A stretch of 64,000 nt of DNA from Silvanigrella paludirubra (lineage in GTDB: Bacteria; Bdellovibrionota_B; Oligoflexia; Silvanigrellales; Silvanigrellaceae). Location: assembly GCF_009208775.1 (NCBI RefSeq), contig NZ_WFLM01000002.1:496001-560000 (forward strand), written 5' to 3'. How positions within the stretch are numbered: the first letter of the stretch is position 1; each line of letters starts with the position of its first letter. The position numbers and the translations under genes are program-made. Below are positions 1 to 64,000 of this stretch, one piece after another. The notes below the pieces were generated by a model that saw nothing but the letters and a program-made list of their open reading frames with translations, did no database searches and was not told where the DNA came from.

Positions 1-2
1 AT

Positions 3-518
3 AGCTTAGTAAATACTTATTCAGAGCAGCTCTATAGAACATCTTTAGGATTAGGATTTAATAGAAATGATTCCAGAGAGTTAACTCAAATCGTTTGGAC
101 AACCTTATATGAAATCATTTCCGAATTTAAAGGAAAATCACATATTCGAACTTTTATATTTGGAATATTATACAATAAAGCATCTGAATTTCGCAGAGAA
201 CAGAAAAAATTCCTTGGTCCTGACGTTGTTGATGATATTATGAATGAAAGATTCGATCATAAAGGAAATTGGGTGAAACCCCCAATTGATCCTGAAAAAT
301 TTCTTTTAGGCGCCGAATCAAATCAAATTATTGAAAAATGCCTTGAAAGTTTGCCTCTTAAATTAAAAATGGCATTTGCTTTAAAAGAAATTGAGGAAAA
401 AAAGAATTCAGAGATTTGTGAATTATTAAATTTAAGCTATTCAAATCTTGGAGTTATTATTTATAGAGCAAAAAACAGACTACGTGAATGCATTGAAGGC
501 AAAGTTAAAAAAATGTAA
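3..518 (+). CDS. ECF-type RNA polymerase sigma factor (5' end cut by window edge)
   Basis: Sigma-70 family factor that directs RNA polymerase to a subset of promoters. The frame is open from base 3 to the stop at 516-518, so the ATG at 240 is internal and the true start lies before the window. The part before residue 80 resembles sigma region 2 (ELTQIVWTTLYEII, then TFIFGILYNKASEFRRE). The last 60 residues are region 4, with the helix-turn-helix around SEICELLNLSYSNLG followed by IIYRAKNRLRECIE. A small zinc-finger protein starts 14 bases downstream and looks like its partner anti-sigma factor. Class assignment is from motif reading only; the ECF subgroup cannot be told. Confidence 0.85.
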   Translation, partial: SLVNTYSEQLYRTSLGLGFNRNDSRELTQIVWTTLYEIISEFKGKSHIRTFIFGILYNKASEFRREQKKFLGPDVVDDIMNERFDHKGNWVKPPIDPEKFLLGAESNQIIEKCLESLPLKLKMAFALKEIEEKKNSEICELLNLSYSNLGVIIYRAKNRLRECIEGKVKKM

Positions 519-532
519 AGGTAACTTATAGT

Positions 533-760
533 ATGGGTTCTTGTAAAAAAATCGTAACAATCTTAAGTAAAAGTGAAGATATTTCTTTTATTAAAAAAGC
601 TAGAATACAATTCCATTTGTTTTTGTGCGAAAATTGTATGAGATATAAAAAGCATTTAGATATTATAAATAAAAATATGAAAAAAGTTTTTGAAAAAAGA
701 ATGGAAATAACTGAAAAAGAAATAGAAGAAATTAAAAAAGAAAACTATAAAAAAGATTAA
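533..760 (+). CDS. Small putative zinc-finger anti-sigma factor (ZAS-like)
   Basis: A 75-residue, Lys/Glu-rich protein without a membrane segment. Residues 28-35 read HLFLCENC, the H-x3-C-x2-C pattern of zinc-binding anti-sigma (zf-HC2/ZAS) domains, and another Cys sits at position 4. It begins 14 bases after the ECF sigma factor, probably in the same transcript, which fits a cytoplasmic sigma-binding role. Typical ZAS anti-sigma factors carry a longer domain and often a membrane anchor; this one is minimal, and its C-terminal half (residues 45-75) is a charged helix. Function is inferred from the motif and the gene pair. Confidence 0.6.
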   Translation: MGSCKKIVTILSKSEDISFIKKARIQFHLFLCENCMRYKKHLDIINKNMKKVFEKRMEITEKEIEEIKKENYKKD

Positions 761-775
761 TACCTTTTTTATAGT

Positions 776-1714
776 TTATTGGCATGATAAACCCGTTGAA
801 TCACCAACTAAATTTATTTTCATAACTCCCGCTAAAATGACGTTTGAAGGACAATTTAATAGTTGAGGAATAATAAAACCAAAATCTTTTTCTACTTCAC
901 CTGTCATAACAAGATTTATCATTAAATTTAATTGCCAAGGTAGTTTTGGATCGGCAGGAGTATCAATAGCCCCATTAGTTTCTAACTTAATATTTTCTGA
1001 ACTAAATCCTGTTCCATTAGATATATTTATCTTTTTGCCATTCCAATTTAAATCTAACATTGCCTTAGAAAAAATTTGTTTGGGAATATTTAATGATTCA
1101 TTTGCCATATTTAAATAACCATTTTTTAAGTTTAAATTCACTTTTGCAAACGTCTTATCTTGAAAATCTATATTACCATTTAATTTCCCACCCAAAGAAG
1201 TCTTTGAAATAATAGGAAGAACTAATGCTAATTCAGGTTTTTCAAAAGACTTAACGGCAAACAATATTTGGTTGAAAATATTATCAAGCATGAAATCTTT
1301 AAAATTCGCGTCGGCTTTTTTAATAAAAACATCTCCAGAAATAACTGAAAATAAGGGCAATGTGATTGATGATTGAAGAACCCCATTATTTTGTTTTGCC
1401 TCTAAATTAATAGTAATATTTCCAATAAATAAAGATAAAATAGAAAGCCTAGCTGTTACGTTATCTATTAATAAAGCACCTTTGGAATCAAATTTATTTG
1501 AAACTTCTATCCCCTGGAGCTCAAGACCAGTAAACCAATAAGGCTTTAATGTTTTAATTGAAAAATTTAGAGGGAATTTAGATCTATTTAAAATACCTTG
1601 AACTTCTAAAACAATATTTTCTTTAACTAAAGAATAGGGAAATGTTTGATATATTAAAACAATAAAAGATATTATACCTAATATAAAATAACTGATAATT
1701 TTTTTTTTATTCAT
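776..1714 (-). CDS. gspN: Type II secretion system protein GspN
   Basis: 312 residues with one N-terminal membrane anchor (about residues 7-23) and a long beta-rich periplasmic part, like the GspN family of the type II secretion apparatus in delta-type proteobacteria. No catalytic motif is expected. It is the last gene of a minus-strand gspL-gspM-gspN cluster, with about 30 bases between it and gspM. The start is the ATG at 1714, with an AAGGTG box about 12 bases upstream. GspN is an accessory component absent from many type II systems. Its identity rests on overall character and on the neighbours, so it is less certain than gspL. Confidence 0.7.
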   Translation of the reverse strand: MNKKKIISYFILGIISFIVLIYQTFPYSLVKENIVLEVQGILNRSKFPLNFSIKTLKPYWFTGLELQGIEVSNKFDSKGALLIDNVTARLSILSLFIGNITINLEAKQNNGVLQSSITLPLFSVISGDVFIKKADANFKDFMLDNIFNQILFAVKSFEKPELALVLPIISKTSLGGKLNGNIDFQDKTFAKVNLNLKNGYLNMANESLNIPKQIFSKAMLDLNWNGKKINISNGTGFSSENIKLETNGAIDTPADPKLPWQLNLMINLVMTGEVEKDFGFIIPQLLNCPSNVILAGVMKINLVGDSTGLSCQ

Positions 1715-1744
1715 AATTAATAAAACACCTTGATAAATTGAATT

Positions 1745-2401
1745 TTAGTTATTTTGTTTTTCAATTGGCATAAGAGCTTCCACTGTCAACAAAACATCAA
1801 AATAAAGTTTCGCTTCGGTTATTGATATTAATCGAAATTTTGAAACCTTAAGCTTATTAGGCATTTGTTCAACAGCATTTATGTATTCCATCATTTTCTT
1901 TAAACTAACCCCTGATAACTTAAAATCTACACTCACTATTTGAAACTGCTCTGCTAAGGGATTTTGATTTGGAAGTTTTGCAATAACAGGTTTCACGGGA
2001 AACCCAGAAATTTGGAGTCCCATATCTTTTGCTTTTTGATCTAATAAATTAATAATAGGTAAATTTGCATTTGTTGATTTAATTCCATTTTCAAGCTCGT
2101 CAAAGTTTGTTTGAACGGCTACATAAGCGGGTCTTACTTCTTTTAATGCATTTGAGTTAATATAAGCGCTTGATAGTTTATTTTGTAAAGAAAATAGACC
2201 AACTAAATAAATTATAATTGTTAGAACAAATAAAACAATTGCAGAAATAATAGAAGAAACAATAATTAATGAACGGCGTTCATGATTTAATCTATAAAAA
2301 TTTTCAATTAAATAATCTAGTCTGCTATTGTTTTCTCCAAAAATAAATGTTTTTACCGTTTGTGTTACTTGAGCTAAATTTTCAGAATATCTATTGCTCA
2401 T
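1745..2401 (-). CDS. gspM: Type II secretion system protein GspM
   Basis: Bitopic inner-membrane protein: a short cytoplasmic N-terminus, one strong membrane helix (about residues 45-71) and a periplasmic region with the ferredoxin-like character seen in GspM/PilO. It would pair with GspL in the inner-membrane platform of type II secretion. The frame can start at a GTG at 2407 that overlaps the gspL stop, or at the ATG at 2401. I chose the ATG because AAGG lies six bases before it. gspN follows. Divergent sequence is normal for this family, so the assignment leans on topology and gene order. Confidence 0.7.
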   Translation of the reverse strand: MSNRYSENLAQVTQTVKTFIFGENNSRLDYLIENFYRLNHERRSLIIVSSIISAIVLFVLTIIIYLVGLFSLQNKLSSAYINSNALKEVRPAYVAVQTNFDELENGIKSTNANLPIINLLDQKAKDMGLQISGFPVKPVIAKLPNQNPLAEQFQIVSVDFKLSGVSLKKMMEYINAVEQMPNKLKVSKFRLISITEAKLYFDVLLTVEALMPIEKQNN

Positions 2402-2403
2402 TT

Positions 2404-4140
2404 TCACCCTTCTCCATTTGTTACTGAAGCAATAATAGAAAAGTGAGTTATTTTCTTTTCACTACCTACTTTGTTTGATTGTGATTTTTTTGAAACTTGT
2501 TTTAATTCTTTTATTTTTGATAATTTATCAATTATTTTATTTATATTATCTGGGTTATTTGTCTCTGCTTCAATATAAAGTTGATTATCTTGAAATCTAA
2601 ATTCCGAAACTTCAAAGTAAATATCTTTAGGAATTGCTATTGAAACCTGATTCATTAGCCTCAAAGGGAGTGCTGGTTCTAAGGAAGAATAATTTTCAAT
2701 AATGATCTGTTTATCTTTCATATTTTGTTTAAGAAATTGAATTGCTTCATCACCATATGTTTTAAAATCCCAATCTTTTTTGCCAGATATTGCCCTTAAA
2801 TTATAAGGTTCTCCATTTGACATGGCAATTACGTCTTTTCGAAATTGGTTTTTTAAAGTATCTATTTCTTTATTATACAAAAAAGACCTAATAAAGTAGC
2901 TCAAAAACAAAGCGAAAAGAACGATTGCAACAGAACTGGAATAAAGAAATATTTGTTTTATTAATTTATCATAGTTACTTACCTGAGCAAATTCACCTTT
3001 TCTTAAATTTATTTTAGAAGCAATCCCAATTACGGGTAAACCACGCATAGCTATTGCTAGAGATTGCGAAAATACAGATAAACTTGCTTCACTCGCATTA
3101 TCAGAAAACTCATCATCTTGAAACATGAAGTTTTCTTTTCTAATTTTTATACCAGTTACTGGTAAATTTAATATAACCTGAAAATAATCTTTTACACCTT
3201 TAATTTTACTTGATCCACCCGTTAAAAATACGGATTTAATTTTAATATTTTCTTTTGCAATAAAAGACTGAATTGTTCTTAAAATTTCAATACCTAGTTC
3301 TGTAATAGCTTGAGATAATACAATAGAGACTAAATTTCTCTTACTATCGCTTTCCTCAGTAGAGCTTATTTCCATTGAACTCACAAAATGTTTTAATATT
3401 TCTGCTTCCGAATAATTTAATTCAAATTTTTGTTTTAATACCTGATTAAAATAATCACCAGCAATACTTATTATTCTAGTATATAAAACCTTTTTGTCTG
3501 CTAAAAAAGTAAGTGTTGTTTTACTATGTCCAATATTAATGATTAAATTTGAAAAGATGTTTTGCTTTTCACCTTCTTCAACATTTTCATGAATATTTTC
3601 TGAGTTACTATTTGTTTCTTTATCCAAAAAAGAAAGCATATTTAAATATGTTAAGTTATCAATATCAAGAACTTTAACTCTTAAATGTTCTTTTTCAATA
3701 ATATCTAAAATATCTTTGATAACTTCTTTTTTAGATAGAACAGATAGAACAGAGGATTTATTTTTTGTATATTCAATAATTTGATAATCTAAAATGGAAT
3801 CTTCTATTGCGAAAGGACTTGAACTTTCTAGCTCATTTTCTAAAAATCCAACAATATCTCTCTTACGAATATTTTGAAAATCAACTTTTCGAATAGAAAC
3901 ATTTTTTGAATCTATAGCAGCATAAACAGTGTCAAATTCCAAATTATAATTTTTTATGAGTGCATCAATGGCCTGAGTTTGAGCTTCTTTTTCATTGATA
4001 CCTTCTTTATATTCAATTTTTTGCTCAATAAGTTGATGTACAAGGTAATTTTTATAATCATTTATGATTTTATAATCATTCCAAATAATAGCAGCCTTAA
4101 TTGAATAGGTTCCAATATCAAGGCCAAGAATCTTCTGCAT
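2404..4140 (-). CDS. gspL: Type II secretion GspL / PilM-like actin-fold protein
   Basis: 578 residues. The N-terminal half is an actin-like ATPase-fold domain of the GspL/PilM family: GLDIGTYSIK at residues 6-15, INIGHSKT at 201-208 and FLTGGSSKIKG at 305-315 match the phosphate-binding and adenosine motifs. A membrane helix at about 398-416 is followed by a periplasmic PilN/GspL-like domain. In type II secretion GspL links the cytoplasmic ATPase GspE to GspM. The stop overlaps the start region of gspM, indicating translational coupling. No gspE, F, G or K lies in the window, so the rest of the system is elsewhere. A PilM-PilN fusion is the alternative reading. Confidence 0.8.
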   Translation of the reverse strand: MQKILGLDIGTYSIKAAIIWNDYKIINDYKNYLVHQLIEQKIEYKEGINEKEAQTQAIDALIKNYNLEFDTVYAAIDSKNVSIRKVDFQNIRKRDIVGFLENELESSSPFAIEDSILDYQIIEYTKNKSSVLSVLSKKEVIKDILDIIEKEHLRVKVLDIDNLTYLNMLSFLDKETNSNSENIHENVEEGEKQNIFSNLIINIGHSKTTLTFLADKKVLYTRIISIAGDYFNQVLKQKFELNYSEAEILKHFVSSMEISSTEESDSKRNLVSIVLSQAITELGIEILRTIQSFIAKENIKIKSVFLTGGSSKIKGVKDYFQVILNLPVTGIKIRKENFMFQDDEFSDNASEASLSVFSQSLAIAMRGLPVIGIASKINLRKGEFAQVSNYDKLIKQIFLYSSSVAIVLFALFLSYFIRSFLYNKEIDTLKNQFRKDVIAMSNGEPYNLRAISGKKDWDFKTYGDEAIQFLKQNMKDKQIIIENYSSLEPALPLRLMNQVSIAIPKDIYFEVSEFRFQDNQLYIEAETNNPDNINKIIDKLSKIKELKQVSKKSQSNKVGSEKKITHFSIIASVTNGEG

Positions 4141-4296
4141 TTTTCTATCATCTCCATAATAGGCAGCACTTTCAGTGCTTTATATGAATCCATTTTTAAA
4201 ATATAGTCAAATAACATTAAGTCCTTAAAATAAACTTCAGCTATCCATCAGAAAGACCGAATTCATATAAGTAGTCAAACCTTTGTTGGAGAAATT

Positions 4297-6990
4297 ATGC
4301 AGGTAAGGGCAAAAGGTTCACAATACAAAAGCCTGAAGCTAAGACAAAATATTGTCTGTAGCATGAATTTCTCCTCTAAAACACGCCCTAGGAAGCTAAT
4401 CAATAATGAACTCGAAAACAAACTAGGAACAGCAAACAAATTTATATTTGTTCAAGACTTTGAAAAAGCAGAAACCATTTTAAAACAACTTTCTGTTAAG
4501 TTCCCTAATGATTATGAAATCTTATTTAGAAGAGTGGAAGTATCTACAAAAAGAGATACGCTCTCCGAACTCATACACGACCTAAAAAAATTGAGCAAAG
4601 AACACCCTGATTCCAAGGCTATCAATTTTGCTATACTATTAGGAAGTATACGGATTTCGTCTAAAAATGATACAGAAAAAGACAAAAAAGCAGATGTCAG
4701 AAAACATATTGAACATTCTCATAGAGAAATTGAATACCCAAATAATTCAAAAACTCCTTTAATAAATATTCTTTCTAATAAAAAAATTAGAATAAATAGA
4801 ACTCTGGATATTCCTGATGATTATTTCCCAGAAGATTTTCCTATTCAAGAACTTCAATTTCCGAATGAAAATAAAAATAGAGTAACAGAAAACTTAAACG
4901 CCAAAGAAGAACTTTATAATAAGGCTGTTGAGCTTCAAATGAATTATCCTGAGAACTATGCAGCTTGGTTCATTTCTGGTTGTGCCTTAGAAAGCATTGG
5001 CCGCCTTAGCGAAGCAATAGAACATTGGAAACACGCTTTTTCATTAAAATCAAATTCAACTTCTATTTTAGCAACATTGACAGAGCTCCAACAAATTGGT
5101 GCTATTTCTGATCCAAACACAAATTATGCTGAAAGATTTGAAGCAGTTGATAAATTTTTAGTTCATGGTCATTTTGAAACACATACTGCATTATATAATG
5201 AATTTTTAAATTTAGGTGATCATAAAAATGCGATTAATGCTTTAAGAACCTTAGCTGATTGGCTTCAAAAACAATATGGGGAAGTCCCTGTAGAAATTGA
5301 AATACTCTGTTTATTAGGTGCTATGCAAGCCTATAAATTGGCAAATAATATTCCAGCATCAGAAGCTTGTCGTGCTGAAGTTGAAAATATTGTAATTGCA
5401 TGTAAAAAATCGCCACGCGATATGAATCAAATTTATTTTATTGCCCAACTATGCGATGAATATGGGCTTAAACCCGTTGCTCGTATCTGTTACTTTGCAA
5501 TTTTAATTTCTAAAGATTCCTCACATGATCTTGTTATTCAAACAGCATCTCACTGTGTCAGTAATAATCCTTCAGATGGCCTATTAGAATGTCTAAAAGT
5601 TGCTTATAAAAATTTACATGGAAGTCCTGAAATTCGTTTTTGCATGTTACTTTGTGGATTAAAAGTATCCCAAGTAGATGTAAGCGATTACATGTTGAAA
5701 AAAAATAAAATTAGGGACTCTATCTCAAATGAAACACCAAGCGAACTTATTTTAATTCAGTTAGATGAACTTTACAATATTTATCAATTTGATCCAGAAG
5801 TTCATTATTATCTTGCTGAAATTCACTCAAAATTAGGCAACAATAAGGATGCTAAAAAATATTTCCAATACATGTTTTCATTAGACTATTTTAATTCTGA
5901 TGGAATATTAAGATATATTTTCTTTCTTCTTAAAATTAGAGATTATTCAACAGCAAGAGAAATCGCTCAAGAAGGATTGCAGTTAACCAGTTTATCAGAA
6001 CAGCAATCAAATGAGTTGCATTGGAGTATAGCTGCTGCCTATTATTCTGAAGGTGATTTTCAAAATTCATATTCAGAAATTCAAAAATCTTTGACTATTG
6101 ATCCTTGGAATCATTCTTATTTAATCTTGCTTTTACGCTCTTGCTTAAATATAGAATCAAATAAATTTTTAAAAGAAAATGAAGCTATTGTTAAGTTTTT
6201 AGAAGAATTTATTTTAAACACAAATTCTTCTGCAAATCAGAGAGAAGCTCTTTGTGATAAGTTAATGAAATATGGATTTGAATGTATTCAAAATAATTTT
6301 TCCGAATTTGCTTGGAATATTGCAAAATGCGCTATATTAGTTAGCGAAAATTTAAATGACAATCTTCTTCTTTTTGTAGCAAAATCTGGTGCTAGTTATA
6401 ATTCGCGAACAGCAGTTCAAGAAATGCTGTTATTACTTAAACAAAAAAATAATAAAGAATTAAATTTTGCTACTTTATCTGCATGTATCGCTCAAATTTA
6501 CAGTTTATCTGGCAATTGGCCACTCGTAGACGAATGGTTATCTATAGCTAAAAATAATCATGGATTATCTGGAAAAGTAACAAAACAAAAGTTATTTGAA
6601 CTTGAAGCATTAAGCATCATTATGAAAGGTACAGATTTTAAAAAAGCGCAGACATTGCTTGAAGCTGCAATTGATTCTTATGATAATATTCAAAAAGTAC
6701 CTTTGGACACAAAAGTTTTACATGGTTATATTCTTGTTGCGCAAGGGCAATTTTCGATTGGTATAGAAAAAATGCAAAATAATATTAGCACGAACGCCTC
6801 TATTCAAAGCCTTTACTTTTTAATTAAAGGGCTGGAACGTGCTGGGCAGCTAAATAACACAACAAAAGAATCTTTAACGCAACTTTTCCATATTTATCCT
6901 ACAAATTCTTTTGAGCAAAAAATGGTTGAAGAAATTTTTATAACCGTAGGAAACAAAAATAACTCAAGTCCTGTAGGTTTAGCCTGTTAA
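4297..6990 (+). CDS. Large TPR-repeat protein
   Basis: 897 residues made largely of helical tetratricopeptide-like repeats, for instance around PENYAAWFISGCALESIGR (about residue 220) and later units near FDPEVHYYLAEIHSKLGN and ELHWSIAAAYYSEGDF. There is no signal peptide or membrane helix, so it is probably a cytoplasmic scaffold. The start is supported by GGAGA six bases upstream of the ATG. It is divergent from gspL across a 156-base gap, which leaves open a link to secretion or pilus assembly, but nothing in the sequence proves it. The binding partner is unknown. Confidence 0.75.
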   Translation: MQVRAKGSQYKSLKLRQNIVCSMNFSSKTRPRKLINNELENKLGTANKFIFVQDFEKAETILKQLSVKFPNDYEILFRRVEVSTKRDTLSELIHDLKKLSKEHPDSKAINFAILLGSIRISSKNDTEKDKKADVRKHIEHSHREIEYPNNSKTPLINILSNKKIRINRTLDIPDDYFPEDFPIQELQFPNENKNRVTENLNAKEELYNKAVELQMNYPENYAAWFISGCALESIGRLSEAIEHWKHAFSLKSNSTSILATLTELQQIGAISDPNTNYAERFEAVDKFLVHGHFETHTALYNEFLNLGDHKNAINALRTLADWLQKQYGEVPVEIEILCLLGAMQAYKLANNIPASEACRAEVENIVIACKKSPRDMNQIYFIAQLCDEYGLKPVARICYFAILISKDSSHDLVIQTASHCVSNNPSDGLLECLKVAYKNLHGSPEIRFCMLLCGLKVSQVDVSDYMLKKNKIRDSISNETPSELILIQLDELYNIYQFDPEVHYYLAEIHSKLGNNKDAKKYFQYMFSLDYFNSDGILRYIFFLLKIRDYSTAREIAQEGLQLTSLSEQQSNELHWSIAAAYYSEGDFQNSYSEIQKSLTIDPWNHSYLILLLRSCLNIESNKFLKENEAIVKFLEEFILNTNSSANQREALCDKLMKYGFECIQNNFSEFAWNIAKCAILVSENLNDNLLLFVAKSGASYNSRTAVQEMLLLLKQKNNKELNFATLSACIAQIYSLSGNWPLVDEWLSIAKNNHGLSGKVTKQKLFELEALSIIMKGTDFKKAQTLLEAAIDSYDNIQKVPLDTKVLHGYILVAQGQFSIGIEKMQNNISTNASIQSLYFLIKGLERAGQLNNTTKESLTQLFHIYPTNSFEQKMVEEIFITVGNKNNSSPVGLAC

Positions 6991-6997
6991 TCAATTG

Positions 6998-7048
6998 ACT
7001 TCAACTTATTAAAAAGGAATATTCTAAATTAAGTTGTTAAAGTTTTTT
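6998..7048 (+). terminator. Possible rho-independent terminator after the TPR gene
   Basis: CAACTTA at 7002-7008 pairs with TAAGTTG at 7030-7036, and a run of six T follows at 7043-7048. The stem is short and AT-rich with a loop over 20 bases, so this is a weak candidate located where a terminator for the TPR gene is expected. Confidence 0.35.
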
Positions 7049-7085
7049 GTAACACTATGGTTATTTTTTCCACAGGTACTTTAAA

Positions 7086-7862
7086 ATGAAAAATAAACAA
7101 GAACTTTCTAAACCTATTCAAAAAAGTTCAGAGTTAAAACGAATTCGTAATAAAATTACAATTTCTGGTGATTGGTGGAATGGTAAAACACATGTTCTTC
7201 TTGATATGGATGGAACATTAATTGATCAACCTGGTGCTTTATTTCATAATTTATTTGCCCTCGGTGTTTTATTCAGAATGCGAAGTTTTGGATCTATCTC
7301 TCAATTAATAAAAGCAGCTCAAAAAACAAAAGAAATTTTACTTTCATCTCATTCTTTTTCTTCAAATGAAGATGCTTTTTTTGAAACTCTTGCAACTGAG
7401 TTAAATACAAATAGATTAAAAATTGAAAGATTTATGTCTAAATTTTTTGATTCAGATTATCCATTTATTTGTTTATTTCTTCATTCAGACCCATATGCAA
7501 GAAAATTAGTTGATCTTTTACATACAAGTAATAGGCATATAACACTAGCAACCAACGCTGTATTCGGCAGAAGAGAAATTGAATTAAGATTAAAAGCAAG
7601 TGATTTGTATTTACATGATTTCGATCTTGTTACTTCATGGGATGTAATGAAAAGCACCAAACCCCATAAAAACTTTTTTAATGAAACTTTAAAAAAAATT
7701 GGAACAACTCCAGAAAGAACCATTATGATAGGAAATGATCCCTATTATGATCTCCCTGCTCACACCTTAGGTATCCAAACTCTTTTAGTAGGAAATAAAT
7801 TAAGTTTAAAAGATATAGTAGATTCTTTAGAAGAAAATATCAGGCAAAACTCAAAGGCATAA
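7086..7862 (+). CDS. HAD-superfamily hydrolase (phosphatase-like)
   Basis: 258 residues with the haloacid dehalogenase signature. Motif I is LLDMDGTLID at residues 38-47 (nucleophile Asp40, acid/base Asp42). Motif III is a Lys in the STKPHKNFF stretch. Motif IV is MIGNDPYYDLPAHTLG near residue 220. A helical cap domain lies between motifs I and II, as in phosphoglycolate phosphatase or beta-phosphoglucomutase-like enzymes. The substrate cannot be told. It follows the TPR gene on the same strand and ends two bases before the convergent RCC1 gene. Confidence 0.8.
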   Translation: MKNKQELSKPIQKSSELKRIRNKITISGDWWNGKTHVLLDMDGTLIDQPGALFHNLFALGVLFRMRSFGSISQLIKAAQKTKEILLSSHSFSSNEDAFFETLATELNTNRLKIERFMSKFFDSDYPFICLFLHSDPYARKLVDLLHTSNRHITLATNAVFGRREIELRLKASDLYLHDFDLVTSWDVMKSTKPHKNFFNETLKKIGTTPERTIMIGNDPYYDLPAHTLGIQTLLVGNKLSLKDIVDSLEENIRQNSKA

Positions 7863-7864
7863 AA

Positions 7865-9220
7865 TTAAGGATCTGCTCTGTTTAACACTTTAACTGCTGT
7901 ATTAAACTTTGTCCCTTGGGCAGCTGCTACACCAAGATAAGCACCGCTAGATCCTTGATTACTTCCCCAACAGTAAACATCATCATTGCTTAATAAAGCA
8001 CAAGTATTTTTATCAGAGGCGGATATATCTACAATTTTAGTACCTGAAGGAAAACCTGAAACTGGTGTTGTTGCTGCTGTAATCTGAGTTAATCCCGAAG
8101 CATTACCAAGCTGTCCATAGTTATTATCTCCCCAACAATAAACCGAAGAATAGTCATTTGTTACAGCACATGTATGACTATCTCCTCCCACATTCATACT
8201 TGCTCCAGAAATATTTGAAACACCAACCAAAGTCGTTGAATTTGTGATTGAACTATTTCCTAACTGACCTGAACCATTTGATCCATAACAGCTCATTGAT
8301 TGGTTTGGATTTATAAAACACATATGGTCTCCATCCCCACTTGAAACCGACGTAGAGCCATTTGATAATAATGTTGGTGATGTTGACAATAAAAAACCTC
8401 TATAACCTCCGCCGCCGCTTAATGCGTTTCCCCAGCAATATCCTTTTCCAGATGTTGTAATTGCACAGGTCATTGCATCTGAGCAGGATAGATAGGACAC
8501 TGCTTTATCAGTTGCTGGTAAACTTGGGTAAATTCCAGATAACCTAGCTGTATTCGTACCATCACCCAATTGACCTTGTGTATTATCACCCCAACAACCA
8601 ATCGTATTATCAGTGTATAAAGCACAGGCATGAGAATCTCCAACAGCAAAACTTTTTAGGTTTTTACCAGAAATATTTGTTACTGTTGTTGGCGTTAATA
8701 CAGCTGTTCCTGTTACACTACCTGTTCCAAATTGCCCAACTGTATTGCTCCCCCAACATTTAAAACCGCTTTTAAAATAAGCGCATGTAGTTTGGTAAGC
8801 AGCGGATACGGCAACAGCAAAATCACCTGAGCTTGATACAGTTGTTACTGGAAGAATAGAAGCTGTTACAGGAGTGTATGAATCTACAGTTGTTCCATTA
8901 CCTAATGCACCAAATGAATTATTTCCCCAACATTTGATTTTACCATTTTTCATAACAACACAAGTACCAACATCGGCACCACTAATAAGGCCATATTCAC
9001 GGCCATTTGTTGTATAAGAAGGTACATATCCTAAAGAGGCCGAGTAATTTACAAGTTCATCTAATGAATTGAAAGCTGAAGCCTGTAAAGGAATAGAGGG
9101 ATCAGTTAAATCATAAAGTTGATTACATCCTGTTATTATAAATAAAGAAATTATAGCTAAAAAATATTTAAAATTATAAAAACAAATTAAATTTATTTTT
9201 CTTAATACATTTTGTTTCAT
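7865..9220 (-). CDS. RCC1-repeat lipoprotein
   Basis: 451 residues with an N-terminal hydrophobic segment and lipobox ending at Cys32 (FIITGC), so it is probably exported and lipid-anchored. The mature part is a chain of RCC1-type repeats of about 50 residues carrying the recurring CWGDNTQGQLGDGT motif (also CWGNNSFGALGNGT, CWGDNNYGQLGNAS, CYGSNGSGQLGNSS). These would fold as a seven-bladed propeller. Cysteines recur in each blade at the CxxY/CW positions. In bacteria such secreted RCC1 proteins are poorly characterised; binding of a surface or host ligand is conceivable but not shown. Confidence 0.85.
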   Translation of the reverse strand: MKQNVLRKINLICFYNFKYFLAIISLFIITGCNQLYDLTDPSIPLQASAFNSLDELVNYSASLGYVPSYTTNGREYGLISGADVGTCVVMKNGKIKCWGNNSFGALGNGTTVDSYTPVTASILPVTTVSSSGDFAVAVSAAYQTTCAYFKSGFKCWGSNTVGQFGTGSVTGTAVLTPTTVTNISGKNLKSFAVGDSHACALYTDNTIGCWGDNTQGQLGDGTNTARLSGIYPSLPATDKAVSYLSCSDAMTCAITTSGKGYCWGNALSGGGGYRGFLLSTSPTLLSNGSTSVSSGDGDHMCFINPNQSMSCYGSNGSGQLGNSSITNSTTLVGVSNISGASMNVGGDSHTCAVTNDYSSVYCWGDNNYGQLGNASGLTQITAATTPVSGFPSGTKIVDISASDKNTCALLSNDDVYCWGSNQGSSGAYLGVAAAQGTKFNTAVKVLNRADP

Positions 9221-9383
9221 AAATAAATTTCACCATTTTAAATTTTTACGTTAAAATTAGCTACACGTTTCTCGTTAAGTTATATTAATTTTTTTAAAAT
9301 AAAAAAGAATTTTTTACCTAGATTCTAGATATTTGACTGCAAGAATTTACTAAATATTTATTTTTATAAATTCAAATATAAAC

Positions 9384-9425
9384 AAAAAAAAACTCCCAAA
9401 ATAGATATATTATCTTATTTGGGAA
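9384..9425 (-). terminator. Rho-independent terminator of pal
   Basis: On the minus strand, TCCCAAATAAGATA and TATCTATTTTGGGA form an imperfect 14-base stem with a short loop, immediately followed by a run of T residues (plus-strand A run at 9384-9392). It lies about 25 bases past the pal stop, exactly where a terminator is expected. Confidence 0.75.
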
Positions 9426-9450
9426 TTATGAAAAAATGATTAAAAAGAAA

Positions 9451-9948
9451 TTATTTCATTTTAACAACATCATCACGACGATTTTTAGACCAAGCTTCTT
9501 CATCATTTCCAGCAACAGCAGGACGCTCTTTACCGTAGCTGATAGTTTCAATTGTATTTTGAACACCGTTTGCGATTAAATAGTTTTTAAGCGCTTGAGC
9601 ACGTTTTTGTCCAAGAGCCATGTTATACTCAGTAGAACCGCGATCATCTGTGTTACCTTGAATTTGAACTTGTACAGTTGGAGCAGCCTTTAAGTGCTCA
9701 GCAATTTGATTTGCTACTTCTTTTTGGTCACCACGAATATCGAATTTGTTAAAGTCAAAATATACAGTTTTAAACTCACCAGCTGTTTCAGGATTTTGAG
9801 TTGCTACTTTTGCTGCTGGTTCAGAAGATACTTCTACTGGCTTTGGTTGTTCTGCTGGCTGTTCTGCTTTTTTTGTACTTGAGCAACTTGCTGCAAAAAA
9901 TGCTAAAGAAAGCGCAGATGATGCAAGAATAACTTTAGAAAAATTCAT
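9451..9948 (-). CDS. pal: Peptidoglycan-associated lipoprotein Pal
   Basis: OmpA-family outer-membrane lipoprotein that binds peptidoglycan as part of the Tol-Pal envelope system. The signal peptide ends in a lipobox with the lipidated Cys at residue 22 (FAASC). A Pro/Glu/Ala-rich linker follows, then an OmpA C-terminal domain with YFDFNKFDIR, GNTDDRGSTEYN and GQKRAQALKNYL, which carry the diaminopimelate-binding residues. The frame extends to an ATG at 9960, but that ATG contains the GGAG box that sits six bases before the ATG at 9948, so 9948 is the start. Tol genes are not next to it here. A promoter and a terminator flank it, so it is probably monocistronic. Confidence 0.93.
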   Translation of the reverse strand: MNFSKVILASSALSLAFFAASCSSTKKAEQPAEQPKPVEVSSEPAAKVATQNPETAGEFKTVYFDFNKFDIRGDQKEVANQIAEHLKAAPTVQVQIQGNTDDRGSTEYNMALGQKRAQALKNYLIANGVQNTIETISYGKERPAVAGNDEEAWSKNRRDDVVKMK

Positions 9949-10005
9949 GGGGGACTCCATAGTTAACGTTAAACTAACGACCTTAAAACTACTAAGAAAT
10001 GAAGT

Positions 10006-10033
10006 TATATACGAAGAAACTAATAAAAATCAA
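10006..10033 (-). promoter_or_regulatory. Probable sigma-70 promoter of pal
   Basis: Read on the minus strand, TTGATT (10033-10028) and TATATA (10011-10006) are 16 bases apart, about 58 bases upstream of the chosen pal start. The match is to the housekeeping consensus by eye; no transcript data are available. Confidence 0.45.
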
Positions 10034-10193
10034 ATACAATTTCTCTTTAATTCAAACAATGTAAAAGTCAATAAATAACTCACCTTTTTAGAATTGAAAA
10101 ACAACATAAATGTTCTTTTATTTAACTGCAATCTTTTTTTATTACTTTAAAAACCTTCTATTGCTCAGGACTGTTTTTTGATATAAGGAACTC

Positions 10194-10219
10194 CATTGCC
10201 ATAAAACTCTATGGTAATG
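10194..10219 (+). other. Hairpin in the rplY leader
   Basis: CATTGCCATA (10194-10203) pairs with TATGGTAATG (10210-10219) over 10 positions with one G-U pair and a six-base loop. It lies in the untranslated region about 13 bases upstream of the AGGAG box of rplY. It could be a ribosomal-protein autoregulatory leader or simply a stem in the UTR. Confidence 0.4.
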
Positions 10220-10242
10220 ATCTCTTAACAGGAGTAACCTCT

Positions 10243-10791
10243 ATGACATTAGAAAACATTGTAATCCGCGCTAAATTACGCGGAGATGCATCTAAAGGAA
10301 CCGTTCGCAAGCTACGCCATAGCGGGCTTGTACCTGGAATCCTTTACAAAAAGGGTGTTTCAACAAAAATTGAAATCTCTGTTTCCGACCTTCCAAAAGG
10401 CCACACTCGTTCTAGCGTTTTAAAACTCGTTCTTGACGGCGTTGAAAAAACAGTTCTTATGCGTGAAGTTCAAGTAAACCCACTCAACGACAAGCCAATT
10501 CACTTTGACTTTCAAGAAGTAGAGCCTAATGACCTCATTCGTACACACGTTCCTTTAAACTTTATTGGTTTAACACGTGAGCAAGAAAAAGAAGGTTCAT
10601 TCAGTATCCGTACTCGTTACCTTGAAGTAAAAGCTCCACTTTCTAAGCTACCAAAACAAATTGATGTTGACGTAAGTGGTTTAAAAGCAGAACAATCTAT
10701 CCAACTTCATGATATTACTCTTGGAGAAGGCATTGTTGTTCGTACTGGTAAAGGCCAAAACCTTGCTCTTGCTTCTCTTGTGAAGCTCTAA
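10243..10791 (+). CDS. rplY: Ribosomal protein bL25 (Ctc/TL5 long form)
   Basis: 182-residue bL25 of the two-domain Ctc/TL5 type: an N-terminal 5S-rRNA-binding beta-barrel (VRKLRHSGLVPGILYKKG) and a C-terminal TL5 domain. A clear AGGAG precedes the ATG. pth starts six bases after the stop, the usual rplY-pth pair of many bacteria. Codon use is richer in C-ending codons than in the neighbours, as expected for a highly expressed ribosomal gene. Confidence 0.95.
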   Translation: MTLENIVIRAKLRGDASKGTVRKLRHSGLVPGILYKKGVSTKIEISVSDLPKGHTRSSVLKLVLDGVEKTVLMREVQVNPLNDKPIHFDFQEVEPNDLIRTHVPLNFIGLTREQEKEGSFSIRTRYLEVKAPLSKLPKQIDVDVSGLKAEQSIQLHDITLGEGIVVRTGKGQNLALASLVKL

Positions 10792-10797
10792 AAAGCA

Positions 10798-11349
10798 GTG
10801 TTTATCCTTGTTGGCCTGGGTAATCCTGGGAGCAATTACGAAAATACAAGACATAACATCGGATTCATGCTTGTCGATCAAATCGCAGCAGAATCCGGTG
10901 TTTTTTTGTCTCAAAATAGATTTGGCGCGCTTACTGCCCGTACAAGATGGCAGGGTCATGATGTTTTTCTAATGAAACCGCAGGAATACATGAACCTATC
11001 AGGCAACAGTGTGCAACAAGCCCTTTCTTTTTTTAAAATAGACGAAGAAGAACTTATCGTTATATTTGATGACTTAGATCAAGCTCCAGGGGCCGTTAAA
11101 ACGCGTCTAGGAGGCGGTCATGGCGGCCATAATGGTATCCGTGATATTTTGGATAAACTAAGCTCAGACAAGTTTTATCGTGTAAAAATTGGAATTGGTA
11201 AGCCTGAACATAAGGGTGCTACTGCAAACTGGGTTTTAGGGAAGTTCACAAATTCAGAAACTGAGTTTTTAGAAAAAGAAAGCTTTCCGCTAGCAAAAAC
11301 ACGCCTACTTGAAACCATGAAACAAATATTAAAAAAGAAAAACAAATAA
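10798..11349 (+). CDS. pth: Peptidyl-tRNA hydrolase
   Basis: Releases tRNA from prematurely dropped peptidyl-tRNA. 183 residues, the normal length for the family. LVGLGNPGSNYENTRHNIGF near the N-terminus holds the catalytic His19, and VIFDDLDQAPGAVKTR and GGHGGHNGIRDI form the rest of the active site. The start is a GTG six bases after the rplY stop with no strong Shine-Dalgarno box, so translation is probably coupled to rplY. The gene converges with the unknown gene at 11361, separated by 11 bases. Confidence 0.95.
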   Translation: MFILVGLGNPGSNYENTRHNIGFMLVDQIAAESGVFLSQNRFGALTARTRWQGHDVFLMKPQEYMNLSGNSVQQALSFFKIDEEELIVIFDDLDQAPGAVKTRLGGGHGGHNGIRDILDKLSSDKFYRVKIGIGKPEHKGATANWVLGKFTNSETEFLEKESFPLAKTRLLETMKQILKKKNK

Positions 11350-11360
11350 CTAAATTACAT

Positions 11361-12989
11361 TTATTTTAATTTTCTACTTTTTTTTCTCTTTAAAATAGGT
11401 GTCATGTAAACTCTAAATTGCTCTGGATTCATACCAGCCCGTTCTCTCTCAAAAGCCTTTTTCTGCAATGGTTTTAAAGATTCATAAAACTCTGAAACTA
11501 AAATTATAAAGTCATTATCAGATAGTGTTTCTTTAACAGAAATAACTTTCTTTTTAATGATTTGCTTTTTAGTCTCATTTATAACGTTATCTAAAGATAA
11601 ATCTTCATTATGAACAAGATCTGAAGAATCAAAAAGAGTTTGATGCGTTGTTTTTTTAGAAGCTTTTTTTACGACAGTTTCTTTTTTGGTTACAATCACT
11701 TTTTTATCTTGCTTTTTTTCAATTTTTTCCGCTTTTAATGCCTTTTCTTTACGAATTTTATTTAATTGATCTGGAGGTGGCTCAGGAAAAAGAGTTTCTC
11801 CAGTTGCCGAACACTTCATTGCAATTTTAGCGATAGGAGCGGCAAAAGAAGGGTGTTGAGAAGCGTAAGAAGGCGACATAGACATTAATTTATCACTAAT
11901 AGCCTGTTCTAATTCAGAAGCCTCTTTAGCCTGTTCAGAAAGTTGCCAGCAATAAACAACAGACCCCATTGACGAGTTATCTACATTATAAGAGTTTTCT
12001 AATATTTTATTTTTTAAATCTGAAAGTTTTATATTAGGAGCAGCAATATTCCATCCTAAAACCCCATGGTCATAAAGCGCAGGAACATTAGCTAAAATTT
12101 CTTTATGAAAAGAGCTGATATTTTTTGCATCTAAAGGAACAGAACTCCAATTATTAATGTTATATTCAACACCTTCTTGTTTTGAAAATTCTAAAAACAA
12201 ATAATTTAGAATTTTTTTAAGACTTGCTTTTGTCCCCATAGATTGAATTACAACAGGATTAATACTAATAAATGAGGCTTTAATAGCAGAAGAATCCTGG
12301 TTCATACGTTGTGGATAATAAAAGGATTGAATGGATTGAGAAAGACTTAATGAAAACCAAATACCATCTACATCATTTTCTATTTGTGCATGCCTAACAA
12401 AACCAAGGCTTCCCGCGCGCGATAAAGATAAAGATTTTGATTTTTTTGAGGGTTTAACTTCAAATAAGTTTAAAGGAGCCGCCCAAAGATCTTCTAATTG
12501 TTTACAATTTTCATAAACATCTTTTTGAGTACCAATTAAATATTTATTAATTGGAAATTTTAAAGTCATTTCATCATTTTTTAATGAAAAAATTCGGGAC
12601 AAAGCCTCATGCCATATAGCAAACATGAGAGTCATATTTTTTGCATTTATATTAGTAGGAGCAGTAATTATTTTACCCGCTCGTTTTGAAATTAAAGAAT
12701 CAAACCAAGCTTCTTTTGAACCTAATGTCAATAAAAGTCCTTCTACCCACCATGAAGGTGCAAGAAGCCTCTTTTTCAAAGCATAAATTTTTGAATCTGA
12801 AATCAAAAGGGAATCTTCTTTTGAAGTTTCAACAAGAACCTGAGAATGACTTGTATCATTTACTTGCCGGATAGATTTTACATGCTTCAAATGAGTAATA
12901 CCAGACTCTGAATGAATTGCTTTTCTGAATTCCGGAGTAAGGCGAGAGGCATGAACCGCAACATTTTGTTTTTGCAGATCAAATGACAT
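11361..12989 (-). CDS. Unknown conserved-looking 542-residue protein
   Basis: I do not recognise this protein. It has no signal peptide and no membrane helix. The first 400 residues look globular (for example LLAPSWWVEGLLLTLGSKEAW near residue 75). A Lys-rich segment of about residues 405-440 with many KK pairs and a C-terminal helical region ending in a very basic KRKKSRKLK tail suggest nucleic acid or ribosome contact, but that is only charge-based inference. It is the last gene of the rpiB-glyA-nrdR-ribE run, 34 bases after ribE, so it is probably cotranscribed with housekeeping genes. Confidence 0.7.
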   Translation of the reverse strand: MSFDLQKQNVAVHASRLTPEFRKAIHSESGITHLKHVKSIRQVNDTSHSQVLVETSKEDSLLISDSKIYALKKRLLAPSWWVEGLLLTLGSKEAWFDSLISKRAGKIITAPTNINAKNMTLMFAIWHEALSRIFSLKNDEMTLKFPINKYLIGTQKDVYENCKQLEDLWAAPLNLFEVKPSKKSKSLSLSRAGSLGFVRHAQIENDVDGIWFSLSLSQSIQSFYYPQRMNQDSSAIKASFISINPVVIQSMGTKASLKKILNYLFLEFSKQEGVEYNINNWSSVPLDAKNISSFHKEILANVPALYDHGVLGWNIAAPNIKLSDLKNKILENSYNVDNSSMGSVVYCWQLSEQAKEASELEQAISDKLMSMSPSYASQHPSFAAPIAKIAMKCSATGETLFPEPPPDQLNKIRKEKALKAEKIEKKQDKKVIVTKKETVVKKASKKTTHQTLFDSSDLVHNEDLSLDNVINETKKQIIKKKVISVKETLSDNDFIILVSEFYESLKPLQKKAFERERAGMNPEQFRVYMTPILKRKKSRKLK

Positions 12990-13023
12990 AAGTTGTATTA
13001 TTTTCCTGAATTGTTAAAGCCGT

Positions 13024-13671
13024 TTATTTACGAGCCTGAATATAATTAGGTAACATAGATTCGACTATAGAAGCAATAGCTTTGACAGATTGATCGAATT
13101 CAATTTCAATGCTCATTTGTGAGGCGCAAAACTGCAAATTTGTTTTTAGATATGTATGTGGTATAATCATAATTTCAATAAGAGAATCTTCATTTTTTTC
13201 TAAAGTAATCCCAGCAATTGTTAAACTTATTCCAGCAATCCCAATACTTCCTTTTGGAACCATCCATTTAGAATATTGCTTTGGAATAGATATTACCAAT
13301 TTCCAAAACTCATCACTTATTTTGTAAAATTCATTTATTTTTGCCAAATAGTCTATATGCCCTGTCATATGATGTCCTCCAAGAGCATCACCAACACGCA
13401 AAGCAGGCTCTAAATTTATACGAGAACCAACAATCATTTTATCAAAGTTTGTTAAGGCAAGACTTTGATATCCAACATCAACGACAAAAACATTTTTATT
13501 TGAATTTTGAAAAAATTCAACCACTGTTAAACAACAACCATTGCAAGATATACTTGCCCCTAAAGCCATATGGCATTTATCTAGATCAGAAGATATTGCC
13601 ATTCTTATCGAGTTTTCATTGCGATATATAAATTCTACAATACCAATATCTTGCACAATTCCAGTAAACAT
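13024..13671 (-). CDS. ribE: Riboflavin synthase alpha subunit
   Basis: Converts two 6,7-dimethyl-8-ribityllumazine molecules to riboflavin. The sequence shows the tandem lumazine-binding domains: MFTGIVQDIG at the N-terminus, CNGCCLTVV, GGHHMTGHID at the domain boundary and PKGSIGIAGISLTI in the second repeat. The frame can be read from an ATG at 13683, but that ATG carries the GGAG box for the ATG at 13671, where the canonical MFTGIV begins. The neighbour nrdR and the order nrdR-rib are common in proteobacteria. ribD, ribB and ribH are not adjacent. Confidence 0.93.
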   Translation of the reverse strand: MFTGIVQDIGIVEFIYRNENSIRMAISSDLDKCHMALGASISCNGCCLTVVEFFQNSNKNVFVVDVGYQSLALTNFDKMIVGSRINLEPALRVGDALGGHHMTGHIDYLAKINEFYKISDEFWKLVISIPKQYSKWMVPKGSIGIAGISLTIAGITLEKNEDSLIEIMIIPHTYLKTNLQFCASQMSIEIEFDQSVKAIASIVESMLPNYIQARK

Positions 13672-13720
13672 ATGAAACTCCAATTAACAATATAACCACA
13701 ATATATTCAAAATATTCAGT

Positions 13721-14215
13721 TCAATTTTCTTTTTCAAGATCCAAATTAAAATTATTTTTTTGCGCTCTTTCAATTAATAATTTTAATTCAATAACAAAAT
13801 CATCGGGACTTGAAAAAGCTCGATATACGGATGCAAAACGGACATAAGCTACAGGATCCAGCTTTAAAAGAGCTTCAAGAACAAGCTCCCCAATTTTCTG
13901 GGTTGTAATTTCTCGTTCTTCTGAGGAATGGCAAACACTTTCAACCCAATCACATATGGCATCGAGGCTTTTTGTACTAACTGATCTTTTTTGACAAGCT
14001 ATTCCCATGCTTTTTAATAGTTTTTCTCTACTAAAAAGCTCACGAGTTCCATCTCGTTTAATAATATAGAGAGGTTGTTCTTCCGAGCGCTCGAACGTTG
14101 TAAATCGATACCCACAACTTACGCACTCTCTTCTTCTTCGAACCGTCCTCCCATCACGACTTTCGCGACTTTCAAGCACTTTGCTTTCAGGGTTTTGGCA
14201 TTGAAGACACTTCAT
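13721..14215 (-). CDS. nrdR: Transcriptional repressor NrdR
   Basis: Zinc-ribbon plus ATP-cone repressor of ribonucleotide reductase genes. Starting at 14215 gives MKCLQCQNPESKV, the usual NrdR N-terminus, with the zinc ligands C3, C6 and the CVSCGYRFTTFE pair. The ATP-cone follows (IIKRDGTRELFSREKLLKS). The open frame continues upstream to 14335, but that part lies inside glyA and is not family sequence; AGGAAAG sits eight bases before the ATG at 14215. It lies between glyA and ribE and is probably in their operon. Confidence 0.95.
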   Translation of the reverse strand: MKCLQCQNPESKVLESRESRDGRTVRRRRECVSCGYRFTTFERSEEQPLYIIKRDGTRELFSREKLLKSMGIACQKRSVSTKSLDAICDWVESVCHSSEEREITTQKIGELVLEALLKLDPVAYVRFASVYRAFSSPDDFVIELKLLIERAQKNNFNLDLEKEN

Positions 14216-14228
14216 GGGAAAAACTTTC

Positions 14229-15515
14229 CTAATAAGGGGAAACATAACCTTTGTTGAGAAGAGCTCCATTGTAAAGCGGGTACTTTTTGCACAAAGATGA
14301 AACCTTTTCTTTTGCTTTTTCAAGAAGAGAATCATCGTTTTTTAGTGCAAAAGCTATCGCTTCTCCTAAAATCTTCATATCTTCAGCAACAAGACCACGA
14401 GTCGTTACAGCTGGTGTTCCAATTCGAATCCCACTTGTTACCATAGGTTTGCGTGGATCGTTTGGTACACTATTCTTATTCACAGTAATATCAATTTTAG
14501 CAAGACGCTCTTCTGCATCTTTTCCGCTGAGCGGTGATTCTTTAAGATCGATTAGAATTAAATGATTGTCCGTTCCGCCAGAAACAAGATGAATTCCATT
14601 TGATAATAATGTCTCTGCTAATACTCTAGCATTCACAACAATTTGTTCTGCATATAACTTAAATGAAGGATTTAAAGCTTCTCCAAAAGCAACCGCTTTA
14701 GCTCCAATCACATGCATTAAAGGACCGCCCTGCAATCCTGGAAAAATAGCTTTATCAATTGCTTTTGCATATTTTTCTTTACAAAGAATCACTCCACCTC
14801 TTGGACCTCTAAGAGTTTTGTGGGTTGTCGTTGTAACAAAATCGGCAAAAGGAACAGGACTTTGATGCTGTCCTCCTGCAACTAATCCTGCGATATGAGC
14901 CATATCGACCATTAAGAGCGCTCCCACTTCATCTGCTACTTGGCGAAATTTAGCGAAATCGATCACTCTAGGATATGCACTTGCTCCCGCAATAATTAAT
15001 TTTGGTTTGCATTCACGAGCTTTTTTAGCAAGCTCTTCGTAGTCGATAAAACCATTTGCATCGACCCCATAAGATTCCGCTTTATAATAAAGACCTGAGA
15101 TATTTACTGGAGAGCCATGTGTTAAATGACCACCATGAGGTAAACTCATACCTAAAAAAGTCTCGCCAGGTTTTAAAAACGCTAAAAATACGGCTTGATT
15201 TGCTTGAGCTCCACTATGAGGCTGCACATTTGCATGCTCTGCACCATAAAGTTTTTTAATACGATCTATAGCAATTTGCTCTACCTGATCATTAAACTCA
15301 CAACCACCATAATAACGACGGCCTGGATAACCTTCTGCATATTTATTTGATAAAACACTGCTTAAAGCAGCTAATACAGCAGGACTTGCTACGTTTTCAG
15401 AAGCAATTAATTCTAAGCCATCATTCAAACGATGACTCTCTTTAGCCAACAAATTAGCAATTTCAGGATCTGATTTTAATAAATCAGTGCGATCAAAAGA
15501 AAGAAAATGATTCAT
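14229..15515 (-). CDS. glyA: Serine hydroxymethyltransferase
   Basis: PLP enzyme that interconverts serine and glycine and charges tetrahydrofolate with a one-carbon unit. 428 residues, close to the usual bacterial length. Visible motifs are [41 protein letters not shown] and the PLP lysine in [15 protein letters not shown]. The start ATG overlaps the rpiB stop by four bases. The rpiB-glyA-nrdR order is frequent in proteobacteria. Confidence 0.96.
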
Positions 15516-15967
15516 TGTGAAAGCCTCTTTTCTATAGCTGTTACCTTACCAATTCGACTTCTATGGCGGCCTTCTTCACACTCAGCGGCTAGCCAAATTT
15601 TAACAAAATCGATGGCACGTTGATAATTTACGATTCTTGAACCTAAGCACATAATATTTGAATCATTATGTGCTCTACTCATGCGAGCTGTAAATTCATC
15701 GTTGACAACAGCCGCTCTAACACCAGGAAACTTATTGGCAGTAATGCACATTCCAATTCCAGTTCCACATATTAAAATTCCTCTATCGCATCTTCCTGTT
15801 GAAACCTCTGAAGCTACGATATCTGCATAATCTGGATAATCTACAGATGCTGAAGAATCTGCTGCAACGCCATAATCAAGAACCTGATGGTTAGTCAGAG
15901 TTAAAAAATCGATAACATAACTTTTCAATTCTCTACCAGCATGATCTGCTGCAATTGCTATTTTCAT
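15512..15967 (-). CDS. rpiB: Ribose-5-phosphate isomerase B
   Basis: Pentose phosphate isomerase of the RpiB/LacAB family, 151 residues. Diagnostic stretches are [14 protein letters not shown] at the N-terminus, [11 protein letters not shown], and [20 protein letters not shown] with the catalytic Cys in the CGTG loop, then [13 protein letters not shown]. It is first in the minus-strand run rpiB-glyA-nrdR-ribE-unknown, downstream of the acpP terminator. Confidence 0.95.
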
Positions 15968-16012
15968 AATAAACCCTCATAAGTATAATTGGTACATATG
16001 GAGAAACTCGAT

Positions 16013-16050
16013 TTCAAAACAAAAAAAAAGGCACCAAAAACGGTGCCTTC
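16013..16050 (-). terminator. Rho-independent terminator of acpP
   Basis: GGCACC at 16030-16035 and GGTGCC at 16042-16047 form a GC stem, extended by A/T pairs, with a six-base loop. On the minus strand it is followed by a long T run (plus-strand A run up to 16029). It lies just past the acpP stop and is the clearest terminator in the window. Confidence 0.9.
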
Positions 16051-16064
16051 ATTCACTTTAGCTC

Positions 16065-16316
16065 TTAAAGCTTTGCAACGATGAATTTTACAGCATCGCC
16101 AACTGTTTTAAGACGTTCAGACTCTTCGTCAGAAATATTTACACCAAATACTTCTTCGATTTCCATTAGAAGCTCAACAATATCAAGTGAATCTGCACCA
16201 AGATCCTCTTGAAAGCGTGAAGCTGTTGTTATATTTTTTTCCTCTATATTCAACTTTTCCGCTACGATCTTAATAAGTTTCATTTCCATTTGCTTTGCGT
16301 CAAGCTGCGTATCCAT
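16065..16316 (-). CDS. acpP: Acyl carrier protein
   Basis: Small acidic carrier of fatty-acid intermediates, 83 residues. The phosphopantetheine attachment site is Ser43 in GADSLDIVELLMEIEE, followed by the EVFGVNISDEE helix typical of AcpP. It stands alone between a strong terminator and the divergent glycerate kinase gene, whereas in many bacteria it sits with fabD, fabG and fabF; fabD is about 30 kb away in this window. Confidence 0.95.
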   Translation of the reverse strand: MDTQLDAKQMEMKLIKIVAEKLNIEEKNITTASRFQEDLGADSLDIVELLMEIEEVFGVNISDEESERLKTVGDAVKFIVAKL

Positions 16317-16533
16317 TGTAATTACCCCAAATGAAGAATTTAATCTAAAAACGAAGCAGTTTGTAGTGTTACTAACAAATACCTCTGCTTAGGCTTCTTT
16401 AACAAAGAGGAATGATAAAAGCAATGCACAATTAAGAGTAACTTTTGAACAACTCTGATTTTCATAATATACTAAATTAGGGTTAAAAAACTTATAATCT
16501 CCGAAAATGGATCGGAGGTAGGGGGCCAAATTC

Positions 16534-17682
16534 ATGCGTATCGTTCTTGCCTTTGATAAATTCAAAGGAACTTTTACTGCACGCCAAGTTTGCGAACTCG
16601 TCGCCGATGGCATTCGAAATAGAAATCCAAAAATTGAAATTATTCAAAGACCAATGGCAGATGGCGGAGAAGGGAGCGCCTCTCTTCTAGCTGCAAGTTT
16701 AGGAATGGATTCCTTGAGAGTTGAAGTTTGCGATCTTCTTGGAAGAACAACGGAAGCAAATGTTTATTGGCAAAATGCAAGAAGATTAGCCGTTTTAGAA
16801 TCAGCAGAAATATTGGGGAATGCAAAATCTTTAGCTACTGAAGAAATATTACTTGAATCAAATACATGGGGCTTTGGCAAACTTTTGCAAAAAGCATTTC
16901 CTTTACGCCCCCAAGAGGTTTGGCTTTGTATAGGCGGTACATTAACAGCAGATGCTGGCTGGGGTATAGCAAGTGCCTTTGGACTTTCTGCTTATGATGA
17001 GAATGGTAAAAGACTACGTCCATGTATAGAAAATATGAATAAAATAAGATCTTTTCAAAAAGAAGAGATTCCTGATTATATGAAAAAATGTCGCATTACA
17101 GCTTTATGTGATGTGAATGCTCCTGCAAAAGGCCCAGGTGTTACTTTAGCTTCTTTTTTAAGACAAAAAGGGGCTAAAGATTCCACAATTCCTTATATTG
17201 AAAAACAAATTTATCATTTTTGGAATATATTAAAAAATGATTTCCCCTATATTCCTCGACTTGAAGATGCTTTTACTGGTGCTGGAGGAGGAATATGTAT
17301 TGGATTATCCGCTGTATTTAATAATATTCGCATTGAAATGGGTTCTAAAAAAATTGCAAAAGCTATCGCTTTAGCACCCAGTTTCACAGGCTCCGATTTA
17401 ATTGTTTGTGGTGAAGGTAGTTTAGACGACTTAACATTATACGGAAAAACAGTGAGCACTGTTTCTCAACTTGCTTTAAAAAATCAGCATAAACTTATTG
17501 GAATATTCGGAAACGTAACAAAAAATAAACAAGAATTAAAATTAAAATTGGGTTTATCTGAAATTATTACTTTAGTTGAAGAAGAAAATATGGGTTATAC
17601 TGCAAACGAACTCATGAGAAATTCTAAAATAAAATTATATCATATAGGACAAGATATAGCTGATAAACTTGTATCTAAATAA
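16534..17682 (+). CDS. Glycerate kinase (GlxK/GarK family)
   Basis: ATP-dependent kinase of the PF02595 glycerate kinase family, which phosphorylates D-glycerate (usually to 2-phosphoglycerate). 382 residues, the family length. The N-terminal MRIVLAFDKFKGTFTARQ, RPMADGGEGSASLL, the LCIGGTLTADAGWGIASA loop and GAGGGICIGLSA, VCGEGSLDD are family hallmarks. A GGAGG box lies upstream of the ATG. It is divergent from acpP, converges with lepB, and is alone on its strand. The exact product isomer cannot be read from sequence. Confidence 0.88.
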   Translation: MRIVLAFDKFKGTFTARQVCELVADGIRNRNPKIEIIQRPMADGGEGSASLLAASLGMDSLRVEVCDLLGRTTEANVYWQNARRLAVLESAEILGNAKSLATEEILLESNTWGFGKLLQKAFPLRPQEVWLCIGGTLTADAGWGIASAFGLSAYDENGKRLRPCIENMNKIRSFQKEEIPDYMKKCRITALCDVNAPAKGPGVTLASFLRQKGAKDSTIPYIEKQIYHFWNILKNDFPYIPRLEDAFTGAGGGICIGLSAVFNNIRIEMGSKKIAKAIALAPSFTGSDLIVCGEGSLDDLTLYGKTVSTVSQLALKNQHKLIGIFGNVTKNKQELKLKLGLSEIITLVEEENMGYTANELMRNSKIKLYHIGQDIADKLVSK

Positions 17683-17691
17683 TTTCAAAAA

Positions 17692-18384
17692 TTAATTCGT
17701 AAGCTTCATAAACCAACGTTCATTTCTAAAATGAGGCCAAGTTCCTTTATCCCCAGTAGAATAAGAAATTAAAAATGCTCTTCCATACACTGAGCTTTGA
17801 TCGATAAATCCCCAAAAGCGGCCGTCATAGGAGTTATCTCTATTGTCTCCAATGCAAAATATTTTTCCTTCTGGGACTATCCATGTTTTCTTTTCCGCAC
17901 TTGTTACTCCACCTTTTTTCTTGCGCAAAATATGATAAGGTAACTTTGAAAATCCAGATTCATTTATTAATAAATAATCTGAAAGATCATCATTATTACC
18001 AATGTCTTCAAGCACAGATCTATTTAATTCTATTGTTTCTTTAGAAGGTATTCCATTTATTTTTAATATACCATTTTCAAACGAAACATAATCGCCAGCT
18101 GTAGCAATAACTCGTTTAATTAAAACTTGAGCACCTTCTGATGAAGGTCCTTGAAAAACAACAATATCGCCTTTTTTAGGCTTATCCCAACTCATAATTC
18201 TAGTTTCCATAAAAGGTAACATAAAACCATAAGAGAGTTTATTTACGACTACATGATCTCCAATTTTTAGAGTTGGCAACATAGAACCTGAAGGTATTAA
18301 ATACCAATTTAAAAAAGAAGAACGAAATACAAACACACAAATAAAAACAATAACAATTTCTTTAAACTCTTTTAAAAATTTCAC
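17692..18384 (-). CDS. lepB: Signal peptidase I
   Basis: Inner-membrane serine protease that removes signal peptides from exported proteins. One N-terminal membrane helix (about residues 8-22) is followed by the catalytic Ser34 in PSGSMLPTL and the general-base Lys90 in VLIKRVIATAGD, with GDNRDNSYDGRFWGFI (box E) near residue 195. 230 residues is a compact form. The 85-residue coiled-coil protein lies 25 bases upstream on the same strand. Confidence 0.94.
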   Translation of the reverse strand: MKFLKEFKEIVIVFICVFVFRSSFLNWYLIPSGSMLPTLKIGDHVVVNKLSYGFMLPFMETRIMSWDKPKKGDIVVFQGPSSEGAQVLIKRVIATAGDYVSFENGILKINGIPSKETIELNRSVLEDIGNNDDLSDYLLINESGFSKLPYHILRKKKGGVTSAEKKTWIVPEGKIFCIGDNRDNSYDGRFWGFIDQSSVYGRAFLISYSTGDKGTWPHFRNERWFMKLTN

Positions 18385-18409
18385 AACTTTGTTGCCAATC
18401 TAAATAAAA

Positions 18410-18667
18410 TTATTCTCTTGATTTTAACTTTTCTTCGTTATCCTTAATAAAATTTCTTATATCACCTTGTTTGTCAAGAAGTCGGATCCATTGTTCTTTA
18501 TAAAGAGTAACAGGAAAACGACCTAATCCATAAACAGAAAGTCCTCCTTTTTCCGCAACTTTAAAGCTAATTTCTCTTAAAGATGCTGGTTTTTTTTCGC
18601 TTTTCAAAGCTGCATTTTCTGCTCTAAGTTTTTCTAACTCTACTCTTAATTCATCATGATTTTCCAT
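18410..18667 (-). CDS. Small conserved-type hypothetical protein, coiled-coil N-terminus
   Basis: 85 residues. The first 25 form a charged heptad-like helix (ELRVELEKLRAENAALKSEK) and residues 40-65 contain KGGLSVYGLGRFPVTLYKEQ, a stretch I associate with short uncharacterised proteins in other bacteria. No signal peptide or membrane helix. It precedes lepB by 25 bases and is probably cotranscribed. Function unknown. Confidence 0.7.
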   Translation of the reverse strand: MENHDELRVELEKLRAENAALKSEKKPASLREISFKVAEKGGLSVYGLGRFPVTLYKEQWIRLLDKQGDIRNFIKDNEEKLKSRE

Positions 18668-18760
18668 AGTTACACCTCATCGTATCAATCTGTTCAAAAA
18701 CTCGCTTAACATACCATTTTTGAATAATAAAAAAAACCCTCTTGACACCCTTCATATAAT

Positions 18761-18959
18761 ACAGTTTAAGGGTCTGCTGGCAGGGGTTCAGAAAGACTAA
18801 CTCTTTTGTTGCAAAGCGTACACGTTAGACGCGCAAAGTTGCAACCTATTAATATTGCTTGTTCTTATACAGGCTTGTATGATTCTTTCTCAATTCTCGC
18901 CTGAGTGTTCTTAGCTCTATGCAGCTAACCCCTTCTTTTCTTTATTTTTTGGGAAGCAA
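18761..18959 (+). promoter_or_regulatory. Long structured leader of the DEAD-box helicase gene
   Basis: About 200 bases between a TATAAT at 18755-18760 and the ATG at 18960, visibly more GC-rich than its surroundings. It holds several stems: GTTGCAA 18808-18814 with TTGCAAC 18839-18845, enclosing GCGT/ACGC (18816-18819, 18829-18832); ATACA/TGTAT around a GGCT tetraloop (18867-18880); TTAGCT/AGCTAA (18911-18928). AGGGGTT at 18782-18788 could pair with AACCCCT at 18927-18933 and close the whole leader. No ORF of note. I infer a regulatory 5' UTR or a small RNA; none of the common families was recognised. Confidence 0.5.
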
Positions 18960-20612
18960 ATGACAAATACCAATACTGTTGCAACAGAAGAGTCTTCTAT
19001 TTTTAACTTATTGCCAGAAGCAATTCGCGCAGGCCTTGAATCACAAGGTATTACTAAACCAACTCCTATCCAACAAGCAACCTACGCTCCTGTTCTTGCA
19101 GGGCGTGATGTAATTGCTCAAAGCCGCACAGGCTCTGGCAAAACCCTTGCCTTTGGATTACCTGCTTTTGCTAGACTTGAAAAGCCAGTAGCAGGCAAAC
19201 CTCGCATTCTAGTACTTACTCCTACAAGAGAACTAGCTCAACAGGTAGCAGATGTTTTTGAAACAAACTTTAAACCTCAAGGCTACAAAATTCTCGCAAT
19301 CACAGGTGGTAAAAGCTATCGTTACCAAACATCTACGTTACAACGTGGTGTAGACGCTGTCGTAGCGACTCCTGGCCGTCTTAATGACTTATTAGAGCAA
19401 GGTTCTATTAGCCTTACTGGCGTTGAGATTCTTGTTTTAGATGAAATGGACGAAATGCTTGATTTTGGATTTGCCGAAGACATTATCAAAATCAAAGGTG
19501 CTATTGGAAAAAAAGCTCAAACTCTATTATTTTCAGCTACATTTCCTCCAAAAGTAACTAATATAGCACGCCAAATGGTTTCAAACCCATTTGAAGTTAA
19601 AGTGGCTAGCACAGATACAAGCACTGGCTTAATTGAGCATGGTTTTATTGAAGTAAAAATGGGTCGTAATTTAGACGCTCTTTTAGGCTTACTTATTTAT
19701 CATGATCCAGAGCATGCCATCATTTTCTGTAAGACACGCGAAGACACACGCAATATCCATAACTCTCTCTTAGAAAGAGGTTTTGCGGCAGGCGTTTTAA
19801 ATGGTGAAATGACACAAAATGACCGTAGCCAAACTATGGAGCGTTTTAAAAATCGCCAACTTCGTATTTTAGTGGCTACAGACGTTGCTGCACGTGGTAT
19901 TGATATCACAGGCCTTTCACACGTTATTAACTATACTGTTCCAACAAATGTAGAAACCTACACGCACAGAGCAGGTCGTACAGGCCGCGCAGGAGCAACA
20001 GGTAAAGCTTGGACAATTATTACTCATGTTGAACGCAGAGAATTTCAATTTGTTTGTAACAAAATTAAAATTAATCCAACACGTATTGAACTTCCTGATG
20101 CTAAAAAAATTGCAACACAATTTTTTAACAACATGTTATTTCGCGTAAATGAAAATACTGTTGCTGCTCAAGACTATATAAATCAATCTGTTGAACAGAT
20201 TATTTCAAAACTTGATGGCGATAAATTAAAAGAAATTCTTGGCACACTTCTAAAATCAGAAGCTTCTAGACAGCTAGGAAAAAGCCTTCATGTAGAAGAC
20301 ATCGCACCTCCTTTCAAGACAGAATTTGGTTCTAATGTAGAAAATGCAAAATTCTCTACTTCATCTGAACGCGGTGGACGCTCACAAAGAGGCGGCTACG
20401 GTCGTGGTGGTGATCGCGGTGGACGTTACGGTGGAGGAGGTCGCTCTTCTTCTGATCGTGGTGGAAAATTTGGTGGAAACAGTTCTGGTAATCGTTTTGG
20501 AGACAATAAAAAACCAGGCGGAAAACCTGAGCGTATGGGTGGATTTGGCGGCAGAGGCGTTGCTAAAAAGTCTTCTGAAACCTCTGGAAAAAGAAACTAC
20601 CCTATTGCCTAA
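18960..20612 (+). CDS. DEAD-box ATP-dependent RNA helicase with Gly-rich tail
   Basis: RNA-unwinding ATPase. Motif I is SRTGSGKT (residues 55-62), Ia PTRELA (88-93), Ib TPGR, III SAT (192-194), then ARGID and HRAGRTGR of domain 2. Motif II reads DEMD (161-164) rather than DEAD. After the two RecA domains comes a helical region, then a Gly/Arg/Ser tail from about residue 455 with RGG-type repeats that usually bind RNA. 550 residues resembles the CsdA/RhlE-like ribosome-assembly and cold-adaptation helicases. The long structured leader upstream suggests post-transcriptional control. Confidence 0.92.
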   Translation: MTNTNTVATEESSIFNLLPEAIRAGLESQGITKPTPIQQATYAPVLAGRDVIAQSRTGSGKTLAFGLPAFARLEKPVAGKPRILVLTPTRELAQQVADVFETNFKPQGYKILAITGGKSYRYQTSTLQRGVDAVVATPGRLNDLLEQGSISLTGVEILVLDEMDEMLDFGFAEDIIKIKGAIGKKAQTLLFSATFPPKVTNIARQMVSNPFEVKVASTDTSTGLIEHGFIEVKMGRNLDALLGLLIYHDPEHAIIFCKTREDTRNIHNSLLERGFAAGVLNGEMTQNDRSQTMERFKNRQLRILVATDVAARGIDITGLSHVINYTVPTNVETYTHRAGRTGRAGATGKAWTIITHVERREFQFVCNKIKINPTRIELPDAKKIATQFFNNMLFRVNENTVAAQDYINQSVEQIISKLDGDKLKEILGTLLKSEASRQLGKSLHVEDIAPPFKTEFGSNVENAKFSTSSERGGRSQRGGYGRGGDRGGRYGGGGRSSSDRGGKFGGNSSGNRFGDNKKPGGKPERMGGFGGRGVAKKSSETSGKRNYPIA

Positions 20613-20753
20613 AATAAATTCCTAATAACTTAGATTGTTATAAGGAAAAACAGCAAATAGTTGAGTATATCTGTAAAATGATAGTAGGATAAAAAGCGAG
20701 AAATGTGCTTCTTAGCACTAAACTTCTTTTGATATTTTACTGGAGATATACTT

Positions 20754-21452
20754 GTGAGTAATGCTCAAATAAATCAAAATAAAGACCTCACCTTCTTAGC
20801 GGAAGGTTGGAGGTCTTTTCTTTTTGATGAGTTTTCAAAACCCTACATGGAAAAAATACGCTTGCATTTAAAAAATGAACTTCAGGCAGGTCACACCTTT
20901 TTTCCACCTAAAGATAAAATATTTCGCGCATTAAAACTTGTAGACTATGATGAGACAAGAGTTGTGATCATCGGACAAGATCCTTATCATGGAAAAGGAC
21001 AGGCGAATGGCTTGTCATTTGCTGTAGAAAATGGCACTGCTATACCACCTTCTTTAAATAATATATTTAAAGAAATACATGCAAACACTGGAAAAAGACC
21101 TACAAAAACGTGCCTTGAAAGTTGGGCAAATCAGGGGGTGCTTTTATTAAATACAGTTTTAACTGTAAGGGAAAATATGGCTTTTTCACATCGTGAAAAA
21201 GGGTGGGAAATTTTTACCGATAAAATTATTTCACTATTAAATGAAAAAGAAAGCCCAATTATTTTTCTATTATGGGGTGCAGCCGCACAATCAAAGGCAA
21301 AAATGATCACAAATCCAAATCACAAAATATTAAAATCGGTCCATCCATCACCTCTTTCAGCACATAGAGGTTTTTTTGGCTGCAAACATTTTTCAACAGT
21401 TAATGAAATATTAAAATCATATCGACAAAATGAAATTGATTGGAATTTATAA
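20754..21452 (+). CDS. ung: Uracil-DNA glycosylase (family 1)
   Basis: Removes uracil from DNA in base-excision repair. The water-activating loop GQDPYHG (residues 74-80, catalytic Asp76), the LLLNTVLTVRE stretch and the DNA-intercalating HPSPLSAHRGFFG loop are all present. 232 residues is the family length. The start is a GTG with GGAG about eight bases upstream. The malic enzyme gene follows on the same strand. Confidence 0.95.
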   Translation: MSNAQINQNKDLTFLAEGWRSFLFDEFSKPYMEKIRLHLKNELQAGHTFFPPKDKIFRALKLVDYDETRVVIIGQDPYHGKGQANGLSFAVENGTAIPPSLNNIFKEIHANTGKRPTKTCLESWANQGVLLLNTVLTVRENMAFSHREKGWEIFTDKIISLLNEKESPIIFLLWGAAAQSKAKMITNPNHKILKSVHPSPLSAHRGFFGCKHFSTVNEILKSYRQNEIDWNL

Positions 21453-21473
21453 AATTACTTTTTGGAGTCTTTC

Positions 21474-23198
21474 ATGTTTAAAGAAAAACGAAATTCATTT
21501 GATGGAAAAAAATATTACGAAGTTTCTATTACAGGTAAACAGCTTCTTTTAAATTCTTTTTTAAATAAAGATACTGCTTTTACACTTGAAGAGAGAAGAG
21601 AGTTTAAACTAAATGGTTTAATTCCTAATGTAGTAGAGACCTTAGATGAACAAGCAGTCCGCGTTTATGGACAATATCTAAAAAAAGAAACCGATATCGA
21701 AAGAAATATCTTTTTAACTCAGCTTTATGATAGAAATGAAACTTTGTTTTTTAGGTTACTTCAGGAACATTTAGTGGAAATGGTTCCCGTTTTTTATACA
21801 CCTACTGTTGGTGATGTTGTTCAACAATTTAATCAAAACTTTAGAAGACCTAGAGGATTATTTATTTCTTATCCTCAAATGGCACAAATTGAAGATATCT
21901 TAAATAATATACCTGAAGCGTATGATGTTAGCGCTGTATGCGTTACTGACTCAGAAGCTATTTTAGGAATTGGCGATCAAGGGGTAGGCGGAATTGTTAT
22001 TTCCATAGCAAAACTTGCCATGTATACACTTTGCGCAGGCTTTCACCCAACAAAAGTATTGCCAATTGTTTTAGATGTTGGAACAAATAATAAAGATCTT
22101 TTACAAAATCCACTTTATTTAGGATGGCGCCACGAAAGAATTCGTGGAGAACAATACGACGATTTTATTGATGCTTTTGTAAGTGCACTTCGCAAGCGTT
22201 TTCCTAATGTTTACTTACATTGGGAAGACTTTGGCCGCCAAACTGCTCGAAAAAACTTAGACCGATATAAAGATGAAATGTGTACTTTTAATGATGATAT
22301 GCAAGGAACCGCGGCTGTTACTTTAGGCGCAATTCTTGCAGGACTCAAAGTTAACGGAACAAAAATGAGTGAACAAAGAGTTGTCATTCATGGTGCAGGA
22401 ACAGCAGGATGCTGCATTGCTGATCAAATTGTAGCAGCCATGATGGTAGATGGGCTATCAGAAAAAGAAGCTTTATCAAGAATGTTTTTGATAGACATGA
22501 ACGGAATGCTTCACTCAAATATGGATCATTTAGAATATTTTCAAAAGAAATATGCACAGCCTGTAGAGGTTTACACGGACTGGGATAGAGTAAAAGGTAA
22601 AATTATCCAGCTTTCTGAAGTGGTAAAAAATGTAAAACCGACCATTTTAATTGGGACATCCACACAAACAGGAGCTTTCACAGAAGAAATTGTAAAAATG
22701 ATGGCTTCTTACTGCGATCGTCCTCTGATATTCCCTTTATCCAATCCGACATCTCGCTGTGAAGCTTTACCTTCAAATTTAATTGAATGGACAAACGGAA
22801 AAGTTCTTGTTGCTACAGGAAGTCCTTTCCAAGATGTAAGATATAATGGAAAAGTTTATCCAATTGGACAATGTAACAACGCTTTTGTGTTCCCTGGATT
22901 AGGATTAGGAGTAGTTTCTTCTAAAGCTACGCGCGTAAATAATGAAATGTTAGTTGCTTGTGCAAAAGTAATTAGCGAATGCGCTCAAATAAATCGTGAT
23001 CCTAGTTTATCTTTATTACCTTCCCTTACAGATATATTTGATGTGTCATACAAAATTGCTTATGCTACCTCAAAAGCAGCGCAACAAACAGGAGTTGCCC
23101 CTGTTACAACAGAACAAGAAATCCATGATAATATTCATTCAAATATATGGAAAACAAGTTATGTTAAGTACACAACCAAAAGTGCAATAGATAAATAA
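21474..23198 (+). CDS. maeA: NAD-dependent malic enzyme
   Basis: Oxidatively decarboxylates malate to pyruvate. It is the long (about 570-residue) form related to E. coli MaeA and the eukaryotic enzymes. Motifs: VFYTPTVGDVVQQFNQNFRR, TDSEAILGIGDQGVGG, FNDDMQGTAAVTLGAILAG (metal and malate site), GAGTAGCCIADQI (nucleotide fold) and FPLSNPTSRCEA. The frame opens at a TTG at 21462, but that TTG is part of the GGAG box placed six bases before the ATG at 21474, so the shorter start is used. A terminator follows. Confidence 0.93.
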   Translation: MFKEKRNSFDGKKYYEVSITGKQLLLNSFLNKDTAFTLEERREFKLNGLIPNVVETLDEQAVRVYGQYLKKETDIERNIFLTQLYDRNETLFFRLLQEHLVEMVPVFYTPTVGDVVQQFNQNFRRPRGLFISYPQMAQIEDILNNIPEAYDVSAVCVTDSEAILGIGDQGVGGIVISIAKLAMYTLCAGFHPTKVLPIVLDVGTNNKDLLQNPLYLGWRHERIRGEQYDDFIDAFVSALRKRFPNVYLHWEDFGRQTARKNLDRYKDEMCTFNDDMQGTAAVTLGAILAGLKVNGTKMSEQRVVIHGAGTAGCCIADQIVAAMMVDGLSEKEALSRMFLIDMNGMLHSNMDHLEYFQKKYAQPVEVYTDWDRVKGKIIQLSEVVKNVKPTILIGTSTQTGAFTEEIVKMMASYCDRPLIFPLSNPTSRCEALPSNLIEWTNGKVLVATGSPFQDVRYNGKVYPIGQCNNAFVFPGLGLGVVSSKATRVNNEMLVACAKVISECAQINRDPSLSLLPSLTDIFDVSYKIAYATSKAAQQTGVAPVTTEQEIHDNIHSNIWKTSYVKYTTKSAIDK

Positions 23199-23234
23199 TT
23201 CTTAGTACATATTTTCTTGTTTGGGTTTTGATTA

Positions 23235-23273
23235 AAAGAGTGTTATTCTTAAATGACACTCTTTTTCTTTTTA
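23235..23273 (+). terminator. Rho-independent terminator of the malic enzyme gene
   Basis: AAAGAGTGT (23235-23243) and ACACTCTTT (23256-23264) form a perfect nine-base stem followed by a T-rich tract. It lies 36 bases past the malic enzyme stop and just before the LysE-type gene, which therefore starts a separate transcript. Confidence 0.8.
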
Positions 23274-23289
23274 TTTGTGAAAGCCAACA

Positions 23290-23973
23290 ATGATACTTGA
23301 GGTATCTGTTATTTTTTTCATTACAGCATTTATTGGTGCATTAATTTCTACATCCCCCCCCGGACCTCTTAATATGAGACTTGTTCTTTTTTTTCTAAAA
23401 AAAGAACAAAAGCCATTAATTGCTTTTCAAACTGGCATTATTCTAACCGATTTATGCTGCAGCATTTTTGCTTTTTCATTAGCACAAAAAACATTTGAAG
23501 CAGATATATTTCTAAATCTTCATAAAAAATATTTAATGTTTATTGAACTTTCATTTATTTTAATGATAATAATTCTTGGATTTAGTTTTATTTATCGAGC
23601 AAAAAAAAAATTATACGAGAACGAAAGTCCTATTGATGTAATTGAGTTCGAAAAAGTCAGTAATACAAAACTTATTTGGCATTTTTTTGAGGGAATAGTT
23701 GGAACATTGACGATTCCTACTTTGTTTCCATTCTGGTATCTTTGGTGGATGGGTCAAAATTTTACCAACAAGCAACCTTTTTACATTCTTATTGTTCCTA
23801 TTGCCTTAGGAGTTTATTTTGGAGACCTGCTTATATTTAAAACTTATCGATTTTTTGCAGGTCACTTTCATGAAAAAATTTTTAAAATTAAAATTGCCAA
23901 AATTGAAATCTGGGCAGGTTATATTTTATTTTTTGTCGCTTCTATTTTATTCATTAAAATATTCTTTTCTTAA
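23290..23973 (+). CDS. LysE-family exporter
   Basis: 227-residue polytopic membrane protein with about six hydrophobic segments. Residues 21-30 read TSPPGPLNMR, the conserved first-helix motif of LysE/RhtB amino-acid exporters (normally SPGP), and the rest of the protein has family length. Substrate is unknown. It starts just after the malic enzyme terminator and lies 17 bases before the BpsA-like gene on the same strand, so the two may be cotranscribed; export of a basic amino acid or polyamine would fit that partner but is inference. Confidence 0.7.
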   Translation: MILEVSVIFFITAFIGALISTSPPGPLNMRLVLFFLKKEQKPLIAFQTGIILTDLCCSIFAFSLAQKTFEADIFLNLHKKYLMFIELSFILMIIILGFSFIYRAKKKLYENESPIDVIEFEKVSNTKLIWHFFEGIVGTLTIPTLFPFWYLWWMGQNFTNKQPFYILIVPIALGVYFGDLLIFKTYRFFAGHFHEKIFKIKIAKIEIWAGYILFFVASILFIKIFFS

Positions 23974-23990
23974 TATATGGGAAAACCCAA

Positions 23991-24941
23991 ATGAAAATTC
24001 CTAATAAAATTCAAGTTATTTTTTGTTCATTTTTGAGTATTTTTTTCAGAAGCAGAACAATAAAACATATATTAAAATTAAACGGATCTGAAAAAAAAGA
24101 ATTTTTAACTAAAATCATCAATGAAAATATAAAATATAAAAATAACGAAAAACAAGAAGTATCTTTTGTAAATTATAACTCCTTTAAATTTATTGAAAGT
24201 TATAATCAACTTCCTTGTACGATTGAAACCAGAAAAAAAAGAGCGGATCTATTAGAGAAAAATGGGTTTAGAGATAAAGAAATCTTATTAATTGGTGACG
24301 ATGATCTACTTTCCGTTGAATTAGTTGCAAGGAACTTTAGACATATTACTGTTTTAGATTGCGATATAAAACTCCTTAATAAATTAAGGATTTTAACACA
24401 AGAAGCCAAATACCCTGTCAATTATTTTCATGTTGATCTGTATGAAGGTTTTCCAAAATTTTTAAATCATATATTTGATGTTGTTTGTTTTGACCCTCCA
24501 CAAAACTATGAAGATCTAAATACGTTTATGTCTTGTGCAATTCAATCTTTAAAAAATCAAACTTCCATTTTTTATATGATGGTAAATTCATCCGCATTAG
24601 GATCAAATAATACAAAAAAACTTTTTGCAGAGTTATTAAAATATGGATTTGTTAATACAAATAAATATGAATTTTTTAATTGCTATCCATTAAATAAAGG
24701 ACAATCACTTTTATTATCTGTTATGGCAAAATTTACTCATCCTAATTTAAAAACAGTAAAATGTAATTACTATTTTAGTGATTGTTTAGAGTTTAAATCT
24801 GTTCAAATTGCGCAAAATATAGAACAATTCTCTGATGGAAAAAAAATACTAACAAATATTATTCCTCATTATAGCATTTCGGAAATTCCTATTGCTTTTT
24901 ATAATAATTATAAAATTCAAAATAAAAAAACAATGAACTGA
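23991..24941 (+). CDS. BpsA-like aminopropyltransferase (branched-chain polyamine synthase family)
   Basis: 316 residues with a Rossmann-type methyltransferase/spermidine-synthase fold. GDDDLLS at residues 102-108 and FDPPQNY at 167-173 match the hallmark motifs of N4-bis(aminopropyl)spermidine synthase (PF01861 family), where the acidic triplet and the DPP loop bind the decarboxylated SAM and polyamine substrates. The N-terminal 70 residues may be the winged-helix domain of that family but are divergent. It follows the LysE-type exporter. An unrelated SAM methyltransferase is the alternative; the GDDD and DPP pair makes the polyamine link the better reading. Confidence 0.6.
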   Translation: MKIPNKIQVIFCSFLSIFFRSRTIKHILKLNGSEKKEFLTKIINENIKYKNNEKQEVSFVNYNSFKFIESYNQLPCTIETRKKRADLLEKNGFRDKEILLIGDDDLLSVELVARNFRHITVLDCDIKLLNKLRILTQEAKYPVNYFHVDLYEGFPKFLNHIFDVVCFDPPQNYEDLNTFMSCAIQSLKNQTSIFYMMVNSSALGSNNTKKLFAELLKYGFVNTNKYEFFNCYPLNKGQSLLLSVMAKFTHPNLKTVKCNYYFSDCLEFKSVQIAQNIEQFSDGKKILTNIIPHYSISEIPIAFYNNYKIQNKKTMN

Positions 24942-24979
24942 TCCCCGATCTTTAGTTTAAAACTCTTCTATTATTAAAC

Positions 24980-25008
24980 TTCACACATTTAAAAAAATGA
25001 ATTATAAT
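24980..25008 (+). promoter_or_regulatory. Probable sigma-70 promoter of the glycan cassette
   Basis: TTCACA (24980-24985) and a perfect TATAAT (25003-25008) are separated by 17 bases, about 60 bases upstream of the glycosyltransferase start at 25069. By consensus it is one of the best promoters in the window. Confidence 0.6.
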
Positions 25009-25068
25009 CTGGAAACGATTAACAATATGACTTGTTAATTTTCTTTTTTCAGGGAAGGCTTTTTAAAA

Positions 25069-26268
25069 TTGGTCGAACATAATAAAAAAATAGCAATTGT
25101 TGTACAAAGATGCGGTCTAAATATTTTAGCTGGAGCGGAACTTTATGCCTTAAAACTTGCAATCGCTCTCGCAGAAAAAAATGCAAATGTTGAAATTCAT
25201 ACAAGTATGAGTGACGACTATATTAATTGGAATAATCATCTTAATCAGGAAGAATGGATTTCAACATCTGGAAAACCACTTTTAATAAAAAGATATCCTG
25301 TTGAACATACCAGAAAAAGAATTCTCTTTGGTATAGTAAGAAGAGTTAACTTTAAACTTAATAAATATTTAAATAAATTTTATTTACTTTTTAGCTCTTT
25401 GTTAGATTTTATATTTCTAAAATCTCAAGGCCCATGGTGTCCTAGTCTTTGGAAATACTTAAAAGAAAACGAAAATGAATATTCTTTAATTATAGTTAAG
25501 TCTTACTTGTATTCACCTAATTACTATTCTTTATTAAAAACTTCAAGTTCTATCAAAAAGCTATTTATTGTTACAGCTCATGATGAACCAGAATTTAAAT
25601 TAAATTTTGTAAACAAGTCTTTAGAAAAATCAGATATATTAGGTTTTGTTTCTGAGGCGGAAAAAAAATTATGTCATAAAATATGGTCTAATTCAAATAA
25701 AAAACCTTCTCTTCAACTTCCACCAGGCTTTGATACAAAGGAAGTTAGTGAAATTCAAATAAGTGATGAAATAAATGAAATTATTAATAAAAAATTCTTT
25801 ATTTACATAGGACGTATTGACAAAAATAAAAATATTGAATTTATCTTTAATCATGCTCCTGAGAATTGTTTTATTGTATTTGCTGGTGATTTACAGATTG
25901 AATTTCCTAAAGATCCTAGATTTAAATATATTGGAAGAATTACTGAATTTGAAAAAAAGTTTCTTTTACAAAAAGCTTTGGCTCTTGTCATAGCTTCTAG
26001 ACTCGAAGCTTACTCTATCATTACAGCTGAATCCATATATAATAATTGTCTTGTTTTAGCCCTGAAAGGATGCGAACCTATTGACGAACTTATTAAAAAC
26101 TATGGTGGATTAAGCCTTAGCGCCCTCGAGTTTACTCAAAAATTGATTGAAATTTGGGAAAATAAATTTGATAAAAATAATATTCAAATTAAAAGTAATA
26201 AAATTAAAGAGGAAAAAACATGGGAAAGCAATGCAATAAAAATTCTAAATATATTTAAAGACAAATAA
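25069..26268 (+). CDS. Glycosyltransferase, GT4-like (GT-B fold)
   Basis: 399 residues. The N-terminal domain has the GT-B loop GLNILAGAELYALKLAIALAE, and the C-terminal domain has IGRIDKNKNIEFIF and the E-x7-E motif of retaining transferases in LEAYSIITAE. No membrane helix, so it acts at the cytoplasmic face. The start is a TTG preceded by AGGGAAGG. It is the first gene of a plus-strand run with the O-antigen-ligase-like protein and the ABC exporter, and it probably adds a sugar to a surface glycan. Donor and acceptor sugars cannot be told. Confidence 0.82.
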   Translation: MVEHNKKIAIVVQRCGLNILAGAELYALKLAIALAEKNANVEIHTSMSDDYINWNNHLNQEEWISTSGKPLLIKRYPVEHTRKRILFGIVRRVNFKLNKYLNKFYLLFSSLLDFIFLKSQGPWCPSLWKYLKENENEYSLIIVKSYLYSPNYYSLLKTSSSIKKLFIVTAHDEPEFKLNFVNKSLEKSDILGFVSEAEKKLCHKIWSNSNKKPSLQLPPGFDTKEVSEIQISDEINEIINKKFFIYIGRIDKNKNIEFIFNHAPENCFIVFAGDLQIEFPKDPRFKYIGRITEFEKKFLLQKALALVIASRLEAYSIITAESIYNNCLVLALKGCEPIDELIKNYGGLSLSALEFTQKLIEIWENKFDKNNIQIKSNKIKEEKTWESNAIKILNIFKDK

Positions 26269-26291
26269 TAAGCTTAAGGTATAAATTTTAA

Positions 26292-28256
26292 ATGATGGTA
26301 TTAAATCGAATTTCAAATTACTTTTTTCTATTTAACGCATTTGTAACGCTAGTTTTTATAAGATCTCCAAATATACTTCAATTACCATTATTAAGATTTG
26401 GAATTTATTTATTATTTCTATTTGGTTTTGCTATAGGAGTCGTGACAAGTTATAAAATTTATAAAAAAGTTGTCCTTTCTATTCTTCTTTTTATTTTTGC
26501 TATAACTGTGCATGCGTTTTCAAATTTTTATCAACCTTCATTAAGTTTTGGAATATCAATACAAAACTATGTATTACAACCAAATATAACCTCTGACTTT
26601 GCTATTGCACAAACTCGTTTATACATGATTTTCTTAGTTTGTTTTATATTTCCAGCTTTAACATTTTTTAATTCAATATTTAACGATCAATGTATAAAAT
26701 TAAGAAAATATTTTTTATCTACTTTTTTAATTTGTTTTATTTTAAATGCATTTACATTAATTTATCAAGGTTTAATTAATATCAATTTCCTTTCAAAAGG
26801 AAGCCTAACTGCTGTAGATGCAAACAGAGCTCCTGGTCTTTTAGACGACTCAGGAGTTGCAAGCTTTTTCTTTTCCATAATAAGTTCAATTTTATTTATT
26901 ATAATATTTAATTATGAAACAAAAATAAAATATAAAATAATTTTATTTTCGCTTTTAATTTTAAGCATTATTTCTGGATTTATAAATGGCTCAAGATCTT
27001 ATTATACCGGTTTTATATTAACAATAATAATTTTTTTAATTTATAAATTTATTAAAAAAACTCTCCAGAAAAATTATTTATATCTATTTTCAACATCTTT
27101 TATTATAATTTCATTTTGTTTTTTAATAAATTTATTTTCAAATTATTATCAAATTTCTTCATTAATTAGATTAAAAAATTTTTTCAATGCAATTATTTCA
27201 AGTGGCAATTTATTTCAGAAATATGCTATTATTGATGTACAACGTTCAAGTCACTTAAGAATTATGTGGGAAACAATTAAAGAAAATTTTTTTACAGGAA
27301 CAGGGCTTGGTTCTTTTTCTGCTAATTTTCAATATCAAGTTAATAAGCTAAATTTAAAAAATATTATTTCAGACATTCCAACAAATACCTATTTTTCCTT
27401 AGTATCAGAACTTGGATTTGTTGGTTTAATTTTAATTATTTTATTTTCTTACCTATTCATTTATTACATCATAAATTATAATAAAATAAATAATGATAAA
27501 AATGAGCTTAACAGTTTAAATATATTAAAAATCACCCCAATTTGGGCTGGAGTATCCTATTTTATTTTAGGCCTAGTCTCTTATTTATTTTATATGCCTT
27601 CTCTCGCTTTTATTGGCAGTTGCTTATTTGCTAGCTATCTCATTATTTTTATGAGACAAAGCAAAAAAAATGAAACATATGTTTCTTTGGTTTTTTGTTT
27701 TATGAGTATTTATTTATTTTCAGTATGTATATACTTAACTTTAACAGCTCCAATTGTACCATTGTTTCAATATGAAAAAACGGGGATTATTCAAATACCA
27801 TCCCCTGTAGGCACACTCCCACAGCCTGAAGGACACTTTGAAAAAGACAAGGTTTATTTTTCAGCGCTTCTTCAAGGAAAAAATGTATTTTTTAGACCCA
27901 AAGACTCTCTTGATGGCCAATGGTTTAAACCTAGTACTCAATTTATCTTAACAGGTTTAAATTATAGGATTTTTATAGGACCAGAGAATAGGACTTATCC
28001 AGTTAACGTTAATATTACTTTTTATAATCAAAATGGTTTTTCTAATCAAAAGAATTATATTATAACGAATGCTTCATGGGTTTATTTCTCGATTCCCGAA
28101 CTTAAAGAATTTAATTCATGTTCAAAAAATGTTACTATTTATTCGTTATGTTATTATAAGATTCATGTGAATCCACCATGGAAAGCATCCTTTATAACAA
28201 ATGTTGGATTTTACTTTGAATATAAATACATTAATGGACAGAATGCTTGGAGATAG
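26292..28256 (+). CDS. O-antigen ligase/Wzy-like polytopic membrane protein with extra C-terminal domain
   Basis: 654 residues with roughly ten or more hydrophobic helices up to about residue 485. A Wzy_C-type periplasmic loop lies near RIMWETIKENFFTGTGLGS, as in O-antigen polymerases and ligases, and GSRSYYTGF precedes a long loop. After the last helix comes an unusual soluble tail of about 165 residues, rich in Tyr, Phe and Asn, probably beta-rich and periplasmic. It lies between the glycosyltransferase and the ABC exporter and would polymerise or transfer the glycan. Polymerase versus ligase cannot be decided from sequence. Confidence 0.75.
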   Translation: MMVLNRISNYFFLFNAFVTLVFIRSPNILQLPLLRFGIYLLFLFGFAIGVVTSYKIYKKVVLSILLFIFAITVHAFSNFYQPSLSFGISIQNYVLQPNITSDFAIAQTRLYMIFLVCFIFPALTFFNSIFNDQCIKLRKYFLSTFLICFILNAFTLIYQGLININFLSKGSLTAVDANRAPGLLDDSGVASFFFSIISSILFIIIFNYETKIKYKIILFSLLILSIISGFINGSRSYYTGFILTIIIFLIYKFIKKTLQKNYLYLFSTSFIIISFCFLINLFSNYYQISSLIRLKNFFNAIISSGNLFQKYAIIDVQRSSHLRIMWETIKENFFTGTGLGSFSANFQYQVNKLNLKNIISDIPTNTYFSLVSELGFVGLILIILFSYLFIYYIINYNKINNDKNELNSLNILKITPIWAGVSYFILGLVSYLFYMPSLAFIGSCLFASYLIIFMRQSKKNETYVSLVFCFMSIYLFSVCIYLTLTAPIVPLFQYEKTGIIQIPSPVGTLPQPEGHFEKDKVYFSALLQGKNVFFRPKDSLDGQWFKPSTQFILTGLNYRIFIGPENRTYPVNVNITFYNQNGFSNQKNYIITNASWVYFSIPELKEFNSCSKNVTIYSLCYYKIHVNPPWKASFITNVGFYFEYKYINGQNAWR

Positions 28257-28258
28257 TT

Positions 28259-29992
28259 TTGGATACGAAAGCAATTCTTAAAAACTCCTTAAATCTTCTT
28301 GGAAGAAGAGGTGTAAAATATCTGTGCTTTGCCATCTTAGCAGCGATGGGTATTGCCCTCGTTGAACTTTGTATATCATTTATAATCCAGCTTCTTTTGA
28401 CAAGCTTTGGTTTTTTTGACAATAAATTTAAATTTTTTGGTTATGAACTACCAAAGCTTTCTATTTATTTTGTTTCTAGTGCACTTGTCATTGTAGCAAT
28501 TATCCGTTTTTCAGTGCAATTGACTACAACTCAAACAGCAGCCTTTTTAAGAGATTACGTATTACTTCGTTTAAAGAAAAACTCACTTTATCGTATACTT
28601 TATGAAGATGATGTTCATGAAAAAAGCTCCTCAAACATCAATTTTAAACTATCTGAAGTATTTTCAAAATCGTCTGAGTTTGTTTTAAATTTTACTCATT
28701 TTATTTTTATGTTTGTCCAAAGCGCTTTTTTATTTTTAATGCTTTTTATAATTGCCTGGAAAGAGGCTATTGTTGCTACAACCGGAATTGCTATAATTGG
28801 CCTTGCAATCATTTACATAAATAAAAATGTTTCTCGTTTTGCAAAACAAGTGCCACTTCAGCAAAAAAAATTAAATGAAGGCATTGAAAAAATAGCAAGA
28901 AACTACCTCTTTATAAAACTTATGAAAAAAAGAGAAGATGAGTACAATTCATTTTGTGATTCTTTAAAAGAATACTCTTCAAAATCCGTGAGCGCTAATT
29001 TTTACAGCAATTTAAGTGCCCAAACTGGACCTTTTTTAGGAATATTTTTATTAGTGATTATTATAATTATTAGTAATAACATTTGGCACACAAGCTCTGT
29101 GGTTTTATTATCTTTTATTTATCTTTTAGCGCGCTTTGTCCAAGGTTTATCAATATTAACTGGCTATTTTGGAAATTCAAATATATTTTTCCCCCAATAT
29201 AAACTCTCATTAGAATCTATTTCTAATAGTGATTTTAAGAAAATAAATAAGGAGTCCCATTTAAAGATCACTTTTTTTGGTCCTTATAAAGACCCATCAG
29301 ATACCAATAAGGAGAAAAAGATCGATTCCATTACATTATCCAAAATAGAATCACCAGAAATTGTATTGGAAAACGTTACTTTTTCTTATCCAAAGTCTAC
29401 TCCATTATTTAAAAATATTAATATTACAATAAATAAAGGTTCTCAAGTTGGATTAATAGGATCTAGTGGAACTGGTAAATCGACTATTCTTATGCTTATG
29501 ACAGGAATACTTCAACCTAATTCTGGAAAAATTCAAATTGATGGCGTTCCTGCTTGGGAATATATCTCAAAAAAGGAAGCACGTATTGGTTATGTTGGAC
29601 CCGAGCCTTATTTAATTAAAGGTGATTTAAAAGAAAATTTATGCTACGGATTATCAAGACAAGTAAACGAAGAAGAAATCATGGAAACTTTAAAACTAGT
29701 TTCTTTACAAGACTTTGTTCTTGAAAAAGGTCTTTCTTATAAAATTGGCGAAAATCATACTGGACTTTCTGCAGGTCAAAAACAAAGAGTTTGTTTGGCA
29801 AGAGCCATTTTAAATAAGCCTTCTCTTCTCATTCTTGATGAAGCAACAGCCAATTTAGATGAAAAAAATGAATCTTTAATTGCAGAAGCGTTAAAAAATA
29901 TTAAATTATCTTGCACCACAATCATAGTTTCTCACCGATACGGAATACTTGCTTTTGCAGATGAAATCATAGATATGAAAAATATTATTTAA
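28259..29992 (+). CDS. ABC exporter with fused membrane and ATPase domains
   Basis: Type-I exporter half-transporter. Six membrane segments precede a nucleotide-binding domain with Walker A GSSGTGKS (401-408), signature LSAGQ (503-507), Walker B LLILDEATANLD (523 onward) and the switch His in VSHRYG. The Q-loop reads GYVGPEP, without the usual Gln. The open frame begins with a TTG at 28247 inside the preceding gene, but GGAG with six-base spacing points to the TTG at 28259. Two bases separate it from the upstream stop. It probably moves a lipid-linked glycan or its product. Confidence 0.85.
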   Translation: MDTKAILKNSLNLLGRRGVKYLCFAILAAMGIALVELCISFIIQLLLTSFGFFDNKFKFFGYELPKLSIYFVSSALVIVAIIRFSVQLTTTQTAAFLRDYVLLRLKKNSLYRILYEDDVHEKSSSNINFKLSEVFSKSSEFVLNFTHFIFMFVQSAFLFLMLFIIAWKEAIVATTGIAIIGLAIIYINKNVSRFAKQVPLQQKKLNEGIEKIARNYLFIKLMKKREDEYNSFCDSLKEYSSKSVSANFYSNLSAQTGPFLGIFLLVIIIIISNNIWHTSSVVLLSFIYLLARFVQGLSILTGYFGNSNIFFPQYKLSLESISNSDFKKINKESHLKITFFGPYKDPSDTNKEKKIDSITLSKIESPEIVLENVTFSYPKSTPLFKNINITINKGSQVGLIGSSGTGKSTILMLMTGILQPNSGKIQIDGVPAWEYISKKEARIGYVGPEPYLIKGDLKENLCYGLSRQVNEEEIMETLKLVSLQDFVLEKGLSYKIGENHTGLSAGQKQRVCLARAILNKPSLLILDEATANLDEKNESLIAEALKNIKLSCTTIIVSHRYGILAFADEIIDMKNII

Positions 29993-30005
29993 TTTTAATG
30001 ATTCA

Positions 30006-32060
30006 TTATTTTAATTTATTTGAATTTGAAAATGCAGTTTTTTCATCGCTTTCTATTTCATCATTTATGTTTTTATATGTTTTATTTTTATTTTTTGTAT
30101 CTTCATTCAACCAGCTTGGATCAGAATTATTAGACGTTATATTTGAATTACTATTTCCAAATATATAAATCTTATCTAAAATGGATTTATTTTTAACTTC
30201 TAAATCTGATTTCCAAGAAAAAGATAATAAAGCAGCAACTCTATCTGATTTCCAGCGTGCTTTAGCACTCTGTTGCTGAATTCTTTTAGCAAATAAGTCT
30301 TCTCTCTCAGATATAATTCTACTATACCAATAATAATTTCTTAAAATGAGCGACACATAACTTCTTGTTTCTTTAAAAGGCATAAAGTCACAAAAAAGCA
30401 TCATATTATTATCTAAAACACGATCTCGCCATTTATCTAAATTAGAAGCACCTGCATTATATGCTGCTAAGACATATTCAACTCTACCATCATATCTTTT
30501 TAATAAACGACTTAAATAGGAAACTCCAACTTCTAAATTCATTTCAGGATCATAAAGTTGGTTCGAAGTTATTTTACGTTTGATCGACTTTGCTGTACTT
30601 GGTAAAACTTGCATTAAACCACGAGCATTTGCACCAGATCTTGCATAGGGATCAAAAGCACTTTCTTGACGAACTAAAGATAGAACAAATATGGGATCAA
30701 CATCTTCAGAGTAATCTGATATTTCTTTTAAATAAGGTTTTGGAAAATGCAGACCTAACATAGTCTTGCTGACAGGATAATTTTTTATATATTTTCCATA
30801 GCGACCTAGCATAAATATAGAGTATCTATAATTTCGAACAGCGTTATGACCTAATGCCCAATATAAAATCATATTTGGATTTGTAACACTTGAAGTTCTA
30901 CCTACATAATTTGACCACTCTGTAGCGGCAGACATATCATTTCTTGCTCTAAATAAATCAAAAATAAATGCTTCTAGATTATCATCGCTCCATCCATTTG
31001 AATCACGAGCTTGAATAGAAATATCTTCATCGGGAACTAAGTTATTAATAGGATCAACACCCAATTGTTGAGAAGCTAAAATTGCATGTAAAGAGATAGA
31101 ATTCTCTTTTAATAATCTTTGCCAATAAGGGTTTTCTTTCGAATTTGGTTTACTTTTTTGATAAATAGCTCCCAGCCAAAATAAGCTTCGAGAACTCTCA
31201 CCAGGATCTTTTTCTAAAAGCGTTTTTTCTAAAGCATCTTTTGCTAATATTGGATAACCAGAAATTAATCTTAATAGACCTACACGTAAATGAATTTTTT
31301 CGCTTGGATCCGCATCAGGTAACAAACATTTTTGCATTTTTGTATATATTTTTTCAATTGCAGGATAAACAAATTTGTTTGGTAAAAAGGATTCCAATCT
31401 TAAAATTAATGCTGAAGAAACTCCTGAATAAGAACAATCCGAAGCGTAATCTAATGCGGAATTCGCTAAACGTTGCGCTTGAGAAAGAGTTGGAGGATCC
31501 ATTTGAGAAAAAGCTTCTGAAAAAGACATTCCTTTGTAATTTTGTAAATCTTGCTTTTGTTTACTTGATAAATTTCTAACATATGTTGATTGTGGAGAAG
31601 CTGCTCGACTTGCTGCAGCAGATTCATCATTATTCTTTTTTTCTAACCACCAAGCAGCACAGGCTAAAGTTTGTTCATTTAAAGGAAATTGGTTTTTAAA
31701 ACTTCCTACTAAAGCATCGCAATTTCGGGACATTTGAATTCTTTCTTTTTGAGAAAGATTTCTTAAAACCCAATCAGATAAAACTCTTGCACTTTCATTA
31801 TATAATTTAAGATTACGAAATTGAGCTTCATCTATTAATTGATTTTCTTTGGGGGGTGAATAATTTTTTAAATTAGAAACATAAAAGTTATCATTTTTCC
31901 GTTTAATACTAGAAAGCATCTGTTTTTGCTCAGGCAATGTTAATTCAAGATTTTCTGTTAAAATTGTATTACTAGAGCAAGAAACTTGGAGAAGGGTAAC
32001 AGGAACTAATATTAAAATACCAAATATTAGGATATTCTTTTTTTTAATCATAACATGCAT
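30006..32060 (-). CDS. Soluble/lipoprotein lytic murein transglycosylase (SLT family)
   Basis: Cleaves peptidoglycan glycan strands. 684 residues: an N-terminal signal with a weak lipobox (Cys28, LQVSC), a long helical superhelix and a C-terminal SLT domain with SLVRQESAFDPYARSGANA (catalytic Glu in QES), GLMQVLPSTA, NLEVGVSYL and YVLAAYNAGASN. The order and size resemble Slt70. The start at 32060 is favoured over the ATG three codons later because AGGG lies 11 bases before it. It converges with the ABC exporter. Confidence 0.88.
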   Translation of the reverse strand: MHVMIKKKNILIFGILILVPVTLLQVSCSSNTILTENLELTLPEQKQMLSSIKRKNDNFYVSNLKNYSPPKENQLIDEAQFRNLKLYNESARVLSDWVLRNLSQKERIQMSRNCDALVGSFKNQFPLNEQTLACAAWWLEKKNNDESAAASRAASPQSTYVRNLSSKQKQDLQNYKGMSFSEAFSQMDPPTLSQAQRLANSALDYASDCSYSGVSSALILRLESFLPNKFVYPAIEKIYTKMQKCLLPDADPSEKIHLRVGLLRLISGYPILAKDALEKTLLEKDPGESSRSLFWLGAIYQKSKPNSKENPYWQRLLKENSISLHAILASQQLGVDPINNLVPDEDISIQARDSNGWSDDNLEAFIFDLFRARNDMSAATEWSNYVGRTSSVTNPNMILYWALGHNAVRNYRYSIFMLGRYGKYIKNYPVSKTMLGLHFPKPYLKEISDYSEDVDPIFVLSLVRQESAFDPYARSGANARGLMQVLPSTAKSIKRKITSNQLYDPEMNLEVGVSYLSRLLKRYDGRVEYVLAAYNAGASNLDKWRDRVLDNNMMLFCDFMPFKETRSYVSLILRNYYWYSRIISEREDLFAKRIQQQSAKARWKSDRVAALLSFSWKSDLEVKNKSILDKIYIFGNSNSNITSNNSDPSWLNEDTKNKNKTYKNINDEIESDEKTAFSNSNKLK

Positions 32061-32148
32061 TTATTTTATACCCTTTCTGATCCAAATATCATATCGTCAC
32101 GAATAATTATGACTTGAGATAGAGTTCATTGCAAAGGGAACATGTAGA

Positions 32149-33501
32149 TTAAACAGAATCTCTCAAAACAGGGCAAGTCATACAACGAGGACCTCCTCCT
32201 CCTCTCGATAATTCACTCCCTTCTACCGTAACAATCAAAGGATAGTTACTTTGCAATAATGTAGGATGTTTGATCACATCTTTTGCTGACATTATTTTAA
32301 ATCCAGCTGATTCACATGCTCTTAAAGTATGTTCATGAATGTAACTTATGACTTTACCTGGCGCAAAGGAAAATAGGTTTGCTCCACTGTTCCATTGTTC
32401 CCTTTGTTGATGAAGAGGTTCATCGCCTCCACAAGGTATTGGATCCATTCGAACACCAACACTTCTAAGTCCTAAGATAAGATCTTCTACTTCTTTAAAT
32501 TTTTTATCACCATCAGGTTTTACGCGAATACGAACCACCCTTGCTCTTTCTCTACCCAAAACATAAGGTGAGTAAACAACAGCCTGTTCTTTATTTGCGA
32601 CAGTAAAAATCATATCAAGATGAATTGTGCTTCTTTCCCTTGGTAATATAACACATAAAACATTAAATGGTTCTTGATTTCCATCTTCCGCTCTTGCCCG
32701 AATTAAAGCGTTTACCAAGGCATCAACTGCTTTTGGGGTTGTTCTTTCACTAATTCCAACAAGTAATAAGTCTTCACTTATTACCAAAATATCACCGCCT
32801 TCAATTGTAAATTTTGGATCAACTTCACCATAGGCCGCATCTAATAGAAGACCATGCCCTTTTAACTCAGGGTGATACTCATAAATTGTGCGCATGATTA
32901 AGGATTCAGCATATCGAACAGAGCTTGCCATTCTTGAAGCGATAACCCTATTTCCAACAACCATACTGGTATCTCGCATGAAATACATATTAGGAAGAGG
33001 AACAAGTGAAAAAGTCTTTGAAGATAACCAAGATTCTAAAGAATTTCTTTTTAAGGTAACACCGGTTAACAAGGTTTGAACGAGATCACTTGATGAAAAT
33101 GACTGTAATTCTGTTTTTAATTCAGGACATCCTTGAAAGGCTAAAATTTGATCTAACAATTGTTCACGAGCTTGACTAATTTCTAAAACTTCCTCAAGAC
33201 ACTCAGAAACTTCTAAAACTGTGCTTACTAATGATAAAACAGATTTAAGTTGAGCATGGCCTGCAACAATATTTTTATAATAAATGATATCATTATAAAG
33301 TAACTCCGAAGCATTTCTTGGGGTCATCAATTCTACTTCTTGACCTGGAGAATGCAAAAATACTTTCCTTAATTTACCAATTTCAGAATGTACTCCAATT
33401 TTACTTTTTGATTTCATAATTTGTTCTGCTTTTTCATTCTCAGACAAAGAATCCCAAAAACGAAAATTGCTTCCTCTAAATTCATTCTGTTCTTCTTTCA
33501 T
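32149..33501 (-). CDS. arcA: Arginine deiminase
   Basis: Hydrolyses arginine to citrulline and ammonia. The frame extends 20 codons upstream, but AGGAG lies seven bases before the ATG at 33501 and the family homology starts near there (KIGVHSEIGKLRKVFLHSPG). The catalytic set is visible: FTIEGGD, HLDMIFT and the nucleophile Cys in GGPRCMTCPVL near the C-terminus. No ornithine carbamoyltransferase or carbamate kinase is adjacent, so this is an isolated deiminase and not a full ADI operon. It is divergent from the saccharopine dehydrogenase family gene. Confidence 0.88.
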   Translation of the reverse strand: MKEEQNEFRGSNFRFWDSLSENEKAEQIMKSKSKIGVHSEIGKLRKVFLHSPGQEVELMTPRNASELLYNDIIYYKNIVAGHAQLKSVLSLVSTVLEVSECLEEVLEISQAREQLLDQILAFQGCPELKTELQSFSSSDLVQTLLTGVTLKRNSLESWLSSKTFSLVPLPNMYFMRDTSMVVGNRVIASRMASSVRYAESLIMRTIYEYHPELKGHGLLLDAAYGEVDPKFTIEGGDILVISEDLLLVGISERTTPKAVDALVNALIRARAEDGNQEPFNVLCVILPRERSTIHLDMIFTVANKEQAVVYSPYVLGRERARVVRIRVKPDGDKKFKEVEDLILGLRSVGVRMDPIPCGGDEPLHQQREQWNSGANLFSFAPGKVISYIHEHTLRACESAGFKIMSAKDVIKHPTLLQSNYPLIVTVEGSELSRGGGGPRCMTCPVLRDSV

Positions 33502-33613
33502 CTTTAAACTCCTTGACCAATTCCATTCGTAATGACAAAAATACACTCTTACCGTTAGCATAGGTCACATGGGTCTGATCAAGTGACAATCAATAATTTA
33601 GAGGAGTATAGCC

Positions 33614-34717
33614 ATGTCTTTAAAAAAAAGTGTCGCGGTTTTTGGTGCAGGAAAAATTGGTAAGCTTGTTGTAAATATGCTTTCACAATCGGATGACTAC
33701 CATATTACAGTTCTAGATTCCAGAAAAGATGCTGCAAAAACAGCCGCTTCTTATTCTTCAACAGGTCAGATTCTAAAAAATGTGGATTACGATCAAGCCG
33801 ATTTTATGTCTCAAAAGGACATAGAAAGAGTTCTTCAAGGAAAAGACTATGTTTTAAGTTGTGCTCCTTTTTATTGTAACAAAGGAATTGCTGAAGTTGC
33901 CCGAAATTTAAAAGTAAACTATCTCGATTTAACGGAAGATGTAAAAACAACAGCAGCTATAAAAGAACTTGCTAAAAATGCGGGATGCGCTTTTATTCCT
34001 CAATGTGGCTTAGCTCCTGGATTTATTACAATCGTAGCAAATGATCTTGCAAAACAATTTGACTCCATACACTCAGTAAAAATGCGTGTAGGTGCATTGC
34101 CTTTGTTTCCACACAACCGCTTAAAATATAATCTTACCTGGAGTACAGAAGGATTAATAAATGAATATTGCAATCCATGTGAAGTTATTCACGACGGAAA
34201 ACTAGAATTAGTTCCTGCTCTCGAAGGAGAAGAGAGACTTTGTTTAGACGGTGAAGAATACGAAGCATTTAATACTTCTGGAGGATTAGGCACCTTAGCA
34301 GAGTCATTAACAAACAAAGTAAGACATATGGATTATAAATCTATACGTTATCCTGGACACAGAGATATTCTTTTAACGCTTCTACATGATTTAAAATTTA
34401 TTGATGACAGAGAAGGTCTAAAAAAAGTTTTTGAACGTTCTTTGCCTCACACTTCTCAAGATGTTGTTATCATTTTTGTTACGGTAGATGGTCAAAAAGA
34501 TAATAAATTAACACAAAAAAGTTATGCAAAAAAAATCTACCATTCTGAAATAGCAGAAGAACATTGGGGCGCAATTCAAATAACAACAGCTGCGGGAATT
34601 TGTGCTGTGTTAGATTTACATGCGAATAAGCAATTACCTAACACAGGATTTATTCGTCAAGAAGACATTTCTTATGATAAATTTATAAAGAACCGTTTTG
34701 GAAAACATTATTCCTAA
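33614..34717 (+). CDS. Saccharopine dehydrogenase / lysine 6-dehydrogenase family protein
   Basis: 367 residues. An N-terminal NAD(P) Rossmann motif (VAVFGAGKIGKLVVNML) is followed by a C-terminal catalytic domain with CGLAPGFITIVANDLA and GALPLFPHNRLKYN, patterns of the LYS9-type saccharopine reductases and lysine 6-dehydrogenases. Carboxynorspermidine synthase belongs to the same superfamily and is another option. GAGGAG precedes the ATG. It is divergent from arginine deiminase across 112 bases and is followed by the HAD nucleotidase. The substrate is not determined. Confidence 0.75.
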   Translation: MSLKKSVAVFGAGKIGKLVVNMLSQSDDYHITVLDSRKDAAKTAASYSSTGQILKNVDYDQADFMSQKDIERVLQGKDYVLSCAPFYCNKGIAEVARNLKVNYLDLTEDVKTTAAIKELAKNAGCAFIPQCGLAPGFITIVANDLAKQFDSIHSVKMRVGALPLFPHNRLKYNLTWSTEGLINEYCNPCEVIHDGKLELVPALEGEERLCLDGEEYEAFNTSGGLGTLAESLTNKVRHMDYKSIRYPGHRDILLTLLHDLKFIDDREGLKKVFERSLPHTSQDVVIIFVTVDGQKDNKLTQKSYAKKIYHSEIAEEHWGAIQITTAAGICAVLDLHANKQLPNTGFIRQEDISYDKFIKNRFGKHYS

Positions 34718-34771
34718 TATGGATAATTTTCATTAGGGTTTTTTATTTCCATTGTAGGAGATTCCCCATCT

Positions 34772-36229
34772 ATGTTCCCTGATGATAAAGTTGACATTCC
34801 ATTTTGCGAAAGAATATTCTGTAATAGAACTCTAAATATGAAATCTATTAAAGCAGTTGGCTTTGATATGGATTATACTCTCGCACTTTATAAACCTGAA
34901 ACCTTCGAAAAATTAGCATACGAAGAAACCCTCAAAAAACTAGTAGACATAGGATATTCAAAAGAAATATTAAATTGGGAGTTCGATCATAAATATATGA
35001 TTCGAGGACTTGTCATTGATAAAATAAGAGGTAACGTCCTAAAAATGGATCGCCACCGTTACGTTAAGGTTGCTTTCCATGGTTTTAAAGAATTAAATCG
35101 GGAAGAACGTCGTAAATTATATGATGTTGAAAACGTAATTATCTATGAAGAACCAAACTTTGCCTTAATTGATACTCTTTTTTCTTTAGCGGAAGCTTTT
35201 TTATTCATTCAATTAGTTGACTATAAAGATAAAACAGAAAAATTATTAAATAAAACATATCTTGAAATTTATAATGATGTAAGAAAATGTATTGATTTAT
35301 GTCATAGAGATGGAAGCATTAAATATAAAGTTTCTGAAAATCCAGGAAAATATATTACTAAAGATAAAAATTTAGTTTCTATTTTAAAAGATTTAAAAGC
35401 CTCTGGTAGAAAAATATTTATCGTAACAAATAGTCTTTGGGATTACACAAATGTTGTTATGAACTATATATGTGGCAACTCCAAAAAAGAACTTAATTTT
35501 GAGTGGATTTCTTATTTTGATTTAGTAATTACAGGGTCTCAAAAACCTTCTTTTTTTAATTCTAAAAATCAAATATATTCAGTTGATTTAAAGACATGTT
35601 ATTTAAAAAATATAGATTTAATTAATTTATCCAAAAATGAAAACAATGAACCAAAAGTATTTCAAGGAGGGCATTTTAAACTTCTTTATGATATTCTTGG
35701 AATAAAAGTGGGTTCTGAAATTCTTTATATTGGTGACCATATTTATGGTGATATTTTAAGAAGTAAAAAAGAGATAGGCTGGCGAACAATGCTTGTCATT
35801 GAAGAGCTTGAAAAAGAAATATCGGCAATTCAAAATTCAAAAGATCAATATACATTATGCGACTCTTTAAATAAAAAAAGAGTTCATTTGGAAAATGAGT
35901 TTGAAAGACTTCAAATTGCAGAACATGAAAATAAAATTAAAAAAGGCATTGATAAAGATGAAACTCTCGATAAAAAAATTAAAAAAGTGGGGTATGATTT
36001 ATTAAAGATTAAAGAATTAGAAAAAAAAGAAATCAGAACGTATCACTTAGGTCTTCACCCCATTTGGGGTGAATTAATGAAAACAGGTAGACAAAATTCT
36101 CGATTTGCTGCTCAAGTTGAAACTTATGCCTGTTTGTATACGAGTAAGTTAACAAATTTAATTCACTATGGGCCTCATAAAAATTTCAGAGCCGTAAGAG
36201 ATTTTATGCCGCATGATCTAGATGATTGA
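34772..36229 (+). CDS. HAD-IG family 5'-nucleotidase (cytosolic purine nucleotidase-like)
   Basis: 485 residues of the NT5C2-like HAD group: motif I GFDMDYTLALYKPETFEKL (nucleophile Asp32, Asp34), motif II FIVTNSLWDYTN, motif III/IV FQGGHF and GDHIYGDILRSKK. The family dephosphorylates IMP/GMP in eukaryotes; the bacterial role is less defined. Its final TGA (36227-36229) directly abuts the stop of the convergent TolC-like gene, with no intergenic space. AGGAG lies 11 bases before the ATG. Confidence 0.85.
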   Translation: MFPDDKVDIPFCERIFCNRTLNMKSIKAVGFDMDYTLALYKPETFEKLAYEETLKKLVDIGYSKEILNWEFDHKYMIRGLVIDKIRGNVLKMDRHRYVKVAFHGFKELNREERRKLYDVENVIIYEEPNFALIDTLFSLAEAFLFIQLVDYKDKTEKLLNKTYLEIYNDVRKCIDLCHRDGSIKYKVSENPGKYITKDKNLVSILKDLKASGRKIFIVTNSLWDYTNVVMNYICGNSKKELNFEWISYFDLVITGSQKPSFFNSKNQIYSVDLKTCYLKNIDLINLSKNENNEPKVFQGGHFKLLYDILGIKVGSEILYIGDHIYGDILRSKKEIGWRTMLVIEELEKEISAIQNSKDQYTLCDSLNKKRVHLENEFERLQIAEHENKIKKGIDKDETLDKKIKKVGYDLLKIKELEKKEIRTYHLGLHPIWGELMKTGRQNSRFAAQVETYACLYTSKLTNLIHYGPHKNFRAVRDFMPHDLDD

Positions 36230-37663
36230 TTAATTTAAAGTTGTTAATTTAACACCCGTGCTCTTTTGGAACGTTATCCAAGCAAGATCTAGAGAACCTT
36301 TGGCATTTGCTAAATTAGCTCTAGCTGTTGTTTGATCATTCGCAGATGAAATCAGATCGGTTGCTGTTACTTGACCATTATCAAACCGAGCTTTCATTTG
36401 TGAATAAGCATCTTGAGCGTATTGAACAGATACTTTAGCTGAGTCTAATACTTGAATCGCATTTTGAAGTTGTAAATAGCTATTTGTGATATCAATGCGA
36501 GCGTTTAAGTTTAAATTTTCTAAATTATATTTAGCTTTTTGCTCAGACGCAACGGCATCACTAATTTGAGCTTGACGAACTCCCCAATCTAAAAGAACCC
36601 AAGAAAATTGTAACCCATAAGACATTTGATCTTGAATGTCAGATGAATAATATGTTTTGTCTGTTGTGTTAATATCACTTGCATTAAAATTTCGAGTATA
36701 AGTGGCAACAAAATTTAACGTTGGTAAATAATTGCTATATTTTTGAACTTTTCCATAATAAGCAGCATCAACATTTTCTTTCCCTGCTAATATATCTCTT
36801 CGCTGAGATAGACTTGGAGCTAAAATATTTTCAAGACTTGGAAGTTTTTGAGACTTCATTTCCCAAACAGATTTTTCACTACTTGCAACAGAAATAGCAG
36901 AACTATTTTTAACACCAATGGCTTCAGAAAGAGTAATTAAGGCAACTTTATAAGTTGTTTGAGCTTGAATTACACTCGTTTTTGAGTTTTCAAAATCTAA
37001 TTTAAATTTCAAGAGATCCGCATTTGTTAATTTACCGGCATTAAATTGCGCATTACCATCATTTAATTGCTTTTCAGAAACTTCCATAGAAGATTTCGCA
37101 GCTTTTAATAATTGATCTGCTTTTTGTAAATTTATATATGCTTGTGCACCATAAAATCGAGCATCAATTCTACTTTGAACTCGATTTTGCAAAGCGGCTC
37201 TTGTTAATGCGGAAGATTGTTGTACAGAGTTGTACATGGAAAAAAGGCCAATCAGTGGCTGAGATAATGTTAATGTTGCCGTCGAAGTTGTTGTATCTGG
37301 AAAACCATATGTTTTTCCAGTTGTAGTACCAACAAGCGGATTTACATCACTACTATTCATCATATAATTTGCGGATGCTGAAATTGTAGGTAACATTCCT
37401 CGGAAAGCGGCATCTTCTTTTGCTTCCGTAGAATAATAGTCTTGTAAAGACATTTTTGCTGTAAAAGAATAAGTTTCAGCCATATTCATCGCTGCTTCAA
37501 GCGTAAGGATAGGTTGCGAATTTGTAGGGGAATTGACCTGATTCGTATTACTCTTTTGCACTTGTGCAATATCCTGCTGCCCGTATGATGAATTTATAAA
37601 AAGAAAAGAACTAAGCAAAGAAGTAACAGGGTAGGTCATCAATTTTAACGTTTGTAGTTTCAT
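36230..37663 (-). CDS. TolC-family outer-membrane efflux protein
   Basis: 477 residues: a signal peptide ending near SYG/QQ, then two long alternating coiled-coil and beta-strand halves typical of TolC (ARFYGAQAYINLQKADQLL, QMKARFDNGQVTATDLISS). It would form a trimeric outer-membrane channel for efflux or type I secretion. The upstream GTG at 37669 is unlikely; GGAAGG five bases before the ATG at 37663 sets the start. No membrane-fusion protein or pump is adjacent, so its partners are elsewhere. An HxlR regulator lies 217 bases upstream on the same strand. Confidence 0.88.
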   Translation of the reverse strand: MKLQTLKLMTYPVTSLLSSFLFINSSYGQQDIAQVQKSNTNQVNSPTNSQPILTLEAAMNMAETYSFTAKMSLQDYYSTEAKEDAAFRGMLPTISASANYMMNSSDVNPLVGTTTGKTYGFPDTTTSTATLTLSQPLIGLFSMYNSVQQSSALTRAALQNRVQSRIDARFYGAQAYINLQKADQLLKAAKSSMEVSEKQLNDGNAQFNAGKLTNADLLKFKLDFENSKTSVIQAQTTYKVALITLSEAIGVKNSSAISVASSEKSVWEMKSQKLPSLENILAPSLSQRRDILAGKENVDAAYYGKVQKYSNYLPTLNFVATYTRNFNASDINTTDKTYYSSDIQDQMSYGLQFSWVLLDWGVRQAQISDAVASEQKAKYNLENLNLNARIDITNSYLQLQNAIQVLDSAKVSVQYAQDAYSQMKARFDNGQVTATDLISSANDQTTARANLANAKGSLDLAWITFQKSTGVKLTTLN

Positions 37664-37880
37664 TAGCACCTTCCAAAATCAATTAAATAATCACTTTTTA
37701 ACTTAAATCTAAATATATTTCAAGCAACGAAAATAAATTATCATTTTAATGTCATCAATTTTAAATTTATCAAATTTGTTATTTGCATTTAAAAAAAATA
37801 GAAAGTATGGAATTTTTAAAATTGAGGATTGAAATAAAATTTTAGCGATTTAAAAATTGGAAGTAATGAAAAACATAGCT

Positions 37881-38210
37881 CTAATAATATGTTGAGCCCC
37901 AATCATTCAAGTTTTGAATAATAACTGCTAAAGTTTTCCCTTTTTCAGTCAAAAAATATTCAACTTTTGGCGGGATGGTTGGATAAATATTTCTAGATAA
38001 AATTCCTTGTTCTTCTAAATCTCTGAGTTGAATTGTTAACATTCTTTGGGTAATTTTATTTTTTAAATTTTTTTGGAGCTCACCAAATCTTAACACCTCA
38101 AATTTCAATAGATTATAGATAATCACACCCTTCCACTTTCCACAAATAGCATCCAAAGCACATTCAACTGATGCTCCCTCTATTTCAATATTTTTTTTGG
38201 GCTTTATCAT
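37881..38210 (-). CDS. HxlR-family transcriptional regulator
   Basis: 109-residue winged-helix regulator. VECALDAICGKWKGVIIYNLL at the N-terminus and GELQKNLKNKITQRMLTIQL, the recognition-helix region, are diagnostic, with YFLTEKGKTLAVII near the end. Many HxlR proteins sense redox or electrophilic stress through an N-terminal Cys; Cys17 and Cys23 are candidates. It is upstream of the TolC-like gene on the same strand and could regulate it, but the 217-base gap leaves that open. An AGGAAGG box precedes the ATG. Confidence 0.88.
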   Translation of the reverse strand: MIKPKKNIEIEGASVECALDAICGKWKGVIIYNLLKFEVLRFGELQKNLKNKITQRMLTIQLRDLEEQGILSRNIYPTIPPKVEYFLTEKGKTLAVIIQNLNDWGSTYY

Positions 38211-38601
38211 TATTTCCTTCCTTAAAATAAATTTTTATTGTTTATTTTTTTTTTGATTTTTATTTTATAATAACCAAATTTCATTAAATTAAGAAAGAAC
38301 CTTCCTAAGTTTTTTCCAAGAGATAATAATAGCAATAATGAATATTAATAGATACTTTAATCTAAAAAATAACTTTTTAACATTTTATGCTATAAAAATT
38401 TAATGATTGATACCTCTAAAAAATAGATGTAAATTAACAAATATATTAATAAAAATAAAAAATTTAAAATACTAACACCATTTATGCTAGCATTTTAAAT
38501 CCATATATTTATTTTATATTCTAAACAAGAACGAACATTTATAATACTTAATATAAAAATAAATATTTAGTATATTAATTTATATTAAGTATTATAAAAA
38601 A
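38211..38601. other. 391-base gene-free AT-rich region with a 20-base inverted repeat
   Basis: No ORF worth calling on either strand. It should contain the HxlR promoter at its left side. At its right end a perfect 20-base inverted repeat (38538-38557 and 38579-38598) separated by 21 bases lies directly past the stop of the FlgF-type gene. The rest is low-complexity A/T sequence. Confidence 0.5.
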
Positions 38602-39384
38602 TTACTGAACTTCAGATATTTTATTTGCATTTTGCATTGTTTCATCTTGAGATTTTACTGTTTTTTGAAGAGCTTCATAACTTCTATGAGCAATAATCAT
38701 ATTTGTTAAATTTCTCATAGGATTTACATTACTTCCTTCTAAATAACCTTGTGTAATTTCTCCAACAGGTGCTTTTACATTTTCAGGTGGACCATTATGA
38801 ATCCATAAACTTTCACCTAGTCTTTCTAATAATGTATTATCTTTAAATGAAATCACCTTAAGTTTATCTACAAATTTTTTTCCTACATAAATTTCTCCTG
38901 TAGGCAAAATACTAAATTCTTTTCCATTTAATCCTGTTATTGCGCCATTTTCGCCTTGAACAACAGCGCCATTTTTATTTATTAAAATTCCATCATTACT
39001 TATACTAAAGCCACCATCCCTCGTTAATCTTTCTCCAAAAGGAGTCATGACCTCAAAAAAGGCATCACCCTGAACAGCAACATCTAAAGGATTTCCTGTT
39101 TTGATCATAGGACCTTGAGTATGTGCTGTTCTTATTTCACTTAAGGTAACATAAGCCATTTCATTCCCTTTTAATGGCCATAATTCCTGCATATTTGTTT
39201 TAAATGGAGCTGGCGGATGTGGAGTAGCATAACTTGGCCAAGGATTTGCTTCTTGAGCTTGAAATGAGATTTCATCTTCTTTAAAAGCCGTCGTATTTGT
39301 ATTAGCTAGATTATTTGAAATGATTTCCATGAGTCTTTCTTGCAAAACACCACCAGATAAAGGTGAATAAACGTTTTTTAGCAT
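38602..39384 (-). CDS. Flagellar basal-body rod protein, FlgF/FlgG type
   Basis: 260 residues with the N-terminal rod/hook motif (LMEIISNNLANTNTTAFKED) and the C-terminal helical GSNVNPMRNLTNMIIAHRSYE of rod/hook proteins. The length suits FlgF or FlgG; I cannot choose between them, although FlgF is slightly favoured by the short form. No other flagellar gene is in the window, which is unusual because these genes normally sit in flg operons. Confidence 0.8.
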   Translation of the reverse strand: MLKNVYSPLSGGVLQERLMEIISNNLANTNTTAFKEDEISFQAQEANPWPSYATPHPPAPFKTNMQELWPLKGNEMAYVTLSEIRTAHTQGPMIKTGNPLDVAVQGDAFFEVMTPFGERLTRDGGFSISNDGILINKNGAVVQGENGAITGLNGKEFSILPTGEIYVGKKFVDKLKVISFKDNTLLERLGESLWIHNGPPENVKAPVGEITQGYLEGSNVNPMRNLTNMIIAHRSYEALQKTVKSQDETMQNANKISEVQ

Positions 39385-39502
39385 AAATATTTCCTATTCG
39401 TTTTAGCGTTCAAGATAAATATTACACCATTAAATTTAAAATTATACTGTAATAATTTCTCATTTGTGTCTTTATTGATAGATATTTTTTGCCGAATTTT
39501 TT

Positions 39503-41848
39503 TTAAAACTTATTGCTATATGTTTCTTTTAATTTTGATAAAGAATAAGGTTCTTTTTTTATAACACCATCAAAATCTTCTAACTCATTATTTAATAAAA
39601 TGGCATTGGTAGAAACAAATATTGGTTTTTTATAATTTAAACTTCTTATTTTATCTATGAAATTCATCTGGGAAATATTTTGTGCGCTATTATCAAAGTA
39701 ATAGTCGACAATAACACATTCTATAGCTTTTAAATTTTCTGGTTTTTCTAATATGTATTCATAAGCAAAATCAGGATGTGAAAAACTAATCACTTTTGCA
39801 TCTGTAACAGAAACTTCCCAAAATTTATGATATATATCTTCATCATCTATTAATAGTATAATTTTATCTTCTTGAAAATTATTAGAAGTAATTGATAAAA
39901 AAGATTCTTCTGAATAACCAGGTAAAATATAAGAACATAAAAATCTTAAAAATTGAAATCTTGACATTGGTTTAGCAATAAAAAAATCTGATTTTACATT
40001 TATTGACCTTTCTAAATCACATTTAAAAAATCTATTTGTATGTATACAAATTTTTGAGACACAACCATTATTTCTTAAATCTTGAACAAAATCAAACCCA
40101 TTTAATTTTTCAAGTCCTAAGTCAATATCACAAATAATGTATTCAGGTTTAACTTCATAATAGGCTTTTAAAGCAAGATCATAATCACTATATGAAACAA
40201 TATTAAAATATTCATTTAAATCTTCTGATGAAATTAATGATGAGAAATTTTTTACATATACATCATCATCTTCCAAAATTAAAATTTGATATTTATTTTG
40301 AATTTTTTTACCTGCAAAAAAAGACAATATTTTATTTTCAATTAAATCAGATTTTTTTTCATATTCTACTAAAGAAGTATTATAATGTGTATCAAAATGA
40401 TTTTCAAAATACTTTGCCTCGTTTGGAAAAACCAAACCGCTAATTTTATCTTCAATCATTGAGATAGATTGTGGCAAATGTATATAAAATTTAACTCCTT
40501 CATTTATTGATGAGGTATAAAAAATTCTACCTCCATGTTGATTTATGATTTCTTTTGCAATTCCAAGACCAATTCCAGTTCCTCTTTTTTTTCCTTTTGT
40601 GAAAAAAAGATCAAATATTTTATCTTTAAATTCCTCATCTATATATGAATTTGTATTTGCAATACAAATTTCAATATGAAGAATATTATTTTCATAAAAT
40701 TCTCTCGTTAAAAATTTAATAGTTCCTTTTCCATTCATGGATTCTATAGCATTTGTTATAATATTAGATAAAACTCTTTCCATTTTTTGAATATCTACAC
40801 ATAAAAAATACTTATGATTAAAATCATAGGAAAGCAAAATATTTGTTTTGTTTTGAACTTCAAAACAATTTTTAATTACAGAATAAATAAGCTTATAAAA
40901 ACTTGTATCTACAAAGTTTGGACTTCCTTCTGTTCTAAAATGCAAAAGATCAGAAAGCATATTCTCCACTCTTAAAATATCTTTCTCAATTGCTCTTCCA
41001 GTATCTTTTATATATTGTCTAATTTCATCATAATTTGATAATCTTAACATTACATGTAAAGCATTTTTAATATGAGCAAATGGATGTCTTAAATCATGAG
41101 CTAGCATTTGAATTGTTGTCGAAATTGCACGCATCATATCCAATTGTTTTAATTGTTCTTGGGCTTTATTTAACTCTATATAGACATTATTAAAATTTTT
41201 ATAAATTAAATCTAATTCTAAATAAGTGACAAATTTATCATACTCTTCTTTGCTAGATGATATTTCTTTCAAATTTTCAGAAAGCCTCATTATAGGAACA
41301 AACATTTTTTCATAGTTCTTTTTGCTTTGATTTTTTACAAATAAAAACATAAAAAACCATAAAGAAAACATTAATAATGTTATTATTAAAATAAAAATAT
41401 AATTGATTTTTTGAACAAAATTCAAATTCATATTATGAGAAAAATCTTTACCATGCATATGTAATTTTGTTAAAAAATAAAGCTCGCCATTATTAATAAC
41501 ATATGAATAATTATATATTAGTTCTTTTTTCTTTTCTATAGGAATTTTTATTCCATTGTATATAATGATTTTATTTTCTAATGCATCTTCTATAAATAGA
41601 GTAGAAAAATATAAACTTTTTTCAATTGATGAAAGCATTTTTTTTACAAATAATACATCACCAATTACTAATGCTGAAGAAATTTCAGGAATATAACCTT
41701 TAACTAATTTTTGGGTTCTGCCAAAATAAATATCATAGGAATAAATAATTAATATAATTGAAATAATGCAAAATGAAAAAGAAGCAAATAAAAAACCATT
41801 TCTTGCCGAACGTTTTAAAATTTCATCTGCAATTGGCCTAAGTTTCAA
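39503..41848 (-). CDS. Membrane hybrid histidine kinase with two C-terminal receiver domains
   Basis: 781 residues: membrane helices at about 18-41 and 148-171 flanking a roughly 105-residue periplasmic sensor, a coiled linker, HisKA with H251 in LAHDLRHPF, HATPase_c with IITNAIESM and GTGIGLGIAKEIINQHGG, then two receiver domains. Receiver 1 has LEDDDVYV and CDIDLGLEKLNGF; receiver 2 (about 661-781) has LIDDEDIYHKFW and VIVDYYFDN with Asp715. No DNA-binding output domain is present, so it must pass phosphate on by phosphotransfer. The neighbour at 41876 is a binding protein that might feed its sensor, which is speculation. Confidence 0.85.
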   Translation of the reverse strand: MKLRPIADEILKRSARNGFLFASFSFCIISIILIIYSYDIYFGRTQKLVKGYIPEISSALVIGDVLFVKKMLSSIEKSLYFSTLFIEDALENKIIIYNGIKIPIEKKKELIYNYSYVINNGELYFLTKLHMHGKDFSHNMNLNFVQKINYIFILIITLLMFSLWFFMFLFVKNQSKKNYEKMFVPIMRLSENLKEISSSKEEYDKFVTYLELDLIYKNFNNVYIELNKAQEQLKQLDMMRAISTTIQMLAHDLRHPFAHIKNALHVMLRLSNYDEIRQYIKDTGRAIEKDILRVENMLSDLLHFRTEGSPNFVDTSFYKLIYSVIKNCFEVQNKTNILLSYDFNHKYFLCVDIQKMERVLSNIITNAIESMNGKGTIKFLTREFYENNILHIEICIANTNSYIDEEFKDKIFDLFFTKGKKRGTGIGLGIAKEIINQHGGRIFYTSSINEGVKFYIHLPQSISMIEDKISGLVFPNEAKYFENHFDTHYNTSLVEYEKKSDLIENKILSFFAGKKIQNKYQILILEDDDVYVKNFSSLISSEDLNEYFNIVSYSDYDLALKAYYEVKPEYIICDIDLGLEKLNGFDFVQDLRNNGCVSKICIHTNRFFKCDLERSINVKSDFFIAKPMSRFQFLRFLCSYILPGYSEESFLSITSNNFQEDKIILLIDDEDIYHKFWEVSVTDAKVISFSHPDFAYEYILEKPENLKAIECVIVDYYFDNSAQNISQMNFIDKIRSLNYKKPIFVSTNAILLNNELEDFDGVIKKEPYSLSKLKETYSNKF

Positions 41849-41875
41849 ATTGAATTCTTTCTAAAAAATAATTAT

Positions 41876-43387
41876 TTAATTTTTTACTTTTATATTTTGT
41901 AAATATAAAGTAACACCTCCAAATTGTGTTCCAATACAACTAATTTTTTCAGGATTATAATAAACAATATTAGGAATCTCAAAGAGAGGAATTAAAACTC
42001 TTTGTTCATAAAAATATCTTGATATATTTTTTAATCTTTCATTTAATATATCACGACTTGGTGCTTCCTGACTCTCATCTAACAAATTTTGAATTAATTT
42101 ATCATCAGGATATGCATTTTTAGATGGCGATCCATTTCTGTAATTTGTAAAATTCAAAATAGGATCATAATAATCTGCCTCAGTTGAATGAAGATAAAAA
42201 GGTGAATTTTTAAACTCTTTTGTAAATGGATCCCATAAATTTTTAGTATTTTCTTTAAACTTAATTTTAAGGCCAATTTTATTAAGTTGTCCTTTTAAAA
42301 CGATTCTATATTTTTCACCTAAATAAGAACTATCTTCAGAAAAAGGAATAGTAATTTCATTGCTTAATTTTAAACTTTTTATTATTTTTATGGCTTCATT
42401 TATATTTTGGTTTTCCTTTATATTAATTCTCCCAATACTTGAAGAAGTCAATAATTCATATAATGGATTAGTTAATATATTTGTTACTTTAGAAAGATCT
42501 TCTCTAGAAATGGCATATGCTATAGCTTTTCTAAAGTCTTTAGATTTAGCCAAATCAGAACTGTAATTAAATTCTATTAATCGTCTATATAAAGGTGCAA
42601 GTAATTCTTCTTTTATATATTTTTCATTTCTTGAAGTTATATAGTCTTTATTGGTAATATCAGGTTCATTTATACGAATTTGTTCATACAATATTTCTTT
42701 TGGAGCATTAGGATAAGAAGCTGGATCTACTAACTCTAATAAAAAAGACTTTTCTTTTTTGAAATGCTCTGTTACCTTATAAGCTCCGACTCCAACTGGC
42801 CATTTTTTCCATGTAATTAAATCTGAATTTAACTCTTCAATAGGCACTAAAGAAAAACTAAAATGGGTTAGCGTATACAAAAAAGAAGGATTCGATTTAG
42901 AAGGAGTTATCGCAATTGTTCTGTCATCCAAAATTTTTAAACCATCAACCAATCCTGATTGGTAGGGTTGTCCCTTTTTAATTTTTTCTGTACCTTTTAA
43001 ATTAATTTGAAAGGAATCTCCAATATTAGGATTTTTAGAAAAAAAATGACGTAAAATACTGAACTCAAGATCTTTTGAATTTACTTTTCTATTATTATGA
43101 AAATAAAGATCCTTTTTCAAGCGAAGTTTATAATAATTGTTATAGTAGTCCCAACTAAAAGATTCTAGAGATAAAGTATTTATTTCAGCATTATGATCAA
43201 TGTAAAATAATAAACCTAAAACAGCTGGATAAAAACTTCCTCTACACGCAAGTTCCGCATTTTCTTCCCAAGGAAATTCAGAATTATTTCCACAAAAATA
43301 TATAATTTTTTTAGATTCAACATTTGGGTCATTTGCAAATAGCTGGAATGTCGTAAAAAACAAACTTAATATATATAAATGTTTCAT
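41876..43387 (-). CDS. ABC-type peptide/nickel solute-binding protein (SBP_bac_5)
   Basis: 503 residues with a signal peptide (cleavage near LFA/ND, residue 18) and the large two-lobe architecture of OppA/DppA-type proteins: NTLSLESFSWDYYNNYYKLRLKKDLYFH region, VGVGAYKVTEHF, DFRKAIAYAISREDL. It has no lipobox Cys, so it may be soluble periplasmic. No permease or ATPase genes are adjacent; downstream is the hybrid histidine kinase, 27 bases away on the same strand. The order suggests possible sensing, but that is inference. Confidence 0.8.
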   Translation of the reverse strand: MKHLYILSLFFTTFQLFANDPNVESKKIIYFCGNNSEFPWEENAELACRGSFYPAVLGLLFYIDHNAEINTLSLESFSWDYYNNYYKLRLKKDLYFHNNRKVNSKDLEFSILRHFFSKNPNIGDSFQINLKGTEKIKKGQPYQSGLVDGLKILDDRTIAITPSKSNPSFLYTLTHFSFSLVPIEELNSDLITWKKWPVGVGAYKVTEHFKKEKSFLLELVDPASYPNAPKEILYEQIRINEPDITNKDYITSRNEKYIKEELLAPLYRRLIEFNYSSDLAKSKDFRKAIAYAISREDLSKVTNILTNPLYELLTSSSIGRINIKENQNINEAIKIIKSLKLSNEITIPFSEDSSYLGEKYRIVLKGQLNKIGLKIKFKENTKNLWDPFTKEFKNSPFYLHSTEADYYDPILNFTNYRNGSPSKNAYPDDKLIQNLLDESQEAPSRDILNERLKNISRYFYEQRVLIPLFEIPNIVYYNPEKISCIGTQFGGVTLYLQNIKVKN

Positions 43388-43645
43388 AAACTTAATGCCT
43401 TAAATTCTTTATTTTTATATATTTTTAATAATTTACAATATATAAAATAGAATTTGAATTTGTTTTAAAATATAAATATTGTCAATTTTTTTTTTATAAA
43501 ATAATGATAATTATCTATAAATACATGCTTAAAATATTTGCATTCTTTTGTTATAAATATTATTTTTTATAAATTAAAAATTCTTTAATATGAAAAGTAT
43601 TATAATCTAATTCATTTTTCATTGAAAAAACATACCATAATTATT

Positions 43646-44893
43646 TTAGTTTTTCAAAGAAGAGATTTTAAAAACACTTATAAAATAAATAATAGATAAA
43701 AATGCTATTCCTAAAACAAAAACACCAAGAGGATATAACGTACCATTTTCAATAATTCCCATTACAGCGGTTCCAATACCAGCAGCAGTAAGCTGCATTG
43801 AACCTAGTGTTCCGGTAACCATACCAGCATTTTTAGGAAATAGAGATATTGCATTTGCTGATGAAAATGGCATTAATAATCCATTTCCTATTGTTATTAT
43901 AAAAACAGGAATCATTAAAGCTAAAATATGTGGCCAATTTATAAAATACATAATAAGCAAAACAGTTCCACCAATTACATTTAAAATTAATCCTAAAAAA
44001 ATAATCTGTAAACTTGATTTTGTTAGAGATAATCTTCTCCCCATAAATGATGCAAACATATATGGAAAAGATGCTGCACAAAAAGCATATCCAACAGCAG
44101 TAGGCGAATAGCCAAATTTCTTTAATAAAAAAGGACAAGCCGCTACAAAAGAAAAGTACGAAGCATTGGATACCATCATAAATAAAGCAAATCCAAAAAA
44201 CTTTTTATTTAATAAAACTTGAATAAAAACTTTTATATCAAAAGCTGATTTTTTTTGTGAATAATTATTTTCTTGTAACTTTGGTATAATGGGAGAAAGC
44301 AGCATAAAAATAATAATTAAGCCATATAAAGCTAATATCAAAAAATTTGTCTGCCAATTAAAATGAATTTCAATATGCCCACCAAGAACAGGTGCAATAG
44401 CAGGTGAAAATGCAACCAAGGGAATCGTAATAGATAAAACTCTTCCCATTTCTTTTGAATTAAAAAGATCGGCAACAATCGCTTGCCCAATAGACATTCC
44501 TGCACAAGCACCAATAGCTTGAAGTACTCTAAAAAAAATGAGCTCATAAATAGTTGAAGAAGCATAACAACCAACAGAAGCTAAAATAAAAATAATCATA
44601 AACAAAAAAAGAACGTTTTTTCTTCCAAATTTATCGGACAAAGATCCTGAAAAAATTTGAAAAACAGCCATTGTAATTAAAAATGCTGTCATTGTACTTT
44701 GAGCCCAAAATGCTTCTTTATGATAATAATCTGCTATAGCTGGTAAGGAAGGTAAATAAATATCAGAGGCGACAAAACCAATAGCACAAATAAAGATAAT
44801 ACAAGAAATAAATAATATTCTATGAATTTTGCTAAAATTTGGTTCTTTATTTTGAATTTGTTCATTTTCTTTTTGAACAGCAGAATATTCCAT
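43646..44893 (-). CDS. Bcr/CflA-family MFS drug efflux transporter
   Basis: 415 residues with about 12 membrane segments. SDIYLPSLPAIADYY and DKFGRKNVLF (the MFS motif A loop) are family signatures, and the long stretch of hydrophobic helices fits the 12-TM topology. It is the last of four minus-strand genes (fabD, map, RibD_C, this), 29 bases behind the RibD_C gene. Efflux substrate unknown. Confidence 0.85.
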   Translation of the reverse strand: MEYSAVQKENEQIQNKEPNFSKIHRILFISCIIFICAIGFVASDIYLPSLPAIADYYHKEAFWAQSTMTAFLITMAVFQIFSGSLSDKFGRKNVLFLFMIIFILASVGCYASSTIYELIFFRVLQAIGACAGMSIGQAIVADLFNSKEMGRVLSITIPLVAFSPAIAPVLGGHIEIHFNWQTNFLILALYGLIIIFMLLSPIIPKLQENNYSQKKSAFDIKVFIQVLLNKKFFGFALFMMVSNASYFSFVAACPFLLKKFGYSPTAVGYAFCAASFPYMFASFMGRRLSLTKSSLQIIFLGLILNVIGGTVLLIMYFINWPHILALMIPVFIITIGNGLLMPFSSANAISLFPKNAGMVTGTLGSMQLTAAGIGTAVMGIIENGTLYPLGVFVLGIAFLSIIYFISVFKISSLKN

Positions 44894-44922
44894 TTAATAA
44901 TTTCCAATCTTTCAATAAGTAT

Positions 44923-45606
44923 TTAAAACACCTTATAGTCAATAAATACAAAATTCCCCGATTGAGTAACATTTCTGCATTCTAGTTTCTTAGAAAGAAG
45001 GTGTGAAGAAGAAACTAGATTAGGTGAGTGCATATTTCCTATAATTAGAGGACTTACCGTTAATAAAAGATCGGTAACTAAATTTTTCTCCCAAAAAGCA
45101 GTATTTAATTTCCCGCCTCCAAGTAAGGCAAATCTTTTTTTATTTATAGAATTTAAATAATTTAATAATCCTAAAATATTCCCTAAATAATATTTTATTT
45201 TACCAAACTCTTCTTCTTTTTCGTCTAAACGTAACATAGGCTCTTCGTCAAGATCAAAAGAAGAAACAAAAAAAATACTTTTAGATATATTTTTTTGTTT
45301 CCAAAATGGGTGTTGAAATGAAATATTTCCCGATTGAGTAAAAATAATCCACTCAGGTTCAGAATTATTTTTTGTTAAATCAGAAACTCGAAAAGCGCCC
45401 TTTTCACTCTCTATACTTTTTGCTCCAATAAATACAGCATCGCAAGTAGCAACTGATGCTCTCATTCTTTGAAAATCTTCATTACAAATCATTCCAATTT
45501 GATTTCTCTCTAAAGAAGATTCCATACTATGACTTGCAATTTTTCCATCTACTGAAGCAGCTATGATATTTATAATTTCAAATTTTTGTTTCTTTATCTT
45601 CTCCAT
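44923..45606 (-). CDS. RibD C-terminal-domain reductase (dihydrofolate-reductase-like fold)
   Basis: 227 residues with the RibD_C/DHFR fold: IIAASVDGKIASH, TCDAVFIGAKSIESEKG, and LLGGGKLNTAFWEK with VSPLIIGN, as in the pyrimidine reductase part of RibD. It lacks the deaminase domain. In riboflavin synthesis it would reduce the 5-amino-6-ribosylaminouracil phosphate, but stand-alone members also act in other pathways. It lies three bases behind map and 29 before the MFS pump, in the fabD-map operon. ribE is about 31 kb away. Confidence 0.7.
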   Translation of the reverse strand: MEKIKKQKFEIINIIAASVDGKIASHSMESSLERNQIGMICNEDFQRMRASVATCDAVFIGAKSIESEKGAFRVSDLTKNNSEPEWIIFTQSGNISFQHPFWKQKNISKSIFFVSSFDLDEEPMLRLDEKEEEFGKIKYYLGNILGLLNYLNSINKKRFALLGGGKLNTAFWEKNLVTDLLLTVSPLIIGNMHSPNLVSSSHLLSKKLECRNVTQSGNFVFIDYKVF

Positions 45607-45609
45607 TCG

Positions 45610-46434
45610 CTATACCTTAAGAGCTGGCCAAAGAATATGAGCTCCAAGCTCTTTAGCTCTTATTGCTATAGGATCATCTTCAAGTGCTGTTAAAATTTCT
45701 ATTCCATCACCAACAATAGCAATGGTGTGTTCGAATTGGGCAGAAGGTTTTCCATCTACTGTTTTTGCTGTCCAACCATCTTTCATCATTTTCATGCGCC
45801 AGTCACCACCATTGATCATGGGCTCAATTGTGAAAATCATGCCTCGTACTATTTTTAATCCCGTTCCCGCTTTGCCATAATGAGGAATTTGAAGGTCGGG
45901 CTCATGAAATACTTTACCAATTCCATGGCCAACAAAATCACGAACAACTCCGCAACCTTCTTTTTCAGCATAACCTTGAATTGCCCATCCAATATCACCC
46001 AAACGATTGCCATGTTTAGTTACGGCAATAGCACGAGCAAGACTTTCTTCAGCTACTTGAGTTACTTTTTTGCTCTCTTCAGATATATGTTCTCCTACAA
46101 AAAATGTTCTTGAGCAATCACCAAAGTAACCATCTAAGGTAACTGTAACGTCTACATTAACAATATCACCTTCTTTTAATATTTCTTTTTCACTAGGAAT
46201 ACCATGACAAATAACATCATTAATACTTGTGCAAACTGATTTAGGGTATCCTTTATAATTTAAAGGACTGGGATAAGCACCATGTTTAACAATAAATTCA
46301 TGCACAGCTACATTTACTTCTTCTGTGCTAACTCCAGGTTTAATAAAATTACCTGCATGACGTAATGTATGAGCAGCGAGTCTTCCTGCTTCTCTCATTT
46401 TTAAAACATCTTCTTGAGACTTTAATTTTGCCAC
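45610..46434 (-). CDS. map: Methionine aminopeptidase, type I
   Basis: Removes the initiator methionine from nascent proteins. The metal ligands are visible in VNVDVTV, GDCSRTF, FVGHGIGKVFHE, FTIEPMI and FEHTIAI. Asn/His stretches CTSINDVICHGIPS match type I. 274 residues is the normal length. It follows fabD by 19 bases and precedes the RibD_C gene by three, which indicates one transcript. Confidence 0.95.
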   Translation of the reverse strand: MAKLKSQEDVLKMREAGRLAAHTLRHAGNFIKPGVSTEEVNVAVHEFIVKHGAYPSPLNYKGYPKSVCTSINDVICHGIPSEKEILKEGDIVNVDVTVTLDGYFGDCSRTFFVGEHISEESKKVTQVAEESLARAIAVTKHGNRLGDIGWAIQGYAEKEGCGVVRDFVGHGIGKVFHEPDLQIPHYGKAGTGLKIVRGMIFTIEPMINGGDWRMKMMKDGWTAKTVDGKPSAQFEHTIAIVGDGIEILTALEDDPIAIRAKELGAHILWPALKV

Positions 46435-46453
46435 TTTTAAGTTAACTCCAATT

Positions 46454-47398
46454 TTATTTAGATAGAATATTCAGAACTGAATTTACTGCATTCAAATCAA
46501 ATGTTCCCATTGTATTTGAAGTTTCAATTGTTTTTTTAGCTAACCCTTGTAAAACTTTTCCAGGTCCAACTTCAACTAAAATTGATTCATTTAATTCTTG
46601 ATTTATTTTTATTAAAGATTGAGTCCATAATACAGCACTTGCAATTTGTTTTACTAGAATATTTTTAGTATACGTTTCACCTGTATAAATATTAGCATCA
46701 ACATTTGCAATAATTTTACCAGAAAATTTATGCAATTCAATATTTGTTAAAAAATGCTCCATTTCTTTTGCAGCAGGCTGCATTAAAGAAGAATGAAAAG
46801 GCGCACTAACTGCTAAGGATTTTGCTTTTCCAAGTTTTTTTTCAGAAATAACTTCACAAGCTTTATCTACAGCACTCTTATGACCACTCAAAACCAATTG
46901 CCCTGGTGAATTAAAGTTGACAATTTCTACAACAGAATTTGGGGTAGAAATATCATTACAAACCTCTTCAATTAAGTTGCCTGAATTACCTAAATAAGCA
47001 GCCATAGCTCCCACACCAATAGGAACTGCTCTTTGCATTGCCTGTCCTCTAAAATGTACGGATTTTAAGGCATCTGAAAAGGATAATGCACCTAAAGAAA
47101 CAAGAGCTGAATATTCGCCAAGACTATGCCCTACAACAAAAGAAGATTCTACGTTTGCTCTTTTCTCAAGAGTCCGATAGATTGCCGTGCTTACGGTCAA
47201 AATAGCGGGTTGGGTAAATTCTGTTAAATTTAATTTTGATTCAGGATCTTCAAAGCAAAGACGTTCCATGCTTATTCCTAAAACATCGGAAGCCTCTTGA
47301 AAAGTCTCTTTAACTTCATGAAACTGCTCAAATATATCCTTACCCATTCCAACAAATTGACTGCCTTGACCTGGAAACATAAAAACAACGTCAGCCAT
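46454..47398 (-). CDS. fabD: Malonyl-CoA:ACP transacylase
   Basis: Loads malonate onto acyl carrier protein for fatty-acid synthesis. VFMFPGQGSQFVGMG and GHSLGEYSALV (catalytic Ser92, GHSLG at 90-94) are the classic motifs, and VGPGKVLQGL closes the protein. The frame runs to an ATG at 47422, but AGGAG lies seven bases before the ATG at 47398, so the protein begins MADVVF. It heads an operon with map, the RibD_C gene and the MFS pump. Confidence 0.93.
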   Translation of the reverse strand: MADVVFMFPGQGSQFVGMGKDIFEQFHEVKETFQEASDVLGISMERLCFEDPESKLNLTEFTQPAILTVSTAIYRTLEKRANVESSFVVGHSLGEYSALVSLGALSFSDALKSVHFRGQAMQRAVPIGVGAMAAYLGNSGNLIEEVCNDISTPNSVVEIVNFNSPGQLVLSGHKSAVDKACEVISEKKLGKAKSLAVSAPFHSSLMQPAAKEMEHFLTNIELHKFSGKIIANVDANIYTGETYTKNILVKQIASAVLWTQSLIKINQELNESILVEVGPGKVLQGLAKKTIETSNTMGTFDLNAVNSVLNILSK

Positions 47399-47528
47399 AT
47401 AAATACTCCTTATTAAGTGCATTGCATGATAAGCACTTGCTTTGAATACCAGAGTCTTTTAAATGTCTCCAGCATAAAAAAAAGGATCATTTGTCAAAGG
47501 CTACGTTCTTTCATTCTCGTCTTTTACA

Positions 47529-47557
47529 TTGACCTTTAGCTATTTTGAAGGTTATAG
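47529..47557 (+). promoter_or_regulatory. Probable sigma-70 promoter of ffh
   Basis: TTGACC (47529-47534) and TTATAG (47552-47557) are 17 bases apart. The TTG at 47529 is also the first codon of an apparent extension of the ffh frame, which argues that the extension is not translated and that the start at 47598, downstream of the promoter, is correct. Confidence 0.55.
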
Positions 47558-47597
47558 AGACTCATTTGTGGTTGATTTTTTGTGGAAAGGTTACAAT

Positions 47598-49223
47598 ATG
47601 TTTGACTTAGTCACCCAAGGATTTAAAGACGCTACCCTTAAATTAAAAGGGCAAGCTCGTCTAACAGATGAAAATATTGCGCCAGCTCTAGATGCTGTTA
47701 AAAGATCATTACTTGATGCCGACGTCGATCTTAAAGTCACAAAACAATTTGTAGAAAATGTACGCCAAAAAGCATTAAATGATGTTGTCACTTTAAAATC
47801 CGGATCAGGACAAAAGGTAACAGCCAGCGATCACTTTGTAAAAACTTGTCACGATGAACTTGTCGAATTTTTAGGTGGCAATCAAACCGAAATTATAAAA
47901 AATACAAAAGGCCCTACAGTTATTTTATTGGTTGGTTTACAAGGTGCGGGTAAAACAACTCATGCAGCAAAACTTGCCAAACTATTAGCTGAACGCCATA
48001 AAATGCGCCCTTTACTAGTTGCTGCCGATGTTTATCGTCCAGCTGCTCGTGATCAATTAAAAATATTAGGCGATAAAATTAATGTTCCTGTGTTTACTTT
48101 AGACACAAACAATGCGGTTGAAATTGCCGAAAAAGGAATTGAATTTGCACGATCAGAATGGCTTGATCTAGTTATTATTGATACAGCTGGTCGTTTAGCA
48201 ATTGATAATAATTTAATGAATGAACTTGAGGCTGTAAAATCAGCTGTAAACCCACAAAATATTCTTCTTGTAATTGACTCTATGATTGGTCAAGACGCCG
48301 TACGCACAGCTTCTGCTTTTGATATGAGACTCAATTTATCTGGCGTCATTCTAACTAAATTAGATGGCGATACACGCGGGGGAGCTGCTCTTTCCGTTAA
48401 AAAAGTAACAGGAAAAAATATTTTATTTGTTGGTACTGGTGAAACATTAGACAAACTTGAAGAATTCCGTCCTGAAGGTATGGCCGGTAGAATTTTGGGT
48501 ATGGGTGATGTTGTTGGTCTTATGGATGACTTTACAAAAGCCATTGATATGGAACACGCCGAGAAAAGTGCAAACAGAATGATGGAAGGTCATTTTGATT
48601 TTAATGATTTTCTAGAAATGATTGGCACTATTGGGAAAATGGGTCCAATTAAAGATGTTCTTGCAAAAACACCTTTAGCATCACAAATTTCTGAAAAAGA
48701 CATGGATAAAGTGAATGATAAAGATATTGTTCGCAAAGGTTCTATTGTTCAATCCATGACAAAAAAAGAAAGAGAAAACCCCGATCTCCTTCTCATTCAA
48801 AAATCCCAAACAGCACGCAGCCGTATTGCGAGAATAGCAAAAGGTTCTGCCCACACTGAAAAAGATGTGAAAGATCTCGTTGATCAATTCATGCAAATGC
48901 GTCAAATGATGCAAATGATGAGCGGATTAGGATTAGGTGGCGGAGGAGGACTTATGTCTAAAATCCCTGGACTTGGTCAATTAAATCAAATGGCAAAAAT
49001 GGCGAAAATGGCAAAAATGATGGGCGGTGCTGGCGGCGGAATGCCTAGTATGCCTGGAGGTGCCATGGGAAGCTTAAATAGCTTATTTGGCGGAGGTGGT
49101 GGAATGCCAAACATGCCAGGTATGGGTGGCAGCGGCGGATTAAGTGCTGCAGATATGGCTGAAATCAATCGTATGAAAAAAAGAAAAAAAGAAGAAAAAT
49201 TAAAAAAACAAAAAAAACGCTAA
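47598..49223 (+). CDS. ffh: Signal recognition particle protein Ffh
   Basis: GTPase that targets nascent membrane proteins with 4.5S RNA. N-domain start MFDLVTQGFKDA, then G-domain motifs GLQGAGKTTHAAKLA, DTAGR and TKLDGDTRGG, and a Met-rich M domain. After the M domain comes a long Gly/Met-rich tail with repeated GGMP/MPGM units and a final run of Lys. The start at 47598 is preceded by GAAAGG and lies downstream of the promoter at 47529-47557. No 4.5S RNA gene was seen. miaB follows 34 bases later. Confidence 0.95.
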   Translation: MFDLVTQGFKDATLKLKGQARLTDENIAPALDAVKRSLLDADVDLKVTKQFVENVRQKALNDVVTLKSGSGQKVTASDHFVKTCHDELVEFLGGNQTEIIKNTKGPTVILLVGLQGAGKTTHAAKLAKLLAERHKMRPLLVAADVYRPAARDQLKILGDKINVPVFTLDTNNAVEIAEKGIEFARSEWLDLVIIDTAGRLAIDNNLMNELEAVKSAVNPQNILLVIDSMIGQDAVRTASAFDMRLNLSGVILTKLDGDTRGGAALSVKKVTGKNILFVGTGETLDKLEEFRPEGMAGRILGMGDVVGLMDDFTKAIDMEHAEKSANRMMEGHFDFNDFLEMIGTIGKMGPIKDVLAKTPLASQISEKDMDKVNDKDIVRKGSIVQSMTKKERENPDLLLIQKSQTARSRIARIAKGSAHTEKDVKDLVDQFMQMRQMMQMMSGLGLGGGGGLMSKIPGLGQLNQMAKMAKMAKMMGGAGGGMPSMPGGAMGSLNSLFGGGGGMPNMPGMGGSGGLSAADMAEINRMKKRKKEEKLKKQKKR

Positions 49224-49257
49224 ACCGTTTCTGTTACTTTAGATAGGAAATCAAACC

Positions 49258-50793
49258 ATGTTTGGAATTCAAAAATCAACTTTTTTAAGCTCATCTTCAG
49301 CAGCAGGGCCTGAAGCTCTATTTGCAAAATACATGCCAAAGCCACAGGTTGAATATCCGAATGTGGGTGAAAAAAATGAAACCTATCTAAAAAAAGTTTA
49401 TGTACAAACTTGGGGTTGCCAAATGAATGTGGCTGACTCTGAGCGTATGTTAGGCTTGTTAGGAAGGCTGAATTACCGTCCTACTGAAAATCCAAATGAT
49501 GCCGATTTTATTTTATTAAATACTTGCCATATTCGAGAAAAAGCAAGACATAAAGTTGTCAGTCGCCTTGGTGAAATTCGTCCTTTAAAAGATTCAAATC
49601 CAAATTTAATTATTGCAGTTTCTGGTTGTGTTGCTCAAGCCGAATCACAGGCACTTGCTAAAGAAGTTCCTTATATAGATATGATATTTGGTCCAGATCA
49701 AATTGAAGAATTACCTTCATTACTTGAAAAAGTAATTGAAAAATCTGAAAATGATAAAAAAGTAAAAGAAAGTTATTCTACTAATAAAGAAGCTCCTTTT
49801 ATATTAACAAAATTTGATAATAAAGAAGAAGGTTACTCAATTCCAATAGATGTAATTCCTCCTTATTATGACGAAAACAAAAATGAAGTCACTCGTTACG
49901 TTAATATTATCAAAGGATGTAATAATTTTTGTACATTTTGCGTCGTTCCTTATACAAGAGGACGTGAAAAAAGTCGTCCAGAATCAGAAATTATTGATGA
50001 AGTAAAATATCTTGTAGACAAAGGTGTAAAAGAAATTATTTTATTAGGTCAAAATGTAAACTCATATGGACTTGATCTTATTGGCGCACAAGATATCCAT
50101 TCATCAAATGGAAAACTTCCATTTGCTGATTTATTATATACTGTAAGTAACATTCCAGGAGTAGAACGAATTCGTTTTACAACATCAAATCCTCATGATT
50201 TTACTCCAAACTTAGCTAAGGCTTTTGCTGATTTACCTAAAGTAACAAATTCGTTTCATTTAGCGGTTCAATCAGGTAGTGACCGCATTTTAGATAGAAT
50301 GAATCGTCAATATACAAGAGCAGAATATTTTGAACGAGTAAAATGGATACGTGATGTTCGCCCTGACATTGCATTTAGCACAGATATTATTGTTGGTTTT
50401 CCAGGCGAAACGAATCAAGATTTTGAAGATACTTTAAGTCTTGTAAAAGAAATGCAATATGCTTTTATTTTTGCATTTAAGTATTCCATTCGTAAAGGAA
50501 CACCTGCAACTCGTTTTAAAGACCAAGTGCCTGAAAATATAAAAGACCAACGTTTACAACAGCTCTTAGAACTCCAACGAAAAGAGACAGAAAGGCAAAA
50601 TTTTGCTGAAATTTCTAAAGTTAGAGAAGTTCTTGTATTGTACAAAAATAGAAAAGAAGAAAATAGTTGGTACGGAAGAACTTATGAAGGTAGACTTGTT
50701 AAAATTCATTCTCCAAGAAATTTGATTGGTATGATTTTACCTATTAAAATAATAGGTGCTAATTTAACTGCTCTTGAAGGACAACTTATTTAG
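49258..50793 (+). CDS. miaB: tRNA-2-methylthio-N6-dimethylallyladenosine synthase
   Basis: Radical-SAM methylthiotransferase that modifies A37 of tRNAs. The N-terminal UPF0004 cluster has cysteines in QTWGCQMN, LLNTCHIREKA and VSGCVAQ; the radical-SAM cluster is CNNFCTFCVVPYTRGREKSRP (first three cysteines). A TRAM-like C-terminal part follows. An N-terminal extension of about 45 residues precedes the methylthiotransferase domain. 511 residues in total. The gene follows ffh on the same strand. Confidence 0.94.
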   Translation: MFGIQKSTFLSSSSAAGPEALFAKYMPKPQVEYPNVGEKNETYLKKVYVQTWGCQMNVADSERMLGLLGRLNYRPTENPNDADFILLNTCHIREKARHKVVSRLGEIRPLKDSNPNLIIAVSGCVAQAESQALAKEVPYIDMIFGPDQIEELPSLLEKVIEKSENDKKVKESYSTNKEAPFILTKFDNKEEGYSIPIDVIPPYYDENKNEVTRYVNIIKGCNNFCTFCVVPYTRGREKSRPESEIIDEVKYLVDKGVKEIILLGQNVNSYGLDLIGAQDIHSSNGKLPFADLLYTVSNIPGVERIRFTTSNPHDFTPNLAKAFADLPKVTNSFHLAVQSGSDRILDRMNRQYTRAEYFERVKWIRDVRPDIAFSTDIIVGFPGETNQDFEDTLSLVKEMQYAFIFAFKYSIRKGTPATRFKDQVPENIKDQRLQQLLELQRKETERQNFAEISKVREVLVLYKNRKEENSWYGRTYEGRLVKIHSPRNLIGMILPIKIIGANLTALEGQLI

Positions 50794-50915
50794 TTCTCAG
50801 TTTTTCTAATTAATTTAAATCCTTAAATATTGTCAAAATCTTTATACCCTAACTTTGCTATGATCATCTTATAAAGTTAAAATTTTTATAGATGATTTAA
50901 AATTAGGGAATTGTT

Positions 50916-51404
50916 ATGATTTTTTATAAAATTAAAATATTTATTTTAATATTTTTTTCATTATTTATAAATATGAATTCATTTTCAAAAGAAATATTCA
51001 CTAAAAATGATGTTGAATTATTTGTTCAAAAAGCATTAGAGTATATTAATAAAAATGGGAAAGTAGCTGCTTTAAAAGAATTTACAAATCCAAATGGCGA
51101 TTTTAAAAAAGGTAGCCATGGTGAATTATATATTTTTGCTTACGACTTTAATGGAAATGTTTTAGCTCATGGCGATAAGCCAAAATTAGTTGGTTATAAC
51201 CTGTTTCATTTAAAAGATCCTGAAGGAAATTATCCTATTCAAAAATTAATAAATGCAGTTCATTCTAAAGATCATTGGGTCAAATATATTTGGATTAATC
51301 CTGCAGATAAAAAAATTGAAAAAAAAATGGGTTACTGTCTTAAGGTAGATGAAACATGGTGGATTGGTTCTGGTTTATATGTAACCGAAGAAACAAATAA
51401 ATAA
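50916..51404 (+). CDS. Secreted single-Cache-domain protein (first of tandem pair)
   Basis: 162 residues with a signal peptide (cleavage near SFS/KE) and a single Cache-2-type ligand-binding domain: the DVELFVQKALEYINKNGK helix, LYIFAYDFNGNVLAHG with the buried strand, then WINPADKKIEKKMGYC and TWWIGSGLY. Cache domains normally sit in chemoreceptors and sensor kinases; here the domain is free in the periplasm. It is followed four bases later by a close paralog and then by an SBP gene. The ligand is probably a small organic acid or amino acid (class inference only). Confidence 0.72.
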   Translation: MIFYKIKIFILIFFSLFINMNSFSKEIFTKNDVELFVQKALEYINKNGKVAALKEFTNPNGDFKKGSHGELYIFAYDFNGNVLAHGDKPKLVGYNLFHLKDPEGNYPIQKLINAVHSKDHWVKYIWINPADKKIEKKMGYCLKVDETWWIGSGLYVTEETNK

Positions 51405-51420
51405 TAAATTGGGGCTAAAT

Positions 51421-51909
51421 ATGAGTTTTAAAACAATAAAGGTATTATTGATTATTTTTTCTTTTAGTTTAATTAATATAAAAATATATTCTCAGGAAAA
51501 ATTCACAAAAAAAGATGTTGAACTATTTGTTCAAAAAGCTGTTGATTATGTAAAAAAAAATGGGAAAGATGCTGCTTTAAAAGAATTTATAAACCCAAAA
51601 GGTGAATTTTTAAAAGGTAAAAATGGCATTCTATATATATATGCATATGACTTTAAAGGGATTGTATTAGCTCATGGTGGTAAACCCAAATTAGCTGGAT
51701 TTAACCTGCTTGACATCAAAGATATTGAAGGAAATTATCCTGTACAAATCATGATAAAAGCAGCAAAAAATAACCAAAATCATTGGGCTTCCTATACTTG
51801 GACAAATCCTGCTACCAAAAAGGTAGAAAGAAAAATAGGATATAGTGTTTCCGTTGACAATACATGGTGGCTTGGCTCTGGTTTATACGAGAGCGAGGAA
51901 AATAAATGA
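51421..51909 (+). CDS. Secreted single-Cache-domain protein (second of tandem pair)
   Basis: 162 residues, a clear duplicate of the upstream gene: DVELFVQKAVDYVKKNGKD, YAYDFKGIVLAHGGKPKL, WTNPATKKVERKIGYS, WWLGSGLY. By eye well over half the residues of the domain are identical. It has a signal peptide (cleavage near IYS/QE). The frame opens at a TTG at 51409, but GGGG and spacing favour the ATG at 51421. Its stop overlaps the start of the SBP gene by four bases, so the three genes are translationally linked. Confidence 0.72.
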   Translation: MSFKTIKVLLIIFSFSLINIKIYSQEKFTKKDVELFVQKAVDYVKKNGKDAALKEFINPKGEFLKGKNGILYIYAYDFKGIVLAHGGKPKLAGFNLLDIKDIEGNYPVQIMIKAAKNNQNHWASYTWTNPATKKVERKIGYSVSVDNTWWLGSGLYESEENK

Positions 51910-52661
51910 TATTTTTTCAAAATAAAAAAAAAATTGTAATTATATTTTATTTTTTAAATTTGTTAATTTTAAATAACAAATGTTTTGGAGAAAATTTAAC
52001 AGTAAATCTTACTACATCTACATGGTCTCCCTATACTCTAGAAGAACTTCCAGATAATGGTTTACTTGGAGCATTAATAAAAGCAGCTTTTAAAACACAA
52101 AAAATTGAAACTAATATTATTTTTTTACCTTCAGCCCGTGCACCATTAGAAGCAAAAAAAGAAGCTTATGACGGTTATTTTCCTTCATATGATTGTGATA
52201 GGAATAGCTTCCAAAAATCTTCTTCAATTGGAAAGAGCACTATGGGTTTTGCTGTGTTAAAACAAAAAAACTGGGATTGGAAAAAATTAACAGATTTAAA
52301 AGGAAAAGTTATTGGAAACGTACGAGATAGATTTTTTACAGAAGAATTTAAAAAACTAAGCGAAAAAAACATTATCTTATTAGAAGAATCAAATACTGAC
52401 TTAGTGAATTTAACAAAGCTTTTGCATGGAAGAATAGATATTTCAATTATAGAAAAAAATATTTTTGAATATTTAATCTCAATTACTCCAGAGTTCAAAG
52501 ATAAATTTAAATTTGAAACCAAATATATAAAAAACAGAGATTTGTATATTTGCTTTAATAAATCTAACAAATCAAAAAATTTTAGAAATAAATTCAATTT
52601 AGGAATTTCTAAAATTGATAAAGATAATATTATTTTTCAATATATTATGCTCAATTACTAA
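51906..52661 (+). CDS. Periplasmic SBP_bac_3-type binding protein (orphan)
   Basis: 251 residues with a signal peptide (cleavage near CFG/EN) and a bi-lobed type-II periplasmic fold: WSPYTLEELPDNGLLGALI, YDGYFPSYDCDRN, LTDLKGKVIGNVRDRFFTEEF. No lipobox. It is coupled by a four-base overlap to the two Cache genes. No permease or ATPase is adjacent, so it may serve as a sensor subunit or work with a distant transporter. Ligand unknown. Confidence 0.75.
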   Translation: MIFFQNKKKIVIIFYFLNLLILNNKCFGENLTVNLTTSTWSPYTLEELPDNGLLGALIKAAFKTQKIETNIIFLPSARAPLEAKKEAYDGYFPSYDCDRNSFQKSSSIGKSTMGFAVLKQKNWDWKKLTDLKGKVIGNVRDRFFTEEFKKLSEKNIILLEESNTDLVNLTKLLHGRIDISIIEKNIFEYLISITPEFKDKFKFETKYIKNRDLYICFNKSNKSKNFRNKFNLGISKIDKDNIIFQYIMLNY

Positions 52662-52673
52662 TTTAAAAAAATT

Positions 52674-53897
52674 TTATTTTACAATTAAAACATCAGATAC
52701 GGCTCTTTCATGAAGTTTAAAACAGTCGTTTTCATTAACTGGAAAAGATCTATTCAAAACTTTTCCTTTATAATAAAACACAGAGGAATGACCGCCATCT
52801 AAGTTTATAGCATCAATACATCCTTTATCTATCATTAATTTTGTAAGATCGGGAATACTTAAACCAATACTTTTTCCAGTTACTTCGTCAGATCCATTGG
52901 CAATTAAAAAAAGAATATTTTTATTTTTTAACTTACATATTGCCGTTCTAGCATGTGCATTTATAAAAAAAGATGAGTCAGAAAAATCTTTATTCGCAAT
53001 GCCATTTTTAACTAAATATGGGACACCACTTAAAATATAATCAACGCTGTTCCATTTCCGAATATCTTCATTATTTTCAGAATGAATTACTATATCTAAG
53101 TTTATTTCTTTTCCTTTTTCAAAATTATACTTATTATCAATATCATTTGTATAAATTACAAATCCGTTATTAGGAATATTTATTAAATTTCCCCTTGGAT
53201 TTGATATTTTTTCAATTTTTAATATTTTATTTTTTTGGACTGTAATTACCAGTCCTTTTTTATTTAAAGGGACAGGTCGACTCCAAACAGAAGTAAAAAC
53301 AACAAAATTATAATTTTCAATGTATTTATTTAAAACTAAAAAAGGAATATTTTTACCATTATATTTTAAAATTGGTAGAGAAGAAATTTTTCCAACTATA
53401 AAACTTTTTCCATCTTTATCCCAGCCAACAGAGCTATTAAACTCCGAAAAAGAACCATACCATTTTTCGTTAATTTTTAAAATTCGAGAAGGCAAAGCGC
53501 TATAAGGGTTATATATATTAGGATAACAAGTATTTAAATTATAACCAGGAAGTTTAATCCCTTTTTTATGTTCATGAATTGAAAAAAATCCACCATTTAT
53601 TGCTAAAATAGCATTTTTTTGTTTTGCTAAATTTGACACTCTATCGCTTGAGTCAATTTTATCAAATGACTTTACTAATTCAATAGAATATTTTGAAGTC
53701 GAAAACTCAGCTGAAAATATGTCAATATCATTTTTGTCCACAAATTTTTCATGAATAATATTCAAATTATTTTCATTAAATTCGTTTAATTTTATTAAAT
53801 TATCTATTTTATTTAAATTATTAGAAACACAACCATGAATAAAATACGTTATAATAAAAAAAAACAAACAAAATTTACATGTATTTTTAGTTTTCAT
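52674..53897 (-). CDS. Phosphodiester glycosidase-family (NAGPA-like) lipoprotein
   Basis: 407 residues. An N-terminal signal with lipobox Cys23 (FIHGC) is followed by the PF09992 domain: AINGGFFSIHEHK, GVPYLVKNG, HARTAICKLKNKNILFLIA, and GCIDAINLDGGHSSVFYYKGK near the C-terminus. The human member (NAGPA) uncovers phosphodiester-linked N-acetylglucosamine; bacterial members act on cell-wall glycans. It would sit on a membrane facing the periplasm. Convergent with the SBP gene, 12 bases apart. Confidence 0.8.
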   Translation of the reverse strand: MKTKNTCKFCLFFFIITYFIHGCVSNNLNKIDNLIKLNEFNENNLNIIHEKFVDKNDIDIFSAEFSTSKYSIELVKSFDKIDSSDRVSNLAKQKNAILAINGGFFSIHEHKKGIKLPGYNLNTCYPNIYNPYSALPSRILKINEKWYGSFSEFNSSVGWDKDGKSFIVGKISSLPILKYNGKNIPFLVLNKYIENYNFVVFTSVWSRPVPLNKKGLVITVQKNKILKIEKISNPRGNLINIPNNGFVIYTNDIDNKYNFEKGKEINLDIVIHSENNEDIRKWNSVDYILSGVPYLVKNGIANKDFSDSSFFINAHARTAICKLKNKNILFLIANGSDEVTGKSIGLSIPDLTKLMIDKGCIDAINLDGGHSSVFYYKGKVLNRSFPVNENDCFKLHERAVSDVLIVK

Positions 53898-53914
53898 TCT
53901 AATCCTAATAATAT

Positions 53915-55105
53915 CTATTTAAAGCTAAATTTAAACATGAATCGCATTGATAAATATGTTATAATACCAACTAAACAATAAGCATAAGAAATTTCTATTA
54001 GCGAAGTAATTTTTAAACAGCTTATTACTATAGAAATAATTCCTGAAAAAGTGTAAGAAACAATTCCATAATTTGCACTTACCATACCAGCAATATTTTG
54101 GAAGGGAGCAAACATTCTTCCAACCAAAAAAGGATATAAGAAACCAGAAGAGAATGCAAATAAAGATGATGTAAGCATCAATACCCAAATTGATTTTGGA
54201 AAAAGAAAAGAAACAAAAACCATTATAATTCCAATAAGCAAAAGCATTTTAGAAACTAAATTAATTATCTTATCGCTTTCAAAATTTCTTATTGCATAAT
54301 TACTTAAAAAAGCGCCTAATATATAAATCGATCCAATAACTAAAGCCATATAACCAAAAAATATTTGACTTTTTCCTAAAATATTCTGAATTAAAAACGG
54401 GGCCATCAGAGTGAAAACAAATAAACCCAAATTAGTTGTTGCTATGATTAAAGTACTTCCCATAAAATCTTTATTTTTTAAAATAATAAATGAAGTCTTA
54501 AGAATATAATTAAAATTAAATTTTTGAAATTTTTTATTTGTTTCAGGCATAAATAAAATTATAAATAAACAAGAAATAAAACCATAAATAGCTAAAACTA
54601 AAAAAGATAAACGCCAGCCTCCAAATTCATCCAAATATCCGCCAATAACAGGTGCGACAATGGGGGCAACGCCCCAGATAAGACCTACCCAAGCACTTGC
54701 TTTCATTAAAGCGATTCCATCATATAAATCAACAGAAACTGCTTTTGAAAGCACAGCAATGGATGCGGCACCAAGACCCTGAAAAAATCTTGCTAAAATT
54801 AAGATTTCAATATTTGTTGAATAATAACAAGCTAAACTGGATATCGTAAAAAGGAACATGCCAATTAAAAGTGATTTTTTTCTGCCAATGCTATCAGAAA
54901 TAGCTCCATATAAATATTGACCGACACCTAATGATAATAAAAACAATGAAATTGTAAGTTGAACCTTACTTTCCGTTGTATTTAATCCATTTACGATATG
55001 AGGCATAGAAGGAGAATAGATGTCTATGGAAGCCTGAGAAACAGGCACCATAAACAAAATAATTGCAAAAATAAATTTATTAGAATTAAAAAAAATTTTA
55101 TTCAT
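53915..55105 (-). CDS. Bcr/CflA-family MFS transporter
   Basis: 396 residues, about 12 membrane segments. SIDIYSPSMPHIVNGLN in the first loop and DSIGRKKSLLIG (motif A) are typical of the multidrug-resistance Bcr/CflA group. Together with the gene at 43646 it makes two members of this family in the window, moderately similar. It precedes the phosphodiester glycosidase on the same strand by 17 bases and may be cotranscribed with it. Confidence 0.83.
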   Translation of the reverse strand: MNKIFFNSNKFIFAIILFMVPVSQASIDIYSPSMPHIVNGLNTTESKVQLTISLFLLSLGVGQYLYGAISDSIGRKKSLLIGMFLFTISSLACYYSTNIEILILARFFQGLGAASIAVLSKAVSVDLYDGIALMKASAWVGLIWGVAPIVAPVIGGYLDEFGGWRLSFLVLAIYGFISCLFIILFMPETNKKFQKFNFNYILKTSFIILKNKDFMGSTLIIATTNLGLFVFTLMAPFLIQNILGKSQIFFGYMALVIGSIYILGAFLSNYAIRNFESDKIINLVSKMLLLIGIIMVFVSFLFPKSIWVLMLTSSLFAFSSGFLYPFLVGRMFAPFQNIAGMVSANYGIVSYTFSGIISIVISCLKITSLIEISYAYCLVGIITYLSMRFMFKFSFK

Positions 55106-55154
55106 TCGTTTTCCAATAAATAAAATATCGAAAAATTTATCTGAATCAAAAAAA

Positions 55155-55976
55155 TTAATCTATTCTTAAAGATCGAGGAAAAATATCATAATCATCATCA
55201 TACAATGGATTTCCTGATAATCCTAGTTCAAAGAGATTTCTTAAATCTTTTAAACTTTTAACATTCCGAATTCTATTCTTTCTTAGGTCAAGTTTTGTTA
55301 AATTATTTAAATACTGAATAGGCTCAATTTCAGAGATTTGATTATCCGCTAAAGATAAAACAGATAACATTTTAGCTTTAGCAAGAGGTTCAATACTGTC
55401 TAATAAATTTTTATTGGCAGTTAATTTTTTTAACAATATATTTTCTTTTAGAGGATTTATATCTGATATGTCATTTTCAGAAATATTTAATTCTTCTAAT
55501 AAAGACAATTTTGAAATTTCATGTATTTTCCGTATTTTATTCTTTTTTAAAGACAATGTAACAAGCTCTTTAAAACAATCTAAGCCTTCTAATGAGATGA
55601 ATTGATTTTCATCTAAATTAAGATCTTTTAATTTAATAAAATGTAAAATATTTTGAAAATTTGAAAGTTGATGACCTTTCATAGAAAGTTTATTTAATGA
55701 ATTAAATGAAGACAAATCGTTCCCATCAGAAATCATTTGATAATCTAAGTTTAAATTTTCAATCTGAGGAATAAATTTAAAAAAAGAAGAATCAAGCACA
55801 ATTTTTTTAGCTTCAGGAAAAGAACTTAAATCGAGCGATTTTGCCTGGCTTAAAAATTTCTCTGCTTCTTGAGGAATTTTTGTTTTAAAAATTCGATAAA
55901 TTGTTTTTTTGCTAAATTCATGTTCTGGTGAAATAGAATCTATGCTTAAATAATTTAAGAGACTTTCGAATCTCAT
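55155..55976 (-). CDS. Leucine-rich-repeat protein
   Basis: 273 residues without a signal peptide. From about residue 70 on it is built of short LRRs of about 21-22 residues (for example LKDLNLDENQFISLEGLDC, LVTLSLKKNKIRKIHEI, LEELNISENDISDINPL, LTKLDLRKNRIRNVKSL), an SDS22-like array. The N-terminal 65 residues are unrelated and helical. It lies between the MFS pump and an amino-acid binding protein. A protein-binding role, possibly regulatory or directed at another organism, is plausible only by analogy with other LRR proteins. Confidence 0.82.
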   Translation of the reverse strand: MRFESLLNYLSIDSISPEHEFSKKTIYRIFKTKIPQEAEKFLSQAKSLDLSSFPEAKKIVLDSSFFKFIPQIENLNLDYQMISDGNDLSSFNSLNKLSMKGHQLSNFQNILHFIKLKDLNLDENQFISLEGLDCFKELVTLSLKKNKIRKIHEISKLSLLEELNISENDISDINPLKENILLKKLTANKNLLDSIEPLAKAKMLSVLSLADNQISEIEPIQYLNNLTKLDLRKNRIRNVKSLKDLRNLFELGLSGNPLYDDDYDIFPRSLRID

Positions 55977-56000
55977 AAAAACTCCTTATGAAAAAAAAGA

Positions 56001-56786
56001 TTAATTAAAATAATTCTTTTTTATAGAGTCATATTGTCCGTTTTTTTTCAATTTATCAAGAAAATCATTAAATTTTTCAATGAGCTGTATGTCTTTTTTA
56101 CGAACCGCCATAGCTAAATCACCTTTTTCATTGGAAAGAAGGGTATAGAAATCTATTTTCATTTCTTTAGATGCTTGCGCTATAAAAACATTATCTTCAA
56201 CAAATACATTTGTTCTTTTTTGTACAACAGCATTTACTTCATCACTTTCTGTATCAAATTGTAAATGGTTTGCATTTTTTAATATTGATTTCAAATAAAG
56301 AGTTGCAGCACTTCCTGTGTGAGTGGCAATTTTTGTTCCTTTAGAATCAATGTCTGAAAATGTTTTATATTTAGAACGATTTTCAGGTGTATCTAAAAGA
56401 GCAGCCGTCACAATTACGGTAAAAACAGGTTTAGAAAAGAGTACTGCTTTTTTTCTTTCTTCGGTGATAGTAAGCCCCGATGCAATCATATCACATTTAC
56501 CTGTCATTAAAGCAGGAATTAAACCATCTAATGTAGTATCTATTAATTGTAATTTAATGGAATTTTGTTTTGCAAACTCAGTCATAATATCGACGTCAAA
56601 ACCCTTCCAGTTCCCTTTATTATCTTTCATTTCAAAAGGAATAAAACCCGCTTGAGAACAAACTTTTAAAGTTCCTAGTTTTTGGACTCTTTCAAAGCTA
56701 TTATCACCTGATTTATTTTGTGAATAAATTGGTAAATTTAGGTTTATCAAAAGGATCATGATAGTAAACGAAAATAATTTTTTCAT
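56001..56786 (-). CDS. ABC-type amino-acid-binding periplasmic protein (SBP_bac_3)
   Basis: 261 residues with a signal peptide and the polar-amino-acid binding fold: LKVCSQAGFIPFEMKDNKGN near the mature N-terminus, FDVDIMTEFAKQ, GLIPALMTGKCDMIASGLTI, SKPVFTVIVTA. The frame opens at an ATG at 56804 (MWRVLF), but that ATG lies just before the GGAGAG box for the ATG at 56786, so the latter is used. No permease or ATPase is adjacent. Upstream is a putative histidine-rich short ORF and a long imperfect hairpin that could regulate it. Confidence 0.82.
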   Translation of the reverse strand: MKKLFSFTIMILLINLNLPIYSQNKSGDNSFERVQKLGTLKVCSQAGFIPFEMKDNKGNWKGFDVDIMTEFAKQNSIKLQLIDTTLDGLIPALMTGKCDMIASGLTITEERKKAVLFSKPVFTVIVTAALLDTPENRSKYKTFSDIDSKGTKIATHTGSAATLYLKSILKNANHLQFDTESDEVNAVVQKRTNVFVEDNVFIAQASKEMKIDFYTLLSNEKGDLAMAVRKKDIQLIEKFNDFLDKLKKNGQYDSIKKNYFN

Positions 56787-56844
56787 AAATAAGACTCTCC
56801 ACATAGTAAATAAGCAAGTAATTATTGAAGAAAATTCATTTCAC

Positions 56845-56902
56845 ACACTAAGTCATAACTTATAAATATAATTAAGTTATTTATTAATAAGACTTTTAGT
56901 GT
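56845..56902 (-). promoter_or_regulatory. Imperfect hairpin in the leader of the amino-acid-binding protein gene
   Basis: ATAACTTA (56855-56862) pairs exactly with TAAGTTAT (56873-56880) over a 10-base loop. Immediately outside, ACACTAAGTC (56845-56854) pairs with GACTTTTAGTGT (56891-56902), with a two-base bulge and a ten-base unpaired segment. It ends about 58 bases before the start of the binding protein gene. It has no adjacent T run, so it is not a standard terminator; a leader element or protein-binding site is possible. Confidence 0.35.
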
Positions 56903-56945
56903 AAAATTACAATTTTTTTTTAATAAAACAGAAAAAAAGAAATTT

Positions 56946-57062
56946 TAATGATGAGTATGATGATGGAAGGAATGATGAGATAGGGAGGATTTTTGGGTTT
57001 TTAAGCTAATTTTTTTTTCAGAAAAACAGTTAGTTAACGAAAAACGCAATGAATAATCCATT
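56946..57062 (-). CDS. Putative 38-residue histidine-rich peptide (leader peptide?)
   Basis: On the minus strand an ATG at 57062 opens a 38-codon frame ending at TAA (56948-56946). AAGG lies about nine bases upstream. The last ten codons read HHSFHHHTHH, seven His of ten. The peptide begins MDYSLRFSLTNCFSEKK. It lies between the divergent threonine aldolase gene and the amino-acid-binding protein gene, in the same orientation as the latter. A short upstream ORF with clustered His codons is the hallmark of an attenuation leader such as HisL; a small metal-binding peptide is the other option. The repeated CAT codons alone could be chance, so coding status is uncertain. Confidence 0.3.
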
Positions 57063-57188
57063 TCTACACCCTTTAAAAGAGTTTGCTTTAGATGGTATCT
57101 ATGTTTAAATACATTGAACCATGAGCAAGCCTACCAAACATAGCGTTATTTTGGCAAGCCGTATTTTTTAAATTTAATAGGATTTTAT

Positions 57189-58256
57189 ATGCAAGACCCT
57201 AAAATTATTCAATTTGCTAGCGACAATTATGTTGGTGCGCATCCAGAAATAGCTAAAATTATTATGGAATCTATGCAAACAACAGAGCTACCATACGGAA
57301 ATGATACCTACTCTAAAAAAGCCAATTTAGAATTCAAAAAAATATTTCAATCCGATTGTGAAACATTTTTTGTAGGGACAGGGACAAGTTCAAATATAAT
57401 CGCTTTAAAAACAATTCTAAAAAGTTACGAATGCGTAATATGTGCTGATATTGCCCATATTAATGGGGCAGAATGTGGAGCCTTTGAAAACTTTACGGGA
57501 GCGAAAATATTTCCCGTTAAATCTACGAATGGAAAAATGAACTTAGATTCCATTAAAGAAGTTTATTATTCGTTTCAAGACTCGCATTACAATAAGCCAA
57601 AAGCTATCTCTTTAACCCAATCTACCGAACTAGGAACTGTTTATACTTGCGAAGAAATTAAAGAAATTTGTGATTTTGCTCATGAAAATAAACTGTATGT
57701 TCATATGGACGGAGCACGTATTGCCAATGCGGCTGCTTATTTAAAAAAATCGTTTAAAGAAATGACGGTAGATGCGGGTGTTGATATCTTATCATTTGGA
57801 GCCACAAAAAATGGTGCCTTACTAGCCGAATCTGTTGTCATTTTTAATAAAAAATTAGTAGAAGATTTTGGATATATTCAAAAACAATCCATGCAGTTAT
57901 TTTCTAAAATGCGCATGATTCCTGCTCAGTTTATCGCCTATTTCCAAAATGATTTATGGTTATCAAATGCTCAAAATGCGAATAAAATGGCAAAAGAAAT
58001 TGAAACGGGTTTTTTAGACTGCAAATATATAAAAATAATAAATCAAGTTCAAACAAATCAAATTTTTATTCAGTTGCCTATTGCTTTAAAAAATGAAATT
58101 TTTAAAAGTTACCATTTTTATACTTTCTCTGAAAATTTAAAAGATCAAACTTGTACAATTCGTTTAGTTACCTCATTTAATACCTCTTTAATTGAAGTTC
58201 AAAAACTCATTTCTGATTTCAAATCTGCAGAGTATAATTTCAGTTTATTAGCATAA
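57189..58256 (+). CDS. Low-specificity threonine aldolase (LtaE family)
   Basis: PLP-dependent aldolase that splits threonine to glycine and acetaldehyde. 355 residues, family length. FASDNYVGAHPEIAKIIMES at the N-terminus, ELPYGNDTYS, VHMDGARIANAAA (Asp174 to the pyridine nitrogen) and the PLP lysine Lys207 in SFGATKNGALLAE are visible. Other members of the beta-eliminating lyase group would look similar at this level. It is divergent from the binding protein gene and upstream of the GAF kinase. Confidence 0.85.
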   Translation: MQDPKIIQFASDNYVGAHPEIAKIIMESMQTTELPYGNDTYSKKANLEFKKIFQSDCETFFVGTGTSSNIIALKTILKSYECVICADIAHINGAECGAFENFTGAKIFPVKSTNGKMNLDSIKEVYYSFQDSHYNKPKAISLTQSTELGTVYTCEEIKEICDFAHENKLYVHMDGARIANAAAYLKKSFKEMTVDAGVDILSFGATKNGALLAESVVIFNKKLVEDFGYIQKQSMQLFSKMRMIPAQFIAYFQNDLWLSNAQNANKMAKEIETGFLDCKYIKIINQVQTNQIFIQLPIALKNEIFKSYHFYTFSENLKDQTCTIRLVTSFNTSLIEVQKLISDFKSAEYNFSLLA

Positions 58257-58294
58257 AAAGATAAGTATCTATTTTGATTTTAGTTTCTTTTTAG

Positions 58295-58324
58295 CCTAAG
58301 ATAATATATTACACTTATCTTAGG
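58295..58324 (+). promoter_or_regulatory. Perfect 10-base inverted repeat over the ribosome binding site
   Basis: CCTAAGATAA (58295-58304) and TTATCTTAGG (58315-58324) form a perfect stem with a ten-base loop. The 3' arm overlaps the AGGG box (58322-58325) that would serve the ATG at 58335. No T run follows, so it is unlikely to terminate transcription. It could sequester the ribosome binding site or be an operator. Confidence 0.5.
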
Positions 58325-58334
58325 GAATTTCTGC

Positions 58335-59552
58335 ATGCTAAAAGCTCCTATAAAAGAAAACGAAGAAGAACGTCTCAAAGCACTAAAAGATTATAATGTA
58401 CTAGATACTCCTCCCGATATTGATCTCGATGAAATCACATTAATCGCGTCTTATATATGCAAAACACCTATTGCATTAATTAGTTTAATTGACACAAATA
58501 GACAGTGGTTTAAATCTAAACAAGGTTTAAGCGCAGAAGAAACACCAAGAGAAGTTTCTTTTTGTGGCCACGCCATATACCAAGATGATATCTTTATTAT
58601 TGAAAATGCACTAAATGACGATCGCTTTAAAGACAACCCCTTAGTTATAAATAAACCGAATGTTACCTTTTATGCAGGCTCTCCTTTAATTACTCCCTCT
58701 GGTCATAAAATAGGAACTTTATGTGTTATTGATTCAAAACCTAGTAAATTAGATGAACAACAAAAACTCATTTTAAAAGCATTATCAAATCAAGTCATAA
58801 AACTATTTGAGCTTCGCAAACAAAACCAGAAAATTATAGATAATCAAAAAGCTTTTATTCATAATTCTAAAATGATTTCATTAGGAGAAATGGCTTCAGG
58901 AGTTGCTCATGAAATTAATAATCCTCTCATGATTATTAATGGAAAAATACAATTATTATCAGAATCATTTTCAGAAAATGAAGAAATAAATAAAACCGAG
59001 ATCATAAATGATCTCAATATCATTTTAAATGCTTCAAATCGCATTGCAAAAGTAGTAAAAAGCCTTCGCCATTTTTCAAAAAATTCAGAGTATGAAAAAA
59101 AAGAAAAAGTTTCTTTTTTAAAAATTTTAGAGGACACTCTGTTACTCTGTGAAGAAAAAATTAAAAAGAAAGGTATTGAAATAAAATATGATCATTCATA
59201 TAGAATGAATGATATGTTTATAAATTGCAAACCAACGTTATTTAGCCAAGCTATTTTAAATTTAATCATGAATGCTTATGAATCTTTAGAAAAATCCGAT
59301 AAAAAAATTATAGAAATTAAAATTAAAAATGAAGCGAAATATGTTAAAATATCTATTCTCGATTCGGGGCCTGGAATTCCAAGTGAAATTCAAGATAAAA
59401 TCATGGAACCCTTTTTTACTACAAAGGAAGTAGGAGCTAGTTCAGGATTGGGATTAAGTACTTCTAAAGGAATAATTGAAGAACATAACGGTAAGTTTTA
59501 TTTAGATAAAAACAGTAAAAATACTTGTTTTGTTATTGAATTACCTCATTAA
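58335..59552 (+). CDS. GAF-domain sensor histidine kinase (cytoplasmic)
   Basis: 405 residues, no membrane helix. A GAF domain spans about residues 25-160 (NVLDTPPDIDLDEITLIAS, TNRQWFKSKQGL, SFCGHAIYQDD), followed by HisKA with His192 in GVAHEINNPLMIINGK, N-box LNLIMNAYESL and G-box GASSGLGLSTSKGI. No receiver or response regulator gene is adjacent. The stop overlaps the stop of the convergent SBP gene: the four bases TTAA at 59549-59552 supply both stop codons. A hairpin covers its ribosome binding site. Confidence 0.87.
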   Translation: MLKAPIKENEEERLKALKDYNVLDTPPDIDLDEITLIASYICKTPIALISLIDTNRQWFKSKQGLSAEETPREVSFCGHAIYQDDIFIIENALNDDRFKDNPLVINKPNVTFYAGSPLITPSGHKIGTLCVIDSKPSKLDEQQKLILKALSNQVIKLFELRKQNQKIIDNQKAFIHNSKMISLGEMASGVAHEINNPLMIINGKIQLLSESFSENEEINKTEIINDLNIILNASNRIAKVVKSLRHFSKNSEYEKKEKVSFLKILEDTLLLCEEKIKKKGIEIKYDHSYRMNDMFINCKPTLFSQAILNLIMNAYESLEKSDKKIIEIKIKNEAKYVKISILDSGPGIPSEIQDKIMEPFFTTKEVGASSGLGLSTSKGIIEEHNGKFYLDKNSKNTCFVIELPH

Positions 59553-60334
59553 TTTTTATTTAAAGTATCTTCAATATTATATTTTTTGAGTATCAAAGAG
59601 TACTGACCATTTTTTATTATTTTTGCTAAACCTAAATCAAATAAATCTTTATGTTTTTTATATTTAAAATAAGCTCTATATGGTTTATTATTTAAATAAA
59701 TAGAGCATTTAATTTTGTCGCTTTTAATTTTAATATCTGGGAACATTTTAATAAATTCTTTAATTTTATAATTTAAAATATAAATATCAGATACAATTGC
59801 ATTAATTCTCCCCAATAAAAGCTGACTCGTTTGAGTTAAGGGATTATTAATTTCTCGATAACTGCTATTTAATGAAACAGCGTCATTATATTTTTTTCCC
59901 AAATATAATTTAGCTCCCTGAAATGCAATAATAGAAGATTTTGATAAATCATCCATATTTTTAATTGAATTATTTTCTTCTAAAGTATTCACACAGTCAT
60001 GAAATATAATATAATTATTCGAAAACTTATTTTGATCAGCTTTTTTATAGATATTTCTTGATGCTCCATCGATCTGAGGATCTTTATCAAGATCTTCTGC
60101 TAATTTAGTAATAGGAACATAAATAAATTTAACAAGATAACCTTGAGTTTTAAACGCTTCACGAATGATTTCTACACTAGCTCCAGAATCGGACTCTGGT
60201 ATAGCATAAGGAGGCAGGCTGTCACCTTCATAAAGTACAATTTTATTTTCGGCATAAATAGAATTACAGGATAAATTAAGTAACAACATAAAAATAAACT
60301 TATATATCTTATTTTTACAATTAAAATAAGTCAT
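59549..60334 (-). CDS. Periplasmic SBP_bac_3-type binding protein (orphan)
   Basis: 261 residues with a signal peptide (cleavage near IYA/EN) and a bi-lobed binding fold: YEGDSLPPYAIPESDSGASV, VEIIREAFKTQGYLVKF, QTSQLLLGRINAIVSDIY. It is weakly similar to the SBP at 51906. No transporter genes are adjacent. Its neighbour is the GAF kinase (convergent) and rlmM lies upstream. Ligand unknown. Confidence 0.72.
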   Translation of the reverse strand: MTYFNCKNKIYKFIFMLLLNLSCNSIYAENKIVLYEGDSLPPYAIPESDSGASVEIIREAFKTQGYLVKFIYVPITKLAEDLDKDPQIDGASRNIYKKADQNKFSNNYIIFHDCVNTLEENNSIKNMDDLSKSSIIAFQGAKLYLGKKYNDAVSLNSSYREINNPLTQTSQLLLGRINAIVSDIYILNYKIKEFIKMFPDIKIKSDKIKCSIYLNNKPYRAYFKYKKHKDLFDLGLAKIIKNGQYSLILKKYNIEDTLNKN

Positions 60335-60396
60335 TATTTAACCCCTTTGTATGTTACTTTATATTGGAGTCAAATTAATCATAAAATGACAACAAA

Positions 60397-61485
60397 CTAT
60401 CCTAAAGATAGCCAAACAGTAACTTCATCACGATCATGATATAAATGCTTACATTTTAATTTATAAGAAATTCCTTCTAAATTCAATTCTTGAGAAATGA
60501 AATTTAAACATTCTTTCACTTCTAAGTGCTTTTTTTTCATTGGAAGTTTTAAATTAAAAATAAAGTCTTTTGCAAGCTTTCTTACAGCCCATTCTGTGAT
60601 TAATTCTGCAATGCGCTTTGGTTTTTCAACCATGTCACAGACCATCCAATCAACTGGTTTTTTAGGACGATATTTAAATCCATCTTCTTTTAAATGCTCA
60701 ACCAATCCTGTTTTCATAATAGCTGAATTCATCTCTCCGTTATCAACAGCAATAACGTAAATGTCTCGTCTAACAAATTGATATGTCCAACCACCCGGTG
60801 AAGAACCAAGATCAACTGCGGTCATCCCTTGCTTTAAACGTAATTCACGCTCACTCTCATTAAAAAAAACAAAAAAGGCCTCTTCAAGCTTTAATGTGGA
60901 ACGACTTGGAGCTTCATTTGGAAATTTTAAACGAGGAATCCCCATAAACCATTGAGAAGCTTTTTTAGGGGCACATAGTGCAATATAACATGACTGACCT
61001 GTTAAAAATAAAAGGTGTAATCGCAAAGCACGCTGGTTCTTATCTCCAATTACATATCCATTTTTTCTTAGTTCAGAAAGCATTGGACTCGTAAATTTTT
61101 TACAAAAAGTGAGAACTTCTTTATGCTCATCCGTATCAAGAGCTTCTATAAAGAGATCATCTAAATATTTTTTTCCATTTAAAATGGATGAAAAATTTTC
61201 TTCAAATGCTTTAAATATAGGAATGGTTCTATTTTTTTCAGGAAGATCTGAATATAATTGAGATGTTAACAAAACTTGTCTTGCAAATAAAAGATCATTT
61301 AGCTGTAAATCATTCCATAACGTGACAATTTCTAGTGGATTATGAGCTTGAAAAAGCACATGTGCCGTATTTGTCTTTGCTTTTACAAAACCTTCAATGT
61401 TTTTAGCACTTGCGTATTCCATTATTTCAGATGCACAATCGTTTTCAAAACCAGCTCGACAATAGAATAGCAAGGATAAATTCAT
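60397..61485 (-). CDS. rlmM: 23S rRNA 2'-O-ribose methyltransferase RlmM
   Basis: Methylates the 2'-OH of C2498 (E. coli numbering) in 23S rRNA. 362 residues as in RlmM: an N-terminal THUMP-like region (YCRAGFENDCASEIMEYAS), then a Rossmann methyltransferase core with VDLGSSPGGWTYQFVRR (SAM loop) and MVCDMVEKPKRIAEL, with the catalytic Lys in NLKLPMKKKHLE. It is the only rRNA methyltransferase in the window. It is 18 bases downstream of the lipoprotein gene on the same strand. Confidence 0.9.
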   Translation of the reverse strand: MNLSLLFYCRAGFENDCASEIMEYASAKNIEGFVKAKTNTAHVLFQAHNPLEIVTLWNDLQLNDLLFARQVLLTSQLYSDLPEKNRTIPIFKAFEENFSSILNGKKYLDDLFIEALDTDEHKEVLTFCKKFTSPMLSELRKNGYVIGDKNQRALRLHLLFLTGQSCYIALCAPKKASQWFMGIPRLKFPNEAPSRSTLKLEEAFFVFFNESERELRLKQGMTAVDLGSSPGGWTYQFVRRDIYVIAVDNGEMNSAIMKTGLVEHLKEDGFKYRPKKPVDWMVCDMVEKPKRIAELITEWAVRKLAKDFIFNLKLPMKKKHLEVKECLNFISQELNLEGISYKLKCKHLYHDRDEVTVWLSLG

Positions 61486-61503
61486 TTGTTTTTATTCTTT
61501 CTG

Positions 61504-62730
61504 TTAAAAAACAGGGGTTGGAAATTTAATTTCATCAACTCCCTTTATACCAAAATCAACTTCAATGCTATTTTTAGCATTCCTGCTTTGAGATACAGCA
61601 CCCTTACCTTTTATACAAGTTGAATTCTTAGCATCTATAAGACAACTAAATAAATAGGATTTAGCTGCAAAGTTATAAGTAACAGCCCCCGCTACTGAGT
61701 TCACAGGCGTCTGTCTTGTTAAATCATTTACAGTAATACTTTCAGGAGAAGATAAATCAATCCAATAAGAAGAACTAATAACACTATTTTTCCAATCTTG
61801 ATCATCCATTTTTTTTCGTTCCGTTACAAAAATGGAACTTTTATCTTCAGAAATTCCACCAATTTCATATTGCTGAATTCCATTTTCACCCCTATTTTTT
61901 GAAATGATTTCTTTTATTAAAGGACTTCCTTTATCTTTAATTGAAGATACGTCTATTAAAAATAAATTCATTTTAGCAACTTGAGAATTTGGGTATGGAT
62001 TACAAGAAATAACCAATTTACTATTATCAATCACATTAATTTGTTTTGAAGCATTAAAACAATCAGAAACAACTTCTATTTTTTCTGCTGTTAGCAAGTC
62101 ATCTGAAAGTTGATAAATAATGGGCTTTATATTTTTATATTTATAATTACCTACAGAAACAAGATAGACTTTTCCATTTGCATATAATAGGGATGTAACA
62201 TTTGTTTCAGATTTTGATGGATTTTCAATATCTTGATTATCTAAATTTAATATTTGTCTATTTTTTATGATGGTATTTTGTAAGGACATATCTGTTTTTA
62301 TGATTTCACCTCTATCATATCCAATTCCAACTATATTATTATTTACGGAAATAATATTATGTAAATTCATTGGAAATTCAGTATGCTCAACACCTGAATT
62401 ATTATATATTGAAGAAATATAAGTAACACGAGTCAGTTTATTACCAGAAAAACGTTCAGCAAAATAAATACCTTGAATTTTATTTAAACTATCATATTTT
62501 TGAAAAACAATAGAATCACCGCTAGCAGGTCGCGATAAAATAAGAGTTGTTTTGTTTGTAGAAAAATCAAAACTATATAAATTACTAAATTCTCGCCATT
62601 TATTTGTTACTAAATAAGAATTTGAATCTGATATTTTAAATTCAGGATTTTTATTACTTTTTTTTCCACAACCTATAAATAATGTTGTCAATAATAATGG
62701 GAAACTAATAATCAATTTTTTTATTTTCAT
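61504..62730 (-). CDS. Lipoprotein of unknown function, downstream of a TonB-dependent receptor
   Basis: 408 residues with a lipobox at Cys21 (LFIGCGKK). The mature protein has repeated strands (for instance ENPSKSETNVTSLLYANGKVYLV), suggestive of a beta-propeller, but I do not recognise the family. It starts one base after the stop of the TonB-dependent receptor, so the two are cotranscribed and possibly work together on uptake of a common ligand, as lipoprotein-receptor pairs often do. That partnership is inference. Confidence 0.7.
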   Translation of the reverse strand: MKIKKLIISFPLLLTTLFIGCGKKSNKNPEFKISDSNSYLVTNKWREFSNLYSFDFSTNKTTLILSRPASGDSIVFQKYDSLNKIQGIYFAERFSGNKLTRVTYISSIYNNSGVEHTEFPMNLHNIISVNNNIVGIGYDRGEIIKTDMSLQNTIIKNRQILNLDNQDIENPSKSETNVTSLLYANGKVYLVSVGNYKYKNIKPIIYQLSDDLLTAEKIEVVSDCFNASKQINVIDNSKLVISCNPYPNSQVAKMNLFLIDVSSIKDKGSPLIKEIISKNRGENGIQQYEIGGISEDKSSIFVTERKKMDDQDWKNSVISSSYWIDLSSPESITVNDLTRQTPVNSVAGAVTYNFAAKSYLFSCLIDAKNSTCIKGKGAVSQSRNAKNSIEVDFGIKGVDEIKFPTPVF

Positions 62731-62731
62731 C

Positions 62732-64000
62732 CTAAAATTCGCCTATTAAAGAAATATAAAATCTACGACCCGGAGGTGGATATCCAATATAACCGTTAGT
62801 CTGCATTTGTTGAATAAAACCTGTAGAATTTGATACAGAAGAATATGTTTCATCTAAAATATTATAAATATCAAATGAAATGGTATAATTTTGAGAATTT
62901 AATTTATTTGAAAGAGTGTATGAAATACCAGCATTATATAGTGGAGGGACATCCATTTCATTTATATTTGCATAATCCAAATAAAAAGGGCTTTGCCAAT
63001 TCATATTAAAATAAGCCCCAAATAGAGCTTGATAGCCTATAACATGACCAAGCAAAATGTTTTCAACATTTGTCCCCGTATTGATATAGTGCTTAGCGCT
63101 CCTTGGAACAAAGGATTCTTCATTTTCTAAAATCATTTTTGAAATTAAATATTGATAAGAAAAATATACTTTCCAAAAATCAAAAATATAATAGTCGGAA
63201 TTTAAATAAAATCCATCTCTATAACCATTTTCAATATTTTGATACTGAAATGTATTTGAACTTGTCTGTTGCAAGAAAATTAAATTATTATCATTAGCAT
63301 GAAAGTAACCAATTTCTCCAAATAAAGTTCGAAAACCTGTTTCAAATTTTTTACTACTCTCAGGTAACAAATTAATATTTGGCAATAATCCTTCAGGTGC
63401 ACCATAAAACTCATTTAAATAAGGTCTTCTCATACTTAAAGTATAACGCATAAAATGAATTAAAAAATCATATTTATTTTGCAATGAGAAAGTATATCCA
63501 TATATTGATTTTTCTTGTTCCTGAAATTTATTATTACAGGTATTTGAAGCACCTGGGTAATTACAATCCATATTTGAATTTGCTTGAGAGAATGAAACCC
63601 AAGCATTCATATTTGCAGAAAGTGAATATTTATTTGTAACAGCAATGACTATAGATTCAAATAAAGACAATCTAAAATCATTTCTATTTGCATTAACGCT
63701 ACTCTTATAATCATCACTTAAATTAGATGGAACTAGAGTTTTTGTTTTTTGATTTGCTTGTAATAATTCAATTGAAATACCAGATTGTTCTTGTGCTAAA
63801 ATAAATGAGGGTAATAAAAACCATGATTTTAGTTGTAAAGTATAATTTTCTGAATGATTTGCTTGAGCTGCAAAACCGCTCTGAATATTTTGTGTATCTG
63901 ATGTATTATAAAGAATACCTAATTGATTTCCCCATTGTAATCCACTATCACTAAAAAGTTTTTGAGTATTTAATGTTGAAATTAAAATATTCTTTTTAGT
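62732..64000 (-). CDS. TonB-dependent outer-membrane receptor, C-terminal part (5' end beyond window)
   Basis: The frame is open from the window edge at 64000 to a stop at 62732, about 422 codons; the apparent start at 63670 is only an internal TTG. Alternating aromatic-rich strands (FRLSLFESIVIAVTNKYSLS, YYIFDFWKVYFSYQYLIS, YTISFDIYNILDETY) and the ending PPGRRFYISLIGEF with a terminal Phe are characteristic of the 22-strand barrel of TonB-dependent receptors. The plug domain is outside the window. It is followed by the lipoprotein gene one base later. Siderophore, cobalamin or other ligands are all possible. Confidence 0.85.
   Translation of the reverse strand, partial: TKKNILISTLNTQKLFSDSGLQWGNQLGILYNTSDTQNIQSGFAAQANHSENYTLQLKSWFLLPSFILAQEQSGISIELLQANQKTKTLVPSNLSDDYKSSVNANRNDFRLSLFESIVIAVTNKYSLSANMNAWVSFSQANSNMDCNYPGASNTCNNKFQEQEKSIYGYTFSLQNKYDFLIHFMRYTLSMRRPYLNEFYGAPEGLLPNINLLPESSKKFETGFRTLFGEIGYFHANDNNLIFLQQTSSNTFQYQNIENGYRDGFYLNSDYYIFDFWKVYFSYQYLISKMILENEESFVPRSAKHYINTGTNVENILLGHVIGYQALFGAYFNMNWQSPFYLDYANINEMDVPPLYNAGISYTLSNKLNSQNYTISFDIYNILDETYSSVSNSTGFIQQMQTNGYIGYPPPGRRFYISLIGEF

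Follow-up and report, generated by a model that had tools for sequence, protein, structure and literature searches.

Conserved terminal histidine codons in a leader ORF suggest a histidine-sensing leader peptide upstream of an amino-acid-binding protein gene in Silvanigrellaceae

In Firmicutes, His-leader attenuators are found upstream of his operons, of hisS/hisZ and of hisZ*YX transporter genes (PMC9413887, PMC2965389), and the His leaders proposed to precede histidine transporter genes in some members of the phylum come with hairpin structures (PMC9413887). Other leader ORFs, namely tnaC, mgtL and speF orf34, act through Rho (PMC5021804, PMC6386406), and CruR provides an example of metal sensing by a uORF that works through Rho (PMC9426467). 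Leader-peptide attenuators are mostly discovered by their terminator/antiterminator hairpins, hence hairpin-based screens would miss the leader described here, where a strongly conserved codon sensor is present without structures of that kind. It lies upstream of an SBP_bac_3-type amino-acid-binding protein gene (SBP) of Silvanigrella paludirubra, within the 64,000-nucleotide stretch of DNA that was analysed (the window). Searches of open-access literature found no account of such a leader for Bdellovibrio relatives or Silvanigrellaceae.

Similar to enterobacterial hisL and its attenuator (RF00514), the locus contains a short ORF bearing a Shine-Dalgarno (SD) sequence and a run of His codons, on the same strand as, and upstream of, a gene of possible relevance to histidine. 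Unlike hisL, it lacks a terminator/antiterminator and an Rfam match, the ORF is longer (36-39 codons) and places its His run right at the C-terminus, and the gene that follows encodes a binding protein rather than biosynthesis enzymes. The Firmicutes leaders share with it the His leader peptide and, in some lineages, the position before a histidine transporter, but they carry hairpin/terminator structures and belong to another phylum, the likeness being drawn from layout. With tnaC, mgtL and speF orf34 it shares a proposed logic, whereby Rho is kept away by a ribosome that occupies the leader ORF; in contrast, the signals in those systems are free Trp, Pro and Arg/ornithine, while a role for Rho at the SBP leader is a proposal. 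In terms of class, the SBP leader is one that works like a histidine leader peptide, outside both the hairpin-terminator family of his attenuators and RF00514. The range of histidine leader peptides would thereby come to include a probable transport gene, in Silvanigrellaceae that for the most part lack histidine biosynthesis.

The leader ORF occupies positions 56945-57061 on the minus strand, with the ATG at 57061 and the stop codon (56945-56947) inside that span, and its 38 codons encode MDYSLRFSLTNCFSEKKISLKTQKSSLSHHSFHHHTHH. Seven of the final ten residues are His, and these last ten codons (HHSFHHHTHH, 56948-56977) form the proposed sensor of charged tRNA-His. The ORF had been picked out in a sequence-only reading of the window and proved real, with the coordinates corrected by one position and the AAGG placed 8 nt 5' of the ATG. 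No other of the window's 1488 short ORFs (10-60 aa) exceeds four His over its C-terminal ten positions. Furthermore, when each of seven leaders was dinucleotide-shuffled 1500 times, only 0 or 1 of the shuffles per leader yielded an ORF of 25-50 codons whose ten terminal residues included four or more His. A run of nine A at ~57010-57018 inside the ORF (codons EKK) is a possible slippage site and is absent from the ORFs of other species.

We compared eight genomes of the genus, from G000 (the window genome) to G007. In seven of these, all except G001, the SBP_bac_3 gene is found at a syntenic locus, flanked by a threonine-aldolase-like gene and a leucine-rich repeat (LRR) protein gene. The sequence-only reading had proposed a check on whether the short ORF and its His codons are conserved upstream of orthologous binding protein genes, and this was passed at all seven syntenic loci. 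All of them carry, at a matching position, an ORF of 36-39 codons that shares the SD block and has a His-rich C-terminus containing 4-7 His in the final ten residues. In addition to that of the window, the tails read HHSYHHHHHQ (two species), AHHSSHH, IHHSFHH, HYHHHRSHH and HYHHRSHH, and the frame is intact across the seven loci despite indels. At the level of sequence, the comparison demonstrates a leader ORF with conserved terminal His codons, bearing in mind that the leaders represent only about four independent lineages. The tails of leaders L006 (G007) and L007 (G004) differ by one His codon, hence the His run gains or loses codons. In these same two leaders, the ORF would be longer if translation began at another in-frame ATG, 27 nt further 5' (MQTLLYGDE...).

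Conservation is distributed unevenly along the leader. Between distant species, the last ten codons are 61-85% identical at the DNA level, compared to 50-54% for the N-terminal codons and 50-58% for the spacer between leader ORF and SBP, where the shuffled background is 49-51%. Identity is 55-73% over the promoter and 5' UTR, and 63-67% over the initial 300 nt of the SBP gene. The leader peptide as a whole is 25-44% identical, against 60-76% for the adjoining SBP, and across the orthologous leaders the conservation of the His codons exceeds that of the remaining peptide. Lengths vary little among the seven leaders for the ORF, the spacer (119-158 nt) and the 5' UTR (about 61-63 nt, assuming transcription starts 7 nt past the -10). 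Judged from these alignments, what selection has kept is the ribosome-binding site, the reading frame and the terminal His codons, and neither the peptide sequence nor a downstream hairpin. In G001 (72% complete), a 53% identical SBP is present without the leader ORF, but it has other gene neighbours. None of 20 scanned upstream regions of paralogous SBP genes contains a similar leader, and a genome scan for CAYCAY-N6-CAYCAY returned too many matches to be useful.

Upstream of the ORF, three further elements recur in the leaders. A promoter-like pair on the minus strand consists of TTGCCA (57152-57157) and TAGGCT (57128-57133) separated by 18 nt, with TTGCCA and the TAG invariant and identically spaced in 7/7 leaders. 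A sigma-70 scan did not pick up this pair at 57128-57157, and its role as a promoter is putative. It shares sequence with the upstream region of the divergent aldolase gene, and the conservation may serve both genes. The putative 5' end of the leader mRNA forms a stem-loop (57092-57122, minus strand), which folds in every leader (z -1.5 to -2.6) with different paired letters: AUGGU/ACCAU, GGUAAU/AUUACC, GGUUUG/CAAAUC, UUUGUG/CACAAA and UUGGU..CUUUAU/AUAAAG..ACCAA. The third element is a 17-nt block, GCAAACTCTTTTAAAGG, at 57070-57086 on the minus strand, which contains the SD of the leader ORF and is 74-94% identical between distant species. Exact matches to it occur once each in G000, G002, G003, G004, G006 and G007, all at the SBP leader locus, and twice in G005, one of them at this locus; G001 has none. 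The block is kept well beyond its SD part, including AAACTCTTTT. A wider regulon based on the block was considered and rejected, inexact matches being about as common as those of a reversed-pattern control. The retention of promoter, 5' stem-loop, ribosome-binding block and His tail, while the N-terminal codons and the spacer lie near background, is more in keeping with a leader peptide that senses codons than with a metal-binding micro-protein.

The SBP gene (56001-56786, minus strand) encodes 261 aa and matches PF00497 (E 9.9e-36), with orthologues 60-76% identical; an alternative in-frame ATG is located at 56804. The LRR protein gene (55155-55976, minus strand; PF12799/PF13855) starts 24 nt downstream and is syntenic and 55-61% identical in six other species, so that it lies directly 3' of SBP in 7/7 syntenic genomes. 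The two genes probably share one transcript, an uncommon pairing for a binding protein and an LRR protein. The divergent gene (57189-58256, plus strand; PF01212) encodes a threonine-aldolase-like PLP enzyme that occupies the same place in 7/7 loci and served as synteny anchor. No permease gene adjoins SBP. Two more ORFs of the window (51906-52661 and 59549-60334) resemble periplasmic amino-acid-binding proteins, as judged by eye.

The ligand was approached by aligning SBP with the HisJ and LAO sequences from PDB entries and comparing pocket residues. SBP reaches none of the curated subfamily cut-offs, scoring 63.6 bits for the HisJ family NF011965 against a cut-off of 459. Ser69, Arg77, Gly119 and Asp161 of the HisJ pocket are kept, several of which we take to hold the amino-acid backbone in HisJ/LAO. 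Position 52 is mostly Leu, otherwise Met, in SBP, Leu in HisJ and Phe in LAO, while ten paralogues in the window genome have Phe, Trp, Ile or Ser. SBP departs from the HisJ pocket at Asp11 (Gln) and Leu117 (His). The HisJ-like Leu52 thus suggests histidine as a plausible ligand.

The genomic context gives histidine uptake added weight. Both hisG and hisD were found in only one of the eight genus genomes, G002, and neither was found in the window genome (98% complete). The genomes other than G002 probably belong to histidine auxotrophs, to which uptake that responds to histidine would be of use, and with the two genes found in just one member of the genus, histidine uptake should matter. A TrpE-type anthranilate synthase (PF04715) was likewise not found in the eight genomes, and together with the restriction of hisG and hisD to a single genome this makes the genus members look like multiple amino-acid auxotrophs. 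A trp leader had been considered as added support for leader peptides in the genus and was set aside, there being no trpE-type gene found to carry one.

On this evidence, we consider it probable that the leader ORF encodes a leader peptide through which the SBP-LRR transcription unit senses histidine, whichever output mechanism it uses. The locus combines a short ORF, its ribosome-binding site and clustered His codons, the features that define a His leader peptide upstream of a histidine-related gene; for SBP the link to histidine is a suggested one. The proposal further assumes that the ORF is translated, that histidine is the signal and that the response has the sign described next. When charged tRNA-His is plentiful, the ribosome would read through the His tail and exit at the stop codon; under histidine shortage, it would stall on the terminal His codons of the ORF. 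The stalled ribosome would raise expression of the downstream amino-acid-binding protein, favouring histidine scavenging in bacteria that are mostly unable to make histidine. We infer with fair confidence that the ORF is translated and that the ribosome stalls when charged tRNA-His is short, and with lower confidence that the stall keeps Rho off.

A role for Rho is suggested by the base composition around the end of the leader ORF. A C-rich, nearly G-free stretch (56931-57005, minus strand) covers this region and is a proposed Rho-loading (rut-like) site; the excess of C over G is 23 in 75 nt, and 75-nt stretches with an excess of at least 22 make up 0.012% of the window on either strand. The final 60 nt of the ORF and the 15 nt beyond contain no G at all. 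Ten Cs in this stretch precede the first His codon, hence the bias of C over G is only partly due to the His codons themselves. In the other leaders the excess is 10-20, with G005 the lowest at about the 5% level, and these values are to be read in the knowledge that Rho sites cannot be predicted reliably. The features expected of a Rho attenuator, a C-rich, G-poor and unstructured stretch over the stall region together with a rho gene, are thus both present, the former being weak in G005. With the textbook hairpin switch missing, the output step would have to differ, and the C-rich, G-poor ORF end leads us to favour ribosome stalling that blocks Rho. Part of the Rho-loading site would consist of the His codons (CAU/CAC, which contain C but no G) that close the ORF; the site would be exposed once the ribosome leaves the stop codon and covered during a stall. 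A ribosome starved of charged tRNA-His would itself hide the site, so no alternative RNA hairpins would be needed. Taken by itself, the Rho step as the output is a reasonable candidate to which we give rather less than even weight, and a histidine attenuator that depends on Rho and uses one set of bases as both sensor and terminator signal is a tentative proposal.

An alternative output is control of translation or mRNA stability, in which the stalled ribosome alters mRNA structure or RNase access and increases use of the SBP start site without transcription termination. This reading draws on the same sensor evidence as the leader peptide, such leaders are known (speF orf34 and attenuators that sequester the ribosome-binding site), and the 5' stem-loop is conserved. 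A conserved CUCUUUU block was considered as a partner of the SBP Shine-Dalgarno and rejected as a general feature, as it pairs better than shuffles in G005 and G006, but at chance level in the other five leaders. Moreover, the spacer and ribosome-binding region are no more structured than shuffles and show hardly any conservation of sequence. We therefore regard this output as possible but doubtful.

That the ORF encodes a small His-rich, metal-binding protein acting on its own, an alternative raised in the sequence-only reading, is disfavoured and appears unlikely. The His-rich tail is kept at the residue level and the start and SD resemble those of real genes, but conservation is lacking ahead of the tail, where the DNA is near shuffle level, while SBP itself is well conserved. 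Furthermore, the peptide has no Pfam match and its His tail would sit within the exit tunnel.

The layout and the His tail also suggested ribosome-mediated attenuation of the classical kind, which employs alternative hairpins and an intrinsic terminator in the style of the enterobacterial his operon, and a true-looking case does exist upstream of hisG in G002. As for the his-operon-type layout seen in the sequence-only reading, the leader ORF with conserved His codons stands in 7/7 loci, but no terminator, antiterminator, His:spacer pairing or conserved hairpin accompanies it. The long imperfect hairpin described between the ORF and SBP (about 56846-56902, minus strand, AT-rich) can be constructed and is part of the centroid fold, but it is neither terminator-like nor conserved, and it lies in a spacer that folds no better than shuffles and whose identity between distant species is near background. 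Spacer folding gives z -0.46 in the window and -0.46 to +1.31 across the seven species, and the whole window leader folds like shuffled sequence (z 0.03). No terminator-like site was found in the window leader; the best hairpins before a T-run reach -0.5 to -6.8 kcal/mol, within the range of shuffles in all seven leaders, whereas the same search recovers the terminator of the G002 his leader at -12.6 kcal/mol. By duplex energies, 9-52% of shuffled spacers pair with the His-codon segment as well as the real spacer does, no antiterminator was found in any of the seven SBP leaders, and the leader matches no Rfam model, the RF00514 His_leader covariance model included. The classical terminator/antiterminator was rejected after this search, and we consider such a mechanism at the SBP leader very improbable.

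Equally improbable is a nascent peptide that senses metal and controls a transporter in the manner of the copper-responsive uORF CruR (PMC9426467). The His-rich uORF 5' of an uptake gene and the CruR precedent speak for it. Against it, the His tail is synthesised last, at a point where it would still be within the exit tunnel, and is followed by no conserved arrest motif; moreover, amino acids are what the SBP family takes, and a conserved CXXC motif is lacking.

The his operon of G002 provides a structured counterpart to the proposed histidine-sensing SBP leader within the same genus. Its hisG (L110:4177) is preceded by a leader, MNYRHHHFSHHHPQPLEDHRF, and a complete-looking histidine attenuator spans L110:3846-4030 (G002 C1 about 469845-470030). 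The terminator, CCCTGTTGTGTCTTCTGCACCAACGGGGCTTTTTTTT (-12.6 kcal/mol), competes with a fold of -14.4 kcal/mol in which GGAAGA behind the His codons pairs with UCUUC inside the terminator. The hisG leader (L110:3890-4030) resembles the SBP leader in its HHHFSHHH tail, akin to HHSFHHH, and in a TTGACA/TAGTCT promoter-like pair, but differs in its GC-rich intrinsic terminator and antiterminator, in the gene it precedes and in a peptide that runs on past the His codons. We read it as a putative textbook His leader-terminator attenuator, separate from the SBP leader, and its existence indicates that His leaders occur in this genus. The hisG loci of other members of the class show no such His leader, it being found in G002 only, which makes lateral gain possible, and the operon may have been acquired in this way. 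The gene order of the G002 his operon is unusual and includes fused genes, with hisA and hisIE in one frame.
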